64,000 nucleotides of DNA from contig NZ_CP095742.1 in NCBI RefSeq assembly GCF_023078495.1, positions 3,410,001 through 3,474,000 on the forward strand. The letters run 5' to 3'. The notes below the pieces were generated by a model. That model was given only the letters and a program-made list of their open reading frames with translations, did no database searches and was not told the origin of the DNA. A program made the translations under genes and the position numbers. Source of the stretch: Luteibacter aegosomatissinici. GTDB lineage: Bacteria > Pseudomonadota > Gammaproteobacteria > Xanthomonadales > Rhodanobacteraceae. Positions 1-64,000 of the stretch are shown here, piece by piece (the stretch's first letter is position 1; every line of letters begins with the position of its first letter).

Positions 1-2
1 TC

Positions 3-80
3 GTTTTCGCGCCTGCCCCAGGCGAGGCCGGCGTGCGCGTGTCGTTGCGAAACGACGCCGTGGATATCGCCTGCCCTTAA
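3..80 (+). CDS. 3' end of an unidentified upstream gene (partial)
   Basis: An open frame enters from the window edge and stops at TAA (78-80), ending in DAVDIACP. Its third codon positions are GC-rich like the neighbouring genes. It ends 21 bp before the cqsA-like start on the same strand, so the two could be cotranscribed. The visible 25 codons are too few to name a product, and the frame could also be chance. Confidence 0.35.
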   Translation, partial: VFAPAPGEAGVRVSLRNDAVDIACP

Positions 81-101
81 AGCCAACGAGAGAGAGCCCC
101 C

Positions 102-1361
102 ATGGAAAACGTTTCCGTCCTCCACCCCATCGTCAAGGCGCCGCAGCTACCCGAGTTCGTCCAGCGCCGGGTAGAACGATTTCACCGCGAACGCGTCGCC
201 ATCGACTGGGGTGGTCGTCACATTTTACGTGGCCGCAAGCCCGCCGCGCGCGACCTGATGCTACAGAGCAACGACTACCTTGCCATCGCTGGCCATCCGG
301 CCATCGTGGAAGCGCAACGCGCTGCGCTCGCCGCGGGTGGGCTGGGCATGATGATGTCCGCACTGTTCCAACAGGATGCCGACCAGCCCCTGCACCAGGC
401 GGAGGCCGAACTCGCGCGTGCCGTCGGCAGCGAGGACGGCATACTGGCCCAGTCCGGATTCGCCGCCAACGTGGGCCTCATCCAGTCCATCGCCGGGGAA
501 CGCGTCCCCGTGTACGTGGATATGCTGGCCCACGCGTCATTGTGGGAAGGCATCCGCAGCGCAGGCGCAAAGGCCGTGTCCATCCTGCATAACGATGTGC
601 AGCACCTGGAGCGGCAATTGCTGCGAAACGGGCCAGGCGTCATCGTGGTCGATAGCGTGTACAGCACCAACGGCAGCCTCGCTCCGCTGCGAGAAATCTC
701 AGAACTTTCGCAAGCGCATGGATGCGTCTTCGTCGTCGATGAATCGCATTCACTCGGCACGCACGGCATGCGTGGCGAAGGGCTCGTCGCCAGCCTTGGG
801 CTCAACGACCGCGTCCACTTCATCACCGCCAGCCTTGCCAAAGCCTATTGCTCGCGCGCCGGCTTCATCGCATGCACGACCCGGTTCAAGGACTACTTTG
901 GTTGCGAAGCATTGCCAGCCATCTTCAGTTCGTCGCTTCTTCCCCATGAACTCGCCGGGCTATCCGCTTCGCACAAGGTGATCCAGACCGAGACCTGGCG
1001 GCGCCAGCGCTTGCGCGACGTAACACGGTATGTACGCCGCGAACTCACTGCCATGGGCTACCCCATCGGCGACGGCACCGAGCAGATCATCGCCTTCGAA
1101 GCGGGCCAGGAAATCCTGACCGGCCACGTGCGCGATGTCATGGAGAAACATGGGGTGTTCGGCTCGGTGTTCAGCGCACCGGCAACGACAGTGAACCGCT
1201 CGCTGCTACGGCTGACCCTGAATGCCGGCATGGATGACCACGCCGTGCAGCACCTGCTGGATGCCTGCCGCAATGCGCGGGGCGAGATGAACCTGCCCGA
1301 GTGGAGCGCGAGCCGCCGGCTGCGCAAGGAGGAAGCCCGCGCCGCTGCCGAGGTGGCCTGA
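102..1361 (+). CDS. cqsA: CqsA/LqsA-type alpha-hydroxyketone autoinducer synthase
   Basis: This is a PLP-dependent fold-type I enzyme of the alpha-oxoamine synthase family, 419 aa. It is closer to Vibrio CqsA and Legionella LqsA than to KBL or BioF. Seen in the sequence: LQSNDYLA near residue 54, HASLWEG near 144, IVVDSVYST near 181, VDESHSLGTHG near 212, the PLP lysine at about K247 in TASLAKAY, and GVFGSVF near 351. All of these are CqsA landmarks. The family joins an acyl-CoA to an amino-acid-derived donor to make CAI-1 or LAI-1 type ketones used in quorum sensing. No CqsS/LqsS sensor or LqsR gene is visible. The gene faces a pirin/Mpo1-like pair that converges on it from the other strand. 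A GAGAGAG stretch precedes the ATG. A different small-molecule product remains possible. Confidence 0.85.
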   Translation: MENVSVLHPIVKAPQLPEFVQRRVERFHRERVAIDWGGRHILRGRKPAARDLMLQSNDYLAIAGHPAIVEAQRAALAAGGLGMMMSALFQQDADQPLHQAEAELARAVGSEDGILAQSGFAANVGLIQSIAGERVPVYVDMLAHASLWEGIRSAGAKAVSILHNDVQHLERQLLRNGPGVIVVDSVYSTNGSLAPLREISELSQAHGCVFVVDESHSLGTHGMRGEGLVASLGLNDRVHFITASLAKAYCSRAGFIACTTRFKDYFGCEALPAIFSSSLLPHELAGLSASHKVIQTETWRRQRLRDVTRYVRRELTAMGYPIGDGTEQIIAFEAGQEILTGHVRDVMEKHGVFGSVFSAPATTVNRSLLRLTLNAGMDDHAVQHLLDACRNARGEMNLPEWSASRRLRKEEARAAAEVA

Positions 1362-1387
1362 GGCTGCGCGGCGCGCGTCCGCCAGGT

Positions 1388-1693
1388 TCAGCGCAGCGTG
1401 ACGCGCCCGCGCAGGATGTCGCAAAACATGACCCAGTCACCCATCAGGCTGTAAAGCGGGTGCTTGAAGGTGGCTGGGCGGTTCTTCTCGAACACGAAGT
1501 GGCCGATCCATGCGAACCCATAGCCGCCCACCGGTGCAAGCCAGAGCCACGCCATGTGGCCGGTGGCGAAGGCAAGCAGGACGGCCACGATGACCAGCAA
1601 ACTGCCGGCGAAATGCAGCCGGCGGCAGCGCACGTCAGCGTGCTCGCCAAGGTAAAACGGATAGAACTCGCGAAACGTGGCGAAGGTACCCAT
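1388..1693 (-). CDS. Mpo1-like (DUF962) small membrane protein
   Basis: This 101-aa protein has two hydrophobic stretches (about residues 28-45 and 48-62) and the family core RRLHFAG ... GYGFAWIGHFVFEKNRPATF ... PLYSLMGDW. The family includes yeast Mpo1, an Fe(II)-dependent 2-hydroxy-fatty-acid dioxygenase of alpha-oxidation; the conserved histidines here (LHF, IGHF, FKHP) fit metal binding. The bacterial function is not established. A GGAG lies 6 nt before the ATG. It starts 13 bp after the pirin stop on the same strand, so the two probably form an operon. Its 3' end converges on the cqsA-like gene with a 26-bp gap. Confidence 0.8.
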   Translation of the reverse strand: MGTFATFREFYPFYLGEHADVRCRRLHFAGSLLVIVAVLLAFATGHMAWLWLAPVGGYGFAWIGHFVFEKNRPATFKHPLYSLMGDWVMFCDILRGRVTLR

Positions 1694-1706
1694 GGAAGGC
1701 TCCGCG

Positions 1707-2582
1707 TCAGTACGTAGGAAGTGGGATCCGCTCGTGCTCGTCGCCGGGTACGACCGGGAAGCGCCCGGCCCGGTTGTTCCAGTCGGCCTTGGCCTGCTCG
1801 ATCAGGTCCTTTGAGCTGGCAACGAAATTCCACCACAGGTGGCGCTCGCCATCGAGTGGCGCACCACCGAAAAGCATCACGAGGGAATCCTGCGTTGCTT
1901 CAAGCACCGGCGGTTCGCCATCGTGCGCGACGGCCATGTCGAGTGCATTGAGTTCGAGGCCTCCAAAGCTTGCAGCCCCTTCCACCACATACGCACCCCA
2001 TTCGGCGTGCTGCGCTGGCATGGGCAACCGCGCGCCCGCCTTGAGCCGCGCCTCGACAAAGAACATCGGCGCGAAGACGCGTACTGGCGATATCGCACCA
2101 AACGCATCGCCGGCGATTACGACAAGGCGCCCACCTTCGACATCCACCTTGGGTAGCGCAGCCGCGGGGTGATGATGGAATTCCGGTGCCATATCTTCGT
2201 GGGTCTTCGGCAGCGCAACCCACACCTGGATGCCGTGCAGCTTCTGGCCACGGTGGCGTTCATCGGGCGGCGTGCGTTCGGAATGCGCGATGCCGCGTCC
2301 GGCGGTCATCCAGTTCACGTCACCTGGATGGATATCGACGTTGCTACCCAGGCTGTCGCGGTGCCGGATCGCGCCATCGAACAGCCACGTCACGGTGGCC
2401 AAACCGATGTGCGGATGCGGCCGGACATCCATGCCGGTGTCTTCGCTGAAATCGGCCGGGCCCATCTGGTCGAAGAATACAAAGGGACCCACGTGGCGTG
2501 CCTTCAGGTGGGGCAACATGCGGCGCACCTTGAAGCCATCGCCCAGGTCGCGCGGTTTGCCGTCGATGAATTCGGTGGTCAT
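1707..2582 (-). CDS. Pirin family protein
   Basis: This is a bicupin of the pirin family, 291 aa from the chosen ATG. The N-terminal cupin keeps the iron ligands of human pirin in almost the same register: H56 and H58 in RPHPHIG, then H100 and E102 in GRGIAHSER. The C-terminal cupin (about residues 170-280) lacks metal ligands, as usual. Bacterial pirins are variously linked to quercetin dioxygenase activity or to metabolic regulation, so no substrate is assigned. The frame is open 35 codons further upstream, but GGAG sits 8 nt before the ATG at 2582 and the protein aligns from there. The DUF962 gene follows 13 bp downstream. Confidence 0.88.
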   Translation of the reverse strand: MTTEFIDGKPRDLGDGFKVRRMLPHLKARHVGPFVFFDQMGPADFSEDTGMDVRPHPHIGLATVTWLFDGAIRHRDSLGSNVDIHPGDVNWMTAGRGIAHSERTPPDERHRGQKLHGIQVWVALPKTHEDMAPEFHHHPAAALPKVDVEGGRLVVIAGDAFGAISPVRVFAPMFFVEARLKAGARLPMPAQHAEWGAYVVEGAASFGGLELNALDMAVAHDGEPPVLEATQDSLVMLFGGAPLDGERHLWWNFVASSKDLIEQAKADWNNRAGRFPVVPGDEHERIPLPTY

Positions 2583-2655
2583 GGCAGGGCTCCGTTGATC
2601 ACGCACGCAGCGTAACGCATGCGTGGTCACCTGCCTTGCACGTTCGGCAGGCGGT

Positions 2656-3507
2656 TCAGCCGAGCCACTCGGCGATACGCGTGGCAATGCGAGCAGGCGC
2701 CTTCATCCAGGCGAAATGGTCCGCCTTCGCACCATCGAGGTCTTCCGGGCCGATCACATCCAGCGTCTGTGCTGCACGGGGCATCTTATCGAGAAGAAAG
2801 CGTAGCGAGGGCTCGGGGCCAAGCCAATCGTCGCGCAGCCGCAAGGCGAGCACCGGCGCACGCTGCCCGGACATGGCAGCTTCTACGTCCAGGCCCATTC
2901 CCCGGGCGGCATAGCGCCCGGTTCTACCGCTGCGCGCCCAATCCGCAATGACACCGCGCGCCTCGTTTCCGCCGAAGCCAATCTGTCGGCCTGGCAGGCG
3001 GCCAACGATGCTGGCCAGCAACGGCGCGGCCACGTACGCCAGGCCTACCCAGGGGTGGAAGCGACGCCAGTACGGCGAGCCGCTGGCGACCAGCACGATA
3101 CCTTTGACGGCCTCGACGTGGATCGAAGCAAGGATCGTGGCGAGCTGCCCGCCAAGGCTGTGTCCGCCCACATAGAGCGGGATGGCCGGGAACGTCTTCG
3201 CCATGGCCGTGAGGCTGGCTGGCAGGTCATCCCCAAGCAGTTCGCGATACCCCCAGTTGCACTGCCGGCTCGCCCGCTGGTCGCTCGAGCCGTGCCCGCG
3301 CCACTCGTGGATGCCCACGGCGATGCCCTGCTGCGTGAGGGCGCTGGCCAGGACTTCGTAATGTCGGGCTGCCACCCCAAGCGCGGGAACCCACAACACG
3401 CAGGCGCGCGGCGTACCCGTGGGGTGAAACAAAAGCAGGTCGGCGCGCGCACCATCCGTCATGCGCAGCGGTATCGCCGCGCGCGTTGCTTCCACCGGTT
3501 CACTCAT
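2656..3507 (-). CDS. Alpha/beta hydrolase (serine hydrolase)
   Basis: This is an alpha/beta-hydrolase-fold protein of 283 aa. The nucleophile elbow GGHSLGGQ places the serine at about residue 117. The oxyanion region WVPALGVAARHY and the motif EWRGHGSSD are typical of the YheT/monoglyceride-lipase-like branch. A C-terminal histidine (KADHFAW) could complete the triad. The frame is open to 3579, but those 24 extra codons run through the cold-shock gene's terminator hairpin (3536-3566), so the ATG at 3507 is chosen. The pirin gene begins 73 bp downstream on the same strand. The substrate is unknown. Confidence 0.8.
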   Translation of the reverse strand: MSEPVEATRAAIPLRMTDGARADLLLFHPTGTPRACVLWVPALGVAARHYEVLASALTQQGIAVGIHEWRGHGSSDQRASRQCNWGYRELLGDDLPASLTAMAKTFPAIPLYVGGHSLGGQLATILASIHVEAVKGIVLVASGSPYWRRFHPWVGLAYVAAPLLASIVGRLPGRQIGFGGNEARGVIADWARSGRTGRYAARGMGLDVEAAMSGQRAPVLALRLRDDWLGPEPSLRFLLDKMPRAAQTLDVIGPEDLDGAKADHFAWMKAPARIATRIAEWLG

Positions 3508-3535
3508 GCGTTTCACGAGTCCCTGAAAATGGAAA

Positions 3536-3566
3536 GGCTCCTCCGGCGACAGGGGCCGGAGGAGCC
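3536..3566 (-). terminator. Rho-independent terminator of the first cold-shock gene
   Basis: A perfect 12-bp stem (3536-3547 with 3555-3566, arm GGCTCCTCCGGC) has a 7-nt loop. On the reverse strand it is followed by TTTCCATTTT. It lies 45 bp after the csp stop at 3611 and just upstream of the hydrolase start. Confidence 0.85.
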
Positions 3567-3610
3567 AAGGTTCTTTCAACGCTGACTGGACGATGCCAGC
3601 CGCAAAGGCT

Positions 3611-3814
3611 TTACTTCGGCACGACGTTGTCGGCCTGCGGGCCCTTCTGGCCCTGGGTCACTTCGTACTCAACCTTCTGGCCTTCCTGGAGGGACTTGAA
3701 CCCGTTGCCCTGGATGGAACGGAAATGCACGAAAACGTCGGGGCCACCACCGTCCTGGGTGATGAAGCCGAAACCCTTCGCATCGTTGAACCACTTCACC
3801 GTACCTGTTGCCAT
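3611..3814 (-). CDS. Cold-shock domain protein (CspA family)
   Basis: This is a 67-aa single cold-shock domain, the usual length. Both nucleic-acid-binding motifs are present: RNP1-like KGFGFITQ (about residues 15-22) and RNP2-like VFVHF (about 29-33). Such proteins bind single-stranded RNA and DNA and act as RNA chaperones. The ATG at 3814 is preceded by GAGGTG; the frame is open 37 codons further upstream, but that part is the leader. It is a paralogue of the gene at 4153-4362, on the same strand, each with its own leader and terminator. Confidence 0.95.
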
Positions 3815-3957
3815 CACACACACCTCTAGACTCGCACTCGAAAACCCGGCTCGAAAAGCCGGCGACTTACTGGGCATGCAGGACCGGGTGAGGCGATGGA
3901 GCGTGATCAACGAACGCGCGCACATCGGGTCACTCGCGTGACCGCGCAGACACAGTA
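3815..3957 (-). promoter_or_regulatory. Long 5' leader of csp gene 1, shared with csp gene 2
   Basis: The predicted transcript leader is about 143 nt, close to the long leader of E. coli cspA. In transcript order it contains TGACCCGATG (3932-3923), TGATCACG (3909-3902), CATCGC (3898-3893) and CCAGTAAG (3873-3866), then a hairpin CCGGCT/AGCCGG (3862-3846). The same four blocks and a hairpin of different sequence occur before csp gene 2. Unrelated stem sequences at the same place suggest selection for RNA structure. The transcription start is inferred from the -10 box, not measured. Confidence 0.6.
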
Positions 3958-3963
3958 CGAGTG

Positions 3964-4007
3964 ATCATAACCACATTCGGCGAGGATTCTGTAGGGGAAT
4001 GCCTACA
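3964..4007 (-). promoter_or_regulatory. Candidate promoter and operator of csp gene 1
   Basis: TATGAT on the reverse strand (3969-3964) is a good -10 box and sits in the same context (GGTTATGATC) as the csp gene 2 box (GGTATGATC). The -35 region is poor. An inverted repeat TGTAGG-6-CCTACA (3990-4007) overlaps the expected -35 position and may bind a regulator. The rest of 4008-4100 shows no gene. Confidence 0.4.
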
Positions 4008-4102
4008 TAGGACGTTTTTTTGACACCCATCACGCACGTAGGCGTGAAGGAAACGCGAAATCAGGGATTTTCCTAGGAGCGCAGCGGAAATCTCGCGCAA
4101 AA

Positions 4103-4128
4103 AAAAGCCCGGCTTGCGCCGGGCTTTT
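4103..4128 (-). terminator. Rho-independent terminator of csp gene 2
   Basis: The stem AAAAGCCCGGC/GCCGGGCTTTT has a TTGC loop and T-runs on both strands. It lies 25 bp after the csp gene 2 stop (4153), so it most likely ends that transcript and shields csp gene 1. Confidence 0.85.
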
Positions 4129-4152
4129 CATTCAGACGGGTTGTCCGAAGGC

Positions 4153-4362
4153 TTAGGCCTTCTGGACTTCCTCAGCCTGCAGGCCCTTCTGGCCGTTGAC
4201 AACCTTGAAGGAGACCTTCTCGCCTTCGGCCAGCGACTTGAAGCCGTTGCCCTGGATGGCGCGGAAATGGACGAAAACGTCCGGGCCGTTCTCACGCGAG
4301 ATGAAGCCGAAGCCCTTCGCGTCGTTGAACCACTTCACGGTGCCGATTTCACGATCCGACAT
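4153..4362 (-). CDS. Cold-shock domain protein (CspA family), second copy
   Basis: This 69-aa cold-shock domain carries KGFGFISR (RNP1-like) and VFVHF (RNP2-like), plus the core [14 protein letters not shown] shared with the neighbouring copy. The ATG at 4362 has GGAG 9 nt upstream; the frame opens 14 codons earlier in the leader. Its role as an RNA chaperone is inferred from the family. The long leader and the separate terminator suggest it is regulated independently of its paralogue. Confidence 0.95.
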
Positions 4363-4521
4363 ATGTAACACTCCAAACGGAATAACTAATTGAATAACCA
4401 GCAACTTTTAGACAGTTGCCGCTTACTGGTGTGCAAGGAAACGCGAGGAGCGAAGCGATGTGGCAGATCCGTGATCAGCGGCATCGGGTCAACGGAACTC
4501 TATGACCCCGGCAAACACAGC
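4363..4521 (-). promoter_or_regulatory. Long 5' leader of csp gene 2
   Basis: The predicted leader is about 159 nt. It repeats the blocks seen before csp gene 1 in the same order: TGACCCGATG (4491-4482), TGATCACG (4477-4470), CATCGC (4460-4455) and CCAGTAAG (4429-4422). These are followed 2 nt later by a hairpin GCAACT/AGTTGC (4419-4401). The stem differs from the csp gene 1 stem, but the pairing is kept. No gene was seen in 4363-4701 apart from this leader and promoter. Confidence 0.6.
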
Positions 4522-4527
4522 GGGCGG

Positions 4528-4533
4528 ATCATA
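4528..4533 (-). promoter_or_regulatory. Candidate -10 box of csp gene 2
   Basis: TATGAT on the reverse strand, in the context GGTATGATC, matches the csp gene 1 box. No convincing -35 hexamer is seen 16-18 bp upstream. Confidence 0.4.
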
Positions 4534-4701
4534 CCTGTCCCCGCGGAAAATAGCGATGGAGCGCTTTGCCCTCATTTCCCGTTCGTGCTAACGCAATAAC
4601 GTTACGTTCACCCGCCATCGGGCAAATCGTTGGTCGCGTCGCACCCCCCGGTGCGATTTGGCCCACCATCGACCAAGGCTCCGCAAGGGGGACCTACCAC
4701 C

Positions 4702-5172
4702 ATGAAGACCATCCTGAACCGCATTGCCCCGCTGGCCTTCTGCGCCATCGCCCTCGCTGCCTGCTCGGACAACAAGCCCAAGCCCAGCACCACCCAGACC
4801 GTGACGGCCACGCCATCGTCGACCTCGCGAACCGCGACCACCACCGTCACGAGCGTACCCGCGTCCAGGAAGACGACCAGCCCCGCCAGCCCCGCCGCCA
4901 AGGGCGGCCCCCTGCCTAACAGCACGGGGATCGCCGCGTGTGACGAGTACCTGGCGAGCTACAAGAGCTGCCACCTGGCGGCAGGCGTCTTTTCGCGCGA
5001 CCAGATCGAACCCCGCTACGAAATGATGCGTGAGAGCCTGCTGCGCCAGTCGCAGGATCCCGACATGCGTGACCAGTTGCAGAACCGCTGTGTGTCGCTG
5101 TCGACGCAGCTGAAGGATGCCCTCCACGGCAAATCGTGCGCCGATACCCCCGCCCCCGCCTCCACGCGCTGA
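4702..5172 (+). CDS. Small Thr/Ser/Pro-rich lipoprotein of unknown function
   Basis: This is a 156-aa lipoprotein. The signal MKTILNRIAPLAFCAIALAA ends in the lipobox LAAC, so the cysteine at about residue 21 would be lipidated and the protein anchored in the envelope. A low-complexity linker rich in T, S, P and K (about 25-75) follows. A compact C-terminal part has four cysteines (ACDEYL, SCHL, RCVS, KSC) that could form two disulfides in the periplasm. AAGGGGGA precedes the ATG at 4702, which is preferred over an upstream in-frame ATG. It ends back to back with the ycaQ-like gene (stops adjacent, opposite strands). No family was recognised. Confidence 0.75.
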   Translation: MKTILNRIAPLAFCAIALAACSDNKPKPSTTQTVTATPSSTSRTATTTVTSVPASRKTTSPASPAAKGGPLPNSTGIAACDEYLASYKSCHLAAGVFSRDQIEPRYEMMRESLLRQSQDPDMRDQLQNRCVSLSTQLKDALHGKSCADTPAPASTR

Positions 5173-6441
5173 TCAGCCCGCGCAGGCCAGTTTGAGTTGG
5201 GTGCGCAATCCTTTCGGTTGCGCACCTTCCACGGCAACGCGCGGCGTGCCATGCCATGCCGCGCATTCACATATCGCCGCTGCGATGCCCTCCACCAGGG
5301 CGGGTGAGAGGGGCACTCCCTCCTCCAGCCAAACACCCAATACCTGGAACAACCCGGCACTGCGGTGCGCCTTCGCATCCAGCCGCCCCACCAGGCGCCC
5401 ACGGTGCAGTATGGGTAGCGCGTAGTAACCGTAGCGCCGCTTCGCGGCCGGCGTGTAACACTCGATCGTGTATTCGAAGCCGAACAGCTCGAGCGCCCGC
5501 GTGCGATCCCATATCACCGGGTCGAACGGCGATAGCAACGTCGTGCGCGTGGCGCGCAATGCGTTCGCGGCCGCCTTCTCCAGCAGGCCAACATGGCTCT
5601 CATGCACGTACGCCGGTTCGTCCCAACCATCCACGTCCACCCGCAACAGCGTGCCCTGGGCAAGCAAGGGCTCGAGTTCCGCGTCGGTGACCCTGGGCTT
5701 GAGGCGGTAATAGTCCGCGATCCACCGCGCCGGCGCGATGCCGAGCGCCTGGACGCTTCGCGCAATGAAATGCGCGCGCACCGTGTTCTCGTCCAACGTG
5801 CCCGCGGACGGCGGCTCGGGCCAACGTGCGACCACGCGTTCGGCCAGGTCATACACGCGCTGAAAGCGTTCGCGCCGGAGCACCATGAGCTTGCCCAGCG
5901 CGAACCATGCCTCCAGCCATTTCTTTTCAGGCTTCCAACCCCACCAGCCCTTGCTTGCCGGTGTGTCACGTTCGAAATCCGACGCCATGAGCGGCCCTTC
6001 CGTACGAATGCGCTCAAGCAGCGCATCCATGTCGGCCCGCGCTTCGGCGTGCGTGCGCTCGGCGAGTTTCTGTGCCCAGTGGCCTGCGCGCCCCAGCCGG
6101 TAGTCGCGGTGGTAATGGAATTCACCGGCGGGTACGAACGAAGCCTCGTGGGCCCACGCTTCGGCAAGCTGCCCGTCGGCCAACGCGTTGTCGAGCCATT
6201 CGTTGCGATAGCTGCCCAGGCGCGAGAACAGCACCATGTAAGGGCTTCGAGCGACCACATTGATCGTATCGATCTGAAGCATGCCCATCCGCGCGATCGT
6301 TGCCGCCACGTCCGCTTTTCGCGCCTTGCGCGTGGCGCGCTTCAGCAGGCCCTGCGCCTCCAGGTGCAGCAACTGGGCGGAACGGTGCGAAAGGCGAAAC
6401 ACGGGGCCTGTGGAGGGATCGTCGGATACGCGTGACGCCAC
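5173..6441 (-). CDS. YcaQ-type winged-helix DNA glycosylase (crosslink repair)
   Basis: This is a protein of the AlkZ/YcaQ (HTH_42) family, 422 aa, made of winged-helix modules. Known members unhook DNA interstrand crosslinks and remove alkylated bases. The catalytic QxD motif of the YcaQ subgroup is visible as LQIDTINVV (Q56, D58); the AlkZ subgroup has QxQ instead. Other family blocks are RSPYMVLFSRLG, FVPAGEFHYHRDYR, LLSPFDPVIWDR and YGYYALPILHRGRLVGRLD. The start is GTG (6441) with AAGG upstream. It converges with the lipoprotein gene with no gap. It looks like a single-gene unit. Confidence 0.85.
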   Translation of the reverse strand: MASRVSDDPSTGPVFRLSHRSAQLLHLEAQGLLKRATRKARKADVAATIARMGMLQIDTINVVARSPYMVLFSRLGSYRNEWLDNALADGQLAEAWAHEASFVPAGEFHYHRDYRLGRAGHWAQKLAERTHAEARADMDALLERIRTEGPLMASDFERDTPASKGWWGWKPEKKWLEAWFALGKLMVLRRERFQRVYDLAERVVARWPEPPSAGTLDENTVRAHFIARSVQALGIAPARWIADYYRLKPRVTDAELEPLLAQGTLLRVDVDGWDEPAYVHESHVGLLEKAAANALRATRTTLLSPFDPVIWDRTRALELFGFEYTIECYTPAAKRRYGYYALPILHRGRLVGRLDAKAHRSAGLFQVLGVWLEEGVPLSPALVEGIAAAICECAAWHGTPRVAVEGAQPKGLRTQLKLACAG

Positions 6442-6555
6442 GGTGGAGGCCTTCTGGCAGTTGGGCCACCATTAAATCGTTCCTTGCTAGCGTCGGCAAC
6501 GATGTCACGGGCCGCGCCCGTTATGCCCCACCACGCTCACGAGAGGAGGCTTTCG

Positions 6556-7107
6556 ATGAAGATGCAAGTACGCGCCGTTGCCCTGGGCGCTTCGCTGCTG
6601 CTGGCAGGCACGGCGTTCGCCCAGACCGTTCCCGCCGACCAGACTCCGCCGCCTCCCCCGCCCGGCCAGACCCTGCCCACGGATCCGTCGCAAGCACTGC
6701 CGCCCCCGCCACCTGGCGAGGCAACGCCACCGCCCCCGCCGGCCGGTAACGCGGGCATGCCACCACCGGCAGCGGGCGCACCGCCTCCGCCCCCGCCGCC
6801 GCCCGCGCCACCGGCTCCCCCGGCCCCGGGTGATACGGGCGCTGCCGGCATGACCAGCGGTACGTCGATGGCGACGCCGCAGGGTCAGGTGCAGGTCAAT
6901 AGCGGGCCGGCCGCCCCCAAACCGGCCGGCCCGCCCCCCGATTTCAAGACGCTTTCGGGCGGCAAGGGTTACATCACGGCCGAACAGGCATCGGCCTACC
7001 CGCTGCTGGCGAACGACTTCCAGTACGCCGACAGCAACCGCGATGGGCGCATCAGCAAGGCCGAGTACACGAAGTGGGTGGCCCATTCGGGTGCGGGTAG
7101 CCAGTAA
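6556..7107 (+). CDS. Secreted proline-rich EF-hand protein
   Basis: This 183-aa protein has a signal peptide (about residues 1-22, ending TAFAQ). A long proline-rich segment with runs of up to nine prolines (about 25-95) follows, then a Gly/Ala linker and a C-terminal EF-hand. The loop DSNRDGRISKAE has the canonical ligands D1, N3, D5, S9 and E12. The preceding GGKGYITAEQAS looks like the half of a second, degenerate loop. Such proteins bind calcium in the periplasm or outside the cell; no more specific role can be given. GAGAGGAGG precedes the ATG at 6556. A hairpin follows the stop. Confidence 0.8.
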   Translation: MKMQVRAVALGASLLLAGTAFAQTVPADQTPPPPPPGQTLPTDPSQALPPPPPGEATPPPPPAGNAGMPPPAAGAPPPPPPPPAPPAPPAPGDTGAAGMTSGTSMATPQGQVQVNSGPAAPKPAGPPPDFKTLSGGKGYITAEQASAYPLLANDFQYADSNRDGRISKAEYTKWVAHSGAGSQ

Positions 7108-7118
7108 CGCGTAACGGA

Positions 7119-7153
7119 GCAGGCGGGATTCGGTATCGCCGATTCCCGCTTGC
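7119..7153 (+). terminator. Hairpin after the EF-hand gene, possible terminator
   Basis: Arms 7119-7133 and 7139-7153 pair with about one mismatch around a 5-nt loop, 12 bp after the stop. The downstream sequence (TTGCCTTCCTG) is only weakly T-rich, so termination is uncertain. Confidence 0.4.
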
Positions 7154-7251
7154 CTTCCTGAACGAATGGGACGCTTGCACGCGCCCCATACATTTGCGGC
7201 GGATACACTCGCGGCTTGCCGCCAGGGCGGACGGCCAAGGAGTATCACCGC

Positions 7252-8319
7252 ATGAAACGAATCCACGCCGTAGGCGCGGTCAGCGCGCTTGCCTTGCTGC
7301 ACGCGGCGCCCACGCTGGCACAGAACCCGAGCCCGATGGATATTCGTGCGTGCTCGGCCATTGAAACCGACTCGCAGCGCCTGCTTTGCTATGACAAGGC
7401 CGTGGGCCGCACGCAAATGCCGCAGGCGGCAAAAAAGGAAGACGCCAAGGGCCAATCTGTCAGCGTCGATCTGGCCACGCGTGAATCGGGCAATGTCTCC
7501 CGCCCGTTGTCACTGCTGGATAGCCGGTGGGAACTGTCCCCCGAATCCAAACTGGGCACGCTGAACTTGCGTGGGTACAAACCCACCTACGTATTGCCGT
7601 TTTTCGCAACGAACAACCAGAACAACACGCCGCACAGCCCCGCGCCTGACCACACGGTATCGACGCCCCAGGAGCTGGATAACGTCGAGTCGAAGTTCCA
7701 GATCAGCCTGAAAACCAAGGCCGCGGAGAACCTGTTTGGCGATAACGGCGACCTGTGGGTCGGTTACACCCAGTCCTCGCGCTGGCAGGTCTACAACAAG
7801 GACAACTCCCGCCCCTTCCGCGAAACGAATTACGAGCCGGAGGCGTTGCTGGTATTCAGCACGCACTACAGCATCCTGGGCTGGGATGGCCGCCTTGCCA
7901 GCATCGGCATCAACCACCAGTCCAATGGGCGCGCCGATCCGCTATCGCGCAGCTGGAACCGCGTGGTGGCCGATTTTGGCTTCGAGCGCGAGGGCTGGAC
8001 GGTCATGCTGCGGCCGTGGTGGCGCATCCCCGAGGCACGCAAGGACGACGACAACCCGGATATCCAGGACTACATGGGGCGCGGAGAAATCCAGGTGGTG
8101 CACGAGGTCGGCCGCAACGAGTTCGCCCTGACGGCGCGGCATTCGTTCCGGACGGGTGACCGCTCGCATGGCTCGCTACGGGGTACGTGGAGCTTCCCGG
8201 TGGTGAACAACCTGCGCGGTTATCTCGAGGTGTTCAACGGGTATGGCGAGAGCCTGATCGATTACAACCACCGGGCAACGTACCTGGGGGTGGGTGTTTC
8301 GTTGTTGGATTGGTATTGA
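7252..8319 (+). CDS. pldA: Outer-membrane phospholipase A
   Basis: This is OMPLA, a calcium-dependent dimeric beta-barrel that hydrolyses phospholipids misplaced in the outer leaflet; 355 aa with a signal peptide ending LAQ near residue 24. The active-site block INHQSNGRADP...SRSWNR gives H222, S224 and N236, matching H142, S144 and N156 of the E. coli enzyme. GYTQSSRWQVYN is also typical. Before the barrel there is an extra N-terminal segment (about 28-60) with the motif CSAIETDSQRLLCYD, a short Cys-containing element seen in other secreted proteins of the group. AAGGAG precedes the ATG. It stands alone and is followed by a REP pair. Confidence 0.92.
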   Translation: MKRIHAVGAVSALALLHAAPTLAQNPSPMDIRACSAIETDSQRLLCYDKAVGRTQMPQAAKKEDAKGQSVSVDLATRESGNVSRPLSLLDSRWELSPESKLGTLNLRGYKPTYVLPFFATNNQNNTPHSPAPDHTVSTPQELDNVESKFQISLKTKAAENLFGDNGDLWVGYTQSSRWQVYNKDNSRPFRETNYEPEALLVFSTHYSILGWDGRLASIGINHQSNGRADPLSRSWNRVVADFGFEREGWTVMLRPWWRIPEARKDDDNPDIQDYMGRGEIQVVHEVGRNEFALTARHSFRTGDRSHGSLRGTWSFPVVNNLRGYLEVFNGYGESLIDYNHRATYLGVGVSLLDWY

Positions 8320-8372
8320 GGCTGGGGGCGAGAATAGCCAAGGTGTGCGGCTTTACCGCTTTGTTGGCTTTA

Positions 8373-8434
8373 TCGCGTGCAAGCACGCTCCTACATTGCC
8401 GATTCGTGCCTGTGTAGGAGCGCGCTTGCGCGCA
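8373..8434. repeat. REP element pair (GTAGGAGC family)
   Basis: Two inverted copies (8373-8395 and 8413-8434) carry the family core GTAGGAGCGCGCTTGCGCGC, each itself a hairpin. They lie between the convergent pldA and slyD genes, a usual REP position. Confidence 0.8.
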
Positions 8435-8448
8435 ATCACGCCGCCACC

Positions 8449-8931
8449 TTAGTGGTGGTGGCCGCCTTCGCCGTGCACGTGACCGTGCGAGAGTTCTTCC
8501 TCGCTGGCTTCACGCACATTGGTGATTTCCACCGCGAAATGCAGGGTCTGGCCGGCGAGCGGGTGGTTGCCGTCGACGGTGACGTTGTCCCCTTCGATCT
8601 TCGAGACGGTGACGTTGATCGAACCCTGGTCGTTGCGGCCCTGGAACTGCATGCCGACCTCCAGGTTATCAACGCCCTGGAAGGCGGCCTTGGGCACGAC
8701 CTGGATCAGCTCCGGATGGCGCGGGCCGTAGCCTTCTTCGGGGGCGACATCCACCTTGAACTGGTCGCCAGCCTGGCGGCCTTCAAGTGCCTTCTCGAGG
8801 CCCGGGACGATGTGGCCTTCACCGTGGATGTAGGCGAGCGGCTCGCGGCCTTCCGAGCTATCGATCACGTTGCCCTGGTCGTCGGTCAGCGTGTAATGGA
8901 AGGAAACGACGTTGCGATTGCCGATCTGCAT
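8449..8931 (-). CDS. slyD: FKBP-type peptidyl-prolyl isomerase, SlyD type
   Basis: This is a 160-aa cytoplasmic isomerase and chaperone. The FKBP domain begins at once (VSFHYTLTDDQGNVIDSS, near residues 9-26). The inserted chaperone flap starts near VAPEEGYGPRHPELIQVVP (62-80). The short histidine-rich tail (SHGHVHGEGGHHH) can bind nickel or other metals, as in SlyD, though it is shorter than in E. coli. The frame runs far upstream, but the ATG at 8931 matches the family start and is followed by conserved sequence. It is divergent from the carboxylase gene with 189 bp between them. Confidence 0.88.
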   Translation of the reverse strand: MQIGNRNVVSFHYTLTDDQGNVIDSSEGREPLAYIHGEGHIVPGLEKALEGRQAGDQFKVDVAPEEGYGPRHPELIQVVPKAAFQGVDNLEVGMQFQGRNDQGSINVTVSKIEGDNVTVDGNHPLAGQTLHFAVEITNVREASEEELSHGHVHGEGGHHH

Positions 8932-9120
8932 GAAATTCTCGCTCTGGGTAAGGGGGGATGAAGGGGGAATTCGCCTTCGCTGCCCCGTAAGGCTAGGGGA
9001 GAGGCCTCTTCGGTGCAAATCCGGGCGCCCGCAGATGCTGCGCCGCAACCCGCCGGGACCGCTCAATCTGCTAATTTCCCCGCTTTTCCCCCACCCCATC
9101 CGCGCGTCGCCGGGAGCACC

Positions 9121-11115
9121 ATGTTCGACTGCATTCTGATCGCCAACCGCGGCGAAATTGCCTGCCGCGTGATCCGGACCTGCCGCCGCCTGGGCATCCG
9201 CACGGTCGCCGTGTACTCCACGGCCGATGCCGACGCCCAGCACGTCAGGCTGGCCGACGAGGCCTGGCCGATCGGGGGCCCCCGCCCCGCGGAATCGTAC
9301 CTGCGGGGTGATGCCATCATCGAGGTGGCCAGGAAAGCCGGCGCCCAGGCGATCCATCCCGGCTACGGGTTCCTTTCAGAAAATACGGACTTTGCCCGGG
9401 CCTGTGCGGCCGCCGGTATCGCATTCATCGGCCCGCGCCCCGAGAGTATCGACGCCATGGGTTCGAAGGCTGCCGCGAAGGCCCTGATGGAAAAGCATGC
9501 GGTCCCGCTGGTACCCGGTTACCACGGCGAAAACCAGGATCCCGCCCACCTGGCCGCCGAAGCCACGCGCACCGGGTTCCCGCTCATGATCAAGGCGGCG
9601 TCGGGTGGCGGCGGCAAGGGCATGCGCATCGTGCGCGATGCCGCGGCCTTTGCCGAGGCGCTCGCGTCGGCCCAGCGCGAAGCGGCCAACGCGTTTGGCG
9701 ATACCCGGGTCATCCTGGAACGCTACGTAGAGCACCCGCGCCACATCGAATTCCAGGTGTTCGGCGATACGTTTGGCAACATCATCCACCTCAACGAACG
9801 CGAGTGTTCCGCACAGCGTCGCTACCAGAAAGTGCTGGAAGAAACGCCCTCGCCGTTCCTGGATGAAACGCGCCGGTCACGCATGGGCGCAGCCGCGGTC
9901 GCCGCGGCACGAGCCGTGGATTACGTCGGTGCAGGCACGGTGGAATTCATCGTGGGCCAGGATGGCGAGTTCTTCTTCATGGAAATGAACACCCGCCTGC
10001 AGGTGGAGCACCCGGTCACGGAGGAGACCCTCGGCCTGGACCTGGTGGAATGGCAGCTGCGCGTCGCCGCCGGTGAGCCATTGCCGCTGGCGCAGGACCA
10101 GGTGACGGCGCGTGGCCATGCGATCGAAGTACGCCTTTACGCCGAAGATCCCGAGGCGAACTTCCTGCCTGGCTCGGGCAAGCTGGTGTCCCTGACACTT
10201 CCGGCGCCGTCACGCCATGTACGCCTCGACGGTGGCGTGGTGGCAGGCGATACCGTCACGATCTTTTACGACCCGATGATCGCCAAGCTCATCGTTTATG
10301 GTGAGAACCGCACCGATGCGCTCGAGCGCCTGCGCGATGCGCTGGCACACACCGAGATCGTCGGCCCGAAGTCCAACGTTGCGTTCCTCGAGCGGCTCAT
10401 CCGCCACCCCGTGGTGGTCGAGGGCCGCATTGATACGGGCTACCTCGATCGCCACCTCGACGAGTTCCTCGCCGGGGATACGCAGGCCGGCCACACCGAG
10501 CGTTTCGCCGCGGCCGTCGCGATGCTGCTGGCCGACGAAAACGAACACCGCAACCCGGCTCACGATCCCCACTCGCCGTGGGGTGGCGCCGATGCGTGGC
10601 GGCTGGGTCACCCTGGCAAGCGCGTGGTCGCGCTGATGGAAGGCGATACCCGCCATGAAATCGACGCACACGGCCACGCTGGCCATTACGTGCTCCGCGA
10701 CGGTGACACGACGGCCACCGTCGCCGGGGCCCGCATCGCTGCCGACGCGCTCTCGGCGCGTTTCGACGAGCAGGCGCGGCGTGTTCCGTTGGCTGCAACC
10801 GGCAACCGCGTGCGGGTGCACGATGCGGAGGGCCGTCGCTGGACCTTCGAACGCGCGCCCGCCTTTGCCTGGGCGGGGGCCGCGGGCGATACCGCACGCC
10901 ATGTCGTCGCGCCGATGCCCGGCCGTATCGTGCTGGTGCGCGCCGCTGCTGGTGACTCGGTCGAAGAAGGCCAGGAGTTGCTGGTGATGGAAGCCATGAA
11001 GATGGAATTGGCCTTGAAGGCGCCGCGCGCAGGCCGCATCGAATCCATCTCGGCCGTGCAAGGCGATTTCGTGGATGCCGACAGCATCCTTGTCCGCTTT
11101 GCTGAATCCGCCTGA
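9121..11115 (+). CDS. liuD: Methylcrotonyl-CoA carboxylase, biotin carboxylase (alpha) subunit
   Basis: This 664-aa biotin-dependent carboxylase subunit has an N-terminal biotin carboxylase domain (ILIANRGEIACRV at 5-17; ATP-grasp loop IKAASGGGGKGMRIV; ERECSAQRRYQK; EMNTRLQVEHPVTE). A central linking domain follows, then a C-terminal biotinyl domain with the lysine of VMEAMKMEL at K627. In leucine breakdown the complex converts 3-methylcrotonyl-CoA to 3-methylglutaconyl-CoA. The HMG-CoA lyase gene 11 bp downstream supports this over acetyl- or propionyl-CoA carboxylase, which share the domains. The beta subunit and isovaleryl-CoA dehydrogenase are not in the window. The ATG at 9121 follows GGGAG. 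Confidence 0.85.
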   Translation: MFDCILIANRGEIACRVIRTCRRLGIRTVAVYSTADADAQHVRLADEAWPIGGPRPAESYLRGDAIIEVARKAGAQAIHPGYGFLSENTDFARACAAAGIAFIGPRPESIDAMGSKAAAKALMEKHAVPLVPGYHGENQDPAHLAAEATRTGFPLMIKAASGGGGKGMRIVRDAAAFAEALASAQREAANAFGDTRVILERYVEHPRHIEFQVFGDTFGNIIHLNERECSAQRRYQKVLEETPSPFLDETRRSRMGAAAVAAARAVDYVGAGTVEFIVGQDGEFFFMEMNTRLQVEHPVTEETLGLDLVEWQLRVAAGEPLPLAQDQVTARGHAIEVRLYAEDPEANFLPGSGKLVSLTLPAPSRHVRLDGGVVAGDTVTIFYDPMIAKLIVYGENRTDALERLRDALAHTEIVGPKSNVAFLERLIRHPVVVEGRIDTGYLDRHLDEFLAGDTQAGHTERFAAAVAMLLADENEHRNPAHDPHSPWGGADAWRLGHPGKRVVALMEGDTRHEIDAHGHAGHYVLRDGDTTATVAGARIAADALSARFDEQARRVPLAATGNRVRVHDAEGRRWTFERAPAFAWAGAAGDTARHVVAPMPGRIVLVRAAAGDSVEEGQELLVMEAMKMELALKAPRAGRIESISAVQGDFVDADSILVRFAESA

Positions 11116-11126
11116 CCGGAGCACGC

Positions 11127-12026
11127 ATGAACGCCTCGAACCACGTCCGCATTGTTGAGGTCGGCCCGCGGGACGGCCTGCAGAACGAGAAGGCCATGCT
11201 GCCCGCCGCGGTGAAGATCGAACTGATCGATCGTTTGTCCGATACCGGCCTGCAGACGATCGAAGCCACCAGCTTCGTCAGCCCCAAATGGGTGCCGCAG
11301 CTGGCGGATGCCGCCGAGGTGTTCCTCGCCATTCGCAAGGTGCCGGGCGTGATTTACCCCGTTCTGGTCCCCAACCTGCAGGGTTACGAGCGTGCGCGCG
11401 AAGTGGGGGCGACCGAGGTAGCCGTATTCACAGCGGCCTCGGAAGCGTTCAACCAGAAGAACATCAACGCCTCGATCGATGAATCGATCGACCGCTTCGC
11501 GCCGGTCATGGAGCGCGCGCGTACCGATGGCGTCGCGGTGCGTGGCTATGTCTCGACGGTGCTGGGCTGCCCTTACCAGGGCGAGGTACCGGTGGCCGAT
11601 GTGGTGCGCGTCGCAAAGCGCCTGCACGAGCTCGGCTGCCACGAGATCTCGCTGGGCGACACCATTGGCGTGGGCACGCCAGCCAAGGCGCGCGCGATGC
11701 TGCGCGCCGTCGCCACCGAGGTGCCCATGGCCGCGTTGGCCGTGCATTTCCACGATACCTATGGCCAGGCCCTGGCCAATATCCTCGCCTGCCTGGAAGA
11801 AGGCGTGCGCGTGGTCGATAGCGCCGTCTCCGGCACGGGTGGCTGCCCTTACGCGAAGGGCGCTACCGGTAACGTGGCCAGCGAGGATGTCGTGTACATG
11901 CTGCATGGCATGGGCATGACCACGGGCGTGGACCTCGACCGCCTGGTGCAGACCGGCGCCTGGCTCGCGGCGCAGCTGGGCAAGGACACGGCTAGCCGCG
12001 TGACCCGGGCCCGTACCGCGGCCTGA
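11127..12026 (+). CDS. mvaB: Hydroxymethylglutaryl-CoA lyase
   Basis: This is a 299-aa TIM-barrel lyase that splits HMG-CoA into acetoacetate and acetyl-CoA, the last step of leucine catabolism. Seen: VEVGPRDGLQNE (11-22) with the metal and catalytic residues, the metal-binding VHFHDTYG (near 206-213), and the signature loop SGTGGCPYAKGATGN with the active-site cysteine. CCGGAG precedes the ATG. It follows the carboxylase subunit by 11 bp and is surely cotranscribed with it. Also known as liuE in Pseudomonas. A REP pair follows the stop. Confidence 0.93.
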   Translation: MNASNHVRIVEVGPRDGLQNEKAMLPAAVKIELIDRLSDTGLQTIEATSFVSPKWVPQLADAAEVFLAIRKVPGVIYPVLVPNLQGYERAREVGATEVAVFTAASEAFNQKNINASIDESIDRFAPVMERARTDGVAVRGYVSTVLGCPYQGEVPVADVVRVAKRLHELGCHEISLGDTIGVGTPAKARAMLRAVATEVPMAALAVHFHDTYGQALANILACLEEGVRVVDSAVSGTGGCPYAKGATGNVASEDVVYMLHGMGMTTGVDLDRLVQTGAWLAAQLGKDTASRVTRARTAA

Positions 12027-12037
12027 GGCGATACCGG

Positions 12038-12103
12038 ATCGCGTGCAAGCACGCTCCTATAAAGGCACCGCGCGCGCCCTGTAGGAGCGCGCCCACACGC
12101 GAT
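12038..12103. repeat. REP element pair (GTAGGAGC family)
   Basis: Two inverted arms, 12038-12061 (ATCGCGTGCAAGCACGCTCC core) and 12080-12103 (TGTAGGAGCGCGCCCACACG core), lie in the gap between mvaB and the tandem acetyltransferase gene. Confidence 0.75.
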
Positions 12104-12152
12104 AAGCCCACGAAGCGGTGACGCCGCGCCCCCACCATGGCAGCATGCCCCC

Positions 12153-13127
12153 ATGGCCTCCCCAGACCCCCTACTCCGCCCCATTGAGCCCCGCGACGAT
12201 GCCCAGGTCGCCGCGGTCATTCGCGCCGTCATGCCGGAGTTCGGCGCCGACGGCCCCGGCTTCGCCATCCACGATGCCGAGGTGGACCACATGTCCGCCG
12301 CCTACTCAGGCGGACGCAGGGCCTACTTCGTGGTCGAGATCGACGGCCATGTGGTCGGCGGCGCGGGTATCGCCCCGCTTGAGGGCGGTGACGAAGAGAC
12401 CTGTGAGCTGCGCAAGATGTATTTCCTGCCGCAGGCCCGTGGCACCGGCGCCGCATCGCGCCTGATGCGCCTGTGCCTGGATGCCGCGCGGCGCGAAGGC
12501 TTCACCCGCTGCTACCTCGAAACGCTTACCGGCATGGATGCGGCGCAAACGGTTTACCTGCGCCACGGGTTTACCCGCATCGACGCGCCCATGGGCGGCA
12601 CGGGCCATTTCAGCTGCGACCGCTTCTTCCTGCGCGCACTGAACGATGGCGACCTCATCGTGGCGCCAAAGCCGCCATCGCTCGCGTTCGGGATCGATGA
12701 TCCCGGCCGCGCCGATGTCGTGGCGCTGATCGAGCAGTTGCACGGCTACCTGTCGGACCTGGATCGTCACCCCGTCTCACCCGCCGTGACGGTCGAAAGC
12801 CTGCAACGGCCCCACGTCACCTTCATGACCGCGCGCGTCGACGGCATCCCCCTCGCCTGTGGCGCAGGGCTCGATCACGGCGATTACGTGGAACTGAAAT
12901 ACATGTACGTGCTGCCCGCCTGCCGCGGCATGGGCCTGGGCAAGCAGATGCTCGAAGCGCTGGAAGCCCAGGTGCGCAAGAACGGCGGCAAGCTCGTCCG
13001 TCTCGAAACGGGTACCGCACAGACCGAATCGATCGAACTCTATGAGCGCTCCGGCTATCGCCGCTGCCCACCGTTCGGCGATCATCATGCGCGTCCCGGA
13101 AGCATCTTCATGGAAAAGCCCTTGTGA
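12153..13127 (+). CDS. Tandem double-GNAT acetyltransferase
   Basis: This 324-aa protein is built of two GNAT domains. The first (about 1-165) carries LRKMYFLPQARGTGAASRLM, the acetyl-CoA pyrophosphate loop, and YLETLTGMDAAQTVYLRHGF. The second (about 175-324) carries LKYMYVLPACRGMGLGKQML and LETGTAQTESIELYERSGY. Each half is a complete GNAT, so this is a fusion or internal duplication. Substrates are unknown. The next acetyltransferase starts inside its stop codon (GTGA overlap), so the two are translationally coupled. No strong ribosome-binding site is seen before the ATG. Confidence 0.8.
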   Translation: MASPDPLLRPIEPRDDAQVAAVIRAVMPEFGADGPGFAIHDAEVDHMSAAYSGGRRAYFVVEIDGHVVGGAGIAPLEGGDEETCELRKMYFLPQARGTGAASRLMRLCLDAARREGFTRCYLETLTGMDAAQTVYLRHGFTRIDAPMGGTGHFSCDRFFLRALNDGDLIVAPKPPSLAFGIDDPGRADVVALIEQLHGYLSDLDRHPVSPAVTVESLQRPHVTFMTARVDGIPLACGAGLDHGDYVELKYMYVLPACRGMGLGKQMLEALEAQVRKNGGKLVRLETGTAQTESIELYERSGYRRCPPFGDHHARPGSIFMEKPL

Positions 13128-13687
13128 TCCGTATCGCCAACGAAGCCGACGCCGCCGCGTGTCATGCCATCTATGCACCGGTCGTTGAAACCAGCGCCAT
13201 CACGTTCGAGACCGAATTGCCCGGCGAGGCCGCGATGCGCGAGCGAATCCGCTCGCGCCTGCAGAACCATCCGTGGCTCGTGTGGGAAGAAGCTGGCGAG
13301 GTTATCGCGTATGCCTATGCCGGCCGCTTCCGCGAACGTGCGGCGTACGACTGGATCGCCGAGACATCGATTTATGTGCACGAGAAGGCCCGCCGTCGCG
13401 GCATCGCGCGCAAGCTGTATGGCGTGCTGCTTGACGTCATGCAGCGGCAGGGCATCAACCAGGCGGTGGGCGTCATCACGCTACCCGGCGATACGAGCGT
13501 CGCAATGCACGAGGCCATGGGCTTCGCACCGGCTGGTGTGTGGCCGAAGGCAGGCTACAAGCTGGGCCGCTGGTGGGATGTGGGCGTGTGGAGCAAGTTC
13601 ATGAGTGAGCCGGCCGTACCGCCGGTGCCCGTGATCCCCTTCGCCACCCTGGCCTCAACCGGCACGCTGGACGACCTGCTGGGCTGA
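13124..13687 (+). CDS. Phosphinothricin-acetyltransferase-like GNAT enzyme
   Basis: This is a single GNAT domain of the Pat/MddA type, 187 aa. Motifs are IYAPVVETSAITFETE (near residue 12), WIAETSIYVHEKARRRGIARKLY for acetyl-CoA, and MHEAMGFAPAGVWPKAGYKLGRW at the C-terminal part. The family N-acetylates phosphinothricin, methionine sulfoximine and related amino acids; the natural substrate here is unknown. It starts with GTG overlapping the stop of the preceding GNAT gene by 4 bp. A tail of about 25 residues after the domain (PAVPPVPVIPFATL...) is unusual. A half REP element follows. Confidence 0.82.
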   Translation: MIRIANEADAAACHAIYAPVVETSAITFETELPGEAAMRERIRSRLQNHPWLVWEEAGEVIAYAYAGRFRERAAYDWIAETSIYVHEKARRRGIARKLYGVLLDVMQRQGINQAVGVITLPGDTSVAMHEAMGFAPAGVWPKAGYKLGRWWDVGVWSKFMSEPAVPPVPVIPFATLASTGTLDDLLG

Positions 13688-13693
13688 TTCCCC

Positions 13694-13725
13694 GTGTAGG
13701 AGCGGGCCGCTGTTTTGCGGCGGCG
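13694..13725. repeat. Single degenerate REP-like arm
   Basis: TGTAGGAGCGGGCC followed by the small hairpin GCCGC-TGTTTT-GCGGC has the family start GTAGGAGC without a second arm. It lies between the GNAT gene and the SDR gene. Confidence 0.5.
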
Positions 13726-13793
13726 CGGCACCGCCCCTGGGCTGGCCTCGGCTAAACTGCGCCTCTTTACCCCCCGTTATCCCCGGAGTATCC

Positions 13794-14561
13794 ATGCAGC
13801 TCGAACAGGTCAGGGCCATCATCACCGGTGGCGCATCCGGTCTCGGCCACGCCGTTGCCCAGCGCCTTGTCGCCGCCGGCGCCAAGGTCGCGCTTTTCGA
13901 CGTGAACGAAGAGAAAGGCCAGGCCGCCATCGCCGCCCTGGGGCCGAACGCCAGCTTCCAGCGCACCGACGTGACCTCCGAAGAAGGCGTGGTCGCCAAT
14001 GTCGCTGCGGCGGCACAGGCCATGGGTGGCCTGAACCTGGTCGTGAACTGCGCGGGCATCCTCGGCGCCGGCCGCGTGCTGGGCAAGGAAGGCCCCATGC
14101 CGCTCTCCACCTTCAGCACCACCGTCATGGTGAACCTCGTCGGCAGCTTCAACGTGGCCAAGGCCGCCGCGCAGCTCATGCAGGGCAACGCTGCGGGTGA
14201 CGATGGTGAGCGTGGCCTCATCGTCAACACCGCCTCCGTCGCCGCCTACGAAGGCCAGATCGGCCAGGCGGCCTACTCGGCCTCCAAGGGCGGCGTCGTC
14301 GGCATGACCCTGCCGATGGCCCGTGAACTGTCGCGCTTCGGTATCCGCGTGAACACCATTGCCCCGGGCATCTTCTGGACGCCAATGGTCGATGGCATGC
14401 CACCGCAGGTGCAGGAATCGCTTTCCGCATCCATCCCGTTCCCGTCCCGCCTGGGCAAGCCCGAAGAATTCGCCGATCTCGTCGCCTTCCTCGTGGGCGC
14501 GCGCTACGTTAACGGCGAAACGATCCGCCTCGACGGCGCCGTCCGCCTGGCCCCGAAGTAA
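13794..14561 (+). CDS. SDR-family dehydrogenase, 3-hydroxyacyl-CoA dehydrogenase type 2-like
   Basis: This is a 255-aa classical short-chain dehydrogenase. Seen: the NAD(H)-binding GGASGLG (12-18), FDVNE after beta-strand 2 (NAD preference), NCAGI, the active-site Ser in NTASVAAYEGQ and the YSASK catalytic pair. The sequence AYEGQIGQAAYSASKGG and the ending resemble HSD17B10-type 3-hydroxy-2-methylbutyryl-CoA or 3-hydroxyacyl-CoA dehydrogenases, which would suit branched-chain or fatty acid degradation beside the leucine genes. The substrate is inferred, not shown. EfpL follows 24 bp downstream and probably shares the transcript. Confidence 0.82.
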   Translation: MQLEQVRAIITGGASGLGHAVAQRLVAAGAKVALFDVNEEKGQAAIAALGPNASFQRTDVTSEEGVVANVAAAAQAMGGLNLVVNCAGILGAGRVLGKEGPMPLSTFSTTVMVNLVGSFNVAKAAAQLMQGNAAGDDGERGLIVNTASVAAYEGQIGQAAYSASKGGVVGMTLPMARELSRFGIRVNTIAPGIFWTPMVDGMPPQVQESLSASIPFPSRLGKPEEFADLVAFLVGARYVNGETIRLDGAVRLAPK

Positions 14562-14585
14562 TCCAACCCACCCAGCATCGAAGCC

Positions 14586-15149
14586 ATGAAAGCATCCGAA
14601 GTCAAAAAGGGTAACGTCGTCGAGAACGACGGCACCGTGTACCAGGTGCGCGATATCGAGCGCAGCTCGCCCAGCGCACGTGGCGGCAACATCACTTACC
14701 GCTTCACGCTCTATTCCATTCCGGGCAACCGCAAGTTCGACCTGAGCGTGCGCTCGGAAGATGAGCTGAAGGAAGTCGACCTGGCCCGCCGCCAGGCGAA
14801 GTTCTCGTACATGGATGGCGAGGCATTCGTCTTCATGGATGACGAGGACTACACCCAGTACACGCTCGACCCAGCCGTGGTCGGCGATAACGCCGGCTAC
14901 ATCGTCGAAGACGCCGAGGGCTACTACGTCCAGGTCATCGACGATGCCCCCGTCGGTCTTCAGGTGCCCAGCAGCGTCGTCCTCACGGTCGTCGATACCG
15001 CGCCCGAACTGAAGGGTGCCAGCGCCACCAAGCGCAACAAGCCGGCCAAGCTCAACACCGGCATTGAAATCCAGGTGCCGGAGTACATCACCACCGGTGA
15101 AAAGGTGACGGTGAATACGCTCACCGGCGAATTCTCGGGCCGCGCCTGA
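14586..15149 (+). CDS. yeiP: Elongation factor P-like protein EfpL (YeiP)
   Basis: This 187-aa three-domain EF-P paralogue matches E. coli YeiP/EfpL rather than canonical EF-P: SPSARGG at the loop tip, [22 protein letters not shown], and [17 protein letters not shown]. The tip carries arginine (R32) instead of the modifiable lysine, so EpmB modification is not expected. EfpL helps ribosomes through polyproline and some other stalling motifs. The window also holds canonical efp (45252) and its modifier epmB (45922). It follows the SDR gene closely and ends at a clear terminator. Confidence 0.9.
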
Positions 15150-15158
15150 TGAACACCG

Positions 15159-15195
15159 CGGGGCAGAACGCCATCGTGCTTCTGCCCCGTGTTTT
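15159..15195 (+). terminator. Rho-independent terminator after yeiP
   Basis: A perfect 10-bp stem (15159-15168 with 15180-15189, arm CGGGGCAGAA) with an 11-nt loop is followed by TGTTTTT. It starts 9 bp after the stop. Confidence 0.88.
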
Positions 15196-15264
15196 TGCTC
15201 GCTGTCCAGTCAGGATGACTCAGGCAGAATCACAGGCCCACAGGAAGGGCCACCCCACGCCACC

Positions 15265-17337
15265 ATGAGCAACGGCTACTCGCTTCGCGCCAGCGTCATC
15301 GATACGCTGATCAAGACGAAGCGCCCCGATGTCCCCATGCGCGTTGCGCTGCGCAACACCGCAGCGGTCATCCTGCCGCTCGCCATCGGCCTCTACGCAG
15401 GCTATCCGCAGGCGGGCATCGGCATCGCGGCGGGTGCGCTCGATACGATGTTCTCGGATCAGCCGGGGCCTTACCAGCAACGGCTCAGCCGATTGTTCCT
15501 CGCCGCCCTCTCCGCAGGGCTGGCTGGCCTGGTGGGCTTTCTCATCGGTAGCCAGGTGCTGCCCATGGCATTCGCCTGCATCGTGTGCGGCTTCTTTGGT
15601 GGATTGCTTGTCGTGTTCGGGCCGGACCTCGCGCGCGTCGGCATGACCAGCATGCTTCTGCTGGTGATCTGCGCCGCCGTGCCTACCGATTTGCGCGGCG
15701 CCCTGGGAGGTGGGGCCTCGATCTTCGCGGGCGGTATGCTCCTTGCGGTCTTTTCCGTCGCAGCGTGGCCGCTGCAGCGCTACCTGCCGGAGCGGCGGGC
15801 GCTGGCCGGCGTCTATCGCGGCCTGGCCGACCTCGCCGCACAGCCGTTGCGCGAGGGCGAAGCGCCGGGGCTCACCGAGGCCATGAACGACCTTCAGACC
15901 ACCCTGCTCGGCCGCCACCATGCACGGGGCCGCGCGATGGAAGCGTTCCGCGTCCTGCTGGAATTGGCCGAGCGCGTGCGCCTGGAACTGGTGGCGATGG
16001 CCGAGCTGGAAACACGGCGCGACGGCATGGGCGAAATGTTCCGTGCCGATGCGGCTCGCGTGTTGCGCGCGACGGCCGCCGCACTGGACGCCGCCGAACC
16101 GCCGGAAAAAGCGCAGCGCGCCCTGGCCACCCTGCAGGCCAGCGAACGCGCCCTCCTCGCGGCCGGTGCCACGGGCATGGGCCTTACCGCGCACATCCAG
16201 GCCTTGTCAGGGCAGCTTGCCGCCGTGGTGCGTAACACCAACTGGGCCGGCAGCCGCGGCGAAGAACGCGCGCAGCGCGAGGAAACCACGCTGCCGGAAA
16301 CCCTGCGCAGTACCTCGCCCCTCGCAACGATCCGAGCCAACCTGACGCCGCACTCGGTAGCGTTTCGCCACGCCGTGCGTTGCGCGGTGGTGCTCACCCT
16401 CGCCTTCGTCGTGTCACGCTATTACCAGTTGCCACACGGCTACTGGCTACCGATGACCGCCGCCATCGTGCTGCGCCCGGATTTCGCGGCCACGTTCAAT
16501 TTCGGGTTGCTCCGTGTCGTCGGCACCGTCCTTGGCCTGATGCTCACCACCCTCCTGCTTCGCCTCACGCCAGATGTCGTCTGGGCGCACCTTACGGTAA
16601 TGACGGTGCTCTGCGTGGCGTTCCGTTATCTTGCCGGCGCGCACTACGGCATCGCCGTCGCCGCACTGACCGGCACCGTCGTGGTGCTGCTCTCGTTCGA
16701 GGGTGTGGACCCCTTCAATGCCATGTCCGATCGCGTGTTGAATACCGCGCTCGGCAGTGCCCTTGCCCTGCTTGCCTACGTCTTGTGGCCCTCGTGGGAA
16801 CGGCACCGGGCGCGAACCGCGCTCTCGGAAATGCTCTGTGCCTACGCGGATTACCTCGATGCGCTGGTGGCGCCCGCCGATGCGCGTACCCGGCAGGAAG
16901 TGCGCAGCGCCACGCGAACCGCCCGCACCAATGCCCAGGCGTCGGTCGATCGCATGCGCGCGGAGCCAGGCACACCCGCGTTGCTCCAGGAACTGGCCGA
17001 GACGCTTTACGCCAACGGCAACCGCGTCGCACGCACCGGCATGACACTCGAAGCGCTGATCGAGGCCGGCGACATCCCTCCGGAATGGGAGCACGTCGGT
17101 CCCTTCATTAAGGAGGCTTCCGGGGAGCTCCGCCAATTGGGCCAGGCGCTGACCCACGCCGAACCGGTCGTCACGCCGCCGAACTTGCGCGAGCACCAGC
17201 GCACGCTGGTCGAGGCCCTTTCGCGCACGCAGGACCGCGCCCTGGCCGATGCGGTCGCCCGCCTCACCGACCGGCTTACCGATAACGTGGATACCATCGC
17301 GCACGTGGTTAACCGGCGGAGTACCGCCCCGGCGTGA
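15265..17337 (+). CDS. FUSC-family (YccS/AaeB-like) inner-membrane protein
   Basis: This 690-aa protein has two membrane bundles. The first (about residues 28-175) has about six hydrophobic segments, followed by a helical cytoplasmic region (180-350). The second bundle (about 370-510) includes FRHAVRCAVVL, the family LPHGYWLPMTAAIVLRPDFA, and LLRVVGTVLGL. A C-terminal helical domain follows. The FUSC family includes aromatic-acid and fusaric-acid exporters and proteins of unknown function. No HlyD-type partner lies beside it, so transport is only a guess. The ACMSD gene follows 54 bp downstream and could be read through. Confidence 0.8.
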   Translation: MSNGYSLRASVIDTLIKTKRPDVPMRVALRNTAAVILPLAIGLYAGYPQAGIGIAAGALDTMFSDQPGPYQQRLSRLFLAALSAGLAGLVGFLIGSQVLPMAFACIVCGFFGGLLVVFGPDLARVGMTSMLLLVICAAVPTDLRGALGGGASIFAGGMLLAVFSVAAWPLQRYLPERRALAGVYRGLADLAAQPLREGEAPGLTEAMNDLQTTLLGRHHARGRAMEAFRVLLELAERVRLELVAMAELETRRDGMGEMFRADAARVLRATAAALDAAEPPEKAQRALATLQASERALLAAGATGMGLTAHIQALSGQLAAVVRNTNWAGSRGEERAQREETTLPETLRSTSPLATIRANLTPHSVAFRHAVRCAVVLTLAFVVSRYYQLPHGYWLPMTAAIVLRPDFAATFNFGLLRVVGTVLGLMLTTLLLRLTPDVVWAHLTVMTVLCVAFRYLAGAHYGIAVAALTGTVVVLLSFEGVDPFNAMSDRVLNTALGSALALLAYVLWPSWERHRARTALSEMLCAYADYLDALVAPADARTRQEVRSATRTARTNAQASVDRMRAEPGTPALLQELAETLYANGNRVARTGMTLEALIEAGDIPPEWEHVGPFIKEASGELRQLGQALTHAEPVVTPPNLREHQRTLVEALSRTQDRALADAVARLTDRLTDNVDTIAHVVNRRSTAPA

Positions 17338-17391
17338 CGGCATGCTGCACCGCCAGAGGCGCGGCCGCTCCCGCCGCCCTACACTCGGGCC

Positions 17392-18417
17392 ATGCTCAAG
17401 ATCGACACCCACGCGCACATCCTGCCCCGGGACTGGCCCGATCTGGCGTCCCGCTTCGGCGACGACCGCTTTCCGGTCATGACCCACTCTGGCGGCCATC
17501 ACCGCATTTACCGTGGCGGCAAATTTTTCCGTGAAGTGTGGGAATCCGCCTTCGACATGGATCACCGGATCGCTGATTACGCCCGCTTCGGCGTGGGTGT
17601 GCAGGTGGTCTCGACGGTGCCGGTGATGTTCTCGTACTGGGCCAAGGGGTACCAGGCGCTTGAGCTGCACACGCATTTGAACGACAGCATGGCCGAAGTG
17701 TGCGAGGCACGCCCGCGCCACTACGCCGGCATCGGCACGGTACCGTTGCAATCGCCCGATCTCGCCATCCGCGAGATGGAGCGCTGCATCGGCGAGCTGG
17801 GCCTGCAGGGTGTACAGATCGGTTCGCACTGCAACGACTGGAATCTGGATGCCGACGAACTCTTTCCGTTCTTCGAAGCCGCCGCCGACCTGGGCGCCGC
17901 CGTGCTGGTGCATCCATGGGACATGATGGGCACCGACAGCATGCCGAAGTACTGGCTGCCATGGCTGGTCGGCATGCCCGCCGAGCAATCCCGCGCCGCC
18001 TGCTCGCTGATCTTTGGCGGGGTGCTCGAGCGCCTGCCGGATCTGCGCGTGATGCTCGCCCACGGCGGCGGCAGCTTCCCCTACTCCATTGGCCGTATCG
18101 AGCATGGATTCCGCATGCGCCCGGACCTGGTGGCCACGGATAACGCGCGCAACCCACGCGAGTATTTCAAGCGCCTTTATTTCGATTCCTGCGTGCACGA
18201 CGACGCGGCGCTGCGCTACCTGCTGGAGACGGTAGGTACTGACCGCGTCATGCTCGGCACGGATTACCCGTTCCCCCTGGGCGAACAGGAGCCAGGCAGC
18301 GGCATCGAGGCCCTGGGCCTGGACGAGACCAGCCGCGCCCGCCTTTTCCACGGCACGGCACTCGAATGGCTGGGCTGCCCCCTCGCCCGCTTCCAGCCCG
18401 TCGCTGCCGTGGCGTGA
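17392..18417 (+). CDS. 2-amino-3-carboxymuconate-6-semialdehyde decarboxylase (ACMSD)
   Basis: This 341-aa metal-dependent amidohydrolase-fold decarboxylase contains the Zn ligands THAH (H7, H9), HPWDMMG (metal histidine), LAHGGGSFPYSIGRIEHG and LGTDYPFPLGE (metal aspartate). The active-site pocket motif MTHSGGHHRIYRGGKFFREVW is family-specific. It removes CO2 from the ring-opened product of 3-hydroxyanthranilate, steering tryptophan carbon away from quinolinate/NAD towards 2-aminomuconate and energy metabolism. Kynureninase lies 600 bp downstream on the same strand, so this is part of a kynurenine-pathway group. No clear ribosome-binding site precedes the ATG. Confidence 0.93.
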   Translation: MLKIDTHAHILPRDWPDLASRFGDDRFPVMTHSGGHHRIYRGGKFFREVWESAFDMDHRIADYARFGVGVQVVSTVPVMFSYWAKGYQALELHTHLNDSMAEVCEARPRHYAGIGTVPLQSPDLAIREMERCIGELGLQGVQIGSHCNDWNLDADELFPFFEAAADLGAAVLVHPWDMMGTDSMPKYWLPWLVGMPAEQSRAACSLIFGGVLERLPDLRVMLAHGGGSFPYSIGRIEHGFRMRPDLVATDNARNPREYFKRLYFDSCVHDDAALRYLLETVGTDRVMLGTDYPFPLGEQEPGSGIEALGLDETSRARLFHGTALEWLGCPLARFQPVAAVA

Positions 18418-18494
18418 CGGGGCGCACACCGCCGTCGCGGCCCGCGCGCGGTGGGTATGCCAAAATGGCAGGACTTCCCGGGGGAAATCGAACC

Positions 18495-18995
18495 ATGCTT
18501 CGCAAGTTGCTGCGCGCCCTTCCGCTTGCCTTTGTCCTGGCCGCACCGGCCGCTGGCGCGACGGATGTCGCCATGGCCGATGGCGTCGTCCACTTCACCG
18601 TGCCGGAAAACTGGTCGCTGATCATGCAATCCAGCGGCGAGACCGAGACGCAGGTGTTCCAGGTACCGGGCTCCAGCCACGCCGACGCCACGCTCTCACG
18701 TGTCACCATCACGCTGAAAAAGGCCCCCGACCTGCGTTCGTTCCAGACGTTCTCCGGTGAGATGCGCAGCCGTGCGACGAACCTGAAGGACTATGCCGCG
18801 GGGACGCCCAAGGCGCCCACGGAGAACGTGTATTCCGCGAAGGAAGGCACCACCAGACTCGATTACTACGAGCGCTATTTCTTCGCCAATGGTTATGCCA
18901 TCCAGCTGCGCTGCGTTCGTCCCGATGGCGATGCAAAGTTCAGCGCGACGTTCGACAAAGGTTGCGCAGACGTCGCCAGCTCCATACCCCAATGA
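18495..18995 (+). CDS. Secreted protein of unknown function in the kynurenine group
   Basis: This 166-aa protein has a signal peptide (MLRKLLRALPLAFVLAAPAA, cleavage near AAGA). The mature part begins DVAMADGVVHFTVPENWSLI, a pattern of PsbP/DcrB-like (DUF1795) periplasmic proteins, which would be a tentative fold guess only. There are two cysteines (QLRCVR, KGCAD) near the C-terminus, possibly a disulfide. GGGGGAAA precedes the ATG at 18495; the frame opens 43 codons earlier, inside the end of ACMSD. It lies between ACMSD and kynU on the same strand with small gaps, so cotranscription is likely but may not reflect function. Confidence 0.7.
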   Translation: MLRKLLRALPLAFVLAAPAAGATDVAMADGVVHFTVPENWSLIMQSSGETETQVFQVPGSSHADATLSRVTITLKKAPDLRSFQTFSGEMRSRATNLKDYAAGTPKAPTENVYSAKEGTTRLDYYERYFFANGYAIQLRCVRPDGDAKFSATFDKGCADVASSIPQ

Positions 18996-19013
18996 GTTCC
19001 CAGGTTTTCAGCT

Positions 19014-20294
19014 ATGAACGGTTTTGAAGCCACGCGCGACTGGGCCGAGGCCCAGGACGCCGCCGACCCGCTGCACCGCTTCCGCGACGAGTTCCATATT
19101 CCACCGCATCACGGCCGCGACACGTTGTATTTCTGCGGCAACTCGCTCGGCCTGCAGCCGAAAGGCGTACGCGCCGCGCTCGAGGCCGAACTGCACGATT
19201 GGTCGGAACTGGCCGTAGAGGCGCATTTCCGCGGCCGATCGCCGTGGATGCACTACCACGAGTACGTGCGCGACGCGATGGCCGAGGTCGTCGGCGCGAA
19301 GCCGCTGGAAGTGGTCGCCATGAACACGTTGGGCGTGAACCTGCACCTGATGATGGTGAGCTTCTACCGCCCCACGAAGGAGCGCCCTGCGATCCTGATG
19401 GAAGCCGGCGCGTTTCCAACCGATCGATATGCGCTGGAATCGCAGGTGCGCTTCCACGGTTTCGATCCGGCGACCGACCTGATTGAACTGCAGCCCGATG
19501 GCCCCGGCGGCACGCTCTCGATGGATGCCATCGAAGCCGCCATCGCCCAGCACGGCCACCGCGTGGCACTTATCCTGCTGCCCGGCATCCAGTACCGCAC
19601 CGGCCAGGTGTTCGATCTGGCGCGCATTGTTGAACTGGGCCATGCGGCGGGCTGCCTGGTCGGTTTCGATCTGGCCCATGCCGCCGGCAACCTTCCCCTG
19701 GCGCTACACGACACAGGCCCCGACTTTGCCGTGTGGTGCACGTACAAGTACCTCAACGCCGGCCCCGGTGCCGTCGCCGGCGCCTTCGTGCACGAGCGCC
19801 ACGCACACGCCGATGTCCCCCGTTTCGCGGGCTGGTGGGGTCACGACAAGAGCACCCGTTTCCAGATGGGCCCGCAGTTCGTGCCTACGCCGGGCGCGGA
19901 TGGCTGGCAGCTCTCCAACCCACCCATCCTGGCGCTCGCCCCGCTGCGCGCATCGCTCGATGTGTTCACGCGTGCAGGCATGCCCCGCCTCGTGGAAAAG
20001 AGCCGCCGTCTCACCGCGTACCTCGACTGGCTGATCCGCTCGCGGCTCGATGACACGCTGGATATCGTCACCCCGAACGACCCGGCCCAGCGCGGCGCGC
20101 AGCTTTCCGTCCGCGTCCGTGCTGGCCGTGAGGCGGGCCGTGCGTTGTTCGAGTACCTGGAGAAGCACGGCGTGATCGGCGACTGGCGCGAGCCCGACGT
20201 GATCCGCCTCTCTCCCACGCCGCTGTACAACCGCTACGCCGATTGCCTGGGCGCCGTGGAAGCGATCGAAGCCTGGCGCGCGAGCCAGGCATGA
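19014..20294 (+). CDS. kynU: Kynureninase
   Basis: This 426-aa PLP enzyme (aminotransferase class V fold) cleaves kynurenine or 3-hydroxykynurenine to anthranilate or 3-hydroxyanthranilate plus alanine. Landmarks: YFCGNSLGLQPKG (39-51), AMNTLGVNLHLMMVSFYRPT, GFDLAHAAGN with the PLP-binding aspartate, the lysine motif WCTYKYLNAGPGAVAG, FAGWWGHDKSTRFQMGP, and the C-terminal PDVIRLSPTPLYNRY. Length is normal. Together with ACMSD it implies tryptophan catabolism through 3-hydroxyanthranilate; tryptophan dioxygenase, the monooxygenase and 3-HAO are not in the window. An unknown gene starts within its stop (ATGA). Confidence 0.95.
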   Translation: MNGFEATRDWAEAQDAADPLHRFRDEFHIPPHHGRDTLYFCGNSLGLQPKGVRAALEAELHDWSELAVEAHFRGRSPWMHYHEYVRDAMAEVVGAKPLEVVAMNTLGVNLHLMMVSFYRPTKERPAILMEAGAFPTDRYALESQVRFHGFDPATDLIELQPDGPGGTLSMDAIEAAIAQHGHRVALILLPGIQYRTGQVFDLARIVELGHAAGCLVGFDLAHAAGNLPLALHDTGPDFAVWCTYKYLNAGPGAVAGAFVHERHAHADVPRFAGWWGHDKSTRFQMGPQFVPTPGADGWQLSNPPILALAPLRASLDVFTRAGMPRLVEKSRRLTAYLDWLIRSRLDDTLDIVTPNDPAQRGAQLSVRVRAGREAGRALFEYLEKHGVIGDWREPDVIRLSPTPLYNRYADCLGAVEAIEAWRASQA

Positions 20295-20992
20295 GCATCG
20301 GCGATCTCTACGCCGCGCCACACGTGGAGCGCGGCGACGGGTTTGCCATGCAGGCCACCACGCATTGGCTGCGGCTGGTGCCGGGCCGCACCCTGTTTGG
20401 CATGAAGGCGGGTGGCTTGCCCGTGCAGCTGCCGGACCTTCCCGAAGGCGTGCGGCACCGTGGACTCGAAGCGACGACCGACGGGCACCGGGTGGCCTTG
20501 ATCGACGTCAGCAGCCACTGGCTGCTCGACCATCCTGACATCAACGACCGCTACATCGCCAACCTCCGCAGCGTGATTAACAGCAAGGCCGCCCGCATGG
20601 ACGGCTATGCCAAGCACATCGCCGTCCACGGCAGCATCGAACTGTTCCTCGGCCGTGAACTTGACCGCGTGCCGCTGGAAATCGAGGCCGGTGACGGATC
20701 GTATGAGGTAGCCGTGGACCTGCTGACCAACGCACCGCGCGAGGGACGTACCGCATTCGCCATGCCACCCGGCGTCGGCGCGTCGAAGTATGACGATCCG
20801 GAGTTCCTTGCGGGAACGCAGTCGTGGATCGATGGGGAGCGGCTGTTGGTGGAATTCAGGCCTGAGGAAGGGGGGCGGCAGGAGACGATTGCCGTCGATC
20901 GCATGCAGTTTCTGACATCGCTCAAGCGCTGTTCGACCACCGCGCGCGCCGTAAGTGAACGTTTGCGCGGCGGGCTGTCAAGACTGGCCTGA
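20291..20992 (+). CDS. Unknown protein translationally coupled to kynureninase
   Basis: This is a 233-aa soluble protein with no signal peptide or membrane segment and no family I recognise. It starts at ATG 20291, overlapping the kynU stop by 4 bp (ATGA), so it is translated together with kynureninase. Its middle (DVSSHWLLDHPDINDRYIANLRSVINSKAARMDGYAKHIAVHG) and C-terminal part are compact and not repetitive. Codon use resembles its neighbours. The coupling suggests a role linked to kynurenine metabolism, but that is inference. It ends 65 bp before the convergent permease gene. Confidence 0.75.
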   Translation: MSIGDLYAAPHVERGDGFAMQATTHWLRLVPGRTLFGMKAGGLPVQLPDLPEGVRHRGLEATTDGHRVALIDVSSHWLLDHPDINDRYIANLRSVINSKAARMDGYAKHIAVHGSIELFLGRELDRVPLEIEAGDGSYEVAVDLLTNAPREGRTAFAMPPGVGASKYDDPEFLAGTQSWIDGERLLVEFRPEEGGRQETIAVDRMQFLTSLKRCSTTARAVSERLRGGLSRLA

Positions 20993-21057
20993 CCGCGCAG
21001 CCGACAGATACATGATGAGCGGGCCGCCAGTGGCGGCACACTTACCCTTCGACTCTC

Positions 21058-22374
21058 TCAGTCTTCCACGATCATGCTAGCCGACCGCGTATCCCTCATC
21101 CGCAGGTAGACGATAAGCGATAAACCGATCATCACCGTCACGTACCAGTAGAAGCCCTGCTCCCACCCCGCCCCTTTGAAACTGAGCGCGACGTACTCGG
21201 CGGTACCACCGAAGATCGTGTTGGCGAGTGCGTAAGGTAGCGCGACGCCGAGGGCACGAATGTGTGCAGGGAATAGTTCGGCCTTCACGACCGCATTGAT
21301 CGAGGTGTAGCCCGTGACGATGATGAGCGCTGCCATGACCAGCAGGCCGGCGACGATGGGGTCGCGTGCGGTCTCCAGGGTGCTGAAGATCGGATAGGTG
21401 CACAGGACACCGAGCACACCGAAGGCAATCATCAGCGGCTTGCGACCGATGCGGTCGCTGAGTGCGCCGGCGCCCGGCTGGAGCAGCATGAAGACGAACA
21501 GCGTGATCGCATTGATCTGGCTCGCAGCTTCCCTGCTGAAGCCGCTGGTGTTCACCAGGAACTTCTGCATGTAGATCGAGTAGGCGTAGAAGGCGAGCGT
21601 GCCGCCTGCCGTAAGGAGCATGACCAGCATGGTCTCCTTGGGGTGGTGCCTGAACAACGCGACGAAGCCGGACTTTGGCGCAACCTTACCCTGGCTGTTC
21701 TTGAAGCTATCCGTTTCGGCCAGGCCACGGCGAAGGCGGAATACAACAATGGCCAGCACCGCGCCAATGGCGAACGGAATGCGCCAGCCCCAGGCGTCCA
21801 GGGCCTCCTTCGACATCGTTCCTTGCAGGGCGACCAGCAGAAGAATGGCCAGTAGCTGCCCGGAGATCAACGTCACGTACTGGAACGAGGAAAAGAAGCC
21901 TCGCCGATCCTTGCCCGCCATCTCCGAGAGGTAGGTCGCACTGGCTCCGTACTCGCCACCCACCGACAAGCCCTGCATCATGCGTGCGACGACCAGCAGC
22001 GTCGGTGCGGCGATGCCAATGGTTGCGTAACCTGGTGTGCAGGCGATGATGAGCGAGCCGGCGCACATGAGCGTCACCGACAAGGTCAGGCCCGCCTTTC
22101 GCCCCCGCCGGTCCGCATAGATGCCCATGATCCACGCGCCGATCGGGCGCATGATGAAGCCCACGGCAAAGACCGCCGCCGCGCTCAGCAGCTGCGCGGT
22201 CTGGTTGCCCTTGGGGAAGAAGTGCGGCGCGAAGTACAGGGTGAACGCCGCATAGACGTACCAGTCGAACCATTCAACCAGGTTGCCGGTTGAGCCGCCG
22301 ATGATGGATTTAAGGCGGCTCTTCGTCGTCGCCCCGACGGTGGACTCTGGGGCATGGGATGCAGTGGATGTCAT
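21058..22374 (-). CDS. kgtP: Alpha-ketoglutarate permease-like MFS transporter
   Basis: This is a 438-aa member of the metabolite:H+ symporter branch of the major facilitator superfamily, with 12 predicted segments. It closely follows E. coli KgtP over its whole length: GGSTGNLVEWFDWYVYA, FAVGFIMRPIGAWIMG, DRRGRKAGLTLSVTLMC, QGLSVGGEYGASATYLSE, SFQYVTLISGQLLA, and FGGTAEYVALSFKG. The family imports 2-oxoglutarate or related dicarboxylates; ShiA/citrate-like substrates remain possible. It is a single gene whose upstream 190 bp (22375-22568) show no gene. It converges on the kynU-coupled gene. Confidence 0.85.
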   Translation of the reverse strand: MTSTASHAPESTVGATTKSRLKSIIGGSTGNLVEWFDWYVYAAFTLYFAPHFFPKGNQTAQLLSAAAVFAVGFIMRPIGAWIMGIYADRRGRKAGLTLSVTLMCAGSLIIACTPGYATIGIAAPTLLVVARMMQGLSVGGEYGASATYLSEMAGKDRRGFFSSFQYVTLISGQLLAILLLVALQGTMSKEALDAWGWRIPFAIGAVLAIVVFRLRRGLAETDSFKNSQGKVAPKSGFVALFRHHPKETMLVMLLTAGGTLAFYAYSIYMQKFLVNTSGFSREAASQINAITLFVFMLLQPGAGALSDRIGRKPLMIAFGVLGVLCTYPIFSTLETARDPIVAGLLVMAALIIVTGYTSINAVVKAELFPAHIRALGVALPYALANTIFGGTAEYVALSFKGAGWEQGFYWYVTVMIGLSLIVYLRMRDTRSASMIVED

Positions 22375-22568
22375 CGAAGCAAATTACCGGTACGCGAAAC
22401 AGGGATTCGAACTTACACGACGCGAGGCCAGAGACGCGCGAAATCCCAACGAAGACCATGCACGTCAATCATTTAGCCGTGAAAACCTCGTCACCGGCGA
22501 TCCCGTTGGAGGCAAGCGCCTACGAATTCGCTCACCGGGCTGCCGATCCACTCACGACCGCTACGGAT

Positions 22569-23822
22569 TTACAGCGGATGCCGCGTCTGCCCTTCCCCAC
22601 GCACCACAAACCGCTCCACCGTCAACGACTCCGCCCCCATCGGCCCGTACGCATGCAGCCGCGTGGTGGAGATACCGATCTCGGTGCCAAGGCCGAGCTC
22701 ACCGCCATCGCTGAAGCGCGATGACGCGTTCACCATGACCACGGCCGAGCGCAAGGCTTTCACGAAGCGATCGGCGGCGACGATGTCGCGCGTGGCGATC
22801 ACCTCGGTGTGGTCGGAGCCGAAGCGGCGGATGTGGGAGATGGCTTCCTCGATATCCGGGACTACTCGCACGGCGATAACCAGGTCGAGGAATTCGGCGG
22901 CATAGTCCTCGTCGGTCGCCACCTCGACCTCGGGTGCCAGCACACGGGTGGTGTCGTCACCACGCACGGTGACGCCTCGCGCATGCAGTGCGGCCACGGC
23001 CTTTGGCACGAACGAGGCTGCGATATCGTGATGTACCAGCAGGGTTTCGAGGGCGTTGCAGACCCCGGGACGGCTGGTTTTGCCATCGATGAGCAGATCG
23101 ATCGCGAGGGCTTCGTCGGCCTCCTTATCGACGTACAGGTGGCACACGCCCTTGTAGTGCTTGATGACCGGCACGCGGGCGTGTTCCGCCACGAAACGGA
23201 TGAGACCTTCGCCACCGCGGGGAATCGCAAGATCGACGATATCGGTGAGCTGGAGCAGTTCCACCATCGCCTCGCGGCCCGGGTCGTCGATGACCGTGAT
23301 GGCGGCCTCGGGCAAACCTTCGTCGCGGAGCGCACGGCGAAGGGTCGCGGCGATGGCCAGGTTCGAATGCATGGCGTCGGAGCCGCCACGCAGGATGGCG
23401 GCGTTTCCCGCCATGAGGCACAGCGCGGCGGCATCCGCTGTCACGTTGGGTCGCGCCTCGTAGATCATCGCGATGACACCGAGCGGGATACGTACACGTT
23501 CGACGCTGATGCCGTTGGGGCGGATCTCGCGGCGGGTCACCAGACCGACCGGATCGGGAAGCTCTGCGACCTGGCGCATCGCGGTGACGACCCCGGCGAC
23601 GCGGGCTTCATCCAGGCGAAGGCGATCCAGCATCGCCGCGCTGGTGCCGTTGTGCCGGGCGGCCTCGACGTCGCGCGTGTTGGCTTCGAGGACGTGGCGG
23701 GTGTCTGCGGCCAACGCGTCGGCCATCCGGTTGAGCAGGCGCTGCTTGGCCGCCGTATCCAGCGCCGCGATGGCGGGCGCGGCGTCGCGGCAGGCGAGTG
23801 CCTGGTCTCGCAGGTTCGTCAT
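22569..23822 (-). CDS. proA: Gamma-glutamyl phosphate reductase
   Basis: This is the 417-aa second enzyme of proline synthesis; it reduces gamma-glutamyl phosphate to glutamate semialdehyde with NADPH. Aldehyde-dehydrogenase-fold landmarks are [48 protein letters not shown] with the catalytic cysteine, and [20 protein letters not shown]. Its ATG overlaps the proB stop by 4 bp, so synthesis of the two is coupled and supports channelling of the labile phosphate intermediate. It is the last gene of the arg-pro operon. Confidence 0.96.
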
Positions 23823-24958
23823 GGAAGCCTCGCGGGGTCGGGTAGCACCACCAGGTCATCCCGGTGGACGATAGTCTCACCATAGCTGTAGCCCAGCACG
23901 GCCTCGATGTCACGCGTGTGCCGCCGGGCGATCCGGCGCACATCGGTGGCAGCGTACTGGGCGATGCCGCGGGCGAACGGGACACCATCGGCAGCAATCT
24001 CGATCACATCGCCGCGGGCAAACTCGCCCGAGGCGTCGCTCACGCCGCCAGGAAGCAGCGATGCACCGCGGCCACGCACGGCCTCGACGGCGCCGCTATC
24101 GACGCTGATCCGACCCATGGCTGGAGCGTGCCGTAGCCAGTATTTACGTGCCGCCAGGCGCGACTGGGGTGCGCGCAGGCGCGTTCCCGTGAGGAAACCG
24201 TCCGCGAGCCGTGCGATGCCATGCGCGTCGCGGCCGTCGAACAGTACGGTTTCGATGCCTGCGGCAGCGGCCTTCATGGCGGCCTCCAGCTTGGTGCGCA
24301 TACCCCCCGTCCCTGCGGCCGAGCCTGCGCCGCCGGCGCTCTCCAGATGCGCCGCCGTGAGTTCCAGCACCTCCGCCACCGGAACGGCATCCGGATCGAT
24401 ACGCGGATTGGCCGTGTAGAGGCCGGCGATGTCGGAGGCAATGAACAGGACATCCGCATCGACCAGCGCGGCGACGATCGCCGCGAGGTTGTCGTTATCG
24501 CCGAGCTTCAGCTCATCGACGGCGACCGTGTCGTTCTCGTTGATGACGGGAATGGCGCCCAACGCCAGCAGTTCCCGCAGCGTGGTGCGGGCATTGAGGT
24601 AACGGCGGCGGTTGCGCAGGTCGTCGTGGGTCAGCAGGACCTGGGCGACCGGTGCATCGAAGAAGGTCTGCCAGAGCCCGACCAGGCGGGTCTGGCCGAG
24701 TGCAGCAAGCGCCTGGCGACCGCTGAGGCCTGTGCTGCGCGTGGGAACCGGGGCAAGTCCTCGGCCAGCGGCAACGGCACCCGACGACACGATCACCACT
24801 TCCCTGCCCGCATCGCGGCTGGCCCTCACGAACGCGGCCAGCGCATCGGCGTGCTCGCCGGTAAGCGCACCGTCCGGCGTGGTGAGCAGGCTGCTGCCGA
24901 CCTTCAGGACGGCGCGGTGCCATTGGGGTAATGCCTGTTCGGTGAAGCCGGATGACAT
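23819..24958 (-). CDS. proB: Glutamate 5-kinase
   Basis: This 379-aa kinase makes gamma-glutamyl phosphate, the committed and usually proline-inhibited step of proline synthesis. The amino-acid kinase domain (about 15-265) shows [29 protein letters not shown] and [12 protein letters not shown]. The C-terminal PUA domain (about 285-370) begins [16 protein letters not shown] precedes the ATG at 24958. A 100-bp gap holding a REP pair separates it from argH upstream in the same operon direction; the REP may tune the relative level of the arg and pro halves. Confidence 0.96.
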
Positions 24959-24987
24959 CGTGCCTCCGTGAACGAAGCCGGGCTTTG

Positions 24988-25056
24988 TGTAGGAGTGCGC
25001 TTGCGCGCGATCCGGGCGTGTCGCGAGCCCCCATAGCGCGCAAGCGCGCTCCTACA
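24988..25056. repeat. REP element pair inside the arg-pro operon
   Basis: Inverted arms 24988-25010 (GTGTAGGAGTGCGCTTGCGC) and 25034-25056 (TAGCGCGCAAGCGCGCTCCT) lie between argH and proB, just after the argH stop (25059). In this position they could stabilise the upstream message or attenuate readthrough. Confidence 0.8.
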
Positions 25057-25058
25057 GG

Positions 25059-26351
25059 TCAGCCGAGGGTAATAAGCCTCTTGCGCAGTGTGTCGAGCAT
25101 GAGATCGTGGCCTGCGCCGGGTGAGGTGCGCGCGGCCAGGCTGGACTCCGGCGAACGGCCTTCGCCGGCGGAAGCGGCGGTTTCGGCGGCGGCACGGTAG
25201 GCGTCGCGGAACGGCACGCCGGCCACGGCTTGTTCGATCGCCACGTCCGTCGCGTACATCGCCGGCTCGATCGCCGCGCGCATCTTGTCCGCCTTCCACT
25301 CGAAACGGGCCAGCATGTCCGGCAGCAGTTCCAGCGCGCCCAGGCCCATGGAGAAACCATGGAACAGCGAGCCCTTGGAGAACTGCAGGTCGCGCTGGTA
25401 GCCCGAGGGCAACGACAGCAGCTGCTCGATCTCGGTACGGGCGGCGGCGACGCTGGCGTAGCTGGCACGCAGCAGTTCGACCACATCCGGGTTGCGCTTG
25501 TTCGGCATGATCGACGAACCGGTGGTGTACTCCGCCGGCAGCTTCACGAAATCGAACTCGGCCGTGGTGAACAGCGACAGGTCCCACGCCAGGCGACGCG
25601 TATCCAGGAGCGCGGTGCCGACGGCGTCCAGCGCGGCCATCTCGAACTTGCCGCGCGAGAGCTGGGCGTAGATCGGCGAGACCTGCATGCGGGCGAAGCC
25701 GAGTGCCTGCGTGGTGTGCGCGCGGTCCAGCGCCACGTTCACGCCGTAGCCTGCGGCCGTGCCCAGCGGGTTGGCATCGATCAGCTCGAGTGCCTGGCGG
25801 GCACGCAGGGTGTTATCGATGAAGGCTTCGGCGAAGGCTGCAAACCACATGCCCGTGGAAGACACCACGGCACGCTGGATGTGCGTGTAGCCCGGCATCG
25901 GCACCGCTTCACCACTGGCGCGATCAAGACACACCTCGGCGATACGGCGGCAAACGGCCTCCAGCGTCGAAAGCTTGTCCTTCAGCCACAGGCGCGTCGC
26001 CACCAGGATCTGGTCGTTGCGGCTGCGACCGGTGTGTACGCGGCGGCCTGCATCGCCAAGACGCTCGGTCAGGCGTGCCTCGATGGCCGAATGTCCATCC
26101 TCGAAGCGGTCATCGAGCACGAAGGTGCCCGCCGAAAAATCGGCCGCCAACGCATCGAGCTCGCGCTTCAGCGCATCGCGCTCATCGGCCGACACGACCC
26201 CAATGTTGGCCAGGCCCTCCACGTGCGCCTTGCTGGCGGTGATGTCGTGCAGGAAGAACTCGCGATCGAGGACCACGTCGTTACCCGCAAGGAAACGCAT
26301 GATCTTCGCATCGACCTGCGTATCGGATTTCTGCCAGAGCGGCTGGGTCAT
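25059..26351 (-). CDS. argH: Argininosuccinate lyase
   Basis: This is a 430-aa enzyme of the fumarase/aspartase superfamily; it splits argininosuccinate into arginine and fumarate, the last step of arginine synthesis. Seen: [10 protein letters not shown] (substrate site), [17 protein letters not shown], and the superfamily signature [13 protein letters not shown] with the catalytic serine loop. AAGGA precedes the ATG at 26351; an earlier in-frame start overlaps argC. It is somewhat shorter than the E. coli protein but complete. argC ends 10 bp upstream. Confidence 0.95.
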
Positions 26352-26361
26352 TGTGGAATCC

Positions 26362-27309
<948 letters not shown>

Positions 27310-27318
27310 GGCTAGGTT

Positions 27319-28621
<1,303 letters not shown>

Positions 28622-28632
<11 letters not shown>

Positions 28633-29719
28633 GTTCGACGATCCGGTGGATGGTCTGGGCGTAATGGGCGAGCTGATCGAGCGCGACCCATTCGTCGGCG
28701 GTATGGGCCTGGGCGATATCGCCGGGACCATAAACGAAGCAGGTGTATCCCGCCTTGGAGAACAATGCGGCCTCGGTCCAGAAATCGACGGCGTTACCCA
28801 CCGGGATCTCCAGCTCATCGGCCAGATCGCGCGCAGCGAGGCGGCGTGCCTCAGCCGTGGCGGTATCGCCCGCAGGGAGCGAGTCGCCGCGGAAGGTCTC
28901 TCCGAACTCCACCGGCTGCGGATCGACCAGCGTGCGGAAGGTCTCCAGCAGCTGGTCGGCGTCCATGGACGGCAACGGGCGGAAGCCGAAACGCACCTCA
29001 GCGGCCGGAGCGATCACGTTGGCCTTGATGCCGCCTTCGATCTTGCCCAGGTTGAAGCGCAGGCCGGTGAGCCCGCCGAAACGCTCGTGCGAGAGCGACT
29101 GCACATGATCGAGCGCCGCCGTGCCCCAGCGCACCGCCTGGTGCAGCGCGCTGTCCGAGGGCTTCTGCTCACCCGAGGCATGGCCGGCGCGGCCCTTGAA
29201 CTGCATGAGTACCGACAGGATGCCACGGTGCGCCAGCACCGCTTCACCCTTGGTCGGCTCTGCGACGATGACGGCATCGTACGCCGGCTTGTCCTTGAGG
29301 AAGCCATCGATACAGCGCGCATCGTTCGCTTCTTCATCGGTGGAGAGCAGCAGCGCCATGTCGCCCTTCGAGGCGTTGGCGACCGCCACCAGTGCCGCCG
29401 CAGCACCCTTGATATCGCAGGCGCCCAGGCCGATCGCACGGTCGTCTGTCACACGAAGTTCGTGCGGGCTCGCCGTCCAGTGCGGCGAATCCGGCACGGT
29501 ATCCAGGTGCACGTTGAACAGGATTTTCGGCGTGCCACGCACGGCGTACAGGTTCACCGCGCCCGCGCCGAAATCGGTCACCTGCACGTCGAACCCCGGG
29601 AGGTTCGCGCGCAGGTAATCGAAGATGCCACCGGTACCGATCTCACGCGGCGGGTTGCGCGTGTCGTACGAAACGAGCGCACGCAGGTGGTCGAGGGTTT
29701 CCTTCAGGAGATTATCCAT
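28622..29719 (-). CDS. argE': M20 deacetylase: N-acetyl-L-citrulline (or acetylornithine) deacetylase
   Basis: This 365-aa M20-family zinc hydrolase has the metal ligands [31 protein letters not shown] and, near the C-terminus, [15 protein letters not shown]. In this operon the carbamoyltransferase acts on acetylornithine, so the expected substrate is N-acetylcitrulline, giving citrulline for ArgG, as in Xanthomonas. Some activity on acetylornithine is possible. It lies 10 bp after argG and overlaps the next gene by 11 bp. Confidence 0.9.
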
Positions 29720-29729
29720 GGGTGCTCGA

Positions 29730-30938
29730 TCACTTCCCGCCGTTGGCTCGGTCGACTTCAGCCCAGATCGTCGAGCTCATGCCGTACAGCTTGATGAAGC
29801 CTTCGGCTTCGGCGACGCCCCAGTCGGCGGCCTGCGCGTAGGTGGCCTTCTTCGAGTGCAGCAGGTTCTTCGATTCCACCTTCACGGCGTACACGGTGCC
29901 GCCGCGGGTTTCGATGATGACCTTGCCATCGACCTTGCGCTGGGTGCTCACCAGGTAGGCTTCCAGGTCAGCCTTGATCGGATCGTTGAAGAAGCCTTCG
30001 TAGGCGATCTCGGTCCACTTGCGGCCGATTTCCGGCTTGAAGCGGTTCTGCTGCTTCGACAGCACGGTTTCTTCCAGCGCACGGTGCGCGGTCAGCAGCG
30101 CAGTAAGCGCCGGCGCTTCGAACACGATGCGGCCCTTCAGGCCGATGTTCGTGTCACCGGTGTACAGGCTACGGCCGACGCCGTACTTCGCCAGTTCACG
30201 GTTGAGGAACCCCAGGATTTCCGGGCCGGTAGCAGCCTTGCCGTTCAGCGTGGTGGCAACGCCCTTGTCGAAGCCGAGCTCGATGCGCAGCGGTTCGGAC
30301 GGCCATTCGGCGCGCGGTGCGCACCAGGCCACGGCGCCCTCTTCCGGGATCTCCCACGCATCGATTTCGCCGCCGGAGATGGTCACGCCCAGCACGTTCT
30401 CGTTGATGGTGTAGTGCTTGGTCTTGGCGCGGACTTCGAAGCCCTTGTCTTCCAGGTACTTCTGCTCGTAGGCACGCACCTGGGTGTGCTCGCGCTGGAT
30501 CTCGCGGATCGGGGCGATGATGGTGTAGTCGCCGAGCGCCTTCACAGTCAGGTCGAAACGAACCTGGTCGTTGCCCATGCCGGTGCAGCCGTGGGCGAAC
30601 AGCTTGGTGCCCAGCTCGTCGCAGCGCTCCAGCGAGGCCTTCACGATGAGGTAGCGGTCGGACACCAGCAGCGGGTACTGGCCCTGGTAGAACTCGCCGG
30701 CCCAGATCAACGGGGTGACGAAGCTATCCCAGATCGCCTGCGAGGCATCGACCGTGCGATGCGAAGCCGCGCCCAGTTCGTGGGCGCGCTGCTCGATGTA
30801 CTCGCGCTCTTCCGCGGACACACCACCCGTATCGACGAACACGGTGTGCACGGCATAGCCGCGCTCCATCAGGTAGGGGACGCAGAAGCTGGTGTCGAGG
30901 CCGCCCGAGAAGGCGAGGACGATATCTTTGCTGGACAT
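29730..30938 (-). CDS. argG: Argininosuccinate synthase
   Basis: This 402-aa ligase joins citrulline and aspartate with ATP. Seen: the PP-loop ATP site [12 protein letters not shown] (8-19), the [13 protein letters not shown] region and [22 protein letters not shown] precedes the ATG at 30938, which is preferred over an in-frame start 6 codons earlier. The 94-bp gap to argF' contains a GC-rich hairpin (31003-31022). Confidence 0.95.
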
Positions 30939-31002
30939 GCTGGCTCCGGAAATCAAGGCGTTTTAATGAGGTAAGGCGAACACAAGGGCGTTACGGAAAG
31001 GT

Positions 31003-31022
31003 GGCGGCCAGCGCGGGCCGCC
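31003..31022 (-). other. GC-rich hairpin between argF' and argG
   Basis: A 7-bp perfect stem GGCGGCC/GGCCGCC, extendable by a few pairs, lies 11 bp after the argF' stop. The following sequence is only weakly T-rich (TTTCC), so it may be a processing or stability element, or a leaky terminator. Confidence 0.4.
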
Positions 31023-31032
31023 GCCTGTGTTA

Positions 31033-32064
31033 TCAGAAGCCGAGACCCGACTTGATGCCGGGCTGCGCCATGAGCGAAGCCATCACGGCCTTCTGCACAT
31101 GCAGGCGGTTTTCCGCCTCGTCGATCGCGATACAGGCGGGCGAATCCATCACCGCGTCCGTCGCCTTGATGTTCCGACGCAGCGGCAGGCAGTGGCTGAA
31201 GAGGCCGTTGTCGGTGAGGGCCATCTTGGCTTCGTCCACGATGAAGTGCTTGTTTGCGTCGCGAATGGCCTTCTCTTCATCCCAGCGGCCGAAGTACGGG
31301 ATGGCGCCCCAGCTCTTGGCGTAGACGACGTGCGCGCCACTGTAGGCGGCTTCGATATCGTGCGAGACCTGCAGCGAGCCACCGTTTTCCTTCGCGTTCT
31401 GCGCCGCGAAATCCATGTAGCGCTGGTCGAGGATGTACTCCGGCGTGGGGCACAGCAGGGTCACGTCCATGCCCATCTTGGTCGCGATCAGCAGCGCCGA
31501 ATTGGCCACGGCGGTGTTCAGCGGCTTCGGGTGGTAGGTCCAGGTCAGCACGTACTTCTTGTTCTGCAGGTCACCCAGGTGCTCCTTCATGGCCAGCGCG
31601 TGGGCCAGCTCCTGGCAGGGGTGGGTGATGGTCTCCATGTTGATGACCGGCACCGTGGCGTACTGGGCGAACGCCTTGAGCACCTTGTCCTGGCGATCGA
31701 CCTGCCAGTCCTGGAACTTGGGGAAGGCGCGGACGGCAATGATGTCGACGTAGCGCGACAGCACCCGGGCCACTTCGGCAATGTGCTCCTCGGTGTCACC
31801 GTCCATGACCGTGCCGACCTCGAACTCGATGGGCCATGCGTCCTTGCCCGGCGCCAGCACCACCGCGTGGCCACCCATCTGGAACGCACCGATCTCGAAG
31901 CTGGTGCGGGTGCGCATGGACGGGTTGAAGAACATCAGGGCGATGGACTTGCCGGCCAGCTGCTGGCCCTGGGGCGAGCGCTTGAATTCGGCGGCCTGCG
32001 CGAGCAGGGCGTCGATCTCGGCGCGGCTGTAGTCGGTGGTGTTGAGGAAGTGGCGAACGGTCAT
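31033..32064 (-). CDS. argF': N-acetylornithine carbamoyltransferase
   Basis: This 343-aa transcarbamylase is of the Xanthomonas AOTC type; it makes N-acetylcitrulline from N-acetylornithine and carbamoyl phosphate. The carbamoyl-phosphate loop is SMRTRT (49-54). AOTC-specific residues are present: W77 in KDAWPIE, E92 in DGDTEEH (the residue that selects acetylornithine over succinylornithine in Xanthomonas), and K300 in RRNIKATD, equivalent to the carboxylated K302. THPCQELAHAL and HCLPLRRN complete the active site. It is the first gene of the eight-gene arg-pro operon and is preceded by the leader described at 32125-32243. Confidence 0.96.
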   Translation of the reverse strand: MTVRHFLNTTDYSRAEIDALLAQAAEFKRSPQGQQLAGKSIALMFFNPSMRTRTSFEIGAFQMGGHAVVLAPGKDAWPIEFEVGTVMDGDTEEHIAEVARVLSRYVDIIAVRAFPKFQDWQVDRQDKVLKAFAQYATVPVINMETITHPCQELAHALAMKEHLGDLQNKKYVLTWTYHPKPLNTAVANSALLIATKMGMDVTLLCPTPEYILDQRYMDFAAQNAKENGGSLQVSHDIEAAYSGAHVVYAKSWGAIPYFGRWDEEKAIRDANKHFIVDEAKMALTDNGLFSHCLPLRRNIKATDAVMDSPACIAIDEAENRLHVQKAVMASLMAQPGIKSGLGF

Positions 32065-32124
32065 GGCGATCCAGATCGGTCGGTGGCCTGGTGGGGCCGT
32101 GGGAAGAAGGGGGAATCGGAAACG

Positions 32125-32153
32125 AAAAAACCCGGCACGGGGCCGGGTTTTTT
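32125..32153 (-). terminator. Intrinsic terminator in the arg leader
   Basis: A 12-bp stem, half GC and half A-T, with a 5-nt loop and a run of six T, lies 61 bp upstream of argF'. No other gene on this strand ends here, since the upstream gene has its own terminator at 32404-32433. This supports a role in the leader. Confidence 0.85.
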
Positions 32154-32183
32154 AGTCGTTGCGTATGAAATGCGCGCGACAGC

Positions 32184-32231
32184 CTACCCGGCCGAGTATC
32201 CAATGTACGGTCGACGAGCACGGGACGTCAT
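32184..32231 (-). CDS. Candidate arginine leader peptide (15 aa)
   Basis: ATG at 32231 encodes MTSRARRPYIGYSAG and then TAG. Three of residues 4-7 are arginine (CGT, CGT, CGA). An in-frame ATG at 32243 would add MAAG at the N-terminus. The ribosome-binding site is the weak point: AGGA touches the ATG at 32231, and nothing clear precedes 32243. The position and the complementary arm at the stop codon are what support translation. Confidence 0.5.
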   Translation of the reverse strand: MTSRARRPYIGYSAG

Positions 32232-32318
32232 TCCTGCGGCCATGCGGGCGCTGGTATAGACGTTCGAGGTGTAGTCGGCGTGGGACACGGTCGGGGTCGG
32301 AAAAAAGGTGAAGCGTCG

Positions 32319-32347
32319 ATAATGCCGTGGATTGGTGCGCTGCGCAA
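32319..32347 (-). promoter_or_regulatory. Candidate promoter of the arg-pro operon
   Basis: TTGCGC (32347-32342) and CATTAT (32324-32319) are spaced 17 bp on the reverse strand, just after the upstream gene's terminator. This would give a leader of about 250 nt. The hexamers are only moderate matches. Confidence 0.35.
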
Positions 32348-32403
32348 CTGCCCGGGGAGGCTTGGGAACAAGCCGGTGCGCCTTCGGCCTCGCCGGGCTC
32401 GGC

Positions 32404-32433
32404 AAAAGAAAAAGGCCGCGATTGCTCGCGGCC
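32404..32433 (-). terminator. Rho-independent terminator of the glycine-zipper gene
   Basis: The stem GGCCGCG/CGCGGCC (32414-32420 with 32427-32433) is followed on the reverse strand by TTTTTCTTTT. It starts 27 bp after the stop at 32460. Confidence 0.85.
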
Positions 32434-32459
32434 CTTCCCATCTGCCTTGCCGGAACCGG

Positions 32460-33020
32460 TCAGTCGGCCGGGGAGACGCTCACGCGGACGCGGAGGCGCT
32501 CGCCCGGGTCGTAGTTCAGACGCGACACGTAGACCTCACCGCGGTAGCGGTATTCCACGTCATAGCCCGCGATGCGGCGCTGCTCGGTCACCGAGCTGAC
32601 GTCGCGGCAGCGGGTTTCCGTGCCCTGGTAGACCGTATCGCCACTGCGCGACACGTTATTGCCCACCACGCCACCGGCCACCGCGCCAGCCACGGTCGCG
32701 GCCTTGCGGCCATCGCCCTTGCCTACCGTATTGCCCAGCACGCCACCCACGACCGCACCCAGGATCGTCCCGGCCGTGCTGCCGCTGCCCTGCTGGCGGG
32801 TCGTCACCTGCTGGTCGTAGCACTCCTGGCGCGGGGTCTCCACGCGGGCGACGCCGTACACCGGGTCGACGCGCAGCACGTCCGCCCAGCCAAAATGGGT
32901 GTTGTCATCCGGCCCTGCCGACTGCGACGGCGGGGGCGGCGGGGGGCCGTAACGATCCTGGGCACTGGCACCGGTAGCGAAAACCGCGAGGATCAGCGCG
33001 GGGATAAGCAGGCGAGACAT
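32460..33020 (-). CDS. Glycine-zipper envelope protein
   Basis: This 186-aa protein has a signal peptide (about 1-20, ending ATGASAQ), a short proline run, and a double glycine-zipper segment (about 78-123). That segment contains TILGAVVGGVLGNTVG and TVAGAVAGGVVGNN, like the SlyB/Rick_17kDa families. A basic C-terminal part with tyrosines (YDVEYRYRGEVYVSRLNYDPG) follows. Cysteines at ECYDQQ and TRCRD may pair. Such proteins sit in or near the outer membrane; no precise role is known. It has its own terminator and is divergent from cysS. Confidence 0.82.
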   Translation of the reverse strand: MSRLLIPALILAVFATGASAQDRYGPPPPPPSQSAGPDDNTHFGWADVLRVDPVYGVARVETPRQECYDQQVTTRQQGSGSTAGTILGAVVGGVLGNTVGKGDGRKAATVAGAVAGGVVGNNVSRSGDTVYQGTETRCRDVSSVTEQRRIAGYDVEYRYRGEVYVSRLNYDPGERLRVRVSVSPAD

Positions 33021-33225
33021 TTAGGAAAACCTCCAGCCGGCGCACAAGAGCGCCTACTGGGTGTCATTTCATCAAGATCACGCTGAATCCACGCTTAGGT
33101 CTTCCCCGCAGGAATCCGCGGCCTGCTGTCAACCATTTCGCGGTTCGCGCGTGCACGGTCAGCGCCCGGCCTTGCTACTATTTCAGGCCGGCCCAGGCCG
33201 CCGGCCCGCCCCGCATGGACACCCG

Positions 33226-34605
33226 ATGACGATCTCGCTCTACAACACCCTGACTCGCCGCACGGAAGCGTTCGCCCCGCTCGATCCGAACCGGGTGACC
33301 ATGTATGTCTGCGGGCCCACCGTCTACAACTACATCCATATCGGCAATGCCCGGCCGCCGGTCGTTTTCGACGTGCTGGCCAGCCTGCTGCGCCGGCATT
33401 ACCCGAACGTGGTCTACGCCCGGAACATCACCGACGTGGACGACAAGATCAACACCGCCGCCGCTGCTGCGGGCGTGCCCATCACCGAGATCACCGGCCG
33501 CTTTGCCCAGGCCTACCGAGACGACATCGCGAAGCTGGGCGTGGCCAAGCCCGACGTGGAGCCCCACGCCACCGCGCACATCGCCGAGATCATCACGATG
33601 ATCCAGCGACTGATTGCCTCGAAGCACGCCTACGAGGCCGAGGGCCATGTCCTGTTCCACGTGGCCTCCTACCCCGCGTACGGTGCGCTTTCGGGTCGCG
33701 ACCCGGACGAGCTCATTGCCGGCGCCCGCGTCGAGGTGGCCCCGTACAAGAAGGATGCGGGTGACTTCGTGCTGTGGAAGCCCTCGGACGAGACCCTTCC
33801 GGGGTGGGATAGCCCCTGGGGCCGTGGCCGCCCTGGCTGGCACATCGAGTGCTCGGCGATGAGCGAGGCCCACCTGGGCGAGACCATCGATATCCACGCC
33901 GGCGGCGTCGACCTGACCTTCCCGCACCACGAGAACGAGATCGCCCAGAGCGTCTGCGCCCATGGTGGCAAGCCGTTCGCGCGGTTCTGGCTGCACAACG
34001 GCATGCTGACCTTCGAAGGGCGGAAGATGTCGAAGTCGCTGGGCAACGTGCTCCAGTTGCACGAACTGCTGACCAAACACCCCGGGGAGGCCCTGCGCCT
34101 GATGCTGCTGCGCGGCCATTACCGCCAGCCCCTTGATTGGTCGGATGCCGCCCTTACCCAGTCGGTACGCACGCTGGATGGCTGGTACGGCGTGCTGCGC
34201 GACCTGGCCGATGTGCCCCCGGGTGAGTTCTCGGTCCCGGCGGCGGTGGAAGCTGCGCTGTGCGACGACCTGAACACCCCGCAGGCACTGGCTGAGCTGT
34301 CCCAGCTCGCCGACGCGGCCCGCCGGGCGAACGGCGATGAGCGCATCGCGGCGAAGGCTGCCCTGCTCAATGGCGGCGCCCTCCTGGGCCTGCTCCAGCA
34401 GGATCCGGAAGCGTGGTTCCAGCAAGGTAACCCCGGCGATGCCATCGACGCCGCCATGGTCGAGGCCCTCCTTGAGGAACGCCGCGCCGCCCGCGCGGCG
34501 AAGGATTTCGCCCGCTCCGACGCCATTCGCGATCAGCTCAAGGCGCTGGGCGTGGCTATTGAAGACGGCGCGCAGGGCACGCGCTGGAGCGTAGTGAAGG
34601 CATGA
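33226..34605 (+). CDS. cysS: Cysteinyl-tRNA synthetase
   Basis: This is a 459-aa class I synthetase charging tRNA-Cys. Seen: [19 protein letters not shown] with the HIGH-type motif and a zinc cysteine, [19 protein letters not shown], and the KMSKS loop [10 protein letters not shown]. The usual ATG (33226, MTISLYNT) is taken; the frame opens 55 codons earlier without family similarity. The sufE-like gene starts in its stop codon (ATGA), linking cysteine charging with sulfur mobilisation. Confidence 0.96.
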
Positions 34606-35042
34606 ACAACCTCGTAGAACCGCAGGAACCCACCGCCGCCGCAGCCCAGGCCGCCATTGCCGAGGAATTCGGCTTTTTCGGCGACTGGACCGAGCGGTAC
34701 CAGTACCTGATCGACCTGGGCAAGCAACTGCCGCCCTTCCCCGATGCGGAAAAGAACGAAGAGAACCGCGTGCACGGCTGCCAGTCGATGGTGTGGCTGA
34801 CCCGCGCGGGCGATGCATCGCGGTTGCACTTTGAAGCGACCAGCGACTCGGCGATCGTTTCAGGGCTTATCGCGCTGCTGCTGCGCGTGTACTCGGACCG
34901 TTCAGCGCAGGAGATCGTGGATACGGAGCCGTCGTACATCCGGGAGATCGGTCTCGCGAAGCACCTCTCCCCCACCCGCTCCAATGGCCTCGCGGCCATG
35001 CTGGTGCGAATCAAGGCGTACGCGGCCGAAGCGCTGGCATAA
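34602..35042 (+). CDS. sufE: SufE-family sulfur acceptor protein
   Basis: This 146-aa protein shows the SufE core: [27 protein letters not shown] with the sulfur-accepting cysteine C60, and [12 protein letters not shown] at the end. SufE takes persulfide sulfur from a cysteine desulfurase for Fe-S cluster assembly. Here it is coupled to cysS by a 4-bp overlap instead of sitting with sufS; CsdE-like function is possible. A REP pair follows the stop by 11 bp. Confidence 0.9.
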
Positions 35043-35053
35043 CGCCATGCCCC

Positions 35054-35133
35054 TGTAGGAGCGCGCTTGCGCACGATGCTCCTGGCCCGGGCGGGGCCGC
35101 CTGCCGGCGGATCGCGCGCAAGCGCGCTCCTAA
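35054..35133. repeat. REP pair between sufE and nadV
   Basis: Arm one is 35054-35077 (TGTAGGAGCGCGCTTGCGCA) and arm two 35111-35133, its inverse. The TAG of the second arm's TAGGAGC is also the stop codon of nadV (reverse strand, 35132-35130). Confidence 0.8.
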
Positions 35134-36548
35134 AGGTCCGCCCGGGCCCTGACCTCGTCGAAGGTCTGGTCCTTCCGCAGCACGCCGTTTTCCCACACGG
35201 TTTCCATGGCGTGCTCCCAGCCGTGGTCGAGCACCACGTCCCCTGGGCGCTCCACGCCGTCAGGAATGGATACGGTCTTCCATGTGCCGTATTCACGGTG
35301 GCGAGTGAGCGTCAGGCGCCCGCGCTGGGAGAACTTCCCCGCATCGGTCACGGGTGCCTTGAAGACATCGACCCACCGGCCATCAATGCGCGCGGCGGAG
35401 CACTTCAGGGCGAACTTCTGGGTATCGCGATCGACCTTCTGCAAGAGGGCGCCGCCCATGCCGAACGCGATGTTGTCGGTGGCATAACCCGCGCCGGTCA
35501 GCCGCTCGAGGATGGCGCGAATGCTCTGCGGATTTACGCCATCTCCCTGGATGACACGGACGTGGTTCAGCACCTTGTAGCCTTTGCCGTTCACGGTGCT
35601 GCCGAATGCCTCGTCGAGCAACGCGACGCACTGGTGCACGACTTCGACGGGATCTCCCGAATCCGGGCGCACCACCAGGGTCGCGCCGGAAGCAATCACC
35701 TCATCGCGCAATGCCCGGCCCCAATGCTCACGCACGGCATGGAAAATGTCGTAGCTATCCGACACAACCGCCACGAGCGAACCCGGCTTCGCAAACTGGC
35801 GCAGCATGTTGCGGTAGGCGTCCACCTCGCGATCCCGGCCCCAGCTTGTGATCGTGCTGTGCTCGGCGGCCGGGATCGAGTAGCCCGCCATGGGTTCGCC
35901 GTAGAACGCCCTGGCGGCCAACACACCCTGCACCGTATCGGTACCGCGAAAGTTCACCAGGTGGGCCATGCCACCCATGGCGGCGGATTCCGCGCTAGAA
36001 ACGCCACGCGCCCCAAAGTCATGCAGCTTGAAGAGAAGCTGGCCGGCAGGATCATCGCTGGTCTTATCAAGGAAGCCGGCAATGCAGCGCTTCACCTGCC
36101 AACTCAGCGTGGCCACGGTCACCGGGTACCACAAGCGCAACAGCAGGGTCTCGAGGTAACTGGGCACCCATGCCGCCTGCGGGTCCGTCGATTCGATCGT
36201 GACCAACGCCTGGTGCGTAGGCACCACGCTGCCCTCGGGTACCGCGCGGATGCGCATCGGCAGACGGCCGCCGTGCGTCTCCACCACGTGGCGCCAGCCC
36301 TCTTCATTGAACGGCTCGCCATGGGCCGCGAAAAACTCGCGCGCCTCATCCACGTGGGCGTGGGTTACCGGGTGGGCCAGCCACCCCTTAAGGATGGCCT
36401 GGAGGCCGAAGAACACCGTTCGGTCATACACGCCGCCACGCGATTCCACGTAGAAGAACGTGGCATCGGTACCCGGCGGGTACTGCAGCCAATGGCTGGC
36501 CTTGTAACTGTCGGTGTTGAGAATCAGGTTCTGCAGGTGCGGAAACAT
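35130..36548 (-). CDS. nadV: Nicotinamide phosphoribosyltransferase
   Basis: This 472-aa NAMPT/NadV makes nicotinamide mononucleotide from nicotinamide and PRPP, a direct NAD salvage route. Seen: the start ILNTDSYKASHWLQYPPGT, FKLHDFGARGVSSAESAAMGG, PAAEHSTITSWG with the catalytic histidine, VVRPDSGDPVEV with the substrate-binding aspartate, and IQGDGVNPQSI. GAGG precedes the ATG at 36548. No nadM or nrtR gene is beside it. The C-terminus ends at a TAG that belongs to a REP element, so the last residues may have been reset by REP insertion. Confidence 0.93.
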   Translation of the reverse strand: MFPHLQNLILNTDSYKASHWLQYPPGTDATFFYVESRGGVYDRTVFFGLQAILKGWLAHPVTHAHVDEAREFFAAHGEPFNEEGWRHVVETHGGRLPMRIRAVPEGSVVPTHQALVTIESTDPQAAWVPSYLETLLLRLWYPVTVATLSWQVKRCIAGFLDKTSDDPAGQLLFKLHDFGARGVSSAESAAMGGMAHLVNFRGTDTVQGVLAARAFYGEPMAGYSIPAAEHSTITSWGRDREVDAYRNMLRQFAKPGSLVAVVSDSYDIFHAVREHWGRALRDEVIASGATLVVRPDSGDPVEVVHQCVALLDEAFGSTVNGKGYKVLNHVRVIQGDGVNPQSIRAILERLTGAGYATDNIAFGMGGALLQKVDRDTQKFALKCSAARIDGRWVDVFKAPVTDAGKFSQRGRLTLTRHREYGTWKTVSIPDGVERPGDVVLDHGWEHAMETVWENGVLRKDQTFDEVRARADL

Positions 36549-36572
36549 CAAGGCCGCCTCGGGTAGGAACGA

Positions 36573-36599
36573 AAAACCCCGCCTTGCGGGCGGGGTTTT
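36573..36599 (-). terminator. Rho-independent terminator of the DksA-like gene
   Basis: The stem AAAACCCCGCC/GGCGGGGTTTT has a short loop. It lies 26 bp after the DksA-like stop (36625) and before nadV on the same strand. Confidence 0.85.
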
Positions 36600-36624
36600 C
36601 ACGTTTGCACGAACGATGCGGCGC

Positions 36625-37662
36625 TTAGTCGCCCATCTGCTTCTGCAGGTGCTCGCGGCGCTCCTGCGCATCGAGCGTGAGGGTGGCGATGGGACGCGCA
36701 TCGAGGCGGCTCACGCCGATTTCCTCGTCGGTCTCTTCGCAGAACCCGTAACGACCTTCCTCGATCCGGCGCAGGGCCTTGTCGATCTTGGAGATGAGCT
36801 TGCGGTAGCGATCGCGGGTGCGGAGTTCCAGCGAGTTTTCGGTCTCGCGGGTGGCGCGCTCGGCCTCATCGCCCACATCGCGGACTTCCTCACGGAGGTT
36901 ATCCATGGTCTGGCGCGATTCCTCGACCAGCTGCTCACGCCAATCCTTCAGCTTGTTGCGGAAGTAGGCGAGGTGCCGCGGGTTCATGTATTCCTCGCTG
37001 TCGTCAGGCTTGTAGCCCTTCGGCAGGTCGATGATCGTGGAAGCCGGCAACGCGTAACGGCCGTCTTCCTTCGTGATTCCGTTGTCAAGAGTGGTGCTGT
37101 TCATGCCGGTTTGCTTGGACTTCTCGTTACTGGATGAGGGAGGGCTCCCCACCGCGGACGCCTTGCGTCCAGGGGCGGGGGCGGTGGCCTTGACCACCGG
37201 TGCCGGCGCGGGTGCCGGCGATGCCTTCACCTGCTGCTTCGGGGTGGCCTTGGCGGCGGAATGCTCCACCACCGGGGCCGATTTCTTCGCGGGCGCTGGC
37301 GGGGCCTTGGGGGCCGGTGCCTTTGCCGCAGGCTTGGCCGGCGCCTTGGGGGCCGCCGCCTTCGTCACGGGCGCCGCCTTGGCGGGCGCCTTCTTTGCGG
37401 CGGCGGGTTTCGCCGCCGGTGCCGCAGCCGCCTTCTTGGCGGCCGGAGCGGATTTCGCGGGAGCCGCCTTGGTCGCCGGCTTCGCGGTTTTTGCCACGGT
37501 TTTCGCTGCGGTTTTTGCCGCTGGCTTGGCCGCCGCGCGCACCGCCGTCTTCGCCGGTGCCTTGCCCCCGGCCGCAACCGTCCTGGTCTTCGTCGCGTCA
37601 CCTGCCCCGCCCTTCTTGGCGGCAGCCTTGGCAACGGTGGAACTACGAGCGTTTTTCGCCAT
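36625..37662 (-). CDS. DksA/TraR-family regulator with a long Ala/Lys/Pro histone-like tail
   Basis: This 345-aa protein has two unlike halves. Residues 1-170 are almost only Ala, Lys, Pro and Thr in AAK/PAK repeats, as in histone H1-like or AlgP proteins, and should bind nucleic acid. The C-terminal 160 residues are DksA-like: a coiled coil (YFRNKLKDWREQLVEESRQTM ... LRTRDRYRKLISKIDKALRRI), then EGRYGFCEETDEEIGVSRLDARPIATLTLDAQERRE. Only one of the four zinc cysteines remains, as in zinc-independent DksA proteins. It should act at the RNA polymerase secondary channel. ATG 37662 has GAGG 8 nt upstream. An internal ATG at 37104 could give a tail-less form. Confidence 0.85.
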   Translation of the reverse strand: MAKNARSSTVAKAAAKKGGAGDATKTRTVAAGGKAPAKTAVRAAAKPAAKTAAKTVAKTAKPATKAAPAKSAPAAKKAAAAPAAKPAAAKKAPAKAAPVTKAAAPKAPAKPAAKAPAPKAPPAPAKKSAPVVEHSAAKATPKQQVKASPAPAPAPVVKATAPAPGRKASAVGSPPSSSNEKSKQTGMNSTTLDNGITKEDGRYALPASTIIDLPKGYKPDDSEEYMNPRHLAYFRNKLKDWREQLVEESRQTMDNLREEVRDVGDEAERATRETENSLELRTRDRYRKLISKIDKALRRIEEGRYGFCEETDEEIGVSRLDARPIATLTLDAQERREHLQKQMGD

Positions 37663-37783
37663 TTCCTTCACCTCGGTGGCCGTGGCGGCGGGGTGTTATA
37701 GCCCAGATGCGTTACCCCAGCAACCTATCTTCTGGGATACTGTCAGATACCCGACGCCGGCACCCACCTGGCCTTTCGAGAAC

Positions 37784-38044
37784 GTGACCCGCCTCCTCCT
37801 CTTCCTGCTGTCCCTTTACAAGCGGTGGCTCAGCCCATTGCTAGGGGCTAATTGCCGGTTCCATCCATCCTGTTCCGATTACACACGGATTTCCATAGCC
37901 CGGTTCGGCCCTTTCAAGGGCTTCGTGCTGGGCAGCTGGCGCATCCTGCGCTGCCAGCCCCTCTGCGAGGGTGGGCACGATCCTGTCCCCGACCGTTTTG
38001 TCCTGCGCCGCTGCGGCGCCCAAGGAGCTCATACCCATGACTGA
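37784..38044 (+). CDS. yidD: Membrane protein insertion efficiency factor YidD
   Basis: This 86-aa protein starts at GTG 37784 (VTRLLLFLLSLYKRWLSPLL). It has the family core CRFHPSCSDYTRISIARFG and GSWRILRCQPLCEGGHDPVP, three cysteines in the usual places. YidD assists YidC-dependent membrane insertion and normally lies between rnpA and yidC at the origin; here it is alone beside dihydroorotase. The next gene starts 8 bp before its stop. A GTG start and weak ribosome-binding site suggest low expression. Confidence 0.9.
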   Translation: MTRLLLFLLSLYKRWLSPLLGANCRFHPSCSDYTRISIARFGPFKGFVLGSWRILRCQPLCEGGHDPVPDRFVLRRCGAQGAHTHD

Positions 38045-39377
38045 TGCCTGGCTGATCAAGAACGCCGAACTGGTGAATGAAAACAAGCGGTTCGTCGCCG
38101 ACGTTCGCATCCGCGACGGAAAAATCGCGAAGATCGCGCAGGGATTGGAAAAAGAGCGTGATGAAGAAGTGATCGATGCCAGCGGCCTGCTCCTGCTGCC
38201 GGGCATGATCGACGACCAGGTCCACTTCCGTGAGCCCGGCCTTACCCAGAAGGCCGATCTGGCCACGGAATCTCGCGCCTGCGCGGCCGGCGGCATCACC
38301 AGCTTCATGGAAATGCCGAATACCAAGCCACCCGCACTTGATCGCGACAGCCTGGAATACAAGTACACGCTCGCCGCCGAAAAATCGGTCGTGAACTACG
38401 CGTTCTACATGGGCGCCAGCAACGACAACCTTGAGCACATCCGCAAGCTCGATCCCAAAGCTGCACCAGGCGTGAAGGTGTTCATGGGTGCCTCCACCGG
38501 CAACATGCTGGTGGATAACCCGGAGACGCTCGACGGTATCTTCCGCGACACCCCCGTGCCGATCATCACGCACTGTGAAGATACCCCCATGATCGACGCA
38601 AACCTGGCCAAGGCGCACGAGAAGTACGGCGAGGACATCCCCATGTGGGAACACCCGCATATCCGCTCGCGCGAGGCCTGCATCAAGTCGACCCGGCTGG
38701 CCATTTCACTGGCGAAGAAGCACAACACCCGCCTGCACGTGCTGCACATCTCCACGGCCGATGAGCTGGCCCTGTTTGAGCCAGGCCCGATCGAAGGCAA
38801 GCGGATCACCGCCGAGACGTGCGTCCACTTCCTGCACTTTGGCGGCAAGGCCGATTACGACGAGAAGGGCTCGTTCATCAAGTGCAACCCGGCGATCAAG
38901 GACGAAGCCGACCGCGAGGCAATCATCAAGGCGCTGGCCGAGGGCCGCCTGGACGTGCTCGCCACCGATCACGCTCCGCACCTGCTCGAAGAAAAAGAGC
39001 AGAAATACGACAAGGCCCCCTCGGGCCTGCCGCTGGTGCAGTTCGCCCTGCAGGGCGCGCTGCAACGCGTGACCGAAGGCAAGCTCACCCTGGAGCGCGT
39101 GGTCGAGACCGTTTGCCACAACCCGGCGAAGCTGTTCAATGTGATGAACCGTGGCTTCCTGCGCGAAGGCTATGCGGCGGACCTGGTCCTGGTCGACCCG
39201 AACAAGCCGCATACCGTGACCCGCCAGGAAGTGCTCTCCAAGTGCGGCTGGTCGCCGTTCGAGGGCTACACCTTCAGTAGCAGCATTGCCTCCACCTGGG
39301 TGAACGGGCAGCGCGTGTTCGATGGCAAGACCGTCGACGACAGCATTCGCGGCCAGCGCCTCGAGTTCGATCGATGA
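38037..39377 (+). CDS. pyrC: Dihydroorotase (class I-like amidohydrolase)
   Basis: This 446-aa amidohydrolase matches the dihydroorotases of Bacteroidetes and xanthomonads. Seen: IDDQVHFREPGLTQKAD, MEMPNTKP, KVFMGASTGNML with the bridging lysine position, ITHCED, HISTADEL and LATDHAPH with the catalytic aspartate. The first metal motif reads DQVH, with glutamine in place of the usual first histidine of DxHxH; this is typical of this subgroup. It closes carbamoyl-aspartate to dihydroorotate in pyrimidine synthesis. AAGGAG precedes the ATG at 38037, which overlaps yidD. The peptidase gene starts in its stop codon (ATGA). Confidence 0.87.
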   Translation: MTDAWLIKNAELVNENKRFVADVRIRDGKIAKIAQGLEKERDEEVIDASGLLLLPGMIDDQVHFREPGLTQKADLATESRACAAGGITSFMEMPNTKPPALDRDSLEYKYTLAAEKSVVNYAFYMGASNDNLEHIRKLDPKAAPGVKVFMGASTGNMLVDNPETLDGIFRDTPVPIITHCEDTPMIDANLAKAHEKYGEDIPMWEHPHIRSREACIKSTRLAISLAKKHNTRLHVLHISTADELALFEPGPIEGKRITAETCVHFLHFGGKADYDEKGSFIKCNPAIKDEADREAIIKALAEGRLDVLATDHAPHLLEEKEQKYDKAPSGLPLVQFALQGALQRVTEGKLTLERVVETVCHNPAKLFNVMNRGFLREGYAADLVLVDPNKPHTVTRQEVLSKCGWSPFEGYTFSSSIASTWVNGQRVFDGKTVDDSIRGQRLEFDR

Positions 39378-40255
39378 GGAAATTCGCAATGGATTGCGGC
39401 GAGACCGAGCTCCCGGATCGCGCGCAAGCGCGCTCCTGCAACCGCCGCCCTGGACGATTGCGCTTGCGCGCGATCATCCAGGGCGGCGCGTTCGTGGTCG
39501 CAGGCATCGCCACCGCTGCGTCCGCGGCAGATATCCCGTCGACCATGTCCCAGGGCGCGCTCATCATCGCCCACGCCCCGCCCGGCTCCGCCGTGCGGGT
39601 CAACGGCAAGCCCGTCCATGTGGGCGACGATGGCGTCTTCGTGTTCGGCGCCGGCCGGGATGAAAAGGGGCCGATCAAGGTGGCCGTGGGTAGCCGCACG
39701 GTGAGCATTACCGTGACCCCACGCGATTGGCCCATCGAGCGCGTGGAGGGTGTCCCGCCAAAAACGGTGAACCCGCCCCCGAACATCGCCGCACGGATCG
39801 AGCGCGAACAAGCCCTCGTGGTCGCGGCGCGCAACCGCGACGATGCGCGCGAGGACTTCGACCACGGGTTTATCTGGCCGGTTACGGGGCGCATCAGCGG
39901 CCGCTTTGGCAACCAGCGCATCTACAACGGCGACCCAAAGGCCCCGCACTCGGGCATGGATATCGCCGTGCCTGAAGGCACGCCCGTGAAAGCGCCGGCG
40001 GACGGGATCATCACGTTCGCCCAGCCGGATCTCTATCTCACCGGTGGCACCGTGCTGCTCGACCATGGCTTTGGCCTGTCGTCGAACTTCCTGCACCTGT
40101 CACGGATCGACGTGAAGGTCGGGCAACACGTGCACCAGGGCCAGGTGATTGGCGCGGCGGGCAAGACCGGGCGCGCCACAGGGCCGCATGTGCATTGGGG
40201 GTTTAACTGGTTCGGCGTGCGGCTGGATCCGTTGTTGTTGCCGGGGATCCAGTAA
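39374..40255 (+). CDS. M23-family (LytM) metallopeptidase with a REP-encoded N-terminus
   Basis: This 293-aa secreted peptidase-like protein has a C-terminal LytM domain (about 165-290) with SGRFGNQRIYNG, HSGMDIAVPEGTPVKAPADG (His and Asp zinc ligands) and GPHVHWGFNWFG (HxH). M23 enzymes cut peptidoglycan cross-bridges or act as amidase activators. Start ATG 39374 overlaps the pyrC stop by 4 bp. Codons for residues of about 15-34 are a complete REP pair (39417-39474), which supplies arginines before the hydrophobic core of the signal peptide (AFVVAGIATAASAAD). A shorter product from a later start is possible. Confidence 0.88.
   Translation: MRKFAMDCGETELPDRAQARSCNRRPGRLRLRAIIQGGAFVVAGIATAASAADIPSTMSQGALIIAHAPPGSAVRVNGKPVHVGDDGVFVFGAGRDEKGPIKVAVGSRTVSITVTPRDWPIERVEGVPPKTVNPPPNIAARIEREQALVVAARNRDDAREDFDHGFIWPVTGRISGRFGNQRIYNGDPKAPHSGMDIAVPEGTPVKAPADGIITFAQPDLYLTGGTVLLDHGFGLSSNFLHLSRIDVKVGQHVHQGQVIGAAGKTGRATGPHVHWGFNWFGVRLDPLLLPGIQ
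39417..39474. repeat. REP pair inside the M23 peptidase coding sequence
   Basis: Arms 39417-39440 (ATCGCGCGCAAGCGCGCTCC) and 39457-39474 (ATTGCGCTTGCGCGCGAT) are inverted. The element is read in frame without a stop, encoding about RAQARSCNRRPGRLRLRAI. Confidence 0.85.
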
Positions 40256-40277
40256 CGCAGCGGCGGTACCGTGCCGA

Positions 40278-41201
40278 TCAGCGCGCCTTGCTGGCGAACG
40301 CCACGGCATCGTGCGGATGCAGGCTCTCGTGGTGGGCTACACGTACATGGAAATCGGCGACGCCCGGATCGGCCTCCAGCGTCTTCTGGATACGGCGGGC
40401 GGCGTCCTCGCAGAACATGAGGTTGCTGCCGTTCGCCAGCGCGAACGCCTGCTCATCGGCACGCTTCACGGCGGTTTGCACCGGCGTGCCGAGGGCCGCT
40501 TCCACGTTATCGATCATGCCGATCAGGTTGAACACACCCTCGCCCTTCGGCGCCACGCGGATCGTGGCGGTGCTGCGCTGGGCGTGCGGCGTCGCAATGA
40601 TGCCCTGCTCCGTGCCCAGCCAGGCCAGGATGGTTTCGCGGTCGAGCGCCTGGTCGGCCGGGAACGACTTCACGAAGTTGTCCTGGATAAGCTGGCGCGA
40701 CAGCGCAGCAGACGCCGGGCATGTCGAGGAGTACACCACGTCGGTGGTTACTTCCAGATGGAACTGATCGCCGCGCATCGTGGCGTCGATCGTGATCGGG
40801 TAGGCGCGCCAGCCGCTGTTGTCGCTGCGCAGCGCACGGCGGCGCACCAGGTGTTCGAAGCCGATGGTGATGCGGGCGTGGTCGGAAAGCCCCTCGTGCG
40901 AGGACAGGAACTCCCCGAGCAGGGCACGAATGCCCGCCACGGTCAGCGGCCCCGCGGACAAGGCCTCGGAGACCAACAGGTACAGGCGGGACATATGGAT
41001 GCCACGCTTTTCCGGCTTCGTGAGGTTCACGAACGCACCGACGCGCGCACCGGTGGAGCGAACGTCGCCGTCACCGGCGTCGAACGCCACCGGCATTTCC
41101 ATGCCATCCATGCCGACCCAGTCGAGCGTGCCAATGGCCAGGGCATGCTCCTGCGACGCAACGTCGGGCAGCAGGCGGGTCGGGGAATCTTGGATGTACA
41201 T
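40278..41201 (-). CDS. folE2: GTP cyclohydrolase I type IB
   Basis: This is a 307-aa FolE2 (COG1469) enzyme converting GTP to dihydroneopterin triphosphate, for folate and queuosine precursors. Seen: RSTGARVGAFVNLTKPEKRGIHMSRLY, TTDVVYSSTCPAS with the catalytic cysteine, and a long C-terminal FCEDAARRIQ with its conserved Glu. FolE2 works with various metals and often backs up zinc-dependent FolE when zinc is low; no zinc-regulator site was recognised here. AAGGA precedes the ATG at 41201. It lies 97 bp after the upstream operon on the same strand. Confidence 0.92.
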   Translation of the reverse strand: MYIQDSPTRLLPDVASQEHALAIGTLDWVGMDGMEMPVAFDAGDGDVRSTGARVGAFVNLTKPEKRGIHMSRLYLLVSEALSAGPLTVAGIRALLGEFLSSHEGLSDHARITIGFEHLVRRRALRSDNSGWRAYPITIDATMRGDQFHLEVTTDVVYSSTCPASAALSRQLIQDNFVKSFPADQALDRETILAWLGTEQGIIATPHAQRSTATIRVAPKGEGVFNLIGMIDNVEAALGTPVQTAVKRADEQAFALANGSNLMFCEDAARRIQKTLEADPGVADFHVRVAHHESLHPHDAVAFASKAR

Positions 41202-41298
41202 CGGGGGTTCCTTGGGACGTAAGGTCGTTTCCGGCCGTTCGCCCCGAGATGGGGGCCATGGCCTATGGCTCAATGGTGTGTGCCCGGAAACGCTGCGT

Positions 41299-42135
41299 TC
41301 AGCCCAACCGGCCAGCCTGCCGTGCCGCGCGCCAGGCGCGGAAGGCGGTGGCGGGGCCGGTCTGGGCCTGGCGCTTGTGTAATTCGGCGAAGGGCTCCGT
41401 GGCCCGGGCGGCACCACGCGCCGTGGCGAGCGCTGTACGACCCTCCAGGCCACGGAAGGTGGAAAGGGGCTGCCCCTTGCCCAGCGCGGCGCCCAGGCCC
41501 GCAGCCAGGTCGCCCAACTGGGCTTTGATGGCCTCGCGGCGAGCCGGGGAATCATCCTTCAGCTGCCCACGGCTCAGGCCGTGCCGGGCCAGCCGCGACA
41601 TGGGCAGCGGCAGGCGCTCGCGATCCGCGTCGAACTCCAGCCGGGACAGGGCGAACACCAGGTGCGACAGCGTGGCGATCTCGGCGGCGGCCTCGCTGGG
41701 TGCCTCCGGACCGAACCACCAGGCATTTTCCAGCGCGGCCAGCGCCCCGTGCATATTGCGCGACGCCGTCACCTGCGCGGGGAAATCGGAAGGCGTGCCC
41801 TGCTCCAGTTGGGCCATGGCGGCGAGGACGGGGGCGATCCAGAGCTGCGGCGTGATGATCTTCGCGCGCGCGCTGGTGAACAAGGCCTTGGTCAGCGGGT
41901 GACGGCCACCGCTGGCACCGGCGCCCGAGAGCTCTTCGGCCCACCACTGCAGCTTCGCCGCCGCGACCTGGGGCTCGCGAATACCGTACGCCGAGGAGAT
42001 CAGCTCTTGCTCGAACGCCGCGAGCGCCACGCGCTCATCGCGCACGGCCGGATCGACGAAGCCCAGCGCGACGCGCTGCTGCGGCTGTACAGCCAGCCAC
42101 TTGTCGATATAGCTCTGGGTTGCACCATCGCTCAT
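41299..42135 (-). CDS. Squalene/phytoene synthase-like protein, catalytic motifs lost
   Basis: This 278-aa all-helical protein has the start of the squalene/phytoene synthase fold (DERVALAAFEQELISSAYGIREPQVAAAKLQWWAEEL). The two aspartate-rich motifs that bind the prenyl diphosphates are not visible, as in the NDUFAF6-like non-catalytic branch. The likely function is therefore not terpene synthesis and is unknown. It starts in the stop codon of the phosphatase gene (ATGA) and ends the mtaD-yciI-ubiG operon. The C-terminal 60 residues are arginine/alanine-rich. Confidence 0.7.
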   Translation of the reverse strand: MSDGATQSYIDKWLAVQPQQRVALGFVDPAVRDERVALAAFEQELISSAYGIREPQVAAAKLQWWAEELSGAGASGGRHPLTKALFTSARAKIITPQLWIAPVLAAMAQLEQGTPSDFPAQVTASRNMHGALAALENAWWFGPEAPSEAAAEIATLSHLVFALSRLEFDADRERLPLPMSRLARHGLSRGQLKDDSPARREAIKAQLGDLAAGLGAALGKGQPLSTFRGLEGRTALATARGAARATEPFAELHKRQAQTGPATAFRAWRAARQAGRLG

Positions 42136-42812
42136 GCGGGCACCTCGCCGACGCCCAACAGCGTCGCCAGGTCATTCGGATGGTCGACCACCACATCGGC
42201 GCCCCATGCATCCGGGTCGCCGCCATCGAGGTAACCCCAGCGCACCGCCACGGTGAACAGGCCGGCAGCGCGCCCGGCGAGTACATCGCGGCGGTCATCA
42301 CCCACGAACACCGAACGGCCCGGGACACAGCCGGCGGTTTCACACGCCAGCAGAACCGGTGCCGGGTCCGGCTTTTTCACCGGCAACGTATCACCCGATA
42401 CGACCGCGGCCGGATGCCAGTGCGGGACGGCCTGCGGTAGCAGCGCATCGGTAAGAAAACCAGGCTTGTTCGTAACGACACCCCAGCGAATGCCCGCGCC
42501 CACAAGGCCCGTGAGCATCGGCTCAATCCCGGCGAATGGCACGGTGTGTGCCGCCATGTTGGCCTCGTACAGCGCCAGGTAGCGCGGCACCAGCGCAACA
42601 ATGCCTGCGTCGTCGAGGTGCGGGAAGCCTACGCTGATGATGGCGCGCGAGCCGCGCGACACCACCGGGCGCACGCTGTCGTACGGCGGCGGTACCACGC
42701 CCAGCTCCGCGCACAGCAGCAACAGCGCATGATGCAAATCCAGCCCGCTGTCGAGCAGGGTGCCATCCAGGTCGAAGAACACGCCTTCCGGCTTGAACGG
42801 CAGCGGGCTCAC
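42132..42812 (-). CDS. HAD phosphatase, MupP or phosphoglycolate phosphatase type
   Basis: This 226-aa HAD hydrolase has motif I DLDGTLLDS (14-22), motif II VVTNKPG, motif III KKPDPAP and motif IV VGDDRRDVLAGRAAG. It resembles Gph. In Pseudomonas the Gph-like gene next to ubiG is MupP, which dephosphorylates N-acetylmuramate 6-phosphate in peptidoglycan recycling; the same neighbourhood here makes that role likely. Sequence alone does not separate the two. It overlaps ubiG upstream and the next gene downstream by 4 bp each. Confidence 0.85.
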   Translation of the reverse strand: MSPLPFKPEGVFFDLDGTLLDSGLDLHHALLLLCAELGVVPPPYDSVRPVVSRGSRAIISVGFPHLDDAGIVALVPRYLALYEANMAAHTVPFAGIEPMLTGLVGAGIRWGVVTNKPGFLTDALLPQAVPHWHPAAVVSGDTLPVKKPDPAPVLLACETAGCVPGRSVFVGDDRRDVLAGRAAGLFTVAVRWGYLDGGDPDAWGADVVVDHPNDLATLLGVGEVPA

Positions 42813-43516
42813 GCCGGCTTCCTCGCCGACAGCACATAGTTCACGGCCGTGTTGCGCGTGAGGCTGGCGTTGCGGGTCAGCGGGTTGTAGGCCAGGCCCG
42901 AAATGTCTTCGAGCTCCAGGCCCGCGTGGCGCAACATGCCTGCCACTTCGGACGGCTTCAGGAACTGCGCGTAGTGATGGGTGCCCCGCGGCAGCAGGCG
43001 CATGAGGTATTCCGCGCCGACGATAGCCGCGCCGAAGGCGGCCGGCGTGCGGTTCAGCGTGGACAGGAACAACTGGCCACCCGGCTTAAGCATCGCCGCC
43101 AGGTCGCGGATGAGCACGAGCGGGTCGGGCACGTGCTCGATCATCTCCATGCAGCACACCACGTCGAACGACGCCGGCTCGGCGGCCGCCAGTTCGTCGG
43201 AGGATTGCACGCGGTAATCCACCTGCAAATTGGATTCGAACAGGTGCAGCTTCGCGATCTCGATCAGCTTGGCGCCAAGGTCGATGGCGGTGACGTTCGC
43301 GCCGGCGCGGGCCAGTGCCTCGCTAAGCAGGCCACCACCGCAGCCCACGTCCACCACCTTCGCCCCGCGCAGGTTCGCACGGCCAGCGACGTACGCGGAG
43401 CGCACGGGGTTCAGGTCATGCAACGGGCGGGATTCGCCATCGGGATCCCACCAGCGCGCGGCGAGCTTTTCAAAACGCGCGATTTCTTCCGCGCTCACAT
43501 TGGCGTTGGTTTGCAT
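42809..43516 (-). CDS. ubiG: Ubiquinone biosynthesis O-methyltransferase
   Basis: This 235-aa SAM methyltransferase performs both O-methylations of ubiquinone synthesis. Seen: ARWWDPDGESRPLHDLNPVR (substrate and membrane region), VVDVGCGGGLLSEALAR (SAM loop), CMEMIEHVPDP and LFLSTLNRT. ATG 43516 with GAAGG upstream matches E. coli; an earlier in-frame start adds 12 unmatched residues. It is third in an operon after mtaD and yciI, and overlaps the phosphatase gene by 4 bp. Confidence 0.95.
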   Translation of the reverse strand: MQTNANVSAEEIARFEKLAARWWDPDGESRPLHDLNPVRSAYVAGRANLRGAKVVDVGCGGGLLSEALARAGANVTAIDLGAKLIEIAKLHLFESNLQVDYRVQSSDELAAAEPASFDVVCCMEMIEHVPDPLVLIRDLAAMLKPGGQLFLSTLNRTPAAFGAAIVGAEYLMRLLPRGTHHYAQFLKPSEVAGMLRHAGLELEDISGLAYNPLTRNASLTRNTAVNYVLSARKPA

Positions 43517-43527
43517 CGTGAATGCCT

Positions 43528-43803
43528 TCAGGGAAAACGGCGCACGCGCCACTCGTGGACAGTAAGCGTGGACGAACCGGAAACATGCAATGGATCGCCA
43601 TGGGCGATCTGCGTGGCGGTTTCCAGATCAGCCGCGCGTAACAGGTAAGCACCGCCAGTGCCATCGGTGAACGGGCCGGTCATGTCCAGCAGGCCACGCG
43701 CGATCAGGTCTTTCAGGAACACCTGGTGCTCCTCACCTGCCGAAGCCTGGAAGGCCGGGTTGCGTATGGCCATGACCAGGTAGAGGTGCACGGTATCGTT
43801 CAC
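43528..43803 (-). CDS. YciI-family protein
   Basis: This 91-aa ferredoxin-like alpha/beta protein starts at GTG 43803 (VNDTVHLYLVMAIRNPAF). GGAGG lies upstream, and there is a 4-bp overlap with the mtaD stop. The family core is LARGLLDMTGPFTDGTGGAYLLRAADLETATQIAHGDPL read as helix-strand-helix; some members are dehalogenase-like or regulatory, most are unknown. It lies between mtaD and ubiG with 11 bp to the latter. Confidence 0.82.
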   Translation of the reverse strand: MNDTVHLYLVMAIRNPAFQASAGEEHQVFLKDLIARGLLDMTGPFTDGTGGAYLLRAADLETATQIAHGDPLHVSGSSTLTVHEWRVRRFP

Positions 43804-45140
43804 GGGGTGTCCTCGGCGGCAATGCGTTCGCGCCAGCCACGCGCCTTGTCGCGAATGGCCTCGACATCGATGCCGACCAGGGTCTTGTCGGCGAGCTTGC
43901 GCTTGCCGTCGATCCATACGTCGCTGACCTGATGGCGAGCCGTGGCGTACACGAGCTGCGAGGCCACATGATAGAGCGGCTGGGTCTCCAGGTCGTCCAG
44001 GCGCACGGCGGCCAGGTCGGCGCGCTTGCCGGGCTCGATCGAACCAATCTTCTCTCCCAGGCCAATCGCCTTCGCGCCATTCAGCGTCGCGGCGCGCAAG
44101 GCGCTGGCGGCGTCGAACGCGGCGGCATCACCGGCGACAGCCTTTGCCAGCATCGCCGCCGTACGCATCTCGCCAAACATATCGAGATCGTTGTTGGAGG
44201 CGCAGCCGTCGGTCCCGATGGCAACATTCACGCCAGCGGTGCGCAGCTTTTCAGCCGGGCAGAAGCCGGAGGCAAGCTTCAGGTTCGATTCCGGGCAATG
44301 CACCACCGAGACACCAGCGGCCGCACACGCGGCGATCTCGCCATCGGTCAGCTGGGTCATGTGCACGGCGATCAGGCGCTCGTTGACCAGGCCCAGCTTC
44401 TGCAGGCGCTGGAACGGGCGTACGCCATCACGCGCCTTACCCTCTTCCACTTCCTGCGCCGTCTCGTGCGTGTGCAGGTGTACCGGGATATCGAGTTGCT
44501 CGGAGAGCACGCGGATACGCTCAAAGTTCTCGTCCGAGACGGTGTACGGCGCATGCGGTGCGAACGCGGTGGTCAGCAGCGGTTCGCCACGCAGGCTGTC
44601 GTGTACTTCCTCGGCACGCAGGAAGTATTCATCGGAAGTCTTTGCCCACGGCGTGGGGAAATCGATGACCGGCAGGCCAATGACCGCGCGGAAACCCATC
44701 TGGCGATAGGTCGCGGCGATGACATCGGGGAAGAAGTAGTTCTCGTTGGCGCAGGTGGTGCCACCGCGGATCATCTCGGCCACGGCCAGTTCCACGCCGT
44801 CACGGATGAAATCCGGGCCCATGACGCGACCTTCGGCGGGCCAGATGTGTTCCTGTAGCCACACCATCAGCGGCAGGTCATCGGCCAGGCCGCGCAGCAG
44901 CGTCATGGGGTTATGCGTGTGCGCATTGACCAGGCCCGGGATCAAGGCGTGCTCGGCCAGCGAGACCCGCTCGCGCGGCTTGTAGTGCTTGCGCGCCTCG
45001 TCCGCCGGCAGGATCTCGATGATTTCACCGCCGTCGATCGCCACCGCGTGGTCGTCGTACACCACGCCGTGCGGTTCGACCGGAACGACCCAGCGGGCTT
45101 CGATCAGGAGGTCGATGTCTCGGATGTCGTCGGAACTCAT
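43800..45140 (-). CDS. mtaD: 5-methylthioadenosine / S-adenosylhomocysteine deaminase (TRZ/ATZ family)
   Basis: This 446-aa metal-dependent amidohydrolase has VNAHTHNPMTLLRGLADDLPL (metal histidines; the LRG and DDL motif is typical of MTA/SAH deaminases), LHTHETAQEVEEG, VHMTQLTDGEIA and VAIGTDGCASNNDLDM with the catalytic Asp. It would deaminate MTA or SAH, clearing inhibitory products of SAM reactions; that suits its place ahead of the SAM-dependent ubiG. It is the first gene of the operon, 111 bp after efp on the same strand, with a strong hairpin between. Confidence 0.87.
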   Translation of the reverse strand: MSSDDIRDIDLLIEARWVVPVEPHGVVYDDHAVAIDGGEIIEILPADEARKHYKPRERVSLAEHALIPGLVNAHTHNPMTLLRGLADDLPLMVWLQEHIWPAEGRVMGPDFIRDGVELAVAEMIRGGTTCANENYFFPDVIAATYRQMGFRAVIGLPVIDFPTPWAKTSDEYFLRAEEVHDSLRGEPLLTTAFAPHAPYTVSDENFERIRVLSEQLDIPVHLHTHETAQEVEEGKARDGVRPFQRLQKLGLVNERLIAVHMTQLTDGEIAACAAAGVSVVHCPESNLKLASGFCPAEKLRTAGVNVAIGTDGCASNNDLDMFGEMRTAAMLAKAVAGDAAAFDAASALRAATLNGAKAIGLGEKIGSIEPGKRADLAAVRLDDLETQPLYHVASQLVYATARHQVSDVWIDGKRKLADKTLVGIDVEAIRDKARGWRERIAAEDTP

Positions 45141-45195
45141 GCATGCCTCTCGGAATCGGGGGTACCAGGGCCGTTTACCAGCGCCTGATAAGCGA

Positions 45196-45227
45196 ACGGC
45201 ACGGCGCCCGGGGGGCGGCCGTGCCGT
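45196..45227 (-). terminator. Strong hairpin between efp and mtaD
   Basis: A perfect 10-bp GC stem (ACGGCACGGC with GCCGTGCCGT) and a 12-nt loop lie 25 bp after the efp stop. No T-run follows on the reverse strand, so it may be a partial or Rho-assisted terminator. Confidence 0.45.
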
Positions 45228-45251
45228 CGCGTTGGGTCGAGCGAAGCCGCC

Positions 45252-45833
45252 TTACTTGACGCGGCTGTCGTACTCGCCGGTGCGGGTGTCGACCTTGATC
45301 ACTTCGTCCTGGTTCACGAACAGCGGCACGCGCACGACGGCGCCGGTTTCCAGCGTGGCCGGCTTGCCACCGCCGCCCGAGGTGTCGCCACGGACGCCCG
45401 GATCGGTTTCGACGATCTTCAGTTCAACGAACTTCGGTGCCTGGACGGCGATGATCTGGGTTTCGTTGAAGATGGTAATGACGCACTGCTCGTCGCCCTT
45501 CAGCCACTTCCATGCATCGCCCATGGCGGCCAGGTTGGCGCGGTACTGCTCGAAGGTCTCCGAGTGCATGAAGATCCACTCGCGGTCGTCGCCGGTACCT
45601 TCGATGTACGAGAAGCTGGCGTCGGTATCGGTGGCATTCGCCTCTTCGTACGAATCGCTCGACTTGAGGGTCAGCTCCGTCGTGCGGCCGTCCTTCAGGT
45701 TGCGAACGCGGATACGCGTGAACGCCTGGCCCTTGCCCGGCTTGATGAAGTCCGCTTCGGTGATGACCCAGGGATCGCCGTTGTGCAGGATCTTCTTGCC
45801 CGTTTTGACGTCATTGAGGCCAAGGCTTGCCAT
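45252..45833 (-). CDS. efp: Elongation factor P
   Basis: This 193-aa EF-P relieves ribosome stalling at polyproline. With the ATG at 45833 (MASLGLND) the loop lysine in [10 protein letters not shown] is K34, exactly the modified position of E. coli EF-P. GGAG sits 10 nt before this ATG and only 1 nt before the alternative ATG at 45842, which settles the start. The divergent neighbour epmB encodes the lysine aminomutase for this modification; the ligase EpmA is not in the window. Confidence 0.96.
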
Positions 45834-45921
45834 GTGTTGCATGCTCCAGAGGTGAATCCGCCCGCCGGGCGGCTAAAATAGGGGTCTGTTACGGGCACCA
45901 AGGCCCGCCCCAAGGCCCACC

Positions 45922-46947
45922 ATGATAACCGCAAGCCCCACTCCCCGCCTACCGACGCCAGCCCAGGGCTGGCGCGAGGCCTGGCGGGATGCCATTACCG
46001 ATGCCGGGGAGCTCCTCCGGGCCGTCGGCCTGGGCCACCGCGCCGACCTGCTCCCGCCCGATGACGCGGGCTTCCCGCTGCGCGTGCCCCGCGGGTTCGT
46101 GGCACGCATGCGCCACGGCGACCCCGCCGACCCCTTGCTCCTGCAAGTGCTGCCACGGGCCGCCGAGCACGTGGAAGCGCCGGGCTACAGCGTGGATGCG
46201 GTGGGTGATATGGCGGCCAAGGCCGGCCACGGGCTGCTGCACAAGTACGACGGCCGCGCCCTGTTGATCGCCAGCGGATCGTGCGCGGTGAACTGCCGGT
46301 ACTGCTTTCGCCGGCACTTCCCCTATGGGGAGGAGATTGCCGCCGCCGCCCAGTGGCGCGAGGCCCTGGCCCACGTGGCGGCCGATACCTCGATCCGTGA
46401 GGTCATCCTCTCCGGGGGCGATCCGCTTTCCCTCGCCACGCACAAGCTCGACGAGCTGACCCGCGGCCTGGCGGGCATGCCCCACGTCATTCGCCTGCGT
46501 ATCCACACCCGCCTGCCGGTCGTGCTGCCCGAGCGCATCGACGATGCCTTCGTGGCCTGGCTGGCCGCCCTGCCCGTGCAGAAGGTGGTGGTCCTCCACG
46601 CCAACCACGCCAACGAATTCGATGGCTCGGTCGATGCGGCCTGCGCTCGCCTCCGCGAGGCGGGGGCGACCTTGCTCAACCAGTCCGTGCTGCTGCGGGG
46701 GGTCAACGATGACCCGGACGTCCTCGCTGCGCTATGCGAGCGCTCGTTCGCCGCCGGCGTCCTGCCCTACTACCTGCACCAGCTCGACAAGGTCACGGGT
46801 GCCGCCCATTTCGAGGTGCCCGACGACGAGGCCCTGGCCCTGGTCGAGGCGCTGCGTGCACGTTTACCTGGCTACCTTGTCCCAAAACTCGTTCGTGAGC
46901 TGGCCGGCGACCCCTCAAAGCGTCCCATTGCCGATTTCGCGCGCTAG
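45922..46947 (+). CDS. epmB: EF-P beta-lysylation protein EpmB (lysine 2,3-aminomutase family)
   Basis: This is a 341-aa radical-SAM/PLP enzyme converting (S)-alpha-lysine to (R)-beta-lysine for EF-P modification. The cluster motif CAVNCRYCFRRHFPY gives C121, C125 and C128. LSGGDPLSL and RIHTRLPVVLPERI are typical. It lacks the C-terminal multimerisation extension of clostridial aminomutases. It is divergent from efp with 88 bp between the starts, the expected partnership. Confidence 0.95.
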   Translation: MITASPTPRLPTPAQGWREAWRDAITDAGELLRAVGLGHRADLLPPDDAGFPLRVPRGFVARMRHGDPADPLLLQVLPRAAEHVEAPGYSVDAVGDMAAKAGHGLLHKYDGRALLIASGSCAVNCRYCFRRHFPYGEEIAAAAQWREALAHVAADTSIREVILSGGDPLSLATHKLDELTRGLAGMPHVIRLRIHTRLPVVLPERIDDAFVAWLAALPVQKVVVLHANHANEFDGSVDAACARLREAGATLLNQSVLLRGVNDDPDVLAALCERSFAAGVLPYYLHQLDKVTGAAHFEVPDDEALALVEALRARLPGYLVPKLVRELAGDPSKRPIADFAR

Positions 46948-47049
46948 TATGGTGCCATCCCGCCGTCACGACGCAGGCGGGACCGCGCGACAGGGGGAGC
47001 ATGCCGGTACCCGGCCTGCTGGGTGGAACTGCGGTAACCAAGAACAAGC

Positions 47050-49113
47050 ATGAAACACGACAACGTTATTCGCGTCCTCTTTATCGAATCATCGGTGGAA
47101 GAGGCGGAACTGCTGATCAACGTCCTGCGCAATGGCGGCATTGCCGTGCGCGCGTCGCGCGCCACCAGCGCCGATGAAATCCAGGCCTGCCTCGATGAGC
47201 AGGTCCCAGACCTGGTCCTGATGAACCCGGCCGTGCCGGGCATCGAGCCGGCGAAGGTACTGCGCCAGCTCGATGCCAGCGGCCGCGACCTGGCAGCGAT
47301 CGCCGTCCTTGAACACCTGGATGACGACGAGGTCTCCGACCTGCTGGCAGGCGGGGTCCGCGGCGTCGCCCTGCGCAAGCGCCACGACCAGATCCTGGCC
47401 ACCGTGCATCGCGAGTTCCAGTCGCTATCCATGCGCCGCCAGGTTCGTCGGCTGGAGACTGCACTGCGCGAAACGGAGCGCCGTTGCGATTCGCTGCTCG
47501 ACTCCTCGCGCGATGCGATCGCCTACGTGCACGAAGGCATGCACGTGCGCGTGAACCAGGCGTACCTCGAGGCCTTTGGCTTCAACGAGTACGACGACAT
47601 CATCGGCCTGCCGATCCTGGACCTGATTTCCGGCACGCACGCGGATGATTTCAAGAACGCCCTGCGCGCCGTATCGAAGGGCGAAAAGACGCCGCCGCCC
47701 ATGGACCTGCTCGCCCGCCGGGACGACAGCAGCACCTTCAAGGCGGTAGTGGAATTCGCACAGGCCACGTTCGAGGGCGAAGCCTGCCTGCAGATCGTGT
47801 TCCGCCAGCAGACGGTGGACCCGGCCCTTGTGGCCCAGCTTTACCAGGACCCGGTCACGGGCCTGTTCAACCGCGCACGCACGCTCGAGCACATCGACGA
47901 GGCCGTGGCCGCGGCGGCCGCCGGCCGCGCGGGCCAGGCGGTGCTCCTCATCGAACCGGACAACTGGAAGGAACTGGTCGCCAGCGCGGGTATCGCCAAC
48001 GCCGACCAGGTACTCGCCAGCCTCGCCACGCGCATCAAGGAAGCCCTCGATGACGACGATGTGCCGGGCGTGCTGGGTGACCACACCTTCGGCATCGTGC
48101 TCGCGCCGCGTGGTGACCTGGAGCATGCGGCCCTTACGGAACGCCTGCGCGCCAGCATCGCCGATGCCATCGTCGATGCCGGCACGCGCTCGCTGACGGT
48201 CACGGTGACCGTGGGCGGCACCCTGTTGGCCGAGAAGAACGCCAACGCCGAGACCGTGCTCGACCAGGCCAGTGCAGCATTGCGCAACGCGCAGAACCAG
48301 GGCGGCAACCGCGTGGAGCTGCACGACCCGGCCGCTCGCGAGAAGGCGGACGCCGAGCGCGAGCAATACTGGCTCGACCTGGTGCGCGAAGCACTCGCCC
48401 AGGACGGCCTGCGCCTGTATCACCAGCAAATCATCAGCCTCCAGGATGCAGCGGGCGAGTACTACGACATCCTGGTGCGCATGCGCGGGCCCAAGGGCGA
48501 CGTGCTCCCCTCGTACTTCTTCCCGGTTGCAGAGCGCAACGGCCTGCTGCCGGCCATCGACCGCTGGGTATTGGGCCATGCCATCGATGCCCTCGCCCAC
48601 CGCGAGAACGACGGCCTGACCACCACGTACTTCGTGAAGATCACGGCGCAGTCCCTGGAAGACCCTGACCTGCTGCCGTGGCTGAAGCGCCGCCTGGAGA
48701 CGGCCAAGCTGCGCCGCAGCCAGCTGGTAATCGCCATGCCGGAATCGAAGGTACTCACCATGCTGCGCAAGGCGCAGGAGTTCTCGGTGGGCTGGCGCCA
48801 GTCGGGCGGCAAGTTCGCCATCGAGCAGTTCGGCTCAGGCCTGAACTCGTTCCAGATGCTTACCCATGTCGAGGCCGATTTCCTGAAGATCGACCGCAGC
48901 TACATGACCGACCTGCCCCAGCACCCGGAAAACCAGAAGCGCATTGCCGATATCTGCAAGGAAGGGCATGCCACCGGCAAGCAGACCGTGGCGGAATGGG
49001 TCGAGGACGCGGTGAGCACATCGCTCCTGTTCGCCTGCGGCGTCGATTTCGTGCAGGGTAATTTCCTGCAGGAGCCGGCGAAGGTATTGGCCGAGGAATA
49101 CCTGCCCGTCTAA
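47050..49113 (+). CDS. fimX: FimX-like REC-PAS-GGDEF-EAL protein (c-di-GMP receptor for type IV pili)
   Basis: This 687-aa protein has the length and order of Xanthomonas FimX: an N-terminal REC-like domain (about 8-125), PAS (about 150-255), GGDEF-like (about 265-430) and EAL-like (about 445-680). Both enzymatic motifs are degenerate: LGDHTFGIV replaces GGDEF, and YYDILVRM replaces the EAL motif. The rest of the EAL fold is intact (PSYFFPVAERNGLLPAIDRW, FAIEQFGSG, FLKIDRSYM, GVDFVQGNFLQEP). It should therefore bind c-di-GMP without making or cutting it and act through PilZ and PilB on pilus extension. It is a single gene with no pil genes nearby. Confidence 0.87.
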   Translation: MKHDNVIRVLFIESSVEEAELLINVLRNGGIAVRASRATSADEIQACLDEQVPDLVLMNPAVPGIEPAKVLRQLDASGRDLAAIAVLEHLDDDEVSDLLAGGVRGVALRKRHDQILATVHREFQSLSMRRQVRRLETALRETERRCDSLLDSSRDAIAYVHEGMHVRVNQAYLEAFGFNEYDDIIGLPILDLISGTHADDFKNALRAVSKGEKTPPPMDLLARRDDSSTFKAVVEFAQATFEGEACLQIVFRQQTVDPALVAQLYQDPVTGLFNRARTLEHIDEAVAAAAAGRAGQAVLLIEPDNWKELVASAGIANADQVLASLATRIKEALDDDDVPGVLGDHTFGIVLAPRGDLEHAALTERLRASIADAIVDAGTRSLTVTVTVGGTLLAEKNANAETVLDQASAALRNAQNQGGNRVELHDPAAREKADAEREQYWLDLVREALAQDGLRLYHQQIISLQDAAGEYYDILVRMRGPKGDVLPSYFFPVAERNGLLPAIDRWVLGHAIDALAHRENDGLTTTYFVKITAQSLEDPDLLPWLKRRLETAKLRRSQLVIAMPESKVLTMLRKAQEFSVGWRQSGGKFAIEQFGSGLNSFQMLTHVEADFLKIDRSYMTDLPQHPENQKRIADICKEGHATGKQTVAEWVEDAVSTSLLFACGVDFVQGNFLQEPAKVLAEEYLPV

Positions 49114-49121
49114 GCAAGAGC

Positions 49122-49143
49122 ATCGCGCGAGCGCGCTCCTACA
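49122..49143. repeat. Single REP arm after fimX
   Basis: ATCGCGCGAGCGCGCTCCTA lies 8 bp after the fimX stop, as the lone half of the GTAGGAGC family. Confidence 0.65.
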
Positions 49144-49192
49144 AGGGCGCGTGGCCGGTGTTGGTCCCTTGGCGACACCAGCGTCCCACAAC

Positions 49193-49223
49193 AAAAAAGC
49201 CCGCGATCGCTCGCGGGCTTTTT
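49193..49223. terminator. Bidirectional terminator between fimX and rplS
   Basis: The stem GCCCGCGA/TCGCGGGC (49199-49206 with 49211-49218) is flanked by A6 and T5. It serves the convergent fimX and the rpsP-rplS operon. Confidence 0.9.
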
Positions 49224-49244
49224 CGTGCGCCTTGCGGCAGCCGA

Positions 49245-49643
49245 TTACTCGGCGGTGGCAGCGGCAGCCTTCTTCGCGGCCTTGGCGGCAGCGGCGGCGG
49301 CCACGTCTTCCTTGATGCGGGCAGCCTTGCCTTCCAGACCACGCAGGAAGTACAGCTTGGCGCCACGGACCTTACCCTTACGCTTCACTTCGACCGAGTC
49401 GATGGTGGCGCTGTGGGTCTGGAACACGCGCTCGACGCCCGTGCCGTGCGAGATCTTGCGCACGGTGAAGGCGGAGTGCAGGCCGCGGCTACGCTTGGCG
49501 ATGCAGATACCTTCGAACGCTTGGACGCGCTCGCGGTTGCCTTCCTTGACCTTGACGTTCACGACCACGGTGTCGCCAGGGCCGAAATCCGGCAGCTGGC
49601 GGGTGATCTGCTCGGCTTCGAACTGTTGGAGAAGTTTGTTCAT
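49245..49643 (-). CDS. rplS: 50S ribosomal protein L19
   Basis: This 132-aa protein carries L19 motifs: [60 protein letters not shown]. An alanine/lysine-rich extension of about 20 residues ends it, longer than in E. coli. ATG 49643 (MNKLLQQFE) is taken. It is last in the rpsP-rimM-trmD-rplS operon, 12 bp after trmD. Confidence 0.97.
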
Positions 49644-49655
49644 GGCACACACCTG

Positions 49656-50438
49656 TCAATATTTGTTACGGCGGTCGTCGCCGGCCGCACCGTTTGGCCG
49701 TGCATATTCACGGCGGAATTCATCCAGCAAAACCCTGGATTCATCATCCAGGACAAGCTGCGTTAGCAAGTCCGGCCGGCGCAGCCAGGTTCGACCTAGC
49801 GACTGCTTCCTGCGCCAGCGGCGTATGGCCGCGTGATCGCCTGAGAGCAAAACCTCCGGCACGCCACCCCACGCATCGTGATGCACGGGGCGGGTGTAGT
49901 GCGGGCAATCCAGCAAGCCGTCCGAGAACGAATCCTGCTGATGGGATTGTGCGTCGTTCAACGCACCCTCCTGCAGACGACCCACCGCATCGATAACCAC
50001 CGCTGCGCCAAGCTCGCCGCCAGACAGCACATAATCGCCGATTGAGAGCTCTTCGTCGACCTCGTGCTGGACCAGCCGCTCGTCCACACCTTCATAACGT
50101 CCACAGATCAGGGCGATTCGCGGCATGTTTGCCAGCGCTTCCACCCGTTTCTGCGTCAGCCGCGCGCCTTGCGGGCTGAGGTAGATCACGTGCACCGGCT
50201 CCGGTGCCGCTTCGCGAATGGCCGCCAGGGCCGCCCGCAGGGGTTCGATCAACATCACCATGCCGGGCCCACCGCCAAAGGGGCGGCCATCCACGGTGCG
50301 ATAATTATCGGTGGCGAAATCGCGCGGGTTCCAGGTTTCCACCTGGAGCAGCTCGCGCTGCTGCGCCCTTCCTACCACCCCGATACCGGCCGACTGGCGG
50401 ACGAAATCGGGAAACAGCGTTACCACGTCGATGCGCAT
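49656..50438 (-). CDS. trmD: tRNA (guanine-N1)-methyltransferase
   Basis: This 260-aa SPOUT methyltransferase modifies G37 next to the anticodon and so prevents +1 frameshifting. The SAM-binding trefoil knot contains [25 protein letters not shown] and [30 protein letters not shown] follows. Complete length; third gene of the operon. Confidence 0.97.
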
Positions 50439-50459
50439 GATCTTCGGATACCGCTGTGT

Positions 50460-50975
50460 TCAGAACTCGGGGTCCCAGTCCACCACGATGCGGCCGGCGT
50501 CGAAATCGACTGACTGCACGTAGGGGCCCTGGACGAACGGGACCAGACGCTCCTTTTCACCATCCTTGACCACCATGACATCGTTGGCGCCGGTGGAAAA
50601 AAGGTGGCTTACCTTGCCAAGCGAGACAGCTTCCGTGGTGACGACCTCGAGACCCTCGAGATCGAACCAGTAGAACTCGCCTGGTGCGGCGGGCGGAAAC
50701 ACATCGCGCGAGACCGTGATCTCGCAACCGATGAGCGTTGCCGCCTGGTCGCGATCCGCGATACCCGGCAGGGAGGCAACGATGCCCTTGCCCTGCGCGC
50801 GACCTCGGATACCGCTCATCTCCCGTTCCACGCCCGGCGCGGTCAGCAGCCAGGGCTGGTACCGGAAGATCTGGAGGCGGGGTTCGGTCCAGCTCTCGAG
50901 CTTGACCTCACCCTGCACACCGTGGAGCCCGACAATGCGCCCTACGCGGACGCGCCGACCAGGCTCCATCGACAT
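50460..50975 (-). CDS. rimM: Ribosome maturation factor RimM
   Basis: This 171-aa protein binds ribosomal protein S19 during 30S maturation. It has the N-terminal RimM beta-barrel ([20 protein letters not shown]) and the C-terminal PRC-barrel ([11 protein letters not shown] ... [27 protein letters not shown]). Its ATG shares one base with the rpsP stop (TGATG), so it is translationally coupled to rpsP. Confidence 0.96.
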
Positions 50976-51226
50976 CAGGCAGCCAGCTTGCCGGCTTCCT
51001 TGACGAGCGCGCGGACCTTATCGGTCAGCTGGGCACCCTTGGCCACCCAGGCCTGGACCTTGGCGACGTCGAGCTCGAGACGCTTGTCAGCGCCCGAAGC
51101 AACCGGGTTGTAGTAGCCAACACGCTCGATGTTACGGCCGTCGCGCGGGCTGCGCTGGTCGGTCACAACGATGTGATAAAACGGACGGCCCTTGGCGCCA
51201 CCGCGCGAAAGACGAATCTTGACCAT
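50975..51226 (-). CDS. rpsP: 30S ribosomal protein S16
   Basis: This 83-aa protein begins [23 protein letters not shown] and contains [16 protein letters not shown], both S16 signatures. GGAG precedes the ATG. It is the first gene of the ribosomal operon; the promoter should lie in 51227-51358, downstream of ffh on the same strand, where no other gene is seen. Confidence 0.97.
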
Positions 51227-51358
51227 AAGTTACGTGCTCCAGAGTGCCGGATGCCGGCAAGGCGCGCGCGAGAAGCGGGCGCGGTAAAGCCGGACATTTT
51301 AGCCAAAGTTTTCAGAAATGGAAGTACCTGCGGGTACTTCCGTGGCCCGAAGGCCGGT

Positions 51359-52738
51359 TTAGCGGGGCGGCATCATCCCACCCATGCCGCCCATGCCCTT
51401 CATCGCGCCACGCATCTGGCGCATAAGGCCCTTGCTGCCGCCCTTGGACAGCTTGGACATCATCTTTTCCATCTGCATGAACTGCTTCAGCAGGCGGTTG
51501 ACATCGGCGGGCTGCGTGCCCGAACCGCGAGCGACGCGCGCCTTGCGCGAGCCGTTCAGGAGATCCGGGTGCCGGCGCTCCTTCTTGGTCATCGAACCGA
51601 TGATGGCGACCATCTTCTTCAGTTCGCCGTCGTTGACCTTCGATTTCACGTTCTCAGGCAGGCTGGAGACACCCGGGAGCTTATCCATCAGGCCCGCCAG
51701 GCCGCCCATGTTGTTCATCTGCTCGAGCTGGTCGCGCATGTCGTTGAGATCGAAGCGCTTGCCCTTCATGACCTTCTCGGCCAGTTTCTGGGCTTTCTCG
51801 TGATCGACCTTGCGCTCAACTTCCTCGACCAGCGACAGCACATCGCCCATGCCGAGGATGCGCTGGGCGACGCGATCCGGATGGAACGGCTCGAGGGCGT
51901 CGGTCTTTTCGCCGGCGCCGAGGAACTTGATCGGACGGCCGGTGACATAGCGCACCGACAGTGCCGCACCGCCACGGGCGTCACCGTCCGTCTTGGTCAG
52001 CACGACACCGGTGAGCGGCAGCGCATCGGCGAACGCCTTGGCGACATTCGCCGCGTCCTGGCCGGTCATCGAATCGACGACGAACAGGGTTTCGATCGGA
52101 TTGATGGCGCCGTGGAGGGCTTTGATCTCCTCCATCATGGCTTCATCGACGTGCAGGCGGCCGGCGGTATCCACCAGCAGCACGTCGATCACCTCACGGC
52201 GAGCGGCGGCCACGGCGGCTTTCGCGATATCGACCGGATTCTGGCCGGCCTCGGACGGGAAGAACGAGACATCGGCCTGGGAGGCGAGCGTGCGCAGCTG
52301 CTCGATGGCGGCCGGACGGTAAACGTCGCAGCTCACGACCATGACGCGCTTCTTCTTGCGCTCCTTGAGGAAGCGCGCGAGCTTGCCCACCGTGGTGGTT
52401 TTACCCGCACCCTGCAGGCCGGCCATGAGGACCACGGCGGGCGGCTGGGTGGCGAGGTTCAGCTCGCTGTTCGCGGCGCCCATGACAGCGGTGAGCTCAT
52501 CGCTGACCACTTTGACCAGAGCCTGGCCCGGCGAAAGGCTCTTGAGCACCTCCTGACCGACGGCACGCACCTTCACGCGCTCGACCAGCGCCTTCACCAC
52601 CGGGAGGGCCACGTCGGCCTCGAGCAGCGCGATGCGCACCTCGCGCAGGGTCTCGCGGATGTTTTCTTCAGTCAGCCGGCCGCGACCACGCAGGCGGTTG
52701 ACGGTATCGGAGAGGCGTTGGCTGAGCGATTCAAACAT
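51359..52738 (-). CDS. ffh: Signal recognition particle protein Ffh
   Basis: This 459-aa SRP54 GTPase has an N domain (MFESLSQRLSDTVNRLRGRG) and a G domain with GLQGAGKTTT, VDTAGRLHVD and TKTDGDARGG. The methionine-rich M domain binds 4.5S RNA and signal peptides (MEKMMSKLSKGG, GMGGMGGMMPPR). With 4.5S RNA and FtsY it targets nascent membrane proteins. The start is ATG 52738; the frame upstream runs into repeat sequence. It is divergent from ypjD, as in many gammaproteobacteria. Confidence 0.97.
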   Translation of the reverse strand: MFESLSQRLSDTVNRLRGRGRLTEENIRETLREVRIALLEADVALPVVKALVERVKVRAVGQEVLKSLSPGQALVKVVSDELTAVMGAANSELNLATQPPAVVLMAGLQGAGKTTTVGKLARFLKERKKKRVMVVSCDVYRPAAIEQLRTLASQADVSFFPSEAGQNPVDIAKAAVAAARREVIDVLLVDTAGRLHVDEAMMEEIKALHGAINPIETLFVVDSMTGQDAANVAKAFADALPLTGVVLTKTDGDARGGAALSVRYVTGRPIKFLGAGEKTDALEPFHPDRVAQRILGMGDVLSLVEEVERKVDHEKAQKLAEKVMKGKRFDLNDMRDQLEQMNNMGGLAGLMDKLPGVSSLPENVKSKVNDGELKKMVAIIGSMTKKERRHPDLLNGSRKARVARGSGTQPADVNRLLKQFMQMEKMMSKLSKGGSKGLMRQMRGAMKGMGGMGGMMPPR

Positions 52739-52792
52739 GGCGGGAGCCGTCGGGGATGCCGTAAACGACCGATTATAGCCGGTAACCACGGC

Positions 52793-52887
52793 GTAGGCGC
52801 CCACCCTGTGGGCGACATCATTTCGCGGTGGGGCAACACGCCCCAGGCGCTTTCGCGAAGGGAGTCGCCCACAGGGTGGGCTCCTAC
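52793..52887. repeat. Long inverted repeat (second REP type) between ffh and ypjD
   Basis: Arms of 24 bp (52793-52816 and 52864-52887) match at 23 positions. The right arm contains GTCGCCCACAGGGTGGGC and ends in the family tail GCTCCTAC. The interior holds a smaller hairpin, GGGGC-AACAC-GCCCC. It sits between the two divergent starts. Confidence 0.8.
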
Positions 52888-52954
52888 AGGGCGCTGGCAA
52901 ATGCCACTGTGTCGCATTCCGCTCCCCCGCCCCGCTATGCCACACTGCGCGTCC

Positions 52955-53749
52955 ATGATCGTCACCCTCTCGCTGGCCGCCATTCTTTTCTACCTGTCCG
53001 CCGCCGGCGTCCTCGCCAGGCCGCTGGTGACGGGCGGGCAACCGTTGGCCCGCTGGGGCATGGCGCTTGCGCTGGTCGCCGCCCTGGCCCACGCCGGCGC
53101 GTTGCTTGGCGCACACCGTGGCACCCTGGATCTGCACTTCTTCGCCGCGCTCTCACTCGTGGCGTGGATCGCTTCGGCACTCACCCTGGTGGTAAACGTC
53201 TCGCGGCCGGTCGCCGGCCTGGGCATCCTGATTTTCCCGCTCTCGGCCGCCTTCCTGGCGATCGATGCCTTCCTCGCCCCGCGCACCGCGCCCATGGCGA
53301 TGACGTGGCAGATCGAGATGCACGTCACGATCGCCGTGTTCGCGTTCGGCTTCCTCTCCCTCGCGGCCGCCCTCGCCATCCTGCTCGCTATCCAGGAACG
53401 CGCCTTGCGACGCAGCCGGTTCGGGCACTGGGTACGCGCCCTGCCCCCGCTGACGCTGACCGAGGTACTGCTGTTTCGCCTGATTGCCGTCGGTTTCGTA
53501 CTACTCACCCTGACCCTTGTGACGGGCGCTCTGTTCGTCGGCGACCTGTTCAGCCAGCACCTGGTGCATAAGACCGTGCTATCGATCGTGGCGTGGGTGG
53601 TGTTCGGGGTGTTGCTATGGGGCCGCTGGCGCTACGGCTGGCGCGGCATCCGTGCGGTGAACCTGACGCTCACCGGCATGGGGATTCTGTTGCTGGCGTT
53701 TTTCGGCACGAAGCTGGTGCTTGAGTTGATCCTGCATCGCACGGCTTGA
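52955..53749 (+). CDS. ypjD: YpjD/CcsA-like integral membrane protein
   Basis: This 264-aa protein has about eight predicted membrane segments and belongs to the cytochrome c assembly (CcsA/HemX-like) family. Seen: HAGALLGAHRG near residue 48, the histidine in QIEMHVTIAVFAFG, and LFVGDLFSQHLVHKTVLSIVAW, the conserved SxHxxHK-like region. It resembles E. coli YpjD, which also lies next to ffh. A role in haem handling is inferred from the family. The ATG at 52955 is the first in frame after the repeat. Confidence 0.85.
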   Translation: MIVTLSLAAILFYLSAAGVLARPLVTGGQPLARWGMALALVAALAHAGALLGAHRGTLDLHFFAALSLVAWIASALTLVVNVSRPVAGLGILIFPLSAAFLAIDAFLAPRTAPMAMTWQIEMHVTIAVFAFGFLSLAAALAILLAIQERALRRSRFGHWVRALPPLTLTEVLLFRLIAVGFVLLTLTLVTGALFVGDLFSQHLVHKTVLSIVAWVVFGVLLWGRWRYGWRGIRAVNLTLTGMGILLLAFFGTKLVLELILHRTA

Positions 53750-53778
53750 GGGTACGGCGTCGCCGCTTAGTTGGCTTT

Positions 53779-53800
53779 TCGCGCGCAAGCGCGCTCCTAC
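53779..53800. repeat. Single REP arm between ypjD and radA
   Basis: TCGCGCGCAAGCGCGCTCCT followed by AC lies in the 74-bp gap between two convergent genes. Confidence 0.7.
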
Positions 53801-53823
53801 GACAGCAGCTTCGTAGCTAGTCA

Positions 53824-55215
53824 TTACTCCCTGGATGCGTCGATCGCCTGTGACAGGCGCTCTACCCCGATGACTTCCATGTCACCCACGCGGCCGCGCT
53901 TGGGTGCATTCGCAGCGGGCACGACGGCACGGCGGAAGCCGTGGGTGGCGGCTTCCTTCAGGCGCTCTTCGCCATTGGGTACCGGGCGGATTTCGCCCGA
54001 GAGGCCCACTTCACCGAAGGCAATGGTTTTCTCCGGCAACGGCCGGTCGCGCAGGCTGGACAGCACCGCCATGAGCACGGGCACATCCGACGCGGTCTCC
54101 TGCACACGGATGCCACCGACGACGTTCACGAACACGTCCTGGTCGTAGGCAGCTACGCCACCGTGCCGGTGCAGCACCGCCAGCAGCATGGCAAGACGGT
54201 TCTGTTCAAGGCCCAGCACGACGCGGCGCGGGTTACCCAGCGACGATTGATCCACGAGCGCCTGCACCTCGACCAGCAACGGCCGGGTGCCTTCACGGGT
54301 GACCATCACAGCGCTGCCCGGGGTCGGCCCGGCATGCGCGGACAGGAAGATCGCCGACGGGTTCGGCACTTCGCGCAGGCCCTTTTCCGACATGGCGAAC
54401 ACGCCCAGCTCGTTCACTGCGCCAAAGCGGTTCTTGAAAGCACGCAGCACGCGGAAGCGGCTGCCGGATTCGCCTTCGAAATACAGCACCGCATCGACCA
54501 TGTGCTCAAGCACGCGCGGGCCCGCGATACCACCCTCTTTCGTCACATGGCCCACGAGGAACACGGAGGTACCGGTCTCCTTGGCGAAGCGGGTGAGCTT
54601 GGCGGCCGATTCGCGCACCTGGCTCACCGAACCGGGCGCCGCGGTTAGCATCTCGGTCCAGATGGTCTGGATGGAATCGATGACCAGCACGCGCGGCCGT
54701 GCCGCAGCGGCCTGCTCAAGAATGCGCTCGATACAGGTTTCCGCGAGCGCATGCAGCGGCGCCAACGGCAAATCGAGCCGCTGCGCGCGACCGGCGACCT
54801 GTGCAAGCGATTCCTCGCCGGTTACGTAGAGGCTGGGCAGCACCGCACCGAGCGTGCCGAGCATCTGCAGCAGCAGCGTTGATTTGCCGATACCCGGGTC
54901 ACCACCAATCAGCACCACGGAGCCATCGACCAGGCCACCGCCCAGCACGCGATCAAGCTCGCCAATACCCGTATTGGTGCGTGCTTCCGCGGTGAACAGC
55001 ACTTCAGTGAGTGGCGTGATCTGGGGGGCGCCCGCTGCGTTGCCCGCGTACCCTCCGCGTCGCGCGCCTGCCGTGGCTACAGCGTTTGGCTTCGCCGGTT
55101 GCACAACGAACTCGGAAAGCACATTCCATTCGCCGCATTCGGCGCACTGGCCTTGCCACTTGCTGTGTTCGGCGCCGCACTGGGTGCAGACGTAGGCGGT
55201 CTTGGCTTTGGCCAC
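53824..55215 (-). CDS. radA: DNA repair protein RadA
   Basis: This is a 463-aa RecA-like branch-migration helicase. The N-terminal zinc finger is C10, C13, C24, C27 (YVCTQCGAEHSKW, GQCAECGEW). Next come Walker A GGDPGIGKSTLLLQ (near 99), the RadA-specific KNRFGAVNELGVF, and a Lon-like C-terminal domain (about 290-460, VGGIRVQETASD, GEVGLSGEIRPVP). It extends strand exchange in recombination. It is followed by a REP arm and convergent ypjD; alr lies upstream on the same strand. Confidence 0.96.
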   Translation of the reverse strand: MAKAKTAYVCTQCGAEHSKWQGQCAECGEWNVLSEFVVQPAKPNAVATAGARRGGYAGNAAGAPQITPLTEVLFTAEARTNTGIGELDRVLGGGLVDGSVVLIGGDPGIGKSTLLLQMLGTLGAVLPSLYVTGEESLAQVAGRAQRLDLPLAPLHALAETCIERILEQAAAARPRVLVIDSIQTIWTEMLTAAPGSVSQVRESAAKLTRFAKETGTSVFLVGHVTKEGGIAGPRVLEHMVDAVLYFEGESGSRFRVLRAFKNRFGAVNELGVFAMSEKGLREVPNPSAIFLSAHAGPTPGSAVMVTREGTRPLLVEVQALVDQSSLGNPRRVVLGLEQNRLAMLLAVLHRHGGVAAYDQDVFVNVVGGIRVQETASDVPVLMAVLSSLRDRPLPEKTIAFGEVGLSGEIRPVPNGEERLKEAATHGFRRAVVPAANAPKRGRVGDMEVIGVERLSQAIDASRE

Positions 55216-55286
55216 GATGTTCGGCTTCCTGGAAAGGCAGGCGGGCTATATAGCGCACCCGCGTCGCACGGCGCGATATTGGGGCG

Positions 55287-56375
55287 TTAGCCCTCGTCTT
55301 CCACGAAGAGTACGCGACGCGTCATGCCACAGGTGAGATCGTAGGAGATCGTACCGGCGGAGGCCGCCACCGTTTCCACCGGCAGGCCTTCACCCCAGAG
55401 CGTGACGCGGTCGCCTACACGCGCATCGGGGACGCCGCGCAGATCAAGCGTGATCAGGTCCATGGATACGCGACCGACGAGCGGGGCCAGCTTGCCACCC
55501 ACCAGAACGGGCGTTCCTTCCGCGGCGCTGCGCGGGTAGCCGTCGCCATAGCCGATCGCCGCCACGCCGACCGCCATGTCCTCGGGGCACGTATAGGTAC
55601 CGTTGTAGCCCACGCGTTCACCTTTCGCGAGGTGGTTGATCGCGACCAGGCGGGTGGCCAGCGTCATGGCCGGGCGGAATCCGAAATCAGCGCCGCTACG
55701 GCCTTCAACCACGGAAAGACCGTAAAGCAGGCCACCCGTGCGAACCCAATCGCCACGCGCATCGGGCCAACCAAGCACCGCCGCAGAGTTTGAAAGAGCC
55801 CGCGGGCCCTCAAGCCCTTCGGTCGCCTCGCGAAAGCGCTGGATCTGCAGGGCCGTATCGTGGCCTTCGAATTCTTCAGACGAAGCGAAGTGGGTCATGA
55901 GGCCTACCTCCGTGGCGATGGCGGGCATGGCCTTCAGCAGCCCATGAACCTCGCGCGCCCTCGCCGGCGCGAATCCAAGCCGATGCATGCCGGTATCCAC
56001 CTTGATCCACACCGCCAGGCTTCCGCGGGCGGGATCGGCCTTGGCCAGCCAGGGCAGCTGGGCATCGTGATGAATCAGCGCCTCCAGCCGGAGCCGCTGC
56101 ATTTCCGCGATATCGGCGGCAGTATCGGGCCCGGAAAGCACGACGATGCGCTGCCGATGCCCTGCCGCACGTAAGCGCAGGCCGTCGGCAATGGCAGCCA
56201 CCGCAAACGCTTCGGCATCGTCATCCAGCGCCCGCGCAACGCGCTCGAGGCCATGCCCATACGCATCCGCCTTTACCACCGCCATGACGCGGGCGCCCGC
56301 CGCCAATGCCCGCACGCGGGCGAGATTGTGGCGCAGGGCACCCAGGTGGATGGTAGCGACGGTGGTACGGCTCAT
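55287..56375 (-). CDS. alr: Alanine racemase
   Basis: This 362-aa PLP racemase supplies D-alanine for peptidoglycan. The PLP lysine is K35 in VVKADAYGHG, and the second-base tyrosine is in RVGYNGTYTCPEDM. SNSAAVLGWPDARGDWVRTGGLLYG and LVGRVSMDLITLDL are typical. The start at 56375 has no clear ribosome-binding site. It lies 71 bp before radA on the same strand and may be cotranscribed with it. Confidence 0.95.
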   Translation of the reverse strand: MSRTTVATIHLGALRHNLARVRALAAGARVMAVVKADAYGHGLERVARALDDDAEAFAVAAIADGLRLRAAGHRQRIVVLSGPDTAADIAEMQRLRLEALIHHDAQLPWLAKADPARGSLAVWIKVDTGMHRLGFAPARAREVHGLLKAMPAIATEVGLMTHFASSEEFEGHDTALQIQRFREATEGLEGPRALSNSAAVLGWPDARGDWVRTGGLLYGLSVVEGRSGADFGFRPAMTLATRLVAINHLAKGERVGYNGTYTCPEDMAVGVAAIGYGDGYPRSAAEGTPVLVGGKLAPLVGRVSMDLITLDLRGVPDARVGDRVTLWGEGLPVETVAASAGTISYDLTCGMTRRVLFVEDEG

Positions 56376-56509
56376 GGATAAGCGGCGTCAGTGAAAGACC
56401 GCCCAGTCTAGCCGCATCCGCCGGGCATCCGTGTGGCGCAGGTGTGGCGAGGGCCGGTGCTGGCAAGGACAGATCGCGCCAGCACCGGCGCACAGCGCCC
56501 GTGGCGCGG

Positions 56510-57472
56510 TTACTTCGAAAGCTGGATCAGTGCCGACGACACCCAGCCCTTGTTGCCGAGTTCATCCTGCACTTCCCACATCATGCCGTCCTTGTTACCC
56601 GTCGGGTACAGCATCATGCCGGGATCCAGCGTGCGCACGGGGGCACCGGTGCCCTTGGCGTTCGCCAGCAGGCGGCCGGGTTTGGCCATGGTGACGGCCT
56701 GCTGCGCATTGTCGGCCGAAGCGTTGCCACTCAGGCCGCCCAACTGCCCAACGAGGTCGTTATAAGCCTGGAGGTAGGCCATGGTGATCAGCTGGCCCAT
56801 TTCGGTGTTCGCGTAGCCGCCCACGCCGGCACCGCCGACGCCGGAGCTGCCGAACAGCGCACCGGAAGCGTTGATGCCCAGATCGGTCTTCTTGGCCTGG
56901 CCCTGGGCCATCGCCACCTGCTCGCTCGAGCGAACATCGGTGATGCTGAGCACGACGTCCGCGGTCTTGGTCTTGAAGCTCACGTTGCTGGCGATACGGC
57001 CCACCTTGCTGCCCATCAGGCCGCCAAGCACGCCGCCCACGCCACCACCGGCCGCGTCGTCGTTCTTCGACACGAGGTCAGGCACCATCACGTAATCGGC
57101 CGCCTTGAGCTGGCCCTTGCCCACGTTCGACTGCACGCGCAGCTCGCCGCTGGCACCGAGTTCACGCTCCTTCATCGCCTGGTTGAGGCCCGCGCCACGG
57201 TCCACCAGGGTGAAGCAGTGCGACTTCATCACGAAGACCTTGATCAGCTTGGACGGCGCGGGCAACTGCTGCGCGGTCCACCAGCTCACACCGCCTTCGG
57301 GCTCTTCCACGGCCAGCGTGCCCAGGGGCTTCGCGCAGGTCGGGATCTCACTCATCTTCTCGTCACGCAGCTGCTGTGCGCTCTTGATCTGCGCCTGGCT
57401 GGCCGGTGCAGCCAGGGCTGCCACCACCAACGCCATTACGCCGGCGAAACGCCGGGTTCTCGTGCCTTCCAT
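56510..57472 (-). CDS. CsgG-like secreted protein with C-terminal SH3-like domain (copy 1)
   Basis: This 320-aa protein has a signal peptide cut near SQAQ (residue 28), without a lipobox. The main domain (about 40-240) resembles the CsgG/HfaB family: PLGTLAVEEPEGGVSWWTAQ, KVFVMKSHCFTLVDRG, ADYVMVPDLV, then a glycine-rich region and TADVVLSITDVRSSEQVA. The last 60 residues (RTLDPGMMLYPTGNKDGMMWEVQDELGNKGWVSS) look like a bacterial SH3 domain, which often binds peptidoglycan. The paralogue at 57777 lies directly upstream on the same strand. The role in the envelope is unknown; no curli genes are present. Confidence 0.75.
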   Translation of the reverse strand: MEGTRTRRFAGVMALVVAALAAPASQAQIKSAQQLRDEKMSEIPTCAKPLGTLAVEEPEGGVSWWTAQQLPAPSKLIKVFVMKSHCFTLVDRGAGLNQAMKERELGASGELRVQSNVGKGQLKAADYVMVPDLVSKNDDAAGGGVGGVLGGLMGSKVGRIASNVSFKTKTADVVLSITDVRSSEQVAMAQGQAKKTDLGINASGALFGSSGVGGAGVGGYANTEMGQLITMAYLQAYNDLVGQLGGLSGNASADNAQQAVTMAKPGRLLANAKGTGAPVRTLDPGMMLYPTGNKDGMMWEVQDELGNKGWVSSALIQLSK

Positions 57473-57776
57473 ATCATCAAGCCCCTTTACGATCCGGTGG
57501 GTCGTCAAACGCCGCTCTCCCCGGACCGGTACGAAGAGCGAGCACATGCACTCGGGCGCCGATGAAGGCACGGCCTTCACCGGCGCCCGAAGGCGAGAAG
57601 CGTTGGAAGACGCGATGATCCGGAACGGAAACATCGCCAGGCGAACATCCACTGTCACGAAGCCGGATGACACACGGCGATCTGTCGCACTCCTCTTGCG
57701 GCCCCATCCGGGGGGCGATCAGTGACCGCAACCCGTTCGTGGCAGATGGTAGCAAGGGAAAGTGGCGTCTTCCACC

Positions 57777-58745
57777 TCAGCGCGTGAGATCGAAGTTTTC
57801 CGAGGAGAGCCAGCCGCGGTTGCCGTGCTCATCCTCGACTTCCCACTGCAGGCCCATCTTGTCGCCCGTCGGATACACCGGCATGCCCGGCTCCAGCTTG
57901 CGTACCGCCTTGGATTTGACATCCGCGGCCGCGCGCAACGTGGAGGGCTTGTTCACCGTGCCGGCCTGGCGGGCATTCGCTGCCGATGCACTGCCTGGCA
58001 AACCGCCAAGTTCACTCACCAGTTTGGTGTAGGCATCCAGGTAGGCCATGGTGATGACCTGGCCCTGGGGCGTGTTCGCGTATGCCCCCACCGCGGCACC
58101 GCCAGCGGCTGACGAACCCCATATGCCTCCCGAGACGCCAAAGCCGAGGTCGTTCTTCTCACCGTGGCCTTCGGTCAGCGCCACCTGCTCCGATGACCGC
58201 ACATCCGTCACGGTAAGCACGACATCCGCCGTCTTGGAGTTGATGGTAATGTTGCTGGCCACCGCCCCGGCCGGACCACCGATGAGGCCGCCCACCAGGG
58301 CGCCGAGCCCCGCACCGCCTGCATTGCGGTTGCTGGCGACGAGATCGGGCACCATGACGTAATCCGCCACCTTGATCTGCCCCTTGCCAAGGTTGGACCC
58401 GCCACGCAGATCGCCACCGGCAGCCAGCTCACGCTCACGCATGGCCGCGTTCATACCCATGCCACGATCCACCAGCGTGAAGCAGCCGGATTTCTGCACG
58501 AATACCTTGATCAGCCGCGTGGGGGAAGGCAGCTGCTGCTGCGTCCACCAGTGCACGCCGCCCTCGGGCTCGATGACCGAGATGCTGCCCAGCTTCTTGC
58601 CGCACTTGGGTATGGCCTGCACTTTTGCTTCGTGCTCGCGCTGTGACTTGGTCACCAGTGGGTTGGTGGCCGTGCATGCCGTAAGCGCGAACGACATACC
58701 GATAGCCGCCACGGTCGTAGCGGCGGTCTTGCTGAAGAGTTCCAT
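57777..58745 (-). CDS. CsgG-like lipoprotein with C-terminal SH3-like domain (copy 2)
   Basis: This 322-aa paralogue of the gene at 56510 shares its blocks in order: EPEGGVHWWTQQQLP, KVFVQKSGCFTLVDRG, KVADYVMVPDL, TADVVLTVTDVRSSEQVA and the terminal WEVEDEHGNRGWLSS. It differs in having a lipobox, LTAC (cysteine at about residue 24), so it should be lipid-anchored, as CsgG itself is. GGGA precedes the ATG. The 304 bp between the two copies contain no other gene and could hold a promoter. Confidence 0.78.
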   Translation of the reverse strand: MELFSKTAATTVAAIGMSFALTACTATNPLVTKSQREHEAKVQAIPKCGKKLGSISVIEPEGGVHWWTQQQLPSPTRLIKVFVQKSGCFTLVDRGMGMNAAMRERELAAGGDLRGGSNLGKGQIKVADYVMVPDLVASNRNAGGAGLGALVGGLIGGPAGAVASNITINSKTADVVLTVTDVRSSEQVALTEGHGEKNDLGFGVSGGIWGSSAAGGAAVGAYANTPQGQVITMAYLDAYTKLVSELGGLPGSASAANARQAGTVNKPSTLRAAADVKSKAVRKLEPGMPVYPTGDKMGLQWEVEDEHGNRGWLSSENFDLTR

Positions 58746-58860
58746 GAGTGGTCCCTGTCCTTGCGCGCCCGGAAGAAAGACCTGCCCGGGTTACGGGCGC
58801 GTGGACGGACAGGCTGTCGCGAGACCGGGAAATGCTATCGGTCGCCGCGCAAGGACAGGA

Positions 58861-58912
58861 TTAGGAGAACTCCTAAAAGTTCGTACGAATCGCCCACTAT
58901 GTGTTGTGGGCG
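58861..58912. other. Perfect palindrome plus hairpin upstream of the CsgG-like lipoprotein
   Basis: TTAGGAGAACTCCTAA (58861-58876) is a perfect 16-bp palindrome. CGCCCAC/GTGGGCG (58891-58897 with 58906-58912) forms a hairpin. Both lie between the SGNH hydrolase stop and the lipoprotein start; the palindrome sits where an operator could be, and the hairpin may end the upstream transcript. Confidence 0.45.
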
Positions 58913-58924
58913 CACACCTACAAA

Positions 58925-59692
58925 TCAGGAGGTCGTATCAACGAGCGCGGCATCGATGGCTTTCTGCGCCAGCGGCGCCATGACCTTGTAGCCCTTCGCG
59001 TTGGGATGCAGGCCATCGTCGCTCAGGTCGGCGCGCAGTTGGCCCGTCTTGTCCAGCATCGCATCGAAATAATCGATATATCCCAGGTGTTCGCGCGTGG
59101 TGTAGTCGCGAATCCAGGCATTCAGCGTCTTGATATCCGCTGGCGGGCGGCGCGTGCTTGATGTGGCATCGTGGTAGTTGCTGATGGGCAGCAGGTTGGC
59201 GATGACCACGCGAATGCCATGGGCACGTGCAAGCTCGGCCATCGACATCAGGTTGTCTTCGATCATCTGCACCGACGACGGGCCCGTATTGCCGGCGATG
59301 TCATTGGTTCCAGCAAGGATGACCACCACCGCGGGCTTCAGCGCGATGACATCGGCGCGAAAACGCACCAGCATCTGCGGCGTGGTCTGCCCGCTGATGC
59401 CGCGGTTGATATAGCCCTTGCCCGGGAAAAATTCGCCGACCTGGCGGCCCCAGCCGTCGGTGATCGAATCCCCCATGAAGACGACACGCTTTTCACCCGG
59501 CTTCCCGGCCGGATACGCTTCATTCTCGCGGGCGTAGCGCTCCAGTTGCGGCCAGTCATTCAAGCGCCGCTCGATATCGGCCTTCTGGTCGGCCGAGGGG
59601 TGCTCGGGAAGCACCTGGCGCTCGGTATTCGTCGCCAAACTCGCGGTAGTCACCGCACACAGAGCCATCGCAAGCATCACGTCACGCAACAT
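58925..59692 (-). CDS. Secreted SGNH/GDSL-type esterase
   Basis: This 255-aa protein has a signal peptide (about 1-20, MLRDVMLAMALCAVTTASLA). SGNH blocks are present: block I FMGDSITDGWG with the nucleophile serine, block II glycine in NRGISGQTTPQ, block III GTNDIAGN, and block V DGLHPNAKGY with the catalytic Asp-His. It resembles acylhydrolase-type lipases and acetyl-xylan esterase-like enzymes; the substrate is unknown. GGAGGAGGG precedes the ATG. It is 80 bp downstream of the monooxygenase gene on the same strand. Confidence 0.87.
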   Translation of the reverse strand: MLRDVMLAMALCAVTTASLATNTERQVLPEHPSADQKADIERRLNDWPQLERYARENEAYPAGKPGEKRVVFMGDSITDGWGRQVGEFFPGKGYINRGISGQTTPQMLVRFRADVIALKPAVVVILAGTNDIAGNTGPSSVQMIEDNLMSMAELARAHGIRVVIANLLPISNYHDATSSTRRPPADIKTLNAWIRDYTTREHLGYIDYFDAMLDKTGQLRADLSDDGLHPNAKGYKVMAPLAQKAIDAALVDTTS

Positions 59693-59772
59693 GAGTCCCT
59701 CCTCCGTTATGGCCCGGCGTGGGCTATCCCCCGATACTGGGAGAGCGGGGCCCCACACGCAACGGGCGGATG

Positions 59773-61245
59773 TCACAACTTCGTTACCCCACCCATCGGG
59801 TGGAAGGTGAGGATCCCGTCGTCTATGGGGTCGTCGAGCAGCACGCGGCGATCTGTTTCGTAGCGGTGGGTAACGTGCCAGGGGCCTTCCCTGCCCTGCC
59901 TGGGTAGCTGGGCCTCGCCGCGCATGACGTAGCCGGCGTGCAGTGAATCCATGATGCAGGTATTCGTGGCCTGCCCCGGCGATGCTGGTGGAACGACGAC
60001 ATGTGCGCCCTGCGCATCCATGGCCTGTAGCAGGCGACATACATATTGCGCGGCCAGGTCCACCTTTAGCGTCCATGACGCATTGATGTATCCGAACAGC
60101 ACCGCCGCGTTCGGGATGCCTTCGAGGAGCACGCCCTTGTAGGTCATGATGCGACCCGGGTCACGTGGTTCGCCGTCCACATCCACCGTCATGCCACCCA
60201 GCACCTGGAGCTGGAAGCCGGTCGCGCTGACCACGATGTCCGCGTCGATCGTTGCGCCCGACGCCAGGGTCAACCCGGTGGGAGTGAAATGTGCCACGGT
60301 GTCCGTCCACACCGACGCCTTGCCGTCACGCAAGGCATCGAACAGATCGTTGTCGGGCACGACGCAAAGCCGCTGTGTCCACGGCGCATAGTCGGGAGTG
60401 AAGTCAGCGAGTGACGCAGCACCGTCAAGGCGCCGACGCACACCGGCCAACAGCAGTGCGCGAATGCGTCTTGGCCAGCGCATCGCAGCTTTGTAGAGCG
60501 CCCGCTGGAGCGCGATATTCCTGCGCCGGGCCAGCGCGTAAACGATACGCTCCGGCAACACGTGCAGCAGGGCCGCCGATATGGCATCACGCGACGGCAC
60601 CGGGAGCACATAGCCCGGCGAGCGCTGCAGCATGGTCACATGCGCCGCCTTTTGGGCGAGCGCCGGCACCAGCGTGATAGCCGTCGCCCCGCTACCAATC
60701 ACGACCACGCGCTTGCCTTCCCACTGAAGGTCGGCAGGCCAGTGCTGCGGATGAACGAACCGCCCCTGGTAATCGGGAAGCCCGGCGAATTCGGGTACGT
60801 AGCCCCGATCGTAGGCGTAATAGCCCGTGCAGCCGATAAGGAAATCGGCGCTGAAGACGTGCGACTCGCCATCTTCGTCGACCGCCGTAACGGCCCACCG
60901 CCCGGCTGATGACGACCACGCGGCGTGCGTGGTCTGCATGCCAAATCGCACCAGCCGCTCGATGGCGTACTCGCGAGCCGAGTCATTGATGTACTTGAGG
61001 ATGGCCGGCCCATCCGCCAGCACCTTCAGCTCGTTCCAGGGCCGGAACCCGAAGCCAAAGGTAAACATGTCCGAATCCGAGCGAACGCCCGGGTACCGGA
61101 AAAGGTCCCAGGTGCCCCCGATCGCTCGCCGCCGCTCGAGAATCGCTACCCGCTTGCCCGGGCAGGCCATGGCCAACCGGCACGCCATGCCGATGCCGGA
61201 TAGCCCTGCGCCGATAATGAGGACATCGAAGTGCTCGCTGGCCAT
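59773..61245 (-). CDS. FAD-dependent Baeyer-Villiger-type monooxygenase
   Basis: This 490-aa flavoprotein has an FAD site VLIIGAGLSGIGMA near the start, GGTWDLFRYPGVRSDSD, a second Rossmann VVVIGSGATAITLV for NADPH, and the class fingerprint GRFVHPQHWP, a close variant of FxGxxxHxxxWP. It should insert oxygen into ketones or oxidise soft nucleophiles; the natural substrate is not evident. Whether it acts on alpha-hydroxyketones or another local metabolite is unknown. Start ATG 61245 is preferred over GTG 61251. dnaB ends the next unit upstream. Confidence 0.88.
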   Translation of the reverse strand: MASEHFDVLIIGAGLSGIGMACRLAMACPGKRVAILERRRAIGGTWDLFRYPGVRSDSDMFTFGFGFRPWNELKVLADGPAILKYINDSAREYAIERLVRFGMQTTHAAWSSSAGRWAVTAVDEDGESHVFSADFLIGCTGYYAYDRGYVPEFAGLPDYQGRFVHPQHWPADLQWEGKRVVVIGSGATAITLVPALAQKAAHVTMLQRSPGYVLPVPSRDAISAALLHVLPERIVYALARRRNIALQRALYKAAMRWPRRIRALLLAGVRRRLDGAASLADFTPDYAPWTQRLCVVPDNDLFDALRDGKASVWTDTVAHFTPTGLTLASGATIDADIVVSATGFQLQVLGGMTVDVDGEPRDPGRIMTYKGVLLEGIPNAAVLFGYINASWTLKVDLAAQYVCRLLQAMDAQGAHVVVPPASPGQATNTCIMDSLHAGYVMRGEAQLPRQGREGPWHVTHRYETDRRVLLDDPIDDGILTFHPMGGVTKL

Positions 61246-61279
61246 GCGCACCCCCGTCGATATGACGAGGGTACGCCGA

Positions 61280-62710
61280 TCAGTCGAAGGTGCCTACGTA
61301 GGAATCCGGGGCCCAGTTTTCGAACTTGGTGTAATGGCCCAGGAAGGCCAGCTTCACCGTATCGGTGGGGCCGTTACGCTGCTTGCCGATGATGATTTCG
61401 GCCAGGCCCTTATCGGGCGATTCCTTGTTGTAGTAGTCGTCGCGGTAAATGAACATGATGACGTCCGCATCCTGCTCGATAGCGCCGGATTCGCGAAGAT
61501 CGGACATCATCGGCCGCTTGTCGGCACGCTGCTCCAGCGAGCGGTTGAGCTGCGACAGCGCAATCACCGGCACGTTCAGCTCTTTCGCGAGGGCCTTCAG
61601 GCCGCGCGAGATCTCCGAGATTTCCGTCGCGCGGTTTTCGCTGTGGCCGGGAATCTGCATGAGCTGAAGGTAATCGATCACGATCAGGCCCAGGCCGTGT
61701 TCACGCTGAAGGCGGCGCGAGCGCGAACGCATTTCCACCGGCGACATCGCAGGGGTATCGTCGATGAAGATCTTGGCGTCGGAAAGCATGGTGATGGCCG
61801 AGGTGACGCGCGGCCAATCTTCTTCGGCCAGGTCGCCGTTGCGCAGGTGCTGCGCATGGATACGGCCAAGCGAAGAAATGAGACGGAATGCCAGCTGGGA
61901 TGCCGACATTTCCATCGAGAACACTGCCACCGCCTTCTTCGAGCGCATGGCGGCCGCCTCGGCCAGGTTCAGTGCGAATGCCGTCTTACCCATCGACGGA
62001 CGTGCGGCGACGATGATCAGGTCGGAGGGCTGCAGGCCTGCCGTGAGTTCATCCAGGTCGGTGAACCCCGTCGAAAGACCGGTGAGCTGACCACGGTTCT
62101 CGTAGCGCTCGGTAAGCTGGCGGAATGCGTCGCTGACGGCTTCGCGCATGGACACGATGTCCTTCTTGCCGCGCGCGCCGGATTCGGCAATGCGGAACAC
62201 GCGCTGCTCGGCGAGCTCCATCACTTCCTGGACGCTTTTACCCTCGGGACGGAAACCATCCTCGGTAATGGCCGTACCCGCATCGATGAGCTTGCGCAGT
62301 ACGGATTTCTCGCGAACGATATCGCCATAGGCGGCGATGTTCGCCGCGCTGGGCGTCGAGTTGGCCAGTTCCAGCAGGTACGTGGGGCCACCGACCATTT
62401 CATCCAGGTCGTTGGACTGGAACCACTCGCCGAGCGTGATGGCGTCGCAGGGCATGCCCTTGCCGGCCAGTTCGTTGATGGCCCGCCAGATCATCCGGTG
62501 ATCCTTGCGGTAGAAATCCTCATCGGTGAGCTTATCGGCCACCTTGTCCAGCGAATCCGGCGAAAGCATGAGGCCACCCAGCACCGCCTGCTCCGCTTCA
62601 ATGGAGTTAGGTGGGACGCGAAGGGCATCGATGGCGGAGGGCTCGCGGCGGCGGCGCTCACCGCGCTCGCCACGATCGCCGCGGTTGCCGCGCTCGGGAT
62701 TGAAGGACAT
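61280..62710 (-). CDS. dnaB: Replicative DNA helicase
   Basis: This 476-aa hexameric helicase has an arginine/glutamate-rich start, an N-terminal collar domain (EAEQAVLGGLMLSPDSLDKV), a linker, and a RecA-like motor. The motor shows ARPSMGKTAFALN (Walker A), IVIDYLQLM (Walker B) and ALSQLNRSLEQRADKRP. It unwinds DNA ahead of the replisome. GAGG precedes the ATG. No intein was seen. It lies 34 bp upstream of the monooxygenase on the same strand. Confidence 0.97.
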   Translation of the reverse strand: MSFNPERGNRGDRGERGERRRREPSAIDALRVPPNSIEAEQAVLGGLMLSPDSLDKVADKLTDEDFYRKDHRMIWRAINELAGKGMPCDAITLGEWFQSNDLDEMVGGPTYLLELANSTPSAANIAAYGDIVREKSVLRKLIDAGTAITEDGFRPEGKSVQEVMELAEQRVFRIAESGARGKKDIVSMREAVSDAFRQLTERYENRGQLTGLSTGFTDLDELTAGLQPSDLIIVAARPSMGKTAFALNLAEAAAMRSKKAVAVFSMEMSASQLAFRLISSLGRIHAQHLRNGDLAEEDWPRVTSAITMLSDAKIFIDDTPAMSPVEMRSRSRRLQREHGLGLIVIDYLQLMQIPGHSENRATEISEISRGLKALAKELNVPVIALSQLNRSLEQRADKRPMMSDLRESGAIEQDADVIMFIYRDDYYNKESPDKGLAEIIIGKQRNGPTDTVKLAFLGHYTKFENWAPDSYVGTFD

Positions 62711-62837
62711 GGATTACCTCGTCATGCAGGCGGCGCTGACCCGGGCCCGGGTTGCCGTGCAGGCATGATACGCGCAGGGGTCGCACGCGTTGAGAGGATA
62801 AGTCTGTGGATAACTTGTGGGAAAGGCGCGAAACGGG

Positions 62838-64000
62838 TTATTTCGGCGGCTTGCCGTAACGATATTCGCCGATCAGCCAGAATTTCCGCTCGTCCACGCC
62901 ATGCCGATGGGCCCGGTAATCACCGTACTGGGCTTCCAGTGAGAAGCCCCGGCCGAGGTCGACCAGCACGCCGGCATCCACTTCGTCGCCCAACATGGCG
63001 CGCCCCTGCACGGGCCGGAAATGCCGGTAGGTAACCTGCCACGTGACGGGACGGCCCACGTCCAGCGTGCCGAGCAGCCCCACGTAGCGCTCCCGCAACC
63101 CGCTGTTGGGGATGCGGAAAGCCACCACCCACCCGTTGAACGCGCGCGCGGCACCGTAAGCCACGTTGACCGCGTTACGCCCATTACCCTGCAGCATCTC
63201 CTCGCCCACGCGCGCCGATAGCGGCGTGTAGCCGAATGTCGCATCAAACAGGTGGTAACCAAGGCTGAAGTCGGCCGGGTTGTTGGCATAGTCGTACTGG
63301 CGCGCCATCTCCGAGGTCCAGGTCAACGTGGGACCGCCCTGACCCAGCGCCTGCGTACCGGTGTAGCGCAGGCCCAGGGTTTTTACCGAGTTCGATGCGA
63401 TCGTGTCATTGCGCACGAAATAGCCATAGGCGGTGAGCTTACCGACGGGCAGCGCCTGGTCGGCGTGGAGCAAGTGGGCGTTGAGCTTCCAGCGGCGCTG
63501 GTCGCGATCGTCGAAATCGGCGCCCACCGTTCGGTTCACCCGCCCCAGCCAGTAGTACTCGAGCTGGGCACCCTTCCAGGCCTTCCATGCGACGTGGGCA
63601 CCGTCGTACGACTGCAGGTTCTGCCGCCAGGGGTTATTGCTGAAGAAGCGGCCGTTATCGATACGAACGTACTGGCGCCCCGCGCGCAGGGCGATGTCGC
63701 CCTTCTGATAGTTGATCCAGGCATTGGTGATGCCCGTGGACGCCGGATCCGCCTCGGCCGGATAAGGCGTGATGCGGGCGGAGCCATCATCGTATTGCTG
63801 GCCAAACAGGGACCAGGTGCGAATGCCCTCGCCATAGGCGCTCCATCCCTCGCCGATAGCCCACAGATAACCCAGCTGCAGGCGCTGGGTGTTGGCATGG
63901 CCACGCTTGGGCTTGGCGTCGGAATGCAGGTTGCTGTACCGGTAGCGCGTCTCGATATACGGCGCGCTCTCCAGGGGCGCTTCGGCCGCGAATGTGGACA
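62838..64000 (-). CDS. Alginate-export-type outer-membrane beta-barrel protein (5' end missing)
   Basis: An open frame without stops runs from the stop at 62838 to the window edge, about 387 codons. It lacks any start codon upstream of GTG 63539, so the true start is outside. The visible protein begins about STFAAEAPLESAPYIETRYR, just after an expected signal peptide. It continues with alginate-export (AlgE-like) barrel features: RLQLGYLWAIGEGWSAYGEG, GDIALRAGRQYVRIDNGRFF, NNPWRQNLQSYDGAH, alternating aromatic strands, and a terminal strand ending IGEYRYGKPPK. It could be a porin for sugars or acids rather than alginate. Confidence 0.85.
   Translation of the reverse strand, partial: STFAAEAPLESAPYIETRYRYSNLHSDAKPKRGHANTQRLQLGYLWAIGEGWSAYGEGIRTWSLFGQQYDDGSARITPYPAEADPASTGITNAWINYQKGDIALRAGRQYVRIDNGRFFSNNPWRQNLQSYDGAHVAWKAWKGAQLEYYWLGRVNRTVGADFDDRDQRRWKLNAHLLHADQALPVGKLTAYGYFVRNDTIASNSVKTLGLRYTGTQALGQGGPTLTWTSEMARQYDYANNPADFSLGYHLFDATFGYTPLSARVGEEMLQGNGRNAVNVAYGAARAFNGWVVAFRIPNSGLRERYVGLLGTLDVGRPVTWQVTYRHFRPVQGRAMLGDEVDAGVLVDLGRGFSLEAQYGDYRAHRHGVDERKFWLIGEYRYGKPPK

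Follow-up and report, generated by a model that had tools for sequence, protein, structure and literature searches.

What controls arginine synthesis in Luteibacter aegosomatissinici, in whose genome the ArgR domain PF01316 was not found? We analysed a window of 64,000 nt from this genome (NZ_CP095742.1, positions 3,410,001–3,474,000; coordinates below are window positions), in which the region between a glycine-zipper lipoprotein gene (33020–32460) and argF', both on the minus strand, combines Arg codons clustered in a putative short leader, a terminator before the first gene, an antiterminator arm and a spacing that would suit attenuation (Table 1). The genes from argF' through the proA-like ORF probably form one operon; by eye we take ORFs 23819–24958 and 22569–23822 to be proB and proA, and the argH-like gene scored 275.5 against a cut-off of 279.5, just below it. 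An earlier note on this DNA had read the region as an arginine attenuator before the arg–pro genes. All the elements that it named are present: the frame MTSRARRPYIGYSAG starting at ATG 32231, its Arg codons, the arm GGCCGGGT, the complementary ACCCGGCC and the terminator, which lies about 60 bp from the argF' start at 32064. As to both kind and mechanism, the comparison of sequences strongly supports that reading, and we consider it very probable that the element controls transcription as a ribosome-mediated attenuator responding to arginyl-tRNA. The parts, their mutual exclusivity and covariation, the spacing and the conservation of the Arg codons can be followed in the sequences themselves; the direction of the response, the promoter and the dynamics of the switch are what we infer.

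Table 1 Features of the predicted arginine attenuator and the genes behind it (window positions)
Feature	Position	Strand	Basis or remark
-35-like TTGCGC	32342..32347	-	Sequence; TTGC kept in relatives
Putative -10-like CATTAT, 17 nt from the -35	32319..32324	-	Sequence; relatives by eye
Putative ORF of 34 codons, from GTG to TAG, for the leader peptide (M)SHADYTSNVYTSARMAAGMTSRARRPYIGYSAG	32184..32288	-	Aligns with leaders of Dyella and Rhodanobacter relatives that start at ATG
MTSRARR, the frozen core, which contains the regulatory Arg codons	32211..32231	-	Conservation, pN/pS
Arg codons CGT, CGT, CGA	32222-32220, 32216-32214, 32213-32211	-	R23, R25 and R26 of the leader
Antiterminator arm GGCCGGGT	32186..32193	-	Overlaps the last leader codons and base 1 of the TAG
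Predicted alternative protector hairpin region	32168..32222	-	RNAfold only; limits approximate
Intrinsic terminator AAAAAACCCGGC-CCCGT-GCCGGGTTTTTT	32125..32153	-	Terminator scan, alignment
Terminator 5' arm ACCCGGCC, partner of the antiterminator arm	32141..32148	-	Sequence
argF', N-acetylornithine carbamoyltransferase, first operon gene	31033..32064	-	NF003384, 609.6 bits (cut-off 288)
argG, acetylornithine deacetylase family, argB-type kinase, argC, argH-like, then proB/proA-like ORFs	22569..30956	-	

The earlier note had described a leader of 15 codons. That frame is real but is not the complete leader: it begins at an internal Met and forms the last 15 of 34 codons. Conservation places the start 19 codons upstream of ATG 32231, at GTG 32288 here and at an ATG in most relatives. 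In the sequences examined among the best 80 of 572 argF' relatives, mostly from Luteibacter, Dyella, Rhodanobacter and Frateuria, the frame is present upstream of argF', usually starting ATG TCC, with variable N- and C-terminal residues, and a script found its core in 80/80 of these best relatives. Across the order, argF' had a match at E ≤ 1e-60 in 267 of 299 genomes, and the upstream side was taken for 80 of the 267. We number the families f1 to f12; f1 is presumably Rhodanobacteraceae and f2 Xanthomonadaceae. In f1–f4 the core leader was found in 170/170 loci examined, some genomes being represented twice among them (as a named contig and under a G handle). The script accounted for 169 of these (102 in f1, 57 in f2, 3 in f3 and 7 in f4, with 164 distinct leaders), and L233 in f2 was added. 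The core reads MTSRARR in all except one, which has MASRARR (L135). A search of 369 genomes of the class with the core pattern (TCN for Ser, CGN only for Arg, zero mismatch) matched seven, five of them in the order; the remaining two matches coincide with longer frames, on their own or the opposite strand, and look like chance.

A transcription start downstream of 32184 was one outcome that the earlier note held against its own reading. What the relatives keep instead is a candidate promoter element upstream of the leader: of 166 distinct f1–f4 leaders, 163 have TTGC within the 47 nt that precede the leader start (base shuffles: mean 29, maximum 41), and in the leaders examined by eye an AT-rich element comes about 17 nt after it. 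A strict consensus scan at the window locus did not find a sigma-70 promoter, and no Shine–Dalgarno sequence was seen before GTG 32288. Transcription would be expected to start near 32312, which would give the window leader a 5' UTR of about 24 nt. At several loci (L212, L213, L218–L221, L224 and L231) the -10-like element ends about 6–9 nt before the leader ATG, and these leaders may be read without a 5' UTR, by leaderless initiation; in L216 and L217 the element is not so close to the ATG. On the 3' side of the upstream lipoprotein gene, by eye and outside the results of the terminator scan, stands a terminator-like GGCCGCGAGCAATCGCGGCCTTTTT (32433–32409, minus strand); placed behind that gene, it may limit how much transcription runs on into the arg leader.

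The pairing of GGCCGGGT with ACCCGGCC, on which the proposed switch turns, was followed in an alignment of 65 f1 and f2 leaders, chosen by hand from 152 references (52 f2, 100 f1) with near-duplicates left out; loci without a terminator match or of odd length had been dropped before the set of 152. Of the 455 cells that make up the seven antiterminator pairs, 98.7% are paired, against 27–52% when one side is slid by 1–3 columns; for the terminator the figure is 100%, and two of its pairs covary. One antiterminator column pair reads UA in 38 leaders, CG in 22, UG in 4 and another combination in 1. The number of covarying pairs was reached by 253/500 shuffles for the antiterminator and 475/500 for the terminator, because variation is absent from most positions; cells changed on both sides were as numerous in 0/500 shuffles for either structure. 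Independent covariation events are few. In genus g30 of f9, arm and partner have changed together (CCAGGTT with AACCTGG). As aligned, the predicted antiterminator and terminator are mutually exclusive and their arms covary. The earlier note had looked to relatives for Arg-rich short frames, a terminator and a complementary arm kept through compensatory changes, and would have taken loss of the Arg codons or of the pairing as evidence against its reading; in the relatives examined all three are kept with such changes, and both the Arg codons and the pairing are conserved.

A script found an intrinsic terminator in 184 of 190 upstream stretches. No more than 1 of 40 shuffles per locus equalled or exceeded the best arm at 93/102 loci of f1, 38/56 of f2 and 13/15 of the deeper families, and this was so at 0/3 f3, 0/6 f4 and 0/2 f10 loci; the candidate arm in f3 and f4 therefore rests on position and likeness, its own score not being sufficient. 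Some of the misses are wrong picks by the script, which chose the wrong arm in, for example, L153, L161, L162 and L167, and others are short 6-bp arms; the arm of L153 has a C.A mismatch and that of L187 pairs over 5 bp only. In L126–L131 and L148 the stop codon falls immediately ahead of the arm or on its first base and GCTGGG is nevertheless preserved, so in these loci the arm is kept as RNA and not as codons.

Folding of five leaders with RNAfold gave the structures that such a switch would need. Free RNA folded into the protector and the terminator, RNA from a ribosome at R26 to the end of the terminator 5' arm folded into the antiterminator, and RNA with a ribosome at the stop codon folded into the terminator. 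When all of the RNA beyond the stalled ribosome was allowed to fold, the terminator was the lower energy state in 5/5. With the terminator favoured even when the ribosome stands at the Arg codons, the switch would be kinetic, set by folding order; known attenuators likewise depend on the order of folding. The protector hairpin was predicted in all five leaders, and covariation in it was seen in f2 by eye, uncounted. A second pairing that the earlier note had offered as a masking arm (GGCCG with CGGCC) was not confirmed as written: the folding gives a different, longer protector.

The distances on which the earlier note relied also fit. In the window GGCCGGGT begins 17 nt past the CGA codon and relatives have similar spacing: with arms picked by script, it is 17 nt at 64/102 f1 loci and 17–18 nt at 45/55 f2 loci, the deviating values being partly wrong picks. 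Given the size of the ribosome footprint, the arm should be free when a ribosome has its A site at an Arg codon and covered when the ribosome stands at the stop codon. The switch would then work as follows. A leader transcript starting near 32312 would be translated at once. With charged tRNA-Arg plentiful, the ribosome would pass R23-A-R25-R26, reach the stop codon and cover GGCCGGGT, so that the terminator would form and the arg genes would be off. With Arg-tRNA scarce, it would stall when one of these Arg codons, most probably the CGA, is in its A site, leaving GGCCGGGT free to pair with ACCCGGCC; this pairing would block the terminator and the arg–pro genes would be transcribed. Without a ribosome, the protector hairpin would take up part of GGCCGGGT, making termination the default. 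A less certain second layer may act in f1–f4, where a nascent chain ending in AxxAxGMTSRAR would slow translation at R26; three Arg codons would then suffice where other families mostly use longer runs.

The deeper families offer a comparison in which the peptide is different. The core is absent from 20 loci of f5–f11, to which we added 6 more from f8, f9 and f10, giving a set of 26 loci without it. A scripted search of the 20 recovered, at 15 of them, the same succession of Arg-rich frame, antiterminator arm and terminator, and at the 6 further loci (L234–L239) an Arg-rich frame, a terminator and a plausible arm were seen by eye. L215 has the frame and terminator, and the arm was not found there. 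A leader before argF' was not seen at L214, L225, L227 and L229 (f6 and f10), where the operon may start elsewhere; other f10 loci have a leader. Except for their arginine runs these leader peptides are unrelated (for example, NPRRRRVLQSTAG, LRRRRRSSQRRAG, GRRARRTRRPLLAG, VARRLRRSKFMPGC and VVRRRPRPRIYAG). To judge from these predicted leaders, the amino acid is kept and the peptide is not, which is the pattern predicted by codon sensing. At these 15 deep loci the last Arg codon lies 10–18 nt before the arm in all but L217, where the distance is 27 nt, and the 48 nt before the arm hold 73 Arg codons in the leader frame against 15 and 12 in the other frames; the choice of frames by Arg content biases both the spacing and the frame counts toward the leader frame.

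Two irregular arrangements were seen in these families. The leader region of L220 (f8) is tandemly doubled, with the same peptide twice and N between the copies, and represents either a duplicated attenuator or an assembly fault. In L235 and L238 (f9) the candidate arm, CTTTGG or CTCTTTGG, matches by eye the terminator loop and not the 5' arm; in L238, with terminator CCAAAGAG, it also matches the terminator 3' arm. As far as can be judged by eye, these arms would be a different wiring of the same switch.

In f1–f4, by contrast with these unrelated peptides, the core is frozen as a peptide. Among 163 leaders compared as 78 disjoint pairs of near relatives, a tree-free count, pN/pS was 0.007 for MTSRARR, 0.63 for the N-terminal stretch and 1.09 for the five codons after Pro27, and the seven core codons showed 64 synonymous differences versus 1 nonsynonymous difference. 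Thr21 is Thr in 163/164 leaders (Ala in one) and is encoded by ACG in 70, ACC in 66, ACT in 21 and ACA in 6. The strictly kept block ends at Arg26, with Pro27 in 153/164. By pN/pS, then, selection at the peptide level acts on the residues just before the expected stall codon, as in arrest peptides. The last Arg codon itself is CGA in 160/164 distinct leaders and is replaced in 4/164. Elsewhere this codon is rare: it accounts for 5/259 Arg codons across ten ORFs of the window (used with their listed starts, some of which lie too far upstream) and 25/1426 in 80 f1 argF' genes. The deep leaders are enriched in it too, at 22/77 Arg codons (16 loci) against 22/291 in their own argF' genes (Fisher p = 4e-6, kinship uncorrected).

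Codon sensing alone offers no evident reason for keeping Met, Thr, Ser and Ala, nor for CGA. In reporters built on the his leader of Salmonella, de-attenuation was reportedly strong with Arg pairs that included CGA (PMC4046918), and another paper gives the selective charging of Arg isoacceptors as verified (PMC1183508). On these grounds, together with the frozen core and the fixed CGA, we propose that in f1–f4 a slow codon and a stalling nascent chain may replace the longer Arg runs of other families, the nascent chain helping to stall the ribosome. A fuller version of this proposal, which we put forward tentatively and would not yet call probable, is that an ancestral Arg-run attenuator was rebuilt in the ancestor of the four families around an AxxAxGMTSRAR arrest chain stalling at a single slow CGA, so that arginyl-tRNA would be read by peptide-enhanced stalling, in a hybrid sensor that would substitute, through most of the order, for the missing ArgR.

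The frozen core can also be explained without any role for the peptide. A pure codon-sensing attenuator, in which MTSRARR would be kept only as RNA of the protector hairpin and for placing the Arg codons, is a serious possibility, if one that stops short of being the expected answer. The deep families seem functional with unrelated peptides, in the RNAfold structures some of the core RNA is paired to sequence past the stop codon, and the near-fixed TCG (161/164) and CGA-CCG (160 and 151/164) resemble an RNA constraint. Yet third positions vary where the residues are fixed, as the four ACN codons of Thr21 and the excess of synonymous differences in the core illustrate, and CGA is retained in L173, L204 and L206 although the next codon is not CCG. 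If selection does act on the peptide, it might do so after release: the leader peptide could act in trans, as reported for peTrpL of Sinorhizobium (PMC7298713), with the attenuator as a second role. That would explain the frozen core, but strict conservation ends at the expected stall codon and near-neutral codons begin two positions on, a pattern that better fits a nascent chain acting in cis, and we regard action in trans as quite unlikely.

The nascent chain could instead be the sensor itself, arrested by free arginine or a pathway intermediate as the main signal in place of uncharged tRNA. The frozen residues would sit in the exit tunnel next to the peptidyl-transferase centre, and orf34 of speF joins consecutive Arg codons to a conserved peptide, as the accessible part of that report describes (PMC6386406). 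Stalling at the Arg codons would lead to readthrough, however, which gives arginine as the arresting ligand the wrong sign, and the deep families have Arg runs without a common peptide; we consider such a small-molecule sensor unlikely. As for a constitutive intergenic terminator beside a chance short frame, the upstream lipoprotein gene is on the same strand and a terminator between the genes would be unremarkable in itself. That gene, however, has the terminator-like GGCCGCGAGCAATCGCGGCCTTTTT of its own, and leader, arm, spacing and terminator are conserved order-wide; we reject the combination on this conservation and give it almost no credence.

The attenuator favoured here resembles those of his, trp, thr, leu, ilv and phe in having a leader ORF with codons for the end product, an antiterminator, a protector and an intrinsic terminator before a biosynthetic operon; it differs from them in being specific for arginine and, in f1–f4, in a peptide frozen outside the regulatory codons. 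Arginine T-boxes are likewise RNA switches on arginine genes that answer the charging of tRNA-Arg, but there the tRNA binds the RNA directly and no ribosome takes part. The fungal arginine attenuator peptide is similar as a leader peptide linked to arginine; it is, however, a eukaryotic uORF product that stalls with free arginine and controls translation. From the part of the speF report available, orf34 of Salmonella is alike in its consecutive Arg codons sensing arginine and its conserved peptide, whereas its target is ornithine decarboxylase, controlled through mRNA stability and translation and not through an intrinsic terminator at an arg operon, and the peptide is another one (PMC6386406). 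rbfL of Staphylococcus aureus is also a leader peptide sensing arginine through rare Arg codons, but in the accessible text it has eight residues, uses AGA/AGG, and acts on translation by blocking the RBS, with expression falling when arginine is scarce (PMC13009471).

In the whole window there was no Rfam match at the gathering score, and on this ground we reject a T-box, riboswitch or other known RNA family here. A 2005 comparative paper, in its available part, lists arginine under T-boxes and histidine, threonine and phenylalanine under attenuators (PMC1262725), and the word arginine is absent from the main text of a 2010 survey of premature terminators (PMC2965389). Our full-text literature search, whose scope left out most subscription journals, recognised no description of an arginine attenuator at an arg operon. 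An arginine-specific ribosome-mediated attenuator thus appears to be undescribed in the searchable literature. A new feature is the freezing of MTSRARR as a peptide, with its last Arg codon fixed as CGA, in four families. An order-wide attenuator and a peptide frozen in four families both go beyond the earlier note.

The distribution of the attenuator can be set beside that of the arginine repressor. ArgR (PF01316) was found in 8/121 genomes of the order, all in the outlying family f12. The four f12 loci examined have a distant transcarbamylase only (40–42% identity), and the attenuator leader is absent from them. In the 121-genome sample, the attenuator accompanies the absence of ArgR. Before carA of the L. 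aegosomatissinici genome itself (L244), no Arg-rich leader with a terminator was seen by eye.

In the searchable papers, arginine is not among the amino acids with a known ribosome-mediated attenuator at a biosynthetic operon. The order-wide case described here suggests how arginine synthesis may be controlled where ArgR is not found. It also provides a natural set of leaders, ranging between those with Arg runs and a frozen peptide that has three Arg codons and a single rare CGA, in which one can ask how a codon-sensing attenuator becomes, or joins, a nascent-chain sensor.
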